Source: a virus
Virus record (IMG/VR): IMGVR_UViG_3300013099_000061
Location: 1-30,215 of that record
Direction: 5' to 3' (one strand)
DNA length: 30,215 nt
This document shows positions 1-30,215 of this stretch, piece after piece (within the stretch, counting starts at the first letter, position 1; every line of letters begins with the position of its first letter). Made by a program: the position numbers and the translations under genes. The notes under the pieces are model-generated. The model did not search any database. It had not been told where the DNA came from and saw only the letters and a program-made list of their open reading frames with translations.

Positions 1-297
1 AATATTATTATTTTCTTTTAAAATAATTAAATTATCTTCTATTTTTTTACATTCTTCTTGAAATTCCACCTCTTCTTTTATAGATAAATCGAACCATTCT
101 CCTTCTTTTTTTAAATGAGAATATTTTCTATGTAACGTTCTTTCTATTTTATTTGATAAATCAGATCGATATATTGTAATTAATTTTAATTCAGAAGAAT
201 TACCCGTTTGTAATTGATTAATCCTTTTATTGGGGTTTTTTGATTTACCTATTTTATAATAACCATCTTCTAACGATTGTATTAAATAAATATACAT
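1..297 (-). CDS. GIY-YIG (T5orf172/MUG113-type) nuclease, partial, C-terminus outside window
   Basis: This gene is cut by the left edge of the window; 99 codons are visible and the frame is open to base 1. The N-terminus begins MYIYLIQSLEDGYYKIG, which is the paired GIY...YIG strand motif in the variant form used by the T5orf172/MUG113 branch of the GIY-YIG fold. It is followed by the expected NPNKRINQLQTGN segment with the catalytic-type arginine, then an ER..H stretch and GEWF near residue 73. Members of this fold cut DNA, and in phages many are free-standing homing endonucleases. The ATG at 297 follows the tandem TAA stops of the preceding endonuclease gene with only a few bases between, so the two are probably co-transcribed. 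The visible part contains the core motif, so the fold is fairly sure; specificity is unknown. Confidence 0.75.
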   Translation of the reverse strand, partial: MYIYLIQSLEDGYYKIGKSKNPNKRINQLQTGNSSELKLITIYRSDLSNKIERTLHRKYSHLKKEGEWFDLSIKEEVEFQEECKKIEDNLIILKENNNI

Positions 298-303
298 ATG
301 TTA

Positions 304-1203
304 TTAAATTAATTTACTTAAACTTTCTTGAAGATATTTTTCAATATTCTTTATTTTATATGATATTCTAATTAAGGGAATGTTATTTGTTTTACAATAT
401 TCGTTTTTAATTTTATCGTTATTTTTTATTTTTATGAAATTTTTCTTTGCTTTTTCAATGGACGATCCGTAAAAATTAACTATTTCAAAATGTTGTTTTC
501 CATCATATTCAATCAAAATTTTATAATCAGGTAAATAAAAATCAAATGGTAGTCTATGTTTATTTTTACAATTTTCAAATTTCATTTCTCTAATAAAATT
601 AATCGACATATTTTTCAAAATAAATGATAGTTTTCTTTCTCCTAATGATTCATTACATATTGGACACCAATTATTTGAATTTTTTACTAAATATGGTTTC
701 GCTTCCCATATATGTCCCTTTTCACATTTCCATTTTAATTTACTATGTGAATTAATATATTCATTAGATAAACACTCACCACCTCTTTCACTAGCAATTT
801 CTTGCATTTTTTCGATTGTTAATTTTTTATTGTTTGAGCAATAAGGACACCATACTTTTAAATATTTAATATCATTTGCAATAGATTCCCAAATATGTCC
901 TTTATCACATTGAAATTTTAATTTACTTTTTGAGTTAACATATTCATTAGATAGACATTCACCTCCTCTTTTTTTAGCAATTTTATGATATGTTTCAATA
1001 TTATCTTTATGATTTTTTTGACATTTAGGACACCATGAACCATTATTAGTTAAATAATATGGCTTTGTTTTCCAAATATGTCCTTTATCACATTGAAATT
1101 TTAATTTACTGTGGGAGTTAATATAATTATTAGATAAACATAACCCTCCTCGTTCAATTGCCAAATTTTTAAAATATTTTATATTATATTTATATCTCCC
1201 CAT
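304..1203 (-). CDS. Homing-type endonuclease: three treble-clef zinc repeats plus Vsr-like nuclease domain
   Basis: 299 residues. Residues 8-190 are three tandem 61-residue repeats, each with a CxKGHxW element and a CPxC pair: C38/H42 with C58/C61, C99/H103 with C119/C122, C160/H164 with C180/C183. This spacing fits zinc-ribbon or treble-clef DNA-binding units found in phage endonucleases. The C-terminal part (about 190-299) has the PD-(D/E)XK/Vsr-like signature: FDFYLPDYK with D221, followed by IEYDGKQHF with E232, D234, K236 and H238. The likely role is sequence-specific DNA cleavage as a mobile homing endonuclease; specificity cannot be read. It sits three bases after the RuvC-like resolvase gene and just before a GIY-YIG gene. 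An ATG start at 1203 and two in-frame TAA stops (304-306 and 301-303) are visible. Confidence 0.8.
   Translation of the reverse strand: MGRYKYNIKYFKNLAIERGGLCLSNNYINSHSKLKFQCDKGHIWKTKPYYLTNNGSWCPKCQKNHKDNIETYHKIAKKRGGECLSNEYVNSKSKLKFQCDKGHIWESIANDIKYLKVWCPYCSNNKKLTIEKMQEIASERGGECLSNEYINSHSKLKWKCEKGHIWEAKPYLVKNSNNWCPICNESLGERKLSFILKNMSINFIREMKFENCKNKHRLPFDFYLPDYKILIEYDGKQHFEIVNFYGSSIEKAKKNFIKIKNNDKIKNEYCKTNNIPLIRISYKIKNIEKYLQESLSKLI
634..1182 (-). repeat. Three tandem 183-bp (61-codon) repeats encoding zinc-binding units
   Basis: The repeat is visible in DNA as well as protein. The 39-base stretch at 889-927 is identical to 1072-1110, exactly 183 bases apart. The matching stretch at 706-744, another 183 bases away, is similar but diverged. 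The Cys residues repeat with the same 61-residue period (38, 99, 160). Two copies are therefore much closer to each other than to the third, which suggests one recent duplication or gene conversion. The outer boundaries given are those that make three equal units. Confidence 0.85.
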
Positions 1204-1206
1204 TGT

Positions 1207-1818
1207 TTATTTTAAAATACCCTGTTTCACAAAAAACGCATAACCGACTGTATATGAATCACTTAAATCATAACAAATATCTCTCGGCTGGTCACTATTT
1301 CTTTTATAGAACCATTCTATTTGAGGTTCAAGTTTAGCAACCTTTTTCCAAATATAATATTTCTTATTTTTTTTATATTCTTCAGGAAATGATAATACTT
1401 CAACCATTTTTCCTTTTCTTTTTTTCAAACTAACCAATTCAGACAGAAACAATTTTCTACTTTCATGTACACTTATTTTCATTGGATATTTGTTGAATAT
1501 ATCAAATAAAATATATCTACATATTCCATTAAATCCTAATAATAATGAAGCGGTATTTGCATTATTACTCATCATCAAAGGAGCTTCTATAATTATATGT
1601 TCAATTTCCCCATTTAATTCATTGAAAATTCTTTTTTTATATTCCTCAGCATATTTTCTGAAAATTTCTGCTTTATGGATATCTCTATCTGGAACTGAAA
1701 CATCTTTACTTATTTTTAATTCAAGATGTTTCAATTCTATTAATTTTCCATTAATATCCCATAATGCACTACCAATATTTGTTGTACTAATGTCTAATGA
1801 CCATATATATTTTTCCAT
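1207..1818 (-). CDS. RuvC-like (RNase H fold) Holliday-junction resolvase
   Basis: 203 residues. The N-terminus IWSLDISTTNIG is the first strand of an RNase H/RuvC-type nuclease with D9 as first carboxylate. HIIIEAP carries E78 as second carboxylate, and DLSDSYTVGYAFF near the end supplies D184 and D187 in the last helix. This D-E-D(D) arrangement and the length match small viral and phage resolvases that cut four-way DNA junctions during genome processing and packaging. The 125-160 region is rich in Lys/Arg, as expected for junction binding. The gene begins about 23 bases after the stop of a small RHH-like gene and ends three bases before an endonuclease gene. The fold is well supported; resolvase activity is inferred from the family. 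Confidence 0.72.
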   Translation of the reverse strand: MEKYIWSLDISTTNIGSALWDINGKLIELKHLELKISKDVSVPDRDIHKAEIFRKYAEEYKKRIFNELNGEIEHIIIEAPLMMSNNANTASLLLGFNGICRYILFDIFNKYPMKISVHESRKLFLSELVSLKKRKGKMVEVLSFPEEYKKNKKYYIWKKVAKLEPQIEWFYKRNSDQPRDICYDLSDSYTVGYAFFVKQGILK

Positions 1819-1841
1819 GTGATTTATTTATTTAATAAAAA

Positions 1842-2039
1842 TTATTTATCTTCTTTATAATCATCAACCATTTTTTGAACTTCTTTGGGTGATTTTAAAT
1901 AAATTCTTATTAAATCTTCAATGACTGCACCTATTTTTAAATTCTTACCTTTACAGAACATTTTGAATCTATTATGTAAATTACCATTAATTATAATAGA
2001 TTTTGGTTTTATTCCGTTAACACTATTTAAATTTTCCAT
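1842..2039 (-). CDS. Small ribbon-helix-helix-like protein (putative DNA binding)
   Basis: 65 residues. A short strand-like segment (KSIIINGNL, about 13-21) is followed by two amphipathic helices separated by a turn (HNRFKMFCKGKNLK, then IGAVIEDLIRIYLKS). This is the pattern of Arc/CopG/ParG-type ribbon-helix-helix proteins, which bind DNA as dimers through the beta strand. No family name can be fixed at this length. It is preceded by a 99-base gap holding one copy of the shared promoter-like element, so it may start its own transcription unit with the resolvase and endonuclease genes. An alternative is an unrelated small helical protein. Confidence 0.5.
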   Translation of the reverse strand: MENLNSVNGIKPKSIIINGNLHNRFKMFCKGKNLKIGAVIEDLIRIYLKSPKEVQKMVDDYKEDK

Positions 2040-2069
2040 TTTTTATAACTTAATTATTATTTTATTTAT

Positions 2070-2078
2070 AATAAATAC
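2070..2078 (-). promoter_or_regulatory. Promoter-like element GTATTTATT upstream of RHH-like gene
   Basis: The reverse strand reads GTATTTATT, 30 bases before the ATG at 2039. It is the weakest-matching copy at its last base. The surrounding 99-base gap (2040-2138) is otherwise A/T-rich with only a poor AT hairpin and no small gene. Confidence 0.35.
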
Positions 2079-2138
2079 TAAGTTTTTATAAAAAAATGTA
2101 AAAATTTATGATTTTCTTTAAAATAAATGAGATTTTAT

Positions 2139-2894
2139 TTAAAAATCAATTCCAAATACGATTGTTCTGGCAATTGTAGAGTCTTTAACAATTGGATTAT
2201 TAAATTTACCAATGGCAACTAAATTTTTATTACTATCATATAAACCTACTTCTGTAATATAAACATTTTCACCACTCCATGTTTCATTATCACTTGAATT
2301 GAATTCATTTGTAGGTAAATTAATTGCTAAATCTGTTGTGTACGCTATTGCTTCAATTTCAGTGGATACGTTACCAAAAAACATTTCTTCTTCACCAAAA
2401 ATTAATGGTTCGTTTAATGAAGTACTTCCTGTTTGAGTAACTAAAGGATAGTTTAAATAATCTAAATCATATATCGGCATTAACTCATCATTATAATATA
2501 AATATAATGGAACTTTAAAAATTGTACTAGTTAAATCAAATGCTGATAATGATTGTCCACTAACATAATTAAGAACCTGATCAGTAACATCATATTTTCT
2601 CCATTCACCCATGATAGGTTTTACTTGATCTAAACTATCATATGTTGAATTATCTATTAATTGTATAATTAGATGTATTTTATTTGCTGAAAATCCACTA
2701 ACACCATTAACATTCAAATATTTAAATTCATTGATATTATTAAAATATATATTAACTTCCTTATTTGTGATGTTTTCTAAATACAAATCATTAATATAAT
2801 TACAATGAATTGCATCACTATATCCAAAACCATTAGTTGATCCTGATTCAGTTCCTAGTGTATATGTGAAAAATACCGTATATCCGTTTGCCAT
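2139..2894 (-). CDS. Phage virion/tail-associated protein, unknown role
   Basis: 251 residues, no signal peptide and no membrane segment. The composition is typical of tail decoration or fibre proteins: rich in Asn, Ser, Thr and aromatic residues, with predicted beta structure. The last part reads VYITEVGLYDSNKNLVAIGK, then NPIVKD and FGIDF. An 'ITEVGLYD..... LVAIGKF' ending is common in phage tail-fibre or baseplate-peripheral proteins. It is the last gene of the long tail operon. I do not recognise a named family; virion association is inferred from composition, the C-terminal pattern and gene context. Confidence 0.6.
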   Translation of the reverse strand: MANGYTVFFTYTLGTESGSTNGFGYSDAIHCNYINDLYLENITNKEVNIYFNNINEFKYLNVNGVSGFSANKIHLIIQLIDNSTYDSLDQVKPIMGEWRKYDVTDQVLNYVSGQSLSAFDLTSTIFKVPLYLYYNDELMPIYDLDYLNYPLVTQTGSTSLNEPLIFGEEEMFFGNVSTEIEAIAYTTDLAINLPTNEFNSSDNETWSGENVYITEVGLYDSNKNLVAIGKFNNPIVKDSTIARTIVFGIDF

Positions 2895-2900
2895 AGTAAT

Positions 2901-2909
2901 TATAAATAC
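2901..2909 (-). promoter_or_regulatory. Promoter-like element GTATTTATA between two tail genes
   Basis: It occupies most of the 15-base gap between the genes ending at 2910 and starting at 2894, only 6 bases from the ATG. Read as a -10 element it would leave no untranslated leader, so function here is doubtful. Confidence 0.3.
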
Positions 2910-3614
2910 TTAAAATTTCATTATTATATTATCATTATCAACATAAGTAATACCATATTGATTACTACCATCCACTAACGGAATATCTGTGTTTAACCAA
3001 TTTATGTTTGAACCTAAATTAATCTCATAATTAGAGTCTGTGGGATTTTTTCTATAAACATATTGAAAAAATGTTTCAATAAATCCCTCTTTTAAAATTA
3101 ATTGACCATTTATTGATCGAGCAAAACCTGTGGTAGTTTCTATTACCTCACTATGTATTTGATCACTTAATTCTACAAATGAAAACGTATTGCCTACATT
3201 ACCATTTATTGAATAATTCAATGCTTTCCTTTCAGTTAATGGTGCACCATCTGTTGTCTTTAACCATAAATATAAATTTACAACATTTTCATCAGGATAA
3301 CCACTATAATGATTATCACGATTAGTGGAATTAACATTAAAGATTAAATTTTCATCTTGTGAATTACCAAGAATAATTGAATCATTATTCTGTATTGTTG
3401 TGGTAGTTGTTGTAACAAAAGGATCAACAGTAATCTCCCTAATAAATTCACATCCATTAGAATCAACTATCCTTAATTCATAACTCCCATTAGGTACATC
3501 AATAAATTCATACATTCCTATAGACGTATGTGTGTTTATGGGAATTGAACTTGGTCTCAATTCTGCAATAAAGGGTGCTACCCCACTAATTATTGTATAT
3601 TTAACTGTTGCCAT
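2910..3614 (-). CDS. Tail adhesin-like protein with SprB-repeat-like N-terminus and poly-Thr linker
   Basis: 234 residues. Residues 1-68 follow the SprB-repeat pattern known from flavobacterial adhesins: IISGVAPFIAEL, then FIDVPNGSYELRIVDSNGCEF and a final strand. A run of six Thr follows (about 70-75), encoded by mixed ACA/ACT/ACC codons, and works as a linker to a second domain of about 155 residues with no family I recognise. The opening (MATVKYTIISGVAPF) is similar in form to that of the next upstream gene product (MADIRFKISGDTEPF), so the two N-terminal domains are probably related by duplication. The likely role is a surface-exposed tail or fibre component contacting the host; this is inferred from domain type and context. 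Confidence 0.6.
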   Translation of the reverse strand: MATVKYTIISGVAPFIAELRPSSIPINTHTSIGMYEFIDVPNGSYELRIVDSNGCEFIREITVDPFVTTTTTTIQNNDSIILGNSQDENLIFNVNSTNRDNHYSGYPDENVVNLYLWLKTTDGAPLTERKALNYSINGNVGNTFSFVELSDQIHSEVIETTTGFARSINGQLILKEGFIETFFQYVYRKNPTDSNYEINLGSNINWLNTDIPLVDGSNQYGITYVDNDNIIMKF

Positions 3615-3623
3615 TTATTTAAA

Positions 3624-5180
3624 TTACATCTTTAATTGTTTTATAGTTATACTATCCTTTATTGATGTGTTAGATTGTAATCTAAACCATACTGTTATAT
3701 CTCTATCAGAACCCGTTTCATTTTCTTCAAGATTTATTTCAGCTTGATTATTTTCAATTGAACCTGATGGTGGATTTACAGAAGTCACAAAATTTGGTAA
3801 AAAACCCACTTCCCAATTTGATGAAGCTGTTATATCCACTAACATTGATTCATTCCAATTAACAGTATTGTCATTTCCAGAAGCTCTGACAGTAATACTA
3901 TCCGATGAAGATGGTGGTTCGATTGGAGAAATAGTATTAGACTGTGTTACAACTAAAGATGTTGTTATATTATCACCACCTATTTGTGTGAATTTAATAC
4001 TATCAGTTTTAATTCCCGGTTTACTTAATGGTGTAACATTAATTTCAAAATTAGTTTCAAGATTATTAGATGAAATTGGTAAAACTGAAGTAACCCAAGT
4101 TGGTATATCATTTTCTATATCTGCAATTTCCCAACCATATGGGGAAGAGGTAACTAATACGTTTTTAGTAAGTTCACCACTACCGAAAAAGATATTAGGT
4201 GGGTTAACAGTTATAGCTGCTGGAGCACCTGTTTGATTAAGACTAGCAGTTATTATAAAATCACCATTAGTATCATTTTGTATAAAATTAAGTTGTCCTG
4301 ATCTAGTAATACCAAAATTTTCCGTTGCCGTTACTGTAATATCAGTAAGACCAGCACCCCCACTTATTGGTGATACAAAAAATCCTAATGGGAATATAAC
4401 TTTACCTTCAACGGGATTTTCATAATACCATGATTCTGTTGAATTCATTTTCGCTATTATTGAATCACCCTCTTTCGGAAAATTAAATTCAATAGGTGTT
4501 AAAGTAAACACATTATTTGTTGCAGATATTGCCACTTTTTGTGTTGATGGTGAACCAATATTCGGACTAATTGATGCACTTCCAACCGAATTCACACCAG
4601 TTAAATTTAATGTAGAGCAACCAATTATGTCTCCAGTTGCTCCATTATGACAAATTGATGATAATGTATAACATATATTATCAATGGATGTGACATTATT
4701 TATTGTATAATTTTCAGAACCACTATCAATAAAACTTTTTATTGGGATAGCCATATTATTTCTATATAATTGAACATTATCATCAGTTATATTAATATTA
4801 TCACACGTAAATACGTTAAAAGTTAAATCAACCATTTCACCAACACCTAATGGTGGTTCAATTAATAAACGCTTATCACCAGTTAAAAATGCAGTATACT
4901 CATCAGGATTATAAACAGTACCCTCTAAATAAAAGTTTTTTTCTGGTGGTAATAGTGGTATTAATGCTGTAGGTGTTGTATAGCTTTCAGAAATATTAAA
5001 ATTTATATTATCTGTTACATTAACATGATAAGTAGTAATGGGTTGTAGTCCACCCAATATAACACAAGTATCAGGATATTCCACAACTTTTTCTTGAACT
5101 ATACTAGAACAACTACTATTCCAAAGTTTAACTGAAAAGGGTTCAGTGTCTCCGCTTATTTTAAATCTTATATCTGCCAT
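3624..5180 (-). CDS. Tail adhesin with three BACON-like domains
   Basis: 518 residues. The N-terminal 70 residues form a small beta domain similar in layout to the start of the downstream gene product. Residues about 226-317, 323-414 and 427-516 are three successive domains of roughly 90 residues. Each has an early strand, a 'W-x-hydrophobic' core (SSPYGWEI, TASSNWEVGF), a P-rich turn (NPPSGSIENN) and a closing strand ending in LNQTG, VVTQS or ITIKQ. This matches BACON domains, which are typical of Bacteroidota proteins and their phages and are thought to bind carbohydrate or mucin. Most likely a tail-fibre or capsid-surface adhesin. The domain class is well supported for the second copy and reasonable for the others; the ligand is unknown. 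Confidence 0.72.
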   Translation of the reverse strand: MADIRFKISGDTEPFSVKLWNSSCSSIVQEKVVEYPDTCVILGGLQPITTYHVNVTDNINFNISESYTTPTALIPLLPPEKNFYLEGTVYNPDEYTAFLTGDKRLLIEPPLGVGEMVDLTFNVFTCDNINITDDNVQLYRNNMAIPIKSFIDSGSENYTINNVTSIDNICYTLSSICHNGATGDIIGCSTLNLTGVNSVGSASISPNIGSPSTQKVAISATNNVFTLTPIEFNFPKEGDSIIAKMNSTESWYYENPVEGKVIFPLGFFVSPISGGAGLTDITVTATENFGITRSGQLNFIQNDTNGDFIITASLNQTGAPAAITVNPPNIFFGSGELTKNVLVTSSPYGWEIADIENDIPTWVTSVLPISSNNLETNFEINVTPLSKPGIKTDSIKFTQIGGDNITTSLVVTQSNTISPIEPPSSSDSITVRASGNDNTVNWNESMLVDITASSNWEVGFLPNFVTSVNPPSGSIENNQAEINLEENETGSDRDITVWFRLQSNTSIKDSITIKQLKM

Positions 5181-5182
5181 TA

Positions 5183-7399
5183 TTAACTTATTATTATCGA
5201 TTTACTTATTTCATACATTTCAATAGTTCCTTGTCTTTCTCTAACCTTAACTTCATATGTATCGTTACCATTAAAATATAACTTCATTGATGACCCTACT
5301 GCTTCCCCAGTTGGTAATGTTTCCCATGTTGTTGGATATGATGATGTTGAATAAATAGTAAATTCAATGTCACCAACAATTGGATTAACTCCACTGTTTA
5401 TAGAAACAAGATAATTACTAACTAAAACATATGTTCCGTTAACACCAGTTTGCTCGTTTGATATAGAAAATCCACTATTTAATGGGTTACCTGCTGCAAC
5501 ATAATTTTTACTTACAATAAAATCACCACCAGTAGTAACATCTTTAATATATATTGTATAAGCAGCTTCAAACGTTAAATTAAATTCTTTATATGTACCA
5601 AGAGATGAATAAGATACTGCTGACATATCACCATAATCCATTATACCAATATACGGTGAAGGAGTTGCGCCATATACTGTACCAACATCACTTATATCAA
5701 CACCAATAGTTGTTGGGTTGGTAATTGTTAAATTGAAATCAGGATCTAATCCGCTTTGTGTTGCTTCATAATCATATACACCCATACTACTTGATGGAAT
5801 TGTTAAAGTAACGAATTGACCTTGACAATTTAATGCTCCCATATCATTAATAATAACAAAATAAGTATCAGCACTTAATCCAGTAATAAGAACGTCTGTT
5901 GTGATTGTGTTGAAATATACTTGACCACTAGTTTGACCGCTAACAGTTAATATTAATTGACTACCTGATGTTTGATTAATTATATTGTTAATATAAATAG
6001 TACCATCATTACTACTTATTGTTGTTGGATTAGTTACTACCATATCGAAATCTATTTCACATGTAGCACAACCTAAAGTAACATTATCATTAAGTCCCAC
6101 TGTATAATTAGGAAGTGTCCATGATCTATTTGATTTATATGACATTGCAAATATTAATTCCTGATCTTCAATTACAAATAACTTTAAATCAGTGAATACC
6201 TTTCCTACAACATTCCCAACATAATCTACAAGATCATAATAATTAGTATTTAATGATTTAGTTTCACCAGTTAAAATTATTAACGAACCACTTGCTTTTA
6301 ATTTCAATCCTAAAGTATTTCCAGATGATTTATGCCACATTAATGTGGGTAAATCTAAAACAGGGATTTTTTCATCAGGAATATCCACATATAATTCTTC
6401 ACCATATGTGTTAGCTGGTGAAACATTGGAATAGTGAATAACACCTAATTTTTTTAAAACAGGAGCTTGATTTTGAATATATGAAACAAAACCGCCATAT
6501 TTTTTCGTATTAAATGTATTATATTTTTTATTATCTTCTTGAACACCAATAATTTCATCCGTAAAAATAATAGACATATTCCAAAACGGAAAATTATCAT
6601 ATGAACATTGACAATTTTCTAAGAAAGTTAAAACACTTTCATTTAAATAATCAGTAGAACTATCATTATATATTGTACTTCCAGTAAAATCAGAATAATT
6701 ATAATATACCAATGCACTTGCAATTATATTGGAACTACCTCCTGTTATAACACTGAAATCAGGTAAATTTCTATCTACTTCTACCACTAAATCATCATTA
6801 GCAAGTGTACCAGAAATAATACCCTGTATTTTATATATTATAATTGGTGTTGGTTTGTTTATATTTATAGTATATCCTGTAACACCCCCATCAAGATCAT
6901 TTTTATTTGTCCATCTTACTACAAGAAAATCACCAACACTTGGTTCATTAACATTTGCTAAATATGTTGAAGATTTATATAAATTTAATGTAGTACTCCC
7001 TGTAACTTCATCAATCTCAATTTTAATATCAGGTTGTTTTACATGATTAGTATCTGTAATAAAATTTACTTCGCTTTCATTAATATCGAAAAACCCTAAT
7101 GGTTGAACAGTATTTTCCACTATTGATGGTGTAGACGGTACATTATTAATCTCGTTTAATGTTTCGCCAGATATTTCTCTTGTTATAAATGAAATTATAT
7201 TGGGGTTTTTATCTGCTGGTCTTAACACACTTGAATAAAATGGGTCGTAATTAGTTTCACCATAAAAATTATAATCAATTTCACTATCACCCATAGCATA
7301 GTATTTGAAATCTAACTTACCTTCAGAAAGTAATTCTCTTCCTTTGGATGTTAACTTTATATTTAATACTACTGGGTTTTTTTTATCAATAAATGCCAT
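5183..7399 (-). CDS. Large tail-fibre/baseplate-peripheral protein with Ig/SprB-like repeats
   Basis: 738 residues. The first 60 residues (KLTSKGRELLSEGKLDF, YYAMGDSEIDYNFYG) look like a conserved attachment domain placed at the N-terminus of phage tail proteins. Near the C-terminus, at about residues 445-545 and 550-645, two segments each start with a variant of 'VTNPTTI' and continue as strand-rich Ig- or SprB-like domains (DGTIYINN, GLSADTYFVIIND). The gene sits between a Cys-rich repeat protein and the BACON-domain protein, with stops and starts almost touching on the downstream side. A role in host contact, anchored to the baseplate by its N-terminus, is the best inference. No catalytic motif is seen. 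Confidence 0.6.
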   Translation of the reverse strand: MAFIDKKNPVVLNIKLTSKGRELLSEGKLDFKYYAMGDSEIDYNFYGETNYDPFYSSVLRPADKNPNIISFITREISGETLNEINNVPSTPSIVENTVQPLGFFDINESEVNFITDTNHVKQPDIKIEIDEVTGSTTLNLYKSSTYLANVNEPSVGDFLVVRWTNKNDLDGGVTGYTININKPTPIIIYKIQGIISGTLANDDLVVEVDRNLPDFSVITGGSSNIIASALVYYNYSDFTGSTIYNDSSTDYLNESVLTFLENCQCSYDNFPFWNMSIIFTDEIIGVQEDNKKYNTFNTKKYGGFVSYIQNQAPVLKKLGVIHYSNVSPANTYGEELYVDIPDEKIPVLDLPTLMWHKSSGNTLGLKLKASGSLIILTGETKSLNTNYYDLVDYVGNVVGKVFTDLKLFVIEDQELIFAMSYKSNRSWTLPNYTVGLNDNVTLGCATCEIDFDMVVTNPTTISSNDGTIYINNIINQTSGSQLILTVSGQTSGQVYFNTITTDVLITGLSADTYFVIINDMGALNCQGQFVTLTIPSSSMGVYDYEATQSGLDPDFNLTITNPTTIGVDISDVGTVYGATPSPYIGIMDYGDMSAVSYSSLGTYKEFNLTFEAAYTIYIKDVTTGGDFIVSKNYVAAGNPLNSGFSISNEQTGVNGTYVLVSNYLVSINSGVNPIVGDIEFTIYSTSSYPTTWETLPTGEAVGSSMKLYFNGNDTYEVKVRERQGTIEMYEISKSIIIS

Positions 7400-7415
7400 T
7401 TAATATTACCTTTTA

Positions 7416-7424
7416 CATAAATAC
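7416..7424 (-). promoter_or_regulatory. Promoter-like element GTATTTATG
   Basis: It lies 16 bases before the ATG at 7399, inside a 54-base gap. It differs from the common form at the last base. The leader between it and the start contains AAAGG, the only Shine-Dalgarno-like string noticed among the tail genes. Confidence 0.4.
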
Positions 7425-7453
7425 AATTAAATTTATTTTATGGTTTTAATACT

Positions 7454-9328
7454 TTATTCCATACCCTCTGTTAAAACATCTCTATCTTTACCAATTTGAG
7501 TATCAATTTGTGGATTATTTGTGCTGCTACCCACACTTGTAACCCTAAATTCAGAACAAGCATATTCACCTACATTATCAACACTATTAATATAACAATA
7601 AATATATCCATATTCCATACTGAAACTACCTGTTGAAATATCTTCATCTCCACTATTAACACCTGCATTAAATAATTCAAAAAGACTATTATCTGGTGAT
7701 TTTCTATATATTCTAAAATACGTTTCATTATTATCTAAACCACAAACAACTTGACATACTTCAAAATGTGTATTTATATTTTGTGCTGAACTTGTTAATG
7801 GAGGGGTTAGATTTATATAACCATTAGATGGTACTATTCCCTCATTAGTATTTCTACAAACAGATAAAATAATATCTGGTGTAAAAGATGATATTGAATC
7901 AGTAATTGTATGACCACTTGTTACAGTAGTTATCATAGGGTTAACACCAAATGAACCACCCACATTTTCAATACATAATGACACATCTGCTGTACTTGTT
8001 ACTGGACTTTCTTCACTATAAAGTAACACTGTAACATCATAACAAACACTGTCACCACCACATACAACCAATGTTGGTGTTTGTGGTTGAACAGAATCAC
8101 CATCAAACTCATAATATGATAAATATTGTGAACCACCATCAGGTTTACATTTTATTACCGTATAAGAACTAGCGTCATTTTCTCTCATATTTGTACCAAT
8201 TAAATCAATTGTTACACATTGACCATCTGGAATTGGATTGGAAAATGCCATAACCCCAATTGTATTATGTACTGTTGTACTACATCCAGTTACATAATCA
8301 AAACTAACTTCAGTTTGCAACGGAATAATACTTTTAGATACACTAACAGAACAATTAGCAACATCTATTGAAGGATAAGTTGTTCCAAGACCATTAACCG
8401 ATGTTAAACAAAAATTAGCTTCTAAATTTGAACCATATGAAGCATCTTGTACCATTACATTATAACAAACAATATCACCATAACACATGTCAATAGAACC
8501 TGTTCTAGGTGAATTTGGTGTTAAATTTGAAATATATGTGTGATTTTCAAATCCAATTGTGCCATTAGGTTGACAAGTAAAATGTACTGATGCTTCTCCT
8601 TCTCCTATAGCAGTAATATTTGCAACATAATCTATAGAAACTTTTTCATTAATAGTTAATGGATCAGTAATTTCAATACATCCATTTTTATATGAATAAG
8701 TATTTGTTTCATTAGAACTAATTTCATTTAAACCAATTAATTTATTTTGTATGTTAATAGTGGTACTTGGTATTAATAACGGCATTGAAACTAATTTAAC
8801 AAATTTACATATATCATCATTTTCAAAATAATCTCTTATTTCAACATTATAAGTACCATTTTGATCTAAATTAAGAAAACTTGGATTTGTTTTCCACGAA
8901 TAATCATCAGGATTTGCAGAAGAAGGATATACACGATATTGAGCAATTCCATTTACTTTCCCAATATTCACTACCCTAATGCCACTTAAAAATTTATAAA
9001 CCAAAAAATTAGGATTTAATTGACAATAAAAAGTACAATCTTCTTCTTCAACTACTGCACTATTAAATAGAAATTCTTTTTCATATGTATCATCAATTTC
9101 CATTACATCAATATAATCAATAACTCTTTTTTCATATTCCAATACAGAAAGAAATTTTAAATCTTCTGTTGTTATTTCAGGATATGTATGTGATATTGGT
9201 GGTGTTGTATTATATGTAATATTAAACTCATCCAACATATTATATTGGATAGAATTATTATGTTCACTACCGATGCCACAACTCATAACATCGCTTAAAT
9301 TTAAAATATATTTTCTGGCATTTTTCAT
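7454..9328 (-). CDS. Cys-rich repeat virion protein
   Basis: 624 residues with about twenty Cys. Residues 1-100 are an acidic N-terminal region. From about 216 onward there are imperfect repeats of roughly 140 residues: a 'NPIPDGQCVTIDLIG'-type strand, a 'CxPxG' element (about 252 and 394), and a 'CxGDxVCYxVxV' element (282-292 as CYGDIVCYNVMV and 423-433 as CGGDSVCYDVTV), followed by a Cys in 'xFCLTSV' or 'SLCIENV'. A third, weaker copy follows after 490. Paired Cys at fixed spacing suggest disulfides or metal sites in a protein exposed outside the cell. It lies between a glycosyltransferase gene and the large tail-fibre gene. I recognise no family; adhesin or decoration is the likely role. 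Confidence 0.55.
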   Translation of the reverse strand: MKNARKYILNLSDVMSCGIGSEHNNSIQYNMLDEFNITYNTTPPISHTYPEITTEDLKFLSVLEYEKRVIDYIDVMEIDDTYEKEFLFNSAVVEEEDCTFYCQLNPNFLVYKFLSGIRVVNIGKVNGIAQYRVYPSSANPDDYSWKTNPSFLNLDQNGTYNVEIRDYFENDDICKFVKLVSMPLLIPSTTINIQNKLIGLNEISSNETNTYSYKNGCIEITDPLTINEKVSIDYVANITAIGEGEASVHFTCQPNGTIGFENHTYISNLTPNSPRTGSIDMCYGDIVCYNVMVQDASYGSNLEANFCLTSVNGLGTTYPSIDVANCSVSVSKSIIPLQTEVSFDYVTGCSTTVHNTIGVMAFSNPIPDGQCVTIDLIGTNMRENDASSYTVIKCKPDGGSQYLSYYEFDGDSVQPQTPTLVVCGGDSVCYDVTVLLYSEESPVTSTADVSLCIENVGGSFGVNPMITTVTSGHTITDSISSFTPDIILSVCRNTNEGIVPSNGYINLTPPLTSSAQNINTHFEVCQVVCGLDNNETYFRIYRKSPDNSLFELFNAGVNSGDEDISTGSFSMEYGYIYCYINSVDNVGEYACSEFRVTSVGSSTNNPQIDTQIGKDRDVLTEGME

Positions 9329-9330
9329 AA

Positions 9331-10245
9331 TTAAAATAATATATTTTCGAAATTCTTTTCAGTATTTTTTATTTCTTTAATATAATTAAAAGAACAGTAT
9401 TTTTTATCTGCTTTAAGTTTCTTATTAAATGGTGATATTTGATGTTCTGTTTTCACAAAAAATGTTTTATCTCCACTTACAGCACCTGCATTATGATAAA
9501 TAGAATTATCATTCCATTTTTTTGTTAAATCGGTTGCCCAAGAAAAATTTATTCTTTTAGATAATTTTGTTTCATGTCCAAATAACCACGCATTCCACAA
9601 AACTGCCCACATATCAGAAGTCCAAGATTGAATAGGATGTTTTGGATTATATTTATTAGATGTTTCCACCATATGTTTAAATAAATTCTCTGAATCTTTT
9701 TCAACTTTTTCCCAATATTCCTTTGTTAAATTTTTCATTAAATATTGTGCACCCCCTGCATTATTATCATTTTTTTCTACAATTTCTGGTTTAATTCCAA
9801 CTATATTACACATTTCAAGAAAAAGTTTATCGCTTTTGCCTTTAATATACTTACTGTCAATATAAGAACGTGTATCACTTAAATACCAAATATCATTTTT
9901 TTCTAAATCATTAATCTTCATTTTTTTTGTAAATATGACATCAGGATCAATATAAAAAAAAGTTTCTTTCTCCATTTCAGGATTACTATCAAATAGTTTA
10001 GCTAAAATATGTGGACGTAAAGAAGAAGAATATTGGGGATTTTTTCTAGTATCATTAATTATATGAAATTCTGATTTTATATCACCATCCATTATATTCA
10101 TCAACGTATTACTTATCTGATGTTTATTTTTTCCTATAACATATATCGTGTCTTTTTCATATCCCCATTTTCTAAAGTTATTAATTTGGACAAGCATTTG
10201 CCATAAAAAATAATTCGAATCTGGTAAGGCGACTAAAAATTTCAT
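9331..10245 (-). CDS. GT-A-type glycosyltransferase, hydroxyproline-arabinosyltransferase-like
   Basis: 304 residues. The N-terminus FLVALPDSNYFLWQMLVQ and the metal-binding DPD motif (D100-P-D102 in FFYIDPDVIF) are those of a nucleotide-sugar-dependent GT-A enzyme. Further conserved-looking elements are NNAGGAQYLMKNL (161-173), SWTSDMWAVLWN (207-218) and YHNAGA (250-255). The arrangement is reminiscent of the plant hydroxyproline O-arabinosyltransferase group and related phage proteins; I give this as resemblance only. It lies within the tail operon, between the 1229-residue tail protein and the Cys-rich virion protein, with 1-3 base gaps, so its acceptor may be a phage tail protein rather than DNA. 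It could instead modify the host surface. Confidence 0.65.
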   Translation of the reverse strand: MKFLVALPDSNYFLWQMLVQINNFRKWGYEKDTIYVIGKNKHQISNTLMNIMDGDIKSEFHIINDTRKNPQYSSSLRPHILAKLFDSNPEMEKETFFYIDPDVIFTKKMKINDLEKNDIWYLSDTRSYIDSKYIKGKSDKLFLEMCNIVGIKPEIVEKNDNNAGGAQYLMKNLTKEYWEKVEKDSENLFKHMVETSNKYNPKHPIQSWTSDMWAVLWNAWLFGHETKLSKRINFSWATDLTKKWNDNSIYHNAGAVSGDKTFFVKTEHQISPFNKKLKADKKYCSFNYIKEIKNTEKNFENILF

Positions 10246-10247
10246 AT

Positions 10248-13200
10248 CTATGTTGATTTAATTAAATTAGTTACTGAAGACGGTGTGAATGTAAAACTAC
10301 CACCACTTGGTGTTACACTAACAACTGTTGGTGTTAATATCGTTTCTGAACTAATAAGTGTACCACCTGTACCTATTAATGCTGTGTTTTCTAATGTAAC
10401 TTTTAAAACATCACCTATTACTAAAGAAATTAGTTCACTACCATTTAATGTTCCAATATTATTATATGTTATAAATCCTACATTACCATTTACATCAATA
10501 TTAATAACAGCTTCTGATAAATCTTGTGATGTTGCTCCTGTAACACTTTGCATAATAGTATAGTCCAATTTCAATGTAACTTCATAATTAGGTATGATTT
10601 CAGGGGTGAATGTAAATAACACATCACTTTTACGATATTTTCCACTATTACTTGGTGTTGAAATGGTTTGTTGTGTAAGTGTAGTGTCTAATGTAACTAC
10701 TGAACCATATGGATATGCTGTTGTAGTTGTGGTAGTTGTAGGATATTCAATAATGATATCACTAACCACAAAACCAAAACAAGGATTATCTACACAAACA
10801 TAATCATCAGTCCATTCACCACTTTTTGATAATGGTCTTTTTAAGAAAACACTCCCATCATCACCAAAATAATTGACAGTCTTATCGAAATTAACACCTC
10901 TTTTATATGTGAATTTTTGTCTGGTAAATATACTATTCCTAATTAATAAACCACCTTTTCTTAAAATTACTGTGGCAGACAATAATTGATCTACAAATCT
11001 TTGAAAGAAAGAATTATATTTACTTAAAAAGGGATATAAATTAGTAAATGTATAACCATTAGATTTTAATGGGTTATCATCATCTAAATCAGCTCTTTTT
11101 AAATAATCAGTATATATTCTTAACAATGCAGGATACCAACCACCTTTATGGTTAGTAACCACTTTTCTGTTTTTAGCATTTATTAATTTTCTTTGTACTA
11201 ATTCAATAAATTGAAGAAATGATAAATCACTAATATCACCAAGACCATAATCATTCCCAACAATAGGTTCAAAATAATCATCTCCACCAATTAAATAATA
11301 AGTGCTTATTACACTACCATATTTTAAACCCTTTGGTAAAAATATTTCATATTGATTGGTTGTGTTGATACTATAATCAGTATTTGGTTCAAGTGCAATA
11401 CCATCAATCAATATCTTAATTTCTTCAGCATTATTAACTTTATAATTTAATCTAAAAACATATTTATTTGCTGCTGCATTAAAATATAACTTACTTCCAC
11501 TAAAACTATCAATTCTATATATCTCACTCTTTACAGCTATACTTGTACTCCCACTAACATTTATATATGCTACTTGAATATATGGGTTTACAGCCAAATA
11601 TGATATTAATTCGGAATTTGTTAGTACTATTTGTTCAGGATTATTTGGATCAATAACATAATCCGCAGCAAATTGATTTGTTCCTTTAGTTAAAGCGATA
11701 CCATTAATCGTTAATTGTACATCACCACTAGATGCTGATGGTAATGGAATAGTTGTGCCTGTTGCTAAATTAGGACTTATTCTTGTAACTATATATTGAA
11801 CACTAATACCACTAATTGATTGTGTAGCACCTGAATATATATAAGTTGCTTCAACCACATCCCTTCTATTTCCAGAAGTAATGGCACTATGTGTTAAAGT
11901 AAATTCATTACCAGAAACAGTATAATCAGCTTCAGTCAATTCATCATAAATAGTACCACCACTATATTCTTTAGGGGCATTTAATAATATTCCATTAAAA
12001 CGAACTTCTAAATCACCCTCAGCTTTATCATATCGTGCTGGTAACGTAAATGTATTCTCAGAACCACTATAACTTAATGAGACATTGACATATGAATACG
12101 GTAACGTATAGCCACTAGAATTAGCAGGAAAATCCGTATTTTTTATGTAATCATATACATCATATTCTATTCCCCTTGCTGTATCTAATGCAACATCCAC
12201 TTCTTTAGTATTTAAAACCAATTTACTATCAAGTTGTTGATATTTAGATGTTGTGTCATCTACTCTTGTAGTTGCACCTGTTTGTATCCATGATTTTTTA
12301 TTATCTTCTGTTCTAGATAAAGTAAAACCTGCCATACGAAAAACGTCCATATATGCTTGTCCACTATCAGTGTTACCTGAATATTGAAAAAAGAAATCAC
12401 TAGATTCTAGTGGTGCTATCGGATAACCACTTGTATCATAAGGCAATGAATTAGATGGATATTCTGATGGTAATAAATCTACTGTCCTCGGATCTATTTT
12501 ATTATCAACAGTATACACATATTCAGTTATATTAATAAAAGGTTCAGGTATTCCAATTAAAAGAAAAATAGATTTAATTGCTTCTCTAGTTCCTTTAGTT
12601 TTCCAAAAATAATTAGTATTTAATAAAATTCTTCTCCAAAGTTCAATATCTATTTCAGAAGGTAACAAATCATCATTCATGATCCTTTCTTTCTCATCGA
12701 TACTAAAAAAACTATTAATTAATTCTTCTTCATTAACTAATGAGAAATAATCCCATCCAAATGTATTCGATAAATTTTTTATTAATTGATCAGGTACGTT
12801 ATTTATTTTATCGTATGTAATTTTATTAACATAAACCAAAGAATCGATAAATTCTCTCATCTGATCAAATTCTCTACCATATATCCTTAACAATTTATTC
12901 ATCTTACCCTCTTCAGTAAGATCATATGTTTTTAATGATGACGGTGTTAAAAATCTAGATATTAAATCGGTTTTAATTTTATCATATTTTTCACCAATAG
13001 TTAAAACCACCTGTAAAAAAACGGAATATCCTTGGGTATTAACATCAATGTTATATCCATCACTAGTTGGCCATATAATAATCGTATTGTTATACGTAAT
13101 AGTTCCATCATCAAGTAAAGTGGGATCTTTTAATTTAAAAGAAAATCCCCTTTCTTCATCCCTAAATGAAACAATATATTTTTCATAATCATTTAATGTT

Positions 13201-13937
13201 GATCTATATTCTTCGAATATTAGATTATTTGGTTTAATATGTATATTAAATGAACCACTAGTTCCAGTAATACTAGGAAAAGGATTACCTACTGTTTCAA
13301 TTCTTAAATTTTTATTGCCACTTGTAAATCCACTAAACCCTATAACAGGATATGCTTCACCAGAAAAAGTTGAACTCCATACAACATATTTACTATAAGA
13401 AATATTTAAATTTTTTAACTCAATGTCATCTGGTTGAGTTTGATTCCCCATATCTACAATCAATCCAAAGGTATTAACAACATAATCCATTGGAATAGTA
13501 AATATTGCTTTATTTGTTAAGGGATTATATGTGAAATCATAATAAGTAACGTTACCACCTCGAAGGGTTTGGGAATTAATAAAGAGACTTCCCGGGTAAT
13601 TCACCAACACGTTTTCTACCGATACTCTAAGAAATTCATAACCAGAACCAAATCTAACAAATGTTTTTAAATCTGATTTATCTAAATTAGGTATTACGTT
13701 TATCGTATTATCATAAATAATATCAGATTCGGCTTCATCAATACCTATTGTTTCTAATGTAACAGGTGTAACAAAACTACTTAATTGTTTAGTATAATCA
13801 ATAGGGACTTTACCATCAAAATTTGATGTAACGGTGAAACTACCAAATGTAAATAACGCATCTGCTGATAACTCACTTAACACATTACTTTTGATATTAG
13901 AATCATTACTACTATTTACTACTTTTACTCTTCCCAT
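10248..13937 (-). CDS. Large tail/baseplate protein with P2 gpI-like segment and poly-Thr linker
   Basis: 1229 residues, the largest protein of the window. Residues about 1-310 are beta-rich. Residues about 315-470 are helical and include KMNKLLRIYGREFDQMREF, LSNTFGWDYF and RRILLNTNYFWKTKGTREAI followed by a short hydrophobic helix and GIPEP. This 'L-x-x-x-FGW ... KTKGTR-AI ... GIP' pattern is that of P2 gpI-type baseplate proteins found as segments in large phage tail proteins. The middle part (about 600-870) repeats strand-turn domains, and a run of seven Thr (about 1064-1071, mixed codons) precedes the C-terminal beta domain. The gene follows the baseplate wedge genes. A structural role linking the baseplate to fibres is likely; the gpI-like assignment is moderate. 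Confidence 0.65.
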   Translation of the reverse strand: MGRVKVVNSSNDSNIKSNVLSELSADALFTFGSFTVTSNFDGKVPIDYTKQLSSFVTPVTLETIGIDEAESDIIYDNTINVIPNLDKSDLKTFVRFGSGYEFLRVSVENVLVNYPGSLFINSQTLRGGNVTYYDFTYNPLTNKAIFTIPMDYVVNTFGLIVDMGNQTQPDDIELKNLNISYSKYVVWSSTFSGEAYPVIGFSGFTSGNKNLRIETVGNPFPSITGTSGSFNIHIKPNNLIFEEYRSTLNDYEKYIVSFRDEERGFSFKLKDPTLLDDGTITYNNTIIIWPTSDGYNIDVNTQGYSVFLQVVLTIGEKYDKIKTDLISRFLTPSSLKTYDLTEEGKMNKLLRIYGREFDQMREFIDSLVYVNKITYDKINNVPDQLIKNLSNTFGWDYFSLVNEEELINSFFSIDEKERIMNDDLLPSEIDIELWRRILLNTNYFWKTKGTREAIKSIFLLIGIPEPFINITEYVYTVDNKIDPRTVDLLPSEYPSNSLPYDTSGYPIAPLESSDFFFQYSGNTDSGQAYMDVFRMAGFTLSRTEDNKKSWIQTGATTRVDDTTSKYQQLDSKLVLNTKEVDVALDTARGIEYDVYDYIKNTDFPANSSGYTLPYSYVNVSLSYSGSENTFTLPARYDKAEGDLEVRFNGILLNAPKEYSGGTIYDELTEADYTVSGNEFTLTHSAITSGNRRDVVEATYIYSGATQSISGISVQYIVTRISPNLATGTTIPLPSASSGDVQLTINGIALTKGTNQFAADYVIDPNNPEQIVLTNSELISYLAVNPYIQVAYINVSGSTSIAVKSEIYRIDSFSGSKLYFNAAANKYVFRLNYKVNNAEEIKILIDGIALEPNTDYSINTTNQYEIFLPKGLKYGSVISTYYLIGGDDYFEPIVGNDYGLGDISDLSFLQFIELVQRKLINAKNRKVVTNHKGGWYPALLRIYTDYLKRADLDDDNPLKSNGYTFTNLYPFLSKYNSFFQRFVDQLLSATVILRKGGLLIRNSIFTRQKFTYKRGVNFDKTVNYFGDDGSVFLKRPLSKSGEWTDDYVCVDNPCFGFVVSDIIIEYPTTTTTTTAYPYGSVVTLDTTLTQQTISTPSNSGKYRKSDVLFTFTPEIIPNYEVTLKLDYTIMQSVTGATSQDLSEAVINIDVNGNVGFITYNNIGTLNGSELISLVIGDVLKVTLENTALIGTGGTLISSETILTPTVVSVTPSGGSFTFTPSSVTNLIKST

Positions 13938-13949
13938 ATACGTAAACCA

Positions 13950-14858
13950 TTAAAAATCAGTAATCTCATTAAAATCCTGCGACTCATCAATATTAGTTCT
14001 TCGTTCCAGAACTTCATATAATGACACATCACCAACATCATCTTTAATTTCATATCTATCAAACTGTCTGGTTATTTCTCTATTTTCATCATAATGAGTA
14101 ATAATACCATTATCAATATCCATTATTTTTTCACCTACAACTAAATTAGTTAAAGTTTCAATTGTATTTTCAACCATATCCACTTCTATAACAAGAGGAG
14201 AGAAAAATGTGTTAGATAATAATATTGTTTGATCTTGAACACCAATATAAGGTAACTGATTTGGTTTTACATTCGATGAGCTACTTGGGGTTAATTGTAA
14301 AAATATTAAAGTACCGCTTTCATCAAATCTATATCTAGTTGATTTTTGAAAAGTATTTCCCACATTTTCATTTACAGGAACAACTTTATTTGACGTTACA
14401 ACATAACGTACCATATTTCTCACTTTATTTCCAGTATCAACATCAATATATTCAATTCTATATCCCTGTAAAGAATTATTAACTCTTAAATTTTCAGGTA
14501 AGGTATTTGAATCAATAACAATACCCTTTACATTAGGTAAAGAAGATAATACGCTACAATCCAATATCACCGTTTTAATTATTTTAGGTTTAAGATATAT
14601 AGTATATATCCCAAGTTGATTAAATATTGTTGCAGGTAAATTTAAATTATATAACCCCTCTAATAAATTTTCATTATCAACAACATAATTATCATCACTT
14701 TCAGGTAAATATGTATATTCTAATAGAGTATTTGGATCTTCGATTTTAATTATCGTGTTATTATACGTTTCTCTATTAGGGGTATAATTATAATATATAG
14801 CGATATCATCTATATTTACATCTGCGGGTCTGTTTGTACCAAAAACTCCTATACTCAC
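13950..14858 (-). CDS. Conserved tail/baseplate structural protein (GTG start)
   Basis: 302 residues, beta-rich, no membrane segment and no catalytic motif. The opening MSIGVFGTNRPADVNIDDIA and the position after the gp6-like gene and before the giant tail protein place it in the baseplate assembly. The start codon at 14858 is GTG; no ATG lies close by in frame, and the reading frame is open and gene-like from here. Its length is near that of T4 gp8 and it lies in a similar place in the gene order, but I see no sequence motif that would prove it is gp8. The function is therefore given only as structural. Confidence 0.55.
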   Translation of the reverse strand: MSIGVFGTNRPADVNIDDIAIYYNYTPNRETYNNTIIKIEDPNTLLEYTYLPESDDNYVVDNENLLEGLYNLNLPATIFNQLGIYTIYLKPKIIKTVILDCSVLSSLPNVKGIVIDSNTLPENLRVNNSLQGYRIEYIDVDTGNKVRNMVRYVVTSNKVVPVNENVGNTFQKSTRYRFDESGTLIFLQLTPSSSSNVKPNQLPYIGVQDQTILLSNTFFSPLVIEVDMVENTIETLTNLVVGEKIMDIDNGIITHYDENREITRQFDRYEIKDDVGDVSLYEVLERRTNIDESQDFNEITDF

Positions 14859-14874
14859 TTTTTATATTTTTAAT

Positions 14875-15312
14875 TTATGTATTATTTACAATATTGAAAA
14901 CTTTACCACTTGCATAAGTTTCTAGCTCAATCAAATTACCAATATATTGTAATCTAAAATTTTTTTCAAATGCAGTTAATTCTTGTCTAATAATAAATAC
15001 ATCATTAGTTATTTTAGGATTCTCAATAATTCTTTCTTTATTTGGATCTTTATATATTGAATAATCAGTATAATCTACAATACCTGTTGAGGTATAAATA
15101 AAATTAGTTGAAACGATATCATCAACATATAAATCAATATATTTGATACCACCAATATAATATATAACATTTTCATTTTCTATTGAATTCGAAAAATCAA
15201 CACCATCATTATTAATATTACCCCCAGATGGATATTGTTCATTAAATATATTAGTTACCGTATATTTACGTAATTCACTTAATCTACTACTTGATGATCC
15301 TGTTATTTGCAT
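14875..15312 (-). CDS. Small virion protein of unknown role (tail operon)
   Basis: 145 residues, beginning MQITGSSSSRLSELRKYTV. The composition is strand-rich with many Tyr, Ile and Asn, and it lacks signal peptide, membrane helix and Cys. It is tightly packed between a 70-residue protein (5-base gap) and the 302-residue structural protein (16-base gap) within the baseplate gene run. I do not recognise it. Its place suggests a small baseplate or tail connector protein. Confidence 0.5.
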   Translation of the reverse strand: MQITGSSSSRLSELRKYTVTNIFNEQYPSGGNINNDGVDFSNSIENENVIYYIGGIKYIDLYVDDIVSTNFIYTSTGIVDYTDYSIYKDPNKERIIENPKITNDVFIIRQELTAFEKNFRLQYIGNLIELETYASGKVFNIVNNT

Positions 15313-15317
15313 TTATT

Positions 15318-15530
15318 TTATCTATCTATTATTCCTATTATTTCATTAGATTCCACATCATCAGGAAACATCACATCAAAAATTCCCCATTCATGTGCTT
15401 CTTGAGTTAACGAAACCTTTAAATGGTAAACCGCAGTTAAATCAGGAATAATTACCCTACATGTACCAGTACATCCTGTCGTTGTTCCTGTTGTTGTTAT
15501 TTGTAATATGGTTTTTTTTATTTTTTCCAT
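15318..15530 (-). CDS. Small tail-operon protein with Thr/Cys-rich patch
   Basis: 70 residues. After a short basic start it has a Thr/Gly patch with two Cys (TTTGTTTGCTGTCR), then a strand-rich part with HEWGIFDVMFPDD. The gene sits three bases after the gp6-like gene and five before the next, so it is very probably translated. No family is recognised. Co-location suggests a small baseplate component. Confidence 0.45.
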   Translation of the reverse strand: MEKIKKTILQITTTGTTTGCTGTCRVIIPDLTAVYHLKVSLTQEAHEWGIFDVMFPDDVESNEIIGIIDR

Positions 15531-15533
15531 TAT

Positions 15534-17384
15534 TTAAACCGTACTTTTACGTAAAAATAATTTAATATCTCGTTCAGGATATTTTATTTCAAACATAGAA
15601 TCCTGTGTAGAATAAATTGTGTTATTGATTATTTTAATTTCACCTGTATCACTATCAACTATCTCCTGTGATATTATATTATTTGAATATTGACCACCTC
15701 CAATCTTATTGTAAACTTTTATACTGATAATATTAATAACACCATTAGCGTTCAATATTTCCTTTTCAAGTCTACCTAAAAAGATATCCTCATTCATTTC
15801 ATAGTTATCGATATTAAAATATTCTTTCACGATAGTAATTATACTATTAGCTACTTGATTATTTGAAACATTTTCAACATACACATCAATATCAAAAGCC
15901 AAATTAAAAATCTTACCATCTTTTATTTCAACATAATCGTTAATCATTCGATATTGAGAAATATATTCTGTAATATTTTCTTTTAATAAAGTATTACTTG
16001 TATTAGATAATTTACCATCTGAACCAATATTAATAATAGACATTACCACTTTATTATTTATTTTAAATGCATTTGCTCGGAAGGGTGAACCGAATTCCCC
16101 GGGCATCTTGTATATCTGTAACAGATAATCCGTCAATGTAACATCTCTATATTGACTCGAAAAATTATATTTAACTAATTGTCGTATTTGTTCAACACTC
16201 AAACCATCATTACCACCTATAGCGGGAATCGGATTAGTTACACTTAAACTTCTTTGTATTTCTTGATTAAATTTTTGATTAGCACCTAAAACTTCTAAAT
16301 TATAATTACCTAAATTCGTTAAAATATTTGCACCAATATTAGAATTGCTCCCACCACCTGTTCTATATCGAATAAAAAGAGTGTAATTCGCTTTTAATTT
16401 TTCACCTAATGCGGTATTATTAATGAAATTATCTAAAAACGCTTTATTGTTTACCCCCTCTTTTAATAAACCATCTTTAAATGCGTTTGATTCACCATCA
16501 CCCGAACCAAATATTAGTTTACAATAACCGTTTACTGTAAATTCTTTTATGAATTTTTTGGTGATATCCATCCAACGAGCAGCTTTGAGGTTATCGGTGT
16601 TATCATTCTTCTCCGAACTTGCCACATCTTTAACAAAAACTCTTTGTTGTGCTAAATAGTCTACCTCATAAAACCTATATTCATCGTTAAAAAAATCATT
16701 TAGTGATGGATCGGTAGAATAATTAGTACCTTCTAATAAAATCACATTACTAATTTCAATAACATCAGCATCAGGTAATAGAACATTAAAAAACGGTACA
16801 ACATCTCCAGATGAAATAATTTTTTTAAATATTGATGTAGTTCCATTTACAACTATTTCTCTTTTTGTTACCAAATAACTTATAATCACACCATTTGAAT
16901 CTAAATTAGGAATAATAGAACGATTATAATCTCCTAGATTACTAAGAGGTGAACTCCAATCAATTCTATTTTGTGTTTCAAACGTTTTACTACCACCATT
17001 AATTTGTGCACCAGTTTCTAATATTGGATAATATGTTGGATCAGGGGCATTCCCTTTTACTGGTATCGTTACAGTAAAATCAGCAACCGTTATAGCTGGT
17101 CTTTTTGCTGGTATATTAAAACCCATATTTTTTGCGATATTCAATATTGAAGATCGTTGTTGTGCATAATCTAATTGTGTTTCTTGAAAAAGACGATCAG
17201 TATTTACCGATAAATTATTAGTTACACCCGCATTAAGATCAATTAACATTGCACCAACACTAGAATCAGTAAAATCACTGAGAACATCAGGATATGCTTG
17301 TCTAATATATGATATTAAGTCAGTTTTTATTTCACTGAATGTTCTACTTCCAAATCGAATAATATTGTTTATATTTTCTGCCAT
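15534..17384 (-). CDS. 6: Baseplate wedge protein, T4 gp6/Baseplate_J-like
   Basis: 616 residues against about 660 in T4 gp6. The N-terminal region has the diagnostic pattern: FGSRTFSEIKTDLISYIR, then DFTDSSVGAMLIDLNAG, then QRSSILNIAKNMGFNIP and a P-rich turn, as in the Baseplate_J family. Residues about 388-440 (GGNDGLSVEQIRQLV, SQYRDVTLTDYLLQIYK, FRANAF) match the second conserved block, where T4 gp6 has GADGGGDPEDIERIREL and RCVTATDYDTFV. The protein forms the dimeric wedge ring of the contractile-tail baseplate. It follows the gp25-like gene with an 11-base gap, the same order as T4 25-6. This is one of the surest calls in the window. Confidence 0.88.
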   Translation of the reverse strand: MAENINNIIRFGSRTFSEIKTDLISYIRQAYPDVLSDFTDSSVGAMLIDLNAGVTNNLSVNTDRLFQETQLDYAQQRSSILNIAKNMGFNIPAKRPAITVADFTVTIPVKGNAPDPTYYPILETGAQINGGSKTFETQNRIDWSSPLSNLGDYNRSIIPNLDSNGVIISYLVTKREIVVNGTTSIFKKIISSGDVVPFFNVLLPDADVIEISNVILLEGTNYSTDPSLNDFFNDEYRFYEVDYLAQQRVFVKDVASSEKNDNTDNLKAARWMDITKKFIKEFTVNGYCKLIFGSGDGESNAFKDGLLKEGVNNKAFLDNFINNTALGEKLKANYTLFIRYRTGGGSNSNIGANILTNLGNYNLEVLGANQKFNQEIQRSLSVTNPIPAIGGNDGLSVEQIRQLVKYNFSSQYRDVTLTDYLLQIYKMPGEFGSPFRANAFKINNKVVMSIINIGSDGKLSNTSNTLLKENITEYISQYRMINDYVEIKDGKIFNLAFDIDVYVENVSNNQVANSIITIVKEYFNIDNYEMNEDIFLGRLEKEILNANGVINIISIKVYNKIGGGQYSNNIISQEIVDSDTGEIKIINNTIYSTQDSMFEIKYPERDIKLFLRKSTV

Positions 17385-17395
17385 TTTTTTATATA

Positions 17396-17794
17396 TTAAA
17401 ATAAGATATCTATAGATCCTTCTTCACTAAATGTTCCCTCAGTGAATACAAATTTTATGTTTACATTTAACTGATTATCTGAAATCGGAAAACCTTGTTC
17501 ATCATGATCTTTGTTAAAACTAATTGAACTGATTTTTAAACTTGGGATATATAATGAAACCGTGCTTTTTATTTCTTGTTCAATATCTGTGTTAGTTAAT
17601 GTATCATTTGGTTCAAAAATATATTTCAATAAATCTGTACCATAATTAGGTTCATAATATCTTTCTCCTTTTTTTGTTAATAATAGTAACAATAAATCTG
17701 AACTAAACGCATCTTTAGTTACATTATTCATTGAAAATAGTTTATTTGACGTATTATCGTCATTAAGGGGGAATTTAATGTTATATGAAACCAT
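17396..17794 (-). CDS. 25: Baseplate wedge protein, T4 gp25/GPW-like
   Basis: 132 residues, the same length as T4 gp25. The core KKGERYYEPNYGTDLLKYIFE (from about 41) is the hallmark of the gp25/GPW lysozyme-like baseplate family: 'x-G-E-R-x-x-x-P-x-x-G-[ST]-x-L'. It is followed by LTNTDIEQEIKSTVSLYIP and a final strand pair (LNVNIKFVF). Gp25 initiates sheath polymerisation at the wedge. It is the first gene after an intrinsic terminator and is preceded 15 bases upstream by a promoter-like element, so it likely leads the tail operon that runs down to 2139. Confidence 0.9.
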   Translation of the reverse strand: MVSYNIKFPLNDDNTSNKLFSMNNVTKDAFSSDLLLLLLTKKGERYYEPNYGTDLLKYIFEPNDTLTNTDIEQEIKSTVSLYIPSLKISSISFNKDHDEQGFPISDNQLNVNIKFVFTEGTFSEEGSIDILF

Positions 17795-17809
17795 TTTTAA
17801 ATATTTTTT

Positions 17810-17818
17810 TATAAATAC
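17810..17818 (-). promoter_or_regulatory. Promoter-like element GTATTTATA leading the tail operon
   Basis: It lies between the terminator at 17827-17858 and the ATG at 17794 (15 bases away). Because the terminator should stop upstream transcription, a promoter for the baseplate genes is expected here, and this is the only recurring element in the gap. There is no room for a -35 box outside the terminator hairpin. Confidence 0.55.
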
Positions 17819-17826
17819 TTGAAATA

Positions 17827-17858
17827 AAAAAAGCCTAACATTATTGTTAGGCTTTTTT
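17827..17858 (-). terminator. Intrinsic terminator, 14-bp stem, TTAT loop
   Basis: A near-ideal hairpin: GCCTAACA pairs with TGTTAGGC around a four-base loop, extended by six A-T pairs so that there is a run of T on the 3' side on either strand. It follows the stop of the gene at 17884-18330 and separates that operon from the baseplate operon. The symmetric A/T flanks allow termination in both directions. Confidence 0.9.
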
Positions 17859-17883
17859 CTTTTGAAAAATAATAGTATTAAGA

Positions 17884-18330
17884 CTATCTGCTTTTTGATT
17901 TTCTTTCTGCTTTCATCATATCTTCTTCCTCTTTTTTCTTATCAAATAAACTTTTTATCGATTCATGAAGAGTAATAACTGAATCATGACCATATTTTTG
18001 AAGCACCCCAGTATATGTATTAATATCGGGCTTATCTAACATTAATGTGTCTGTTTCTGAAACACCAACGCCAGCAATACATTCATCCATAAGCATTTCT
18101 TGTTGCTCACTAGTTAAATCATCGAAAATTTCTTCATTTACAATAATAGCGAAATTAACACCCTTACTTAATGTTTCAACTAAATCAGTCATCTTCATGA
18201 TTTTATATACTTGTTTCATTTTATTATTAACAAGCACTTCAAATTGCACCCAATCAGGAATTAATTTAGATTTTTTTACTTTTTCAAACACCTCAATTAC
18301 GTCATCAGACGGTTCTTCAAATTTTACCAT
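17884..18330 (-). CDS. Conserved phage protein, metallopeptidase-like outline but no zinc motif
   Basis: 148 residues. The central part (about 58-92: NFAIIVNEEIFDDLTSEQQEM, then MDECIAGVGV) has the outline of phage putative metallopeptidase proteins, where a helix with HExxH-type residues would follow 'LT.EQQ..L'. Here that helix reads MDECIAG, with no His, so zinc catalysis is not supported. Residues 109-132 (VLQKYGHDSVITLHESIKSL) are helical and the end is a charged tail. It is the last gene before the strong terminator at 17827-17858. I do not know its role; I record the resemblance only. Confidence 0.45.
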   Translation of the reverse strand: MVKFEEPSDDVIEVFEKVKKSKLIPDWVQFEVLVNNKMKQVYKIMKMTDLVETLSKGVNFAIIVNEEIFDDLTSEQQEMLMDECIAGVGVSETDTLMLDKPDINTYTGVLQKYGHDSVITLHESIKSLFDKKKEEEDMMKAERKSKSR

Positions 18331-18341
18331 TTTATATATAT

Positions 18342-18788
18342 TTAATGATTAATAAACTTATTAAAACTTTTTTTCAATTCTCCTATATATTTAAATAATT
18401 TATCGTATCCTTCAATTTTTGAAAAATCTTTAGTGTTTTTTTCAATGTTTTCAATATGAACAAATAAATTACCAATATTATCGTATATCAGATTTTCAGT
18501 TTTCATTAACCCTTTTAATGATGAATTAATATAATCTTCTTGTTTTATGAAAATCATATTTTCTTCATATCTTTTTCTGCTTTCTTCAAATTCATCTTGA
18601 GATATTGGGTCGGTGGGTTTTATTGATTTTAATTCTCCTAATCCCTTCTCTATTGATTCAGGTGTTTTATCTAAATTAATTGATTTAGTCTCAGCCAATT
18701 TATCTATTTCATTTATTTTATTTGCAGCTTCTGAATTAATTTTTCCAGTTTCTACCGCTTTTTTTAATTCTTCTAAAAATTTTGACAT
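18342..18788 (-). CDS. Helical coiled-coil phage protein, unknown role
   Basis: 148 residues, almost entirely predicted helix with many Lys/Glu heptad-like stretches (MSKFLEELKKAVETGKINSE; GLMKTENLIYDNIGNLFVHI). No Cys, no membrane segment and no motif. It is packed between the 294-residue and the 148-residue genes of the same operon. A chaperone, scaffold or tail-tube-associated role is possible, but nothing in the sequence decides. Confidence 0.45.
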   Translation of the reverse strand: MSKFLEELKKAVETGKINSEAANKINEIDKLAETKSINLDKTPESIEKGLGELKSIKPTDPISQDEFEESRKRYEENMIFIKQEDYINSSLKGLMKTENLIYDNIGNLFVHIENIEKNTKDFSKIEGYDKLFKYIGELKKSFNKFINH

Positions 18789-18805
18789 ATTATTTTATCT
18801 TTAAT

Positions 18806-19690
18806 CTAAACATTATCCATTTCAATTCCCTCAAATTTCCATACATCATACATGTTATTGTGGGTAATTCTTTTTATAAATTTCATTATTCCAAATCCCT
18901 TTAATTCGTTGTATTCGTTTCTTATGTAGACATTCCCTAAATCAAGTATTTCTTTAAACACATCACTATCATCAGGAATTTCATTAGTTTTGAACTTCAA
19001 AGGTATAAAAAATTCCAATAATCTGTATTCAAAACCTATTTTTTTTACATGTAAAAATTCTGAAAGTTCTTCTATCTTATTAATAGTCTCTTTATTTTTT
19101 CGAGTTATCGAAATAGGAAATTTAAACTTTTTTGATTTTTGTAAGTTATTAAATATATCATTTTCACCATCTTCTGCCACATTTAACATACTATTTAAAC
19201 TAACTTCAATTGGTTTATTGTCATAAATATATAATAATTCATAATCATCATCTTTAGTTCTCCGTTCTTCAAATTCTAATTCAAGAACTTCTCCCATAGT
19301 TTTACCTGAATGTTTATGTTTATCATCAAAAAAACCATAGTGTTCATAACGTCTTCCATATTGATCTTTTAAACCATAATTAGTACCGTGTTTATCAGCA
19401 GCTACTGCCATTTTATGTTGTGTGCTCTTTTTCATAAAACGATCAGCTTTTTTTAATGTTTCATAATAATCTTGTGCATACTGTTCATCACGTTGTCCAG
19501 CATAAAATTTTTCAATAACAGGATTTCTATGTAATTTTCTTTGAATCCTTTTATCTTTTTCATCAATATTATTTGGGTCAGCTTTTAATATCTCACTTTC
19601 CGTATAATACAATCCTATGCCAATATGATTCATTAATGAAATATATCTAACATAAAACCAAAGAACTATTTTTTTTAAAAAATTTAACAT
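18806..19690 (-). CDS. Conserved phage protein with hydrophobic N-terminal segment
   Basis: 294 residues. Residues 7-27 (KIVLWFYVRYISLMNHIGIGL) are hydrophobic and could be a membrane anchor or a buried helix. The rest is charged: a region rich in K, D, Y and H (about 60-125, including KHGTNYGLKDQYGRRYEHYG) and a C-terminal alpha/beta part. I recognise no catalytic motif. The neighbours are coiled-coil proteins and a glycosyltransferase, and the baseplate operon begins not far downstream, so a virion or assembly function is plausible. Confidence 0.45.
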   Translation of the reverse strand: MLNFLKKIVLWFYVRYISLMNHIGIGLYYTESEILKADPNNIDEKDKRIQRKLHRNPVIEKFYAGQRDEQYAQDYYETLKKADRFMKKSTQHKMAVAADKHGTNYGLKDQYGRRYEHYGFFDDKHKHSGKTMGEVLELEFEERRTKDDDYELLYIYDNKPIEVSLNSMLNVAEDGENDIFNNLQKSKKFKFPISITRKNKETINKIEELSEFLHVKKIGFEYRLLEFFIPLKFKTNEIPDDSDVFKEILDLGNVYIRNEYNELKGFGIMKFIKRITHNNMYDVWKFEGIEMDNV

Positions 19691-19703
19691 ATATTATTTA
19701 AAT

Positions 19704-20057
19704 TTATTCCTTTAATTTTAATTTAAGAACATTTATTTCTTTATATAACCCTTTTTCTCTTAAAGAAAGACTATCATGTTTTTCTGAAAGTTCTTTAAAT
19801 TCGCTGCCATAATGATTAGAAATCATTTCTTTTAATTCAACAATAAACCTATCGTAATTATTTTTTTTATAGTAACTTTTCTTAATTTCTGATTCTGTTT
19901 TCAAGATTTTAGTTGCAATAAATAATGATTTTTTTAATGACAATAAACTCTTTTTATTAAGTCCAGCACTACTTCGATTATTCATGATAATATTATGAAT
20001 ATGTTTCTTTCTTTTAAAAATATCGATTTTATTTTTTATCAATTTGACAAATTCCAT
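19704..20057 (-). CDS. Small basic helical protein, unknown role
   Basis: 117 residues, very Lys-rich (for example IFKRKKHIHN near the start), with a C-terminal coiled-coil-like stretch (FKELSEKHDSLSLREKGLY). No motif or family recognised. It lies 12 bases after the glycosyltransferase gene and 13 before the 294-residue gene. Nucleic-acid binding is conceivable from charge but not shown. Confidence 0.4.
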   Translation of the reverse strand: MEFVKLIKNKIDIFKRKKHIHNIIMNNRSSAGLNKKSLLSLKKSLFIATKILKTESEIKKSYYKKNNYDRFIVELKEMISNHYGSEFKELSEKHDSLSLREKGLYKEINVLKLKLKE

Positions 20058-20069
20058 TTCATTTATTTT

Positions 20070-21434
20070 TTATTGTATTATTTTCTTATAAAACTCTGCA
20101 CGTTTTTCTGTAACATCTTTTAAATTATATTCAACCTTAAAATCTTCATAAAGTTGCTCACCAAGTTTTTTTCTTAAATCAGCATCCAATATCAGTTTCT
20201 TTAAATATCTCTGCCAATATTTTCTTGCATTCTTTTTAGATGGTATTAATATACAATTCTCCATATGTTTACCATGAACATTATAAGGAGGAATATCAGA
20301 GCATACAACAGGAAGTTTTCTTGTCCAACATTCAACTTGTTTCAAATTACTTTTCATGGTATTAAACTCATTATTATCTAATGGAGCAATAACTATATCA
20401 GTTTCATTAAGAACATTTGCATATGTGTTTGCTTTTTGTGTCCATCTCCTTGCAAAATTTCCCTCATCAGGATATGTAACGTTTCTCTCAAAATTATTTA
20501 ACCATTGTAGATAATCTTTATTTTCAATTATACTATGTTTATCAGTTAAAATATTTTCATAAAACAAATATACGCTTTCTTCCGATTTAATATCTCTCTT
20601 ATTTGAACTAAAAACCTTATCCCTATATTTAGTTTTCAAATCATCAGATAAATTAGGTAATAAATCTACATTACCTCTACTTTTATTAATGGCTTTTACC
20701 ATTTCCCTATCCCATAAACCTTTTTCTTGAAGTTCCTTACTAAAGTCTTTATTAAATGTAACATCTGTTGTTGTACCATCAGCATCCCAACCAGCAAGTA
20801 TTATCTTATATTTTCCCTTTAATTCAGGATCACCACCTAAAACATTCATAACACCTTCAAGTTGTTCAAGATCAATCATATGTGATGAACCAGCAGCATA
20901 TGTTATTCTAACCAAACCATCAGGATCAGGTTTCCAATTATCTTGAAATTGTTTCATCCATTCAGGTTCAATTGAATTATGTAGAACAATAACATTATCC
21001 TTACCTGTTATTTTTTTTATTTCTTTAGCAAATAAATCAGTTGTAGTGGTAACATAATCCGCAATTTTCAAATTCTCAATAATTGGAATATGCATTTTCT
21101 TTTCTTTACTTAAACTATAAAATGGGTGTTTTTTATGTAAAACCCAGTAATCATCAATATCGACAACTAACTTAGTTCCATTCTTTTTCAATTCACCAGC
21201 TAAAGCTACCATTTGTCTAAGATCACCTACTAACTGTCTATGATAATGGATAATATTAAAAGATTTTAAATAATCTAATGTTTCTGGTTTATTAAAATCA
21301 ATATCACTATTAATTTCCACATAAAAATCATCTGAATGGTTTTTGTCCATTTCTGTGGCTGGTGTTAAAGTACGAAAATAATTAACTCCTGCTCCATCTA
21401 AATTATAAAATAAGATTCTAACTTTTTCTTTCAT
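20070..21434 (-). CDS. GT-B glycosyltransferase (GT4-like)
   Basis: 454 residues. The N-terminus VRILFYNLDGAGVNYFR is a Rossmann-like start with a G-rich loop. A second domain has YAAGSSHMIDL, then YKIILAGWD. Residues about 353-385 (NEFNTMKSNLKQVECWTRKL, then VVCSDIPPYN) are the acceptor/donor-binding block typical of GT-B phage glycosyltransferases, in the position of the E-x7-E element of family GT4, here with a single clear Glu. The enzyme should transfer a sugar from a nucleotide donor to DNA, a virion protein or a host glycan; the acceptor is not readable. The gene starts a transcription unit behind the terminator at 21514-21546. Confidence 0.7.
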   Translation of the reverse strand: MKEKVRILFYNLDGAGVNYFRTLTPATEMDKNHSDDFYVEINSDIDFNKPETLDYLKSFNIIHYHRQLVGDLRQMVALAGELKKNGTKLVVDIDDYWVLHKKHPFYSLSKEKKMHIPIIENLKIADYVTTTTDLFAKEIKKITGKDNVIVLHNSIEPEWMKQFQDNWKPDPDGLVRITYAAGSSHMIDLEQLEGVMNVLGGDPELKGKYKIILAGWDADGTTTDVTFNKDFSKELQEKGLWDREMVKAINKSRGNVDLLPNLSDDLKTKYRDKVFSSNKRDIKSEESVYLFYENILTDKHSIIENKDYLQWLNNFERNVTYPDEGNFARRWTQKANTYANVLNETDIVIAPLDNNEFNTMKSNLKQVECWTRKLPVVCSDIPPYNVHGKHMENCILIPSKKNARKYWQRYLKKLILDADLRKKLGEQLYEDFKVEYNLKDVTEKRAEFYKKIIQ

Positions 21435-21473
21435 ATATTTTTTTATAAATTATTGTAAAAATGTATAATTTAT

Positions 21474-21482
21474 TATAAATAC
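21474..21482 (-). promoter_or_regulatory. Promoter-like element GTATTTATA upstream of glycosyltransferase
   Basis: It is 39 bases before the ATG at 21434 and just downstream of the terminator at 21514-21546, so a promoter is expected in this gap. The rest of the 137-base gap is A/T-rich and holds no gene. Confidence 0.5.
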
Positions 21483-21513
21483 ATAAAGTTTTTGAAAAGG
21501 ACGGTTATAAACG

Positions 21514-21546
21514 AAAAAAAGCACTAATATTTTCATATTAATGCTT
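21514..21546 (-). terminator. Intrinsic terminator, 10-bp stem with one mismatch
   Basis: GCACTAATAT (21521-21530) pairs with ATATTAATGC (21535-21544) around loop TTTC, with one C/A mismatch. On the minus strand the hairpin is followed by seven T (complement of the A run at 21514-21520). It follows the gene ending at 21572. Confidence 0.78.
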
Positions 21547-21571
21547 AAATGTTTAAATTAAAGTACCTTAT

Positions 21572-21964
21572 TTAAGATGAAAACGATTCAGATTCATCAT
21601 CATAATCTTTAGTATCGCTTTTCTTTTTTGAATATGATGTACCTTTTTTAGTTGATGTTGTGGTAGTTTTTTTAGTTGATTCTTTTTTTGATTTTACTTT
21701 TGGTTTAGATGTAACAACTTTTTTCTTTTTTTGTTTCACCTCTACTACCTTTTCAATTTCATTAACGATGATGAAATTCTTTACCCTTAGTCTATGCACT
21801 GACAATGGTAAATTATCTATTGTTAAATTAACGCTTTCTCCTGCTTTAATTTTTATTTTTTTCTTGATTAAACCATCCACATAATCTACATCCAACGTAG
21901 AATTGTATTTATAATCTCTTTTACCTAATAAATTTGTTATATTGGTTATTTTATAAGTTCCCAT
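21572..21964 (-). CDS. Small protein with beta-rich N-terminus and Lys/Ser/Thr tail
   Basis: 130 residues. Residues 1-80 are predicted strands with a repeated hydrophobic pattern (MGTYKITNITNLLGK; SVNLTIDNLPLSVHRLRV). Residues 85-130 are a low-complexity tail of Lys, Ser and Thr, including a TTTT stretch, ending in an acidic DDESESFSS. Such tails are seen in phage structural or DNA-associated proteins. It ends at an intrinsic terminator and is separated by seven bases from the ParB-like gene. The function is not recognised. Confidence 0.45.
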   Translation of the reverse strand: MGTYKITNITNLLGKRDYKYNSTLDVDYVDGLIKKKIKIKAGESVNLTIDNLPLSVHRLRVKNFIIVNEIEKVVEVKQKKKKVVTSKPKVKSKKESTKKTTTTSTKKGTSYSKKKSDTKDYDDESESFSS

Positions 21965-21971
21965 GTTTTAA

Positions 21972-22784
21972 TTATTTAAATCCCTGTAATAATTTATCTC
22001 CATATTTAATTCCATCATAACCACTTTTTCTGGCTTTTTCTGAAACTGCTTTATTTTTTAAATCCATTATATCAATTCCTTGCTTCTTACTCAAATCATC
22101 GAAATTAATATGAGGAAACCATACCGAACATAATACTTCGATTGGTGTTTTCTTTTCACTATAATTAATATCTAAATCATCAGTATTTAAAAGATTTTCA
22201 AAATCAATTTCATACTCCTCAAACCCCTCTGATGGTTTTAATATAAAAAAATTCCCAATTGTTGAATTTTCCATTATAGCACCCTTTCTATATGCTTTAA
22301 TTGTTTGTGGATTTTTAGATGTTTCATTAGTATCTTCTAAAGATTCTAAAAATTCAGCATATGATACATCACCGTCACTATCGTTATTAGCATTAATGAT
22401 GTTTTGAGTAACTACTTCTTCCATTCCTTGTTGTTCATCATAATCATAAATGTCTTGTATTTTATTCAATAATCTACAAGCATCTTTGTTTGACATACCA
22501 ATTTTCACTATTCTTATTGATGAATCATCAACTAATGCTTTAACGAATCGATGATGACCATCAAGAACATTATTATCAGTATCAACCCATATTGGATTTT
22601 TATTGTCGCTTTTAACTTTATTCACTACATCAGATAAAACCACACCTTGAGATGCATTTAACGTATTTGGATCGACATCCATTATCTCATAATTAACACC
22701 CTCATCATCTAATTTATCTATCACAATATTATACGGTGCATTAACTTGTGGTAAATGATATGGTCTAAATCGCATGTCTATCAT
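21972..22784 (-). CDS. ParB/sulfiredoxin-like protein with possible ART-like C-terminus
   Basis: 270 residues. Residues 64-84 (PIWVDTDNNVLDGHHRFVKA, with DGHHR at 75-79) are the ParB/sulfiredoxin-fold nucleotide-binding or nuclease motif. An acidic linker follows (about 110-160). The C-terminal part has KAYRKG at 163-168, a strand NFFIL, and near the end SGYDGIKYG (254-262). A YR...F...GYDGIK order recalls the small ADP-ribosyltransferase-like domains of phage polyvalent proteins, but the catalytic Glu is not obvious, so this half is a hypothesis. It is preceded 14 bases upstream by a promoter-like element and lies next to the HAD, nuclease and nucleotidyltransferase genes. Confidence 0.55.
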   Translation of the reverse strand: MIDMRFRPYHLPQVNAPYNIVIDKLDDEGVNYEIMDVDPNTLNASQGVVLSDVVNKVKSDNKNPIWVDTDNNVLDGHHRFVKALVDDSSIRIVKIGMSNKDACRLLNKIQDIYDYDEQQGMEEVVTQNIINANNDSDGDVSYAEFLESLEDTNETSKNPQTIKAYRKGAIMENSTIGNFFILKPSEGFEEYEIDFENLLNTDDLDINYSEKKTPIEVLCSVWFPHINFDDLSKKQGIDIMDLKNKAVSEKARKSGYDGIKYGDKLLQGFK

Positions 22785-22798
22785 TTTATTGTTTTTTA

Positions 22799-22807
22799 TA
22801 TAAATAC
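22799..22807 (-). promoter_or_regulatory. Promoter-like element GTATTTATA upstream of ParB-like gene
   Basis: It is 14 bases before the ATG at 22784, within a 26-base gap after the HAD gene. It gives the ParB-like and Lys-rich genes a possible start of their own ahead of the terminator at 21514-21546. Confidence 0.45.
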
Positions 22808-22810
22808 GAG

Positions 22811-23380
22811 TTATTTGAAAAACTTAATAATCTCTTCTTTAATAATCTTTACTATTTTTTTCTTATTATTGAAATTAGCTAATGTAATATTATCATTATC
22901 CACTAAATAAATATTAAAGGATATATTTGAGGGCATTTTATCAATAACGCTTTTAAACGATTCAATCTCCTTTGGTCTATCATCATAAACATTAATCTCT
23001 TCTAAATCTGGAAACGTATCGAGATATTCTAATATTCTCTCACCCTTATCTTTGTTATTTTTTTTCATATCAAGAAAATCCACCCCAACATTATTTAAAT
23101 CTAAAATGTTTTGAACTTCAGGTCTTAATTTTTCTAAGCGATTTGTTAAAATAATAGCATAAGATTCTTCATTAAAAACACCCTTTTTTATAACATCAAC
23201 CAAAGTGTCATATAGGTCAATATCAAAAACATCAGTATCTAAACTTTCAGTTTTGCTCCACCATCCAATATGGGGATATTTTTCACCAGTTACATCTTCC
23301 CATATTTTTTTACCTTCTTCGGGTTCAGGTGAATTACAAAGTGTACCATCAAAATCTACAGCATAGAGTGTTTTTATCAT
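22811..23380 (-). CDS. HAD phosphatase, 'Swiss Army Knife RNA repair'-like (HAD_SAK type)
   Basis: 189 residues. All four HAD motifs are visible: DFDGTL with D9 and D11 (nucleophile and acid/base), LTNR at 78-81, a Lys at about 106 in LDMKK, and VYDDR with D133/D134. HIGWWSKTESLD (37-48) between motifs I and II matches the GWW-SL cap element characteristic of the HAD_SAK family, which is linked in name and domain context to RNA repair. A phosphatase or phosphotransferase acting on nucleic-acid ends is the likely role. Its start overlaps the stop of the nuclease-like gene by one base (TAATG), implying coupled translation. The HAD fold is secure; the RNA substrate is inferred. Confidence 0.75.
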   Translation of the reverse strand: MIKTLYAVDFDGTLCNSPEPEEGKKIWEDVTGEKYPHIGWWSKTESLDTDVFDIDLYDTLVDVIKKGVFNEESYAIILTNRLEKLRPEVQNILDLNNVGVDFLDMKKNNKDKGERILEYLDTFPDLEEINVYDDRPKEIESFKSVIDKMPSNISFNIYLVDNDNITLANFNNKKKIVKIIKEEIIKFFK

Positions 23381-23895
23381 TATTTGTGTATCGTTTTGAT
23401 TATAAATTCATCAATATCTTTAATTGGGGTTAATATTACAATATCTTTACGACCACTCCTCATATATCTCTTATATTTCATTTCGGAAATATTTTCAGGT
23501 TTAACAAATATTAACTCGTTTTTATTTTCAATCTTGATTTCCATTAGTTCTCTCAATTTATGGACATCCACAAAATCAAACCTATCTTCTCTTTCAAAAA
23601 CAATAGCATTTAATTTAGATCCATACAACCAACCAATATCCCCATTTACATTTTGTAATTCAATCCATGTAAAACCATCTTCATTTACTTTTTTCTGTCC
23701 TTTTACATCAACATATGTAGCTTTCCCATTTTTTATTAGTTGTACATCCCAATGTTCCTCAATATCTTGTTTTTTAGTTGATTTTTGACAAAAATAATTC
23801 TCTTTCTCTGCCAACTCAATAAAATTATTTTCTACTTCAACACCTTTTTTATGCATTTCATTTTGCATTTCGTTTAATTTTTTCATACTATTCAT
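23380..23895 (-). CDS. PD-(D/E)XK nuclease-like protein
   Basis: 171 residues. After a helical N-terminus (about 5-35) comes EEHWDVQLIKNGKATYVDVKG: D50 in HWDV, then D63-x-K65 in YVDVKG, with Q67. This is the D...(D/E)xK core of the restriction-endonuclease-like fold. TWIELQNVNGDIGWLYG (76-92) gives the following strand and loop. Such small proteins are found in phages as nucleases of unknown target. It is packed into the run of RNA-processing-type genes: 27 bases after the 2H gene and overlapping the HAD gene by one base. Both DNA and RNA substrates are possible. Confidence 0.62.
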   Translation of the reverse strand: MNSMKKLNEMQNEMHKKGVEVENNFIELAEKENYFCQKSTKKQDIEEHWDVQLIKNGKATYVDVKGQKKVNEDGFTWIELQNVNGDIGWLYGSKLNAIVFEREDRFDFVDVHKLRELMEIKIENKNELIFVKPENISEMKYKRYMRSGRKDIVILTPIKDIDEFIIKTIHK

Positions 23896-23922
23896 TTTTT
23901 AAATTCAAGTTATTTATGTTAA

Positions 23923-24309
23923 TTATTCTTTAAATTCAACTTCTTCTACTATTCCACTTAAATATATTGGCCTTTTTAATGGTTTCCAATCCGTTAGATT
24001 ATCTGATATAAAAGGTTTACCTCCTGCGCTTCTATTTACTGCTAATGTGATATGTGGTTTTTTCTTATCACTTCCAAATCCACTAACACCCAAAGCAATT
24101 ACTTTATCGTCCATAGCAATATCATTTACTTGTAAACGAACAGATAAACCCAAATATTTTTCATATATTGGATTAATTTCACCTAAATTTATTGTTAGGT
24201 GGTGCACTATTATTTCATAATCATCAGGAATTATCGATTGGAATTTTTTTATTAACTTCTGTCGTGATTGTTCATTTAAAACAACCGCACTATATGAAAC
24301 ATTTCCCAT
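23923..24309 (-). CDS. 2H phosphoesterase-like protein (LigT / tRNA-ligase CPD type)
   Basis: 128 residues. It has two His-x-Thr motifs: H37-L-T39 in VHHLTINLG and H86-I-T88 in KPHITLAVN, 49 residues apart. This is the two-fold active site of the 2H superfamily, which hydrolyses or forms 2',3'-cyclic phosphates and related RNA ends. The placement resembles the cyclic phosphodiesterase domain of tRNA ligases. Its ATG directly follows the stop of the kinase-nucleotidyltransferase gene (TAAATG), so the two are likely translated together. That neighbour, and the HAD gene downstream, point to RNA end processing. The catalytic motif is clear; the substrate is inferred. Confidence 0.72.
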   Translation of the reverse strand: MGNVSYSAVVLNEQSRQKLIKKFQSIIPDDYEIIVHHLTINLGEINPIYEKYLGLSVRLQVNDIAMDDKVIALGVSGFGSDKKKPHITLAVNRSAGGKPFISDNLTDWKPLKRPIYLSGIVEEVEFKE

Positions 24310-26544
24310 TTATATTTTTTTTATATCTTCTTTAGATAAGGTGTCCAATATCTCCTTATTTAATTCTTCATCTTTTGAATAATCTTCATAATTGTTTTGA
24401 AGGAATTCAAATACGGATACCTCTGTAGGTTTTGAATAACCACCCTCACCATTCCATTCATTATATTTATTCACATAAAAATCAACATCACGTTTATTTT
24501 CATTAAGGGGAGTAGTATTGTTATTTACATATCCCAATAAATCTTCACGATTATTAGGCACTTCATCATTATATGTTTTCAATAATAGAGACTTTAATGT
24601 ATCACCAATTTCTTTACCTTTATAACCTAGATTCATTAAATCGTTACCGTTAATAGCCAATTCTTTAATATTTTTTGGATATTTTCCACTTTGTAAATCA
24701 TTAATACTTAATTTAATATTATCTGGAAGTATTTCACTTTGAAAAACTTTTGGTGATGTAGTATAAATATTATGTGCTATTGATCTATTACTTAACGGAT
24801 TATTATTTAATTTATCATTAAACGCAAACTCCAATGCCTTAATTTCTTTATACGTATCAATATCACCTTTTAAATTATCCTTATAATATTGAGACGGTGA
24901 ATCTAAAACATGATGAGTTAATAACATAATGAACTCTCCCATTGTTTTGACATTATCCCATTCATCTCCAACATATAGTGACGCATCTTGTCCAAAAACA
25001 TGTTTAAGTAATCCAGTATTTTTTAAACTAAATGCCCCAACATAAGAATCACCCTTTTCAACAATTTTATTTAATTCAATTAAAATTCTTTCAGGGGAAA
25101 TTTCTTTAATTTTAGGTGCATTGTCTCTAATCAATTTTAAAGTTTCAGGTTCAATAGTAAATCCAAACCTAGAAGAAAATTGAACAGCCCTAAGCATTCT
25201 TAATGGATCTTCACCAAATGCTTTGGGGTTAACAACACGTATGATTTTATTTTTTAAATCTTCCTGTCCTCCATATGGGTCAATAATATTACCGTTAATA
25301 TCTTTTGCAATTGCATTTATTGTGAAATCTCTACGAAATAAATCAGCTTCAATAGGCATTTCATGATCCGATGTTATTTCAAAATCTTTATGCCCACCTT
25401 CACCTGTTGCTTGTTCTTTTCTGGGAATAGCAACATCAATTTCTTCAGTTGCCCCTTCAGGTTTAAATTTTATAACACCAAATGATTTCCCAACCAAATC
25501 CACTTTACCGTACTTAGATAAAATATTTTCCAAATCATCCATTGGGATTCCTGTGATTAAAATATCTAGATCTTTTGATTCTTTTCCAATAAATTCATCA
25601 CGTACAGCACCACCCACTGAAAATATCTTGCCACCTAAATTTTCAATTTCTTCTTTAAACGGTAAATCTTGCAATGACATGATATCCGCTTCATTAAGTG
25701 ATTTAAATGTTAAATTATTAATATCTCCTTGATTACATGCAACAGAAGTGTTACCAAGACCAGCTAATCTACATTTTTTCTTTACCTCAACAGCTTTTGC
25801 TCCATCAACCCATGCTTTTCTTCTTTCAGATAATCTATAAACATCATTAGTGGCATTACCCACAACATGATTATATTCTAAATCTTCATCAATTTCAACT
25901 TCTTGTGGTTTTTCTGTAGGAATAGAATATAAATCACCAAAACCAACATCATAAAAACCTAAATCACCATTTTTTTTATAACCTAAATTATTATAATTTA
26001 AGTAATCCATACTTTGAATACCATTTTTTAAAGCTTCTTCACCAATATGTAATATATCATAAAAAAACTTCTCATCTTCTGGATTTTTCGATAAATAATT
26101 TTCAATTGATTCTTCATCAACACCAATATTATATCCATAAATATAATGATCAATGACATCAGGAAATTCTACACCAAATATTTCTTTAAAAACATAATTA
26201 ATTCTAATCATTTGTCTACCTATTTTTCCATGATCAGTTTTTAATTTCTCTAAAATAATCGTGTAAGTTTCTGGTATATCAGTGGTTTTTGATGTTATGG
26301 ATTGAACACTATAAGGTTCAGCAATATAATTTAAATCTTTACCTATTAATTTTAAATTTTCTATTGCTTCACTTTTATCTGAAGTTACTTTTAAAACTCT
26401 ATCATTTCCAATATCATATGCAACACCAAAATCACCAGCACCTATATATTGAGGAGAATTTAAATTATGTTTTTCTGCAACACCATTTGCTACTCTATCA
26501 GCTATTTCCCTATCATAAACCTCATTTAGATTAATATTGGACAT
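24310..26544 (-). CDS. Fusion: protein-kinase-like domain plus CCA-adding/poly(A)-polymerase-like nucleotidyltransferase
   Basis: 744 residues. N-terminal domain (about 28-205): glycine loop GAGDFGVAY (35-43), Lys52 in VLKVT, a catalytic-loop-like D180 with N185 in MDYLNYNN, and a DFG-like D199 in FYDVGFGD. These are the core residues of a protein-kinase-like fold, with no HRD. A Cys/Gly-rich link (about 253-278, KKKCRLAGLGNTSVACNQG) follows. The C-terminal domain (about 300-520) has class II nucleotidyltransferase motifs: SVGGAVRDEF (309-318), D325-x-D327, IDVAIPR, RRDFTINA (404-411), DPYGGQEDL and EDPLRMLRAVQFSSRFG. Class II enzymes of this kind add CCA or A to RNA 3' ends; E. coli Cca is about 412 residues. 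The fusion is unusual. What the kinase domain phosphorylates is not known. Confidence 0.8.
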   Translation of the reverse strand: MSNINLNEVYDREIADRVANGVAEKHNLNSPQYIGAGDFGVAYDIGNDRVLKVTSDKSEAIENLKLIGKDLNYIAEPYSVQSITSKTTDIPETYTIILEKLKTDHGKIGRQMIRINYVFKEIFGVEFPDVIDHYIYGYNIGVDEESIENYLSKNPEDEKFFYDILHIGEEALKNGIQSMDYLNYNNLGYKKNGDLGFYDVGFGDLYSIPTEKPQEVEIDEDLEYNHVVGNATNDVYRLSERRKAWVDGAKAVEVKKKCRLAGLGNTSVACNQGDINNLTFKSLNEADIMSLQDLPFKEEIENLGGKIFSVGGAVRDEFIGKESKDLDILITGIPMDDLENILSKYGKVDLVGKSFGVIKFKPEGATEEIDVAIPRKEQATGEGGHKDFEITSDHEMPIEADLFRRDFTINAIAKDINGNIIDPYGGQEDLKNKIIRVVNPKAFGEDPLRMLRAVQFSSRFGFTIEPETLKLIRDNAPKIKEISPERILIELNKIVEKGDSYVGAFSLKNTGLLKHVFGQDASLYVGDEWDNVKTMGEFIMLLTHHVLDSPSQYYKDNLKGDIDTYKEIKALEFAFNDKLNNNPLSNRSIAHNIYTTSPKVFQSEILPDNIKLSINDLQSGKYPKNIKELAINGNDLMNLGYKGKEIGDTLKSLLLKTYNDEVPNNREDLLGYVNNNTTPLNENKRDVDFYVNKYNEWNGEGGYSKPTEVSVFEFLQNNYEDYSKDEELNKEILDTLSKEDIKKI

Positions 26545-26556
26545 TCTTTTTTAAAA

Positions 26557-26565
26557 TATAAATAT
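26557..26565 (-). promoter_or_regulatory. Promoter-like element ATATTTATA upstream of kinase-nucleotidyltransferase gene
   Basis: It is 12 bases before the ATG at 26544, in the 23-base gap. The first base differs from the common G. Confidence 0.35.
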
Positions 26566-26567
26566 TA

Positions 26568-27218
26568 TTATGATTCTTTTTTCTTTTTAGATTGTAATCC
26601 TCTTATGGTATCAATTACCATTTTTTTAATCATATCTTTATTTTCTTGTAATGCTTCTTTAACTTTTTCAACAGTATACATTTCAAGAATTGTACTTTTT
26701 ATAGTTTCTTCAACAATTGAACTGAATTTGTCCGTCATATAACTTCCAACAATATTTTCCACATTTTCTTTTAAAAATCCCTCATTCATCATTGGAGATG
26801 TTTGTTGATTAGAATTTTGCGTTTGGGGATTATTATTAAGATTATTGAGTGATTCAGCTAATGTTTTTTTTCTGCTATTCTCTATATCCTTATATAATTG
26901 CTCTTCTCTATTTTCTTGTTCTAAATTATTGTTATTATTTTGTACGTGTTGTTGTGGGTTACTCTTTCTAGGTATTTTAGTTTCAGATAGGGGGTGACTT
27001 TTCGGTTCTCCCTTTTTTTCCGATATCTTATTTTCTACCATTTTAATTAATTTAGAAGAAGATGTTTCCCTTCCTGTATCTAATGAACTAATAAGTTCAT
27101 TCAAAAAACTGTCTTTTGGAAGAGCATTTGTAGATTCACCTAATTTCACAGAAACATCTTTTTTTTCTGCTTTTATCTTATCAATTCCTTCTTTAATTGT
27201 CTCTAAATCTAATTTCAT
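26568..27218 (-). CDS. Coiled-coil, Asn/Gln-rich protein of unknown role
   Basis: 216 residues. The N-terminus is charged (LETIKEGIDKIKAEKKDVSV). Residues about 88-140 are a low-complexity Asn/Gln stretch, likely disordered. The C-terminal 75 residues are helical with coiled-coil potential (FSSIVEETIKSTILEMYTVE; ALQENKDMIKKMVIDTI). No catalytic motif. It precedes the RNA-processing-type block and has a promoter-like element 23 bases before its start, so it may be the first gene of a unit. A scaffold or virion-associated role is possible. Confidence 0.45.
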   Translation of the reverse strand: MKLDLETIKEGIDKIKAEKKDVSVKLGESTNALPKDSFLNELISSLDTGRETSSSKLIKMVENKISEKKGEPKSHPLSETKIPRKSNPQQHVQNNNNNLEQENREEQLYKDIENSRKKTLAESLNNLNNNPQTQNSNQQTSPMMNEGFLKENVENIVGSYMTDKFSSIVEETIKSTILEMYTVEKVKEALQENKDMIKKMVIDTIRGLQSKKKKES

Positions 27219-27241
27219 TATTATAAATTTTTATTGTTTTT

Positions 27242-27250
27242 TATAAATAG
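27242..27250 (-). promoter_or_regulatory. Promoter-like element CTATTTATA
   Basis: It is 23 bases before the ATG at 27218, in a 63-base gap. The first base differs from the common G. It is a candidate start for the unit that includes the coiled-coil protein and the nucleotidyltransferase block. Confidence 0.4.
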
Positions 27251-27281
27251 TTTAATAATCCAAAAAATTAATATTATTCTT

Positions 27282-28205
27282 TTAATAAGAAATGTCGTCA
27301 TCAATTTCTCTATTCGGTTCTTTTTTTGATTTATTTTTTATATCGTCTAAATGTTTATCAAACGTTTTATTTAAATCTGGCTGTGTTTTTTTTGAAAGCA
27401 CAAATTTACTATATAATTGAGGTAAATCACCAATAATTGCATCAGGTGGAAATTTTTCTAGATTTTTCACATTAACTAATTTTAAATCACCCTTATTATT
27501 AATTGCCACAAAATAATCATTTGGTGATTTTTTCATTACTTTTTTTGTTATGTTATATAAATGTTCTATTTCATCACTTGTTGCGTCTCTTTTATGTCTA
27601 CCAACATTATAGAATTGCTTAAATCTTCCTGTTTGTACTTTAAAATCGGACTTATCCATATCTGTTTTAATACCCCTAACATTAGGCTTTTCAATACTAT
27701 CATTATCTTTACTATACACAGATTTAGTGTTTGGATCTATAGACGCACTAATATCCACCAAATCTTTATCAGCCTGATGATATAAAGGCGGGATCATTAC
27801 TTTTCCATTTTCATCAATAAATCTCCTTCCTGTGGGATAAACACTTGTTATTTTATCTAATCTAAATAATCTCCAACCTACTTTCGTTTTTCCATCAGTA
27901 TCTGTATGATATTCGTGATTTTCTCTTCTATTTGGCCAATTAAAACTATCACTAGTGCCTTTATCTTGCCATGCCCTAACCACTTTATTAAGGTTTCCCC
28001 CATTCTTTTTTATACGTTTACCTAATACAAATGGCCGTATAGTTCGATAACCTTTTTTTATGGTATTATCTCCCTCATAATAAATATAAATATATTCACG
28101 TTTATGTATAGCTTTTGCTATAGTATCATCGCTAACACCCTCAACTACAATGTTATGGGTGTTTTTTAAATTAGCTAATAATATTTTATCTTCTTCAATT
28201 AACAT
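27282..28205 (-). CDS. Possible WYL-like domain protein
   Basis: 307 residues from the ATG at 28205; a TTG 12 bases upstream would add four residues, but ATG is preferred and gives an ATGTTAA overlap with the stop of the preceding gene. Residues about 30-122 follow the WYL-domain outline: AIHKREYIYIYYEG, YRTIRPFVLGKR, an aromatic strand (KVVRAWQD), and WRLFRLDKITSVYP, where WYL proteins have an R-x-F-R-L-D-R-I ending. WYL domains sense ligands, often nucleotides, in regulators of defence or DNA-damage responses. The rest (about 130-307) is Lys-rich and unassigned. No DNA-binding domain is seen, so this would be a sensor-only or repurposed copy. The assignment is moderate to low. Confidence 0.45.
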   Translation of the reverse strand: MLIEEDKILLANLKNTHNIVVEGVSDDTIAKAIHKREYIYIYYEGDNTIKKGYRTIRPFVLGKRIKKNGGNLNKVVRAWQDKGTSDSFNWPNRRENHEYHTDTDGKTKVGWRLFRLDKITSVYPTGRRFIDENGKVMIPPLYHQADKDLVDISASIDPNTKSVYSKDNDSIEKPNVRGIKTDMDKSDFKVQTGRFKQFYNVGRHKRDATSDEIEHLYNITKKVMKKSPNDYFVAINNKGDLKLVNVKNLEKFPPDAIIGDLPQLYSKFVLSKKTQPDLNKTFDKHLDDIKNKSKKEPNREIDDDISY

Positions 28206-28438
28206 GCACCAGCACAATATTGTTTATTATTATTAAATGGATTTCTTACAATTGAACATGATCTGACTTTAATATCAGTTGCACCACCAACTTGACCATC
28301 ATTTTCTTCTTTACCCCATTCGTCACCATCTGACATAGTATTAGGATGACCTATAACATATTCACTTCCACATTTGAAACTATTTTTTACTATTGTACAA
28401 TCCCTATACTGTTTACTTATTTCATCTAATCTACTCAT
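28199..28438 (-). CDS. Small Cys-containing protein with internal repeat
   Basis: 79 residues with Cys at 14, 23, 61, 75 and 79. Two similar segments appear: CTIVKNSF (14-21) and CSIVRNPF (61-68), each followed by a polar stretch and another Cys, so the protein may be a pseudo-dimer or a metal-binding unit. The middle (GHPNTMSDGDEWGKEENDGQ) is acidic and probably a loop. The stop overlaps the start of the WYL-like gene. No family is recognised. Confidence 0.45.
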   Translation of the reverse strand: MSRLDEISKQYRDCTIVKNSFKCGSEYVIGHPNTMSDGDEWGKEENDGQVGGATDIKVRSCSIVRNPFNNNKQYCAGAC

Positions 28439-28473
28439 TTTATTTAATTTTTAATAATTATAAATTATTTTTT

Positions 28474-28482
28474 TATAAATAC
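28474..28482 (-). promoter_or_regulatory. Promoter-like element GTATTTATA upstream of small Cys protein gene
   Basis: It is 35 bases before the ATG at 28438, in a 51-base gap of A/T-rich sequence. Confidence 0.4.
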
Positions 28483-28489
28483 AGAAAAT

Positions 28490-29263
28490 TTAATTTAAAA
28501 TAGTTGCAATTTGAACATATTCTTTTAAATTGCTCACAATATCAAGATAATCCATTTCATTAATATCAAACCAACCATAACTACTATGTTCATCATTTAA
28601 TTTAATATTTATGGGTTCTCCATAATATTTACATAGAAAAATATGGTCAACACCATTTGAATCATTATTTAATGTCATTTTATGTTCAATATTCTTTAAA
28701 TTTAAATTAGTCTCCTCTTTAATTTCTCTAAGACAAGCCTTTTCTGGAGTTTCACCATCTTCTACTTCACCACCAATTAAAGCATATTGACCATTTCCCC
28801 ATCCTCCATCAATTATTCTTCTTTTAGCCAATAACACTTTATCTTTCTTATCAACTATAACCCCTATTGCATTTTCTCGTTTTTTTTCTTGTTCTTCTTC
28901 ATTTAAATCAGGAGATTTAGAGGCTCTAGTTCCTAAATTAACATCCACCGTCATATCACTCTTAATTTCTTTCGATCTTTCAACCGCAGATCTATCAGCA
29001 TTTAATTCTCTTTCAATGAAATTCCTCATTAAAGTTCCACCTGCTAATTCATATTGACTTTTATCACCATTTTGAGGATTATATGTATCAAAATAATTTT
29101 TCAATCTCTTGAGTGATTGATATGTTAAAACATGTCCCTTTAATATGAATTTAGCTCGTTTAACACCGTTTCCATGTGGATTCGATATAAGTGTCTTCTC
29201 AATGTGTTTTAATACGTTAGATGGGACATTATAGTTCTTATTTATTAATTCAGAATTAGCCAT
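28490..29263 (-). CDS. Nudix hydrolase with extra N-terminal domain
   Basis: 257 residues. The Nudix box is complete in layout: G165 to E171 (GEVEDGE), then REIKEETNL with R179, E180, E183 and E184; the Gly of REUXEEXGU is Asn186. Nudix enzymes hydrolyse nucleoside diphosphates linked to another group (dNTPs, ADP-ribose, NAD, RNA caps). The first 125 residues form a separate helical part (LTYQSLKRLKNYFDTYNPQN; TLMRNFIERELNADR) of unknown role, so the protein is longer than a plain Nudix (about 130-160). The ATG directly follows the TAA of the upstream gene (TAAATG). The substrate is not readable. Confidence 0.82.
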   Translation of the reverse strand: MANSELINKNYNVPSNVLKHIEKTLISNPHGNGVKRAKFILKGHVLTYQSLKRLKNYFDTYNPQNGDKSQYELAGGTLMRNFIERELNADRSAVERSKEIKSDMTVDVNLGTRASKSPDLNEEEQEKKRENAIGVIVDKKDKVLLAKRRIIDGGWGNGQYALIGGEVEDGETPEKACLREIKEETNLNLKNIEHKMTLNNDSNGVDHIFLCKYYGEPINIKLNDEHSSYGWFDINEMDYLDIVSNLKEYVQIATILN

Positions 29264-29887
29264 TTAATGTATTTCCAATAGATCAATTATATTATTTATA
29301 CTTTTCTTATCCAATTTATTGATTAAACCTGCAATTTTTTTTATTTTTTTGTCCATCACCCCATTATCATTGCTTTTTTCAGACAACTCATCTTCTTTTT
29401 TTTCATCAATCATTTTATCTTCCAACATTTCATTTTCATCAATGTTATCCGTTTTTTTTGATGCATCATCAATATTTTTACCAATTAATTCAACAATATC
29501 TATGGATAAATCAATAAACTCTTCTTTCATATCTTCAGGTAAATCGTTATATTCTAATTCTTCTATTACCCTGTAATCATTCTTTAATTTATTGATATTT
29601 TTATAATATTCTTTCAATAATACTTTATGGTCACGATATAATAACTCCCCCAATTCATGTACAATTTTATCCCCATCTTCTTGTCCTTCAAAAAATGGTA
29701 ATAATGTAAATCCAAATCTACTTAACACATCATATTTAAATGGTTGATGTCCGATTACTTTATCTTGATCCGTAGTTTTGCTTGAGGTAGTCTCTAAATC
29801 ACTACCTGTTGTAGGAACGCTATTCTTACCAATTAAACCATTAGTTGAATCAATTATTTCATCTATATTCTTTTTTTTAAATTTCAT
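29264..29887 (-). CDS. Acidic helical phage protein, unknown role
   Basis: 207 residues. After a basic start, a Thr/Ser-rich segment (NSVPTTGSDLETTSSK) leads to HQPFKYDVLSRFGFTLLPFF (about 47-66), which looks conserved. The rest is helical and very acidic (DENEMLEDKMIDEKKEDELS). No motif for catalysis. A promoter-like element lies 17 bases before the start, and the Nudix gene follows without a gap. It could be a structural or regulatory phage protein; the sequence does not decide. Confidence 0.45.
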   Translation of the reverse strand: MKFKKKNIDEIIDSTNGLIGKNSVPTTGSDLETTSSKTTDQDKVIGHQPFKYDVLSRFGFTLLPFFEGQEDGDKIVHELGELLYRDHKVLLKEYYKNINKLKNDYRVIEELEYNDLPEDMKEEFIDLSIDIVELIGKNIDDASKKTDNIDENEMLEDKMIDEKKEDELSEKSNDNGVMDKKIKKIAGLINKLDKKSINNIIDLLEIH

Positions 29888-29904
29888 ATTAACTATTTTT
29901 TTTA

Positions 29905-29913
29905 TATAAATAC
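29905..29913 (-). promoter_or_regulatory. Promoter-like element GTATTTATA
   Basis: It is 17 bases before the ATG at 29887 and embedded in AGTATTTATATAAAAAA, the fullest form of the shared element in this window. The gap (29888-29945) has no other feature. Confidence 0.5.
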
Positions 29914-29945
29914 TAAATATGTCTAATAGTTATAATTTTAATCGA

Positions 29946-30194
29946 TTAATTTTGCTTATCTAATGAGATAACCTCTAAATTCTTAATCTTTTCTTCCTCA
30001 ATAATTTTCATTTCATCAAGTTTAAGTTCATATTTACTTTTTGGAATTTCTACATTCTTTTTAATAATATCAATAAACGTCCCATTATATAAACCAACTT
30101 GATAATTTTCTCTATTTTTAATTAAGACCAAATCACCCTCTTTATGTTTATCATTAATAGATTTTATTCTATTGGGTTTGTTGTCTTTAATCAT
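29946..30194 (-). CDS. Small protein with possible SH3-like segment, unknown role
   Basis: 82 residues, charged (many Lys and Glu). The middle (GDLVLIKNRENYQVGLYNG) has the strand pattern of a small SH3-like barrel, as in proteins that bind nucleic acid or partner proteins. The C-terminus is a short acidic/basic helix (LDEMKIIEEEKIKNLEVISL). The ATG at 30194 is 21 bases from the right edge, so its upstream context is not seen. Function not recognised. Confidence 0.45.
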   Translation of the reverse strand: MIKDNKPNRIKSINDKHKEGDLVLIKNRENYQVGLYNGTFIDIIKKNVEIPKSKYELKLDEMKIIEEEKIKNLEVISLDKQN

Positions 30195-30215
30195 TTTTTC
30201 ATTTAAATAATTTAA

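Follow-up and report, generated by a model that had tools for sequence, protein, structure and literature searches.

The locus described here encodes what we, on balance, believe to be a polyprotein that is cleaved inside the prohead and then packaged and injected, and that carries the RNA-end part of a toolkit with which a T4-like jumbo phage counters host defence. The clustering and fusion of genes in relatives support a joint RNA-end module made up of a nucleotidyltransferase (NT), a 2H phosphoesterase and a HAD phosphatase; cleavage, packaging, injection and the RNA substrate are features that we infer from the sequence. The window, that is the whole stretch of DNA analysed, is a 30,215-base fragment of a larger phage genome. 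ORF calling places four consecutive minus-strand genes in it (744, 128, 171 and 189 aa), packed just as the initial annotation had described them and with both of its junctions, TAAATG at 24307-24312 and TAATG at 23380, the latter a one-base overlap. The features of the locus are:

26568..27218, minus strand: conserved upstream neighbour, 216 aa, with MMNE followed by GFLKE (synteny)
24310..26544, minus strand: 744-aa polyvalent protein with a protein-kinase-like module, a CRLGGLGNTS motif, a CCA-type nucleotidyltransferase and a C-terminal module (ORF, Pfam, relatives)
26521..26529, minus strand: candidate prohead-protease site LNE-8, followed by VYDRE, preceding the kinase module
25918..26520, minus strand: kinase-like module, residues 9-209, predicted protein-kinase fold that stops after a DFG-like FDVG and lacks the C-lobe (alignment, predicted model, Foldseek/VIA)
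25690..25824, minus strand: conserved KKKCRLAGLGNTSVACNQGDINNL motif whose last residues form candidate site LNE-285 (25690-25698), followed by ADIMSL (motif and relatives)
24529..25689, minus strand: CCA-type class II tRNA nucleotidyltransferase with VGGAVRD/DLDI, RRDFTINAIA and EDPLRMLR motifs (Pfam, 1miv alignment)
24499..24507, minus strand: candidate prohead-protease site LNE-682, followed by NKRD, between NT and C-terminal module (motif)
24313..24498, minus strand: C-terminal module (FYVNKYNEWN...) common to relatives (homology)
23923..24309, minus strand: 2H phosphoesterase of the CNPase / fungal tRNA-ligase CPD type, 128 aa, HxT at 24193-24201 and 24046-24054
23380..23895, minus strand: candidate PD-(D/E)XK nuclease (EHWDV...YVDVKG), 171 aa, optional member (motif)
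22811..23380, minus strand: HAD_SAK_1 phosphatase, 189 aa, with DFDGT, T79, K112 and D134 (Pfam and residue conservation)
21972..22784, minus strand: conserved neighbour with a ParB-like DGHHR stretch, following HAD in the phage group (synteny)

The 744-aa protein is homologous to parts of mosaic proteins of 1.2-2.4 kaa in relatives. It belongs, as a short representative, to a family of giant polyvalent proteins that reach 2370 aa, and in this family several distinct effector modules (kinase-like, GNAT, ART-PolyVal, ParB-like, NT and Acb1-like 2H) reside on one polypeptide and are shuffled among relatives. The member in the window holds the kinase-like, NT and C-terminal modules. The polyvalent genes lie in a conserved late virion-gene block that runs into the baseplate wedge genes, a setting that the earlier reading of the first gene had missed. 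Since neither the kinase module nor the CRL motif occurs among 50,697 cultured-phage records, no isolate is at hand.

That a CCA-type NT is fused to a kinase-like domain, as initially annotated, holds true, but the kinase-like domain has no polynucleotide-kinase role. This N-terminal part has no Pfam match, and its alignment profile yielded no meaningful matches to PDB sequences. Its predicted structure (pLDDT mostly above 90 across residues 1-190) contains an N-lobe, a hinge and catalytic/DFG-like elements and aligns over about 120-155 residues with PKR, CDK2 and others (Z about 8-10), so that the domain is, according to the model, a protein-kinase fold truncated of its C-lobe. A polynucleotide kinase is ruled out by this predicted fold, and the domain thus would supply no such activity for 5' ends. 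The assignment of the NT is based on Pfam matches of the 744-aa protein (PolyA_pol head 6e-23, PolyA_pol_RNAbd 7e-16, tRNA_NucTran2_2 3e-6) and on its alignment with the Geobacillus CCA-adding enzyme 1miv (E 2.6e-31), in which the GG...RD/DxD, RRDFT and EDxxR motifs of class II CCA-adding enzymes are all kept. Since its PRK13299 score (166.5 bits) lies below the NCBIfam equivalog cut-off of 290, this match does not settle whether the NT is CCA-adding or A- or C-adding.

Judged from their sequences, NT, 2H and HAD all retain the catalytic residues typical of their families; loss of the 2H or HAD active sites, which would have argued against a joint pathway, was looked for and not found. The two HxT motifs noted initially in the 128-aa protein (H37/T39 and H86/T88) are invariant in nine homologues, and the predicted model has a 2H fold whose top match is CNPase (Z 10.0, rmsd 4.2, 124 aligned), followed by the fungal Trl1 CPD 6u05 (Z 7.9) and Acb1 (Z 7.4); its tRNA_lig_CPD match is weak (0.014) and below the Pfam cut-off. 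The 128-aa protein is much shorter than CNPase and the Trl1 CPD, shares 12-14% identity with them and lacks a fused ligase or kinase. The HAD_SAK assignment of the 189-aa protein is borne out by Pfam (HAD_SAK_1 2e-9, 38 bits versus a cut-off of 25.6) and by conserved catalytic residues, and its alignment profile gave no meaningful matches to PDB sequences. Neither the 2H nor the HAD protein of the window has an obvious targeting peptide or protease site. The nuclease-like gene is present as annotated, but it is no fixed member of the set: the slot between 2H and HAD is optional and is occupied by two unrelated families (the candidate PD-(D/E)XK and a D...ExK family) between which BLAST detects no homology. 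The 171-aa candidate has no Pfam match; its D...DxK is seen, at the sequence level, in the window and most relatives, with VQVK in L004.

NT, 2H and HAD do not vary at random as neighbours among related phages. In IMG/VR relatives, the NT is fused to a 2H domain or lies at most 5 kb from one in 26 of 31 non-redundant loci, and HAD is fused to 2H or directly follows it in 21 of the 31. Pairwise fusions occur as well, NT with 2H in seven loci and 2H with HAD in L107. The arrangement is not due to chance, as dozens of IMG/VR contigs combine 2H with HAD and NT. Thus, the initial reading as an RNA end-repair island stands for the grouping of NT, 2H and HAD, but not for the role of the kinase, the nuclease slot or the absent ligase. 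A second 2H domain, with Acb1 Pfam matches, is present in the polyvalent proteins of L005, L006, L007 and L009, and some relatives carry both 2H types. Homing-type endonuclease genes are also found in the region.

No tRNA genes, Rfam RNAs or recognised RNA ligase gene lie within the 30,215-base window, as the initial annotation had stated for a classical ligase. However, a ligase goes unseen at the locus because the window is a 30-kb fragment, and the search beyond it that had been proposed found ligases in most large relatives: T4 Rnl1-type ligases in seven of 14, and RNA_ligase-family matches above cut-off in nine of 14, PF09414 also matching control bacteria and giving less specific ligase counts than PF09511. 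The relative G002 has 19 predicted tRNAs, and no Rfam matches surround its locus. No RtcB ligase was found in the four relatives searched. In a phrog_415 search for Pnkp several matches were the HAD phosphatases themselves (e.g. G002:53076-53510), and this search therefore does not settle the presence of Pnkp.

The case for a polyprotein comes from the module junctions. Among 33 non-redundant polyvalent ORFs, [LI]NE coincides with module breakpoints in 75 of 138 instances compared with 25.3 +/- 4.5 in circular shifts, a comparison in which junction sites in homologues are not independent and P-values are overstated, and there is no enrichment of [LI]NK, [LI]ND or non-aliphatic-NE. De novo, INE also ranked first among the tripeptides enriched at module boundaries. 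After the CRL motif, all 32 distinct versions have [LIV]xE with L or I (26) or V (6) at P3, nine different middle residues at P2 and an invariant Glu at P1, and the residue after the site varies freely. Likewise, [LIV]xE precedes the NT in 12 of 13 cases, the Acb1-like 2H in 8/8 and the fused 2H in 9/9, and [LIVM]xE precedes the kinase module in 16 of 17 distinct relatives. The motif LxE is short, and 17 [LIVM]xE occur in the window protein alone, mostly inside folded modules; within one genome [LIVM]NE density alone discriminates weakly, and it is the position at breakpoints that separates these proteins from controls. In 11 major capsid proteins of these phages, an invariant INE followed by S or A lies near residue 60 and is a candidate maturation site; T4 gp23 has a 65-residue propeptide. 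T4 gp21 cleaves after L/I-X-E (PMC9026906), and T4 Alt is cleaved near both ends, at ITE-6 and LTE-619 (PMC5694885). The junction sites match the specificity of a T4-type prohead protease. An S77 protease is encoded by 10 of the 14 large relatives, whose contigs are partly fragments, and by none of the genes in the window.

It is appealing to propose that the toolkit is synthesised late, among the virion genes, as a polyvalent polyprotein, and that a gp21-like prohead protease cleaves it after [L/I/V]-x-E at every module junction. Three such cuts in the window protein, after LNE-8, LNE-285 and LNE-682, would release the kinase-like module, the CCA-type nucleotidyltransferase and a C-terminal piece; relatives would add GNAT, ADP-ribosyltransferase, Acb1-like 2H and ParB-like pieces. 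The pieces would be retained in the head and delivered to the host along with the DNA; packaging may or may not extend to 2H and HAD, which the window encodes as proteins of their own. The adjoining 2H enzyme may then open 2',3'-cyclic phosphates, the HAD phosphatase may take off the remaining phosphate and the nucleotidyltransferase may rebuild the tRNA CCA end. Through these steps, damaged 3' ends could be repaired with no need for a ligase, and internal breaks would be passed to an Rnl1- or Rnl2-type ligase encoded elsewhere. The full version of this scenario, in which one prohead chain is converted by the capsid-maturation protease into separate injected enzymes, including a ligase-free tRNA 3'-end repair kit (2H, HAD, CCA enzyme) that acts before phage gene expression, we put forward only tentatively. 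Counting against the favoured reading as a whole, the CCA enzyme may have no other task than to serve phage tRNAs.

It is also conceivable, though unlikely, that repair takes place in T4 style inside the infected cell, NT, 2H and HAD being ordinary enzymes that heal tRNAs with a phage Rnl1 or Rnl2, and the LxE linkers never being cut. The ligases of most large relatives, the tRNA set of G002 and the separate 2H and HAD genes of the window fit such repair, as does the description of CCA enzymes, 2H and SAK-type HAD as RNA repair parts of jumbo phages (PMC7824862). However, the genes are placed among late virion genes, a plain linker explains neither the invariant P1 Glu nor the aliphatic P3 next to a free P2, and INE equals the inferred capsid maturation site. 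This last point also speaks against the [LIV]xE seams being short shared sequences for module swapping rather than protease sites. Modules do shuffle between relatives, with seams that coincide with breakpoints, and the homing-type endonucleases would suit recombination, but at the CRL-motif seam it is the protein pattern that is conserved, with nine residues at P2, a free next residue and an invariant Glu; we regard this explanation as improbable.

Somewhat less likely than in-cell repair is a role in counter-signalling, in which the 128-aa 2H and the Acb1-like domains would destroy cyclic oligonucleotide alarms (e.g. of CBASS), and HAD and NT would target nucleotide signals or modify host tRNAs. 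The Acb1 matches of the second 2H domain, the presence of Acb1 among the structures that the modelled 128-aa protein resembles and the proposal that polyvalent 2H domains are RNases or degraders of nucleotide signals, not repair enzymes (PMC5512222), point in this direction. Yet the modelled 128-aa 2H appears structurally closer to CNPase and the Trl1 CPD than to Acb1, 2H domains of its type are fused to HAD_SAK or NT, and the co-occurrence of both 2H types in some relatives suggests different jobs.

The polyprotein that we favour resembles known systems in part. Polyvalent proteins with C-lobe-less kinases were described in Bacteroidetes and Verrucomicrobia-Chlamydia (pro)phages, with packaging and injection proposed and processing attributed to an MPTase domain (Iyer et al. 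2017; PMC5512222). Many effector domains per chain, the virion-gene context, the C-lobe-less kinase and GNAT, ART, 2H, ParB-like and MPTase partners are shared, whereas T4-like jumbo phages, a CCA-type nucleotidyltransferase inside the chain and joints resembling prohead-protease sites are particular to our case. A literature text search found no paper that ties polyvalent proteins to prohead-protease sites. With the T4 internal proteins and Alt (PMC9026906, PMC5694885) the chains share L/I-x-E sites, an S77-family protease, late synthesis and host-directed enzymes; but gp21 substrates give one mature protein each, whereas here, as predicted from sequence, many enzyme modules would be freed per chain. 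In jumbo-phage RNA repair, CCA-adding enzymes, 2H phosphoesterases, Swiss-army-knife HAD phosphatases and ATP-grasp RNA ligases occur in one genome (PMC7824862); the enzyme types are common to both, but here a polyvalent locus holds NT, 2H and HAD in fused or clustered form and the ligase is far away. As for T4 Pnkp-Rnl1, the phage group has a HAD-type phosphatase and an Rnl1-type ligase, but the cluster lacks a polynucleotide kinase domain. T4 Pnkp has a P-loop kinase domain fused to HAD; a Pnkp-type identity was rejected, the HAD protein having 189 aa without a kinase part and the kinase-like module a predicted protein-kinase fold.

Two subjects that have been treated apart, phage polyvalent effector proteins and maturation by prohead proteases, are linked here. 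If this link is true, the cutting rules of prohead proteases would reveal domain borders and predict packaged and injected enzymes in the many jumbo phages whose polyvalent proteins lack annotation. The locus also offers a defined set of genes, some of them naturally fused in relatives, with which to ask whether phages mend host or phage tRNA 3' ends at the start of infection. A scan for promoters and terminators gave matches no more frequent than in shuffles. In relatives, the counterparts of the 216-aa upstream neighbour contain many [LIVM]xE.

ORF calling reproduced the four packed genes of the initial annotation, with their coordinates and junctions, in this virus record of 30,215 bases:

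24310-26544, minus strand, 744-aa polyvalent protein with kinase-like and CCA-type nucleotidyltransferase (NT) parts
23923-24309, minus strand, 2H phosphoesterase
23380-23895, minus strand, candidate PD-(D/E)XK nuclease
22811-23380, minus strand, HAD phosphatase

The locus belongs to two known kinds, polyvalent proteins and jumbo-phage RNA repair, and its main interest is that, at the level of sequence, it ties polyvalent proteins to prohead-protease maturation. The polyvalent proteins range from 744 to 2370 aa as modules are gained or lost, the repertoire comprising kinase-like domains (one to three), GNAT, ART-PolyVal, ParB-like, NT, Acb1-like 2H and unknown modules. In 33 of them (up to about 70% identity), [LI]NE at module breakpoints reached 75/138 versus 25.3 ± 4.5 in circularly shifted positions, INE being the most breakpoint-enriched tripeptide. 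The controls [LI]NK, [LI]ND and other-NE showed no enrichment in these proteins; [LI]DE did, in keeping with an LxE site, as did [LI]NN, apparently owing to the GDINNL motif. An independent DNA-pattern scan placed [LIV]-x-E after CRLGGLGNTSxACNQGDINNL in 32/32 distinct sequences; nine residues occur at the middle position, and the sequence that follows varies. The same pattern precedes NT (12/13), kinase (16/17), Acb1-like 2H (8/8) and fused 2H (9/9) modules, where 23-38% would be expected per search interval; since homologues are not independent, these counts are descriptive only. The longer KKKCRLGGLGNTSxACNQGDINNL (25690-25824 and relatives) is strongly conserved and usually occurs once per polyvalent protein. 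The CRL motif is missing from 50,697 cultured-phage records; it may act as a tag that targets the head or recruits the protease.

T4 gp21 cleaves after L/I-X-E (PMC9026906), an S77 protease gene is present in 10 of the 14 large relatives, and eleven of the group's major capsid proteins carry INE|S or INE|A near residue 60, in positional agreement with the 65-residue propeptide of T4 gp23 (PMC5694885). Thus, as judged from sequence, the motif at the module joints is the one that would be expected of the capsid protease that the phage itself encodes. According to a proposal by Iyer et al., some polyvalent proteins are processed by MPTase domains (PMC5512222); in a literature text search, 'polyvalent protein' and 'prohead protease' co-occurred only in that paper, the latter in its reference list. 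In the large relative G002, an [LIVM]xE-rich ORF with no PHROG match adjoins the protease, in the position of a gp22-like scaffold. Orthologous proteins of 983 and 1056 aa (G002:C1:19735-22686 and G004:C1:52567-55737) are among the most [LIVM]NE-enriched of their genomes (12 versus 1.9 expected in G004) and are candidate head-internal proteins with multiple cuts. In four ORFs for the prohead protease, each some 600-650 aa long (G006:C1:214260-215930, G009:C1:63143-64738, G011:C1:302742-304442 and G014:C1:29167-30717), the S77 match is split into two halves, which suggests an insert, possibly an intein, within the protease.

The initial annotation's reading of the cluster as an RNA end-repair or processing island is supported in part. 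Scans of IMG/VR returned 39 loci with the 2H alignment and 24 with the kinase alignment, and the neighbourhood proved conserved: NUDIX, two unknowns, polyvalent protein, 2H, optional nuclease, HAD, ParB-like, unknown, glycosyltransferase and baseplate genes. Of 31 non-redundant 2H loci, 26 have NT fused to 2H or ≤5 kb upstream and 21 have HAD fused to it or ≤1.5 kb downstream; in 10, a nuclease directly follows 2H. Inheritance by itself could explain such synteny, and the fusions weigh more heavily: a single ORF joins NT and 2H in 7/31 loci and NT and an Acb1-like 2H in several others, while one locus with a different gene setting (L107) encodes 2H and HAD as one 306-aa protein. The three activities are thereby linked, as had been proposed. 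In loci L102 (3998-9378) and L105 (1844-9375), from other phages, NT, GNAT, Acb1-like 2H and CNPase-like 2H are neighbouring separate ORFs, the same set of modules brought together independently.

The N-terminal kinase-like module cannot substitute for Pnkp. Alignment, predicted structure and structure comparison give it a protein-kinase-like fold ending after a DFG-like element, like the truncated kinases known in polyvalent proteins, mainly of Verrucomicrobia-Chlamydia and Bacteroidetes phages (PMC5512222). In alignment with the Geobacillus CCA-adding enzyme 1miv (E 2.6e-31), the NT part retains GGAVRD/DLDI, RRDFTINAIA and EDPLRMLR; since it does not reach NCBIfam equivalog cut-offs, CCA specificity is likely rather than settled. 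H37/T39 and H86/T88 of 2H are retained in nine homologues, and its predicted model (pLDDT 79) comes closest to CNPase (Z 10.0; rmsd 4.2, 124 residues aligned), followed by the CPD domain of fungal tRNA ligase (Z 7.9) and then Acb1 (Z 7.4), with Foldseek E-values of only about 2e-3. The HAD protein matches HAD_SAK_1 with conserved catalytic residues. The candidate nuclease carries EHWDV...VDVKG; elsewhere its slot holds a non-homologous D...ExK family or is empty.

A search beyond the window, as initially advised, found an Rnl1-type ligase in 7/14 large relatives and RNA_ligase-family matches above cut-off in 9/14 (one or both in 11/14), and 19 predicted tRNAs in G002, mostly in one cluster near the ligase, so that sealing is possible. 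Alternatively, the NT-2H-HAD trio might mend 3' ends without a ligase, on a substrate that we infer: the cyclic phosphate would be opened, the phosphate removed and CCA re-added. Toxins cleaving tRNA acceptor ends are known (PMC9071432).

Downstream of the cluster lie genes with matches to baseplate wedge families; one of these genes matches cultured phages at only ~28-29% (Flavobacterium phage immuto, Microcystis phage Mel-JY01). Among 84,980 species genomes, 2H has a single match, on a contig that was assigned by binning to a Bacteroidota genome and bears the same cluster, nuclease included; this is consistent with a Bacteroidota host without proving it.

The 1100-aa portal protein ORF of G002 (G002:C1:164201-167503; L021:12204-15503, minus strand) is interrupted by an insert that resembles an intein and matches an HNH endonuclease. 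Homing-endonuclease-like ORFs, several in relatives resembling that of the window, are inserted at several places; in some phages they split polyvalent ORFs, in others they lie between the HAD gene and the ParB-like one:

window 304-1203
L007:10152-10889
L008:4027-4968 and 8971-9714
L009:2370-3251
L010:8996-9931
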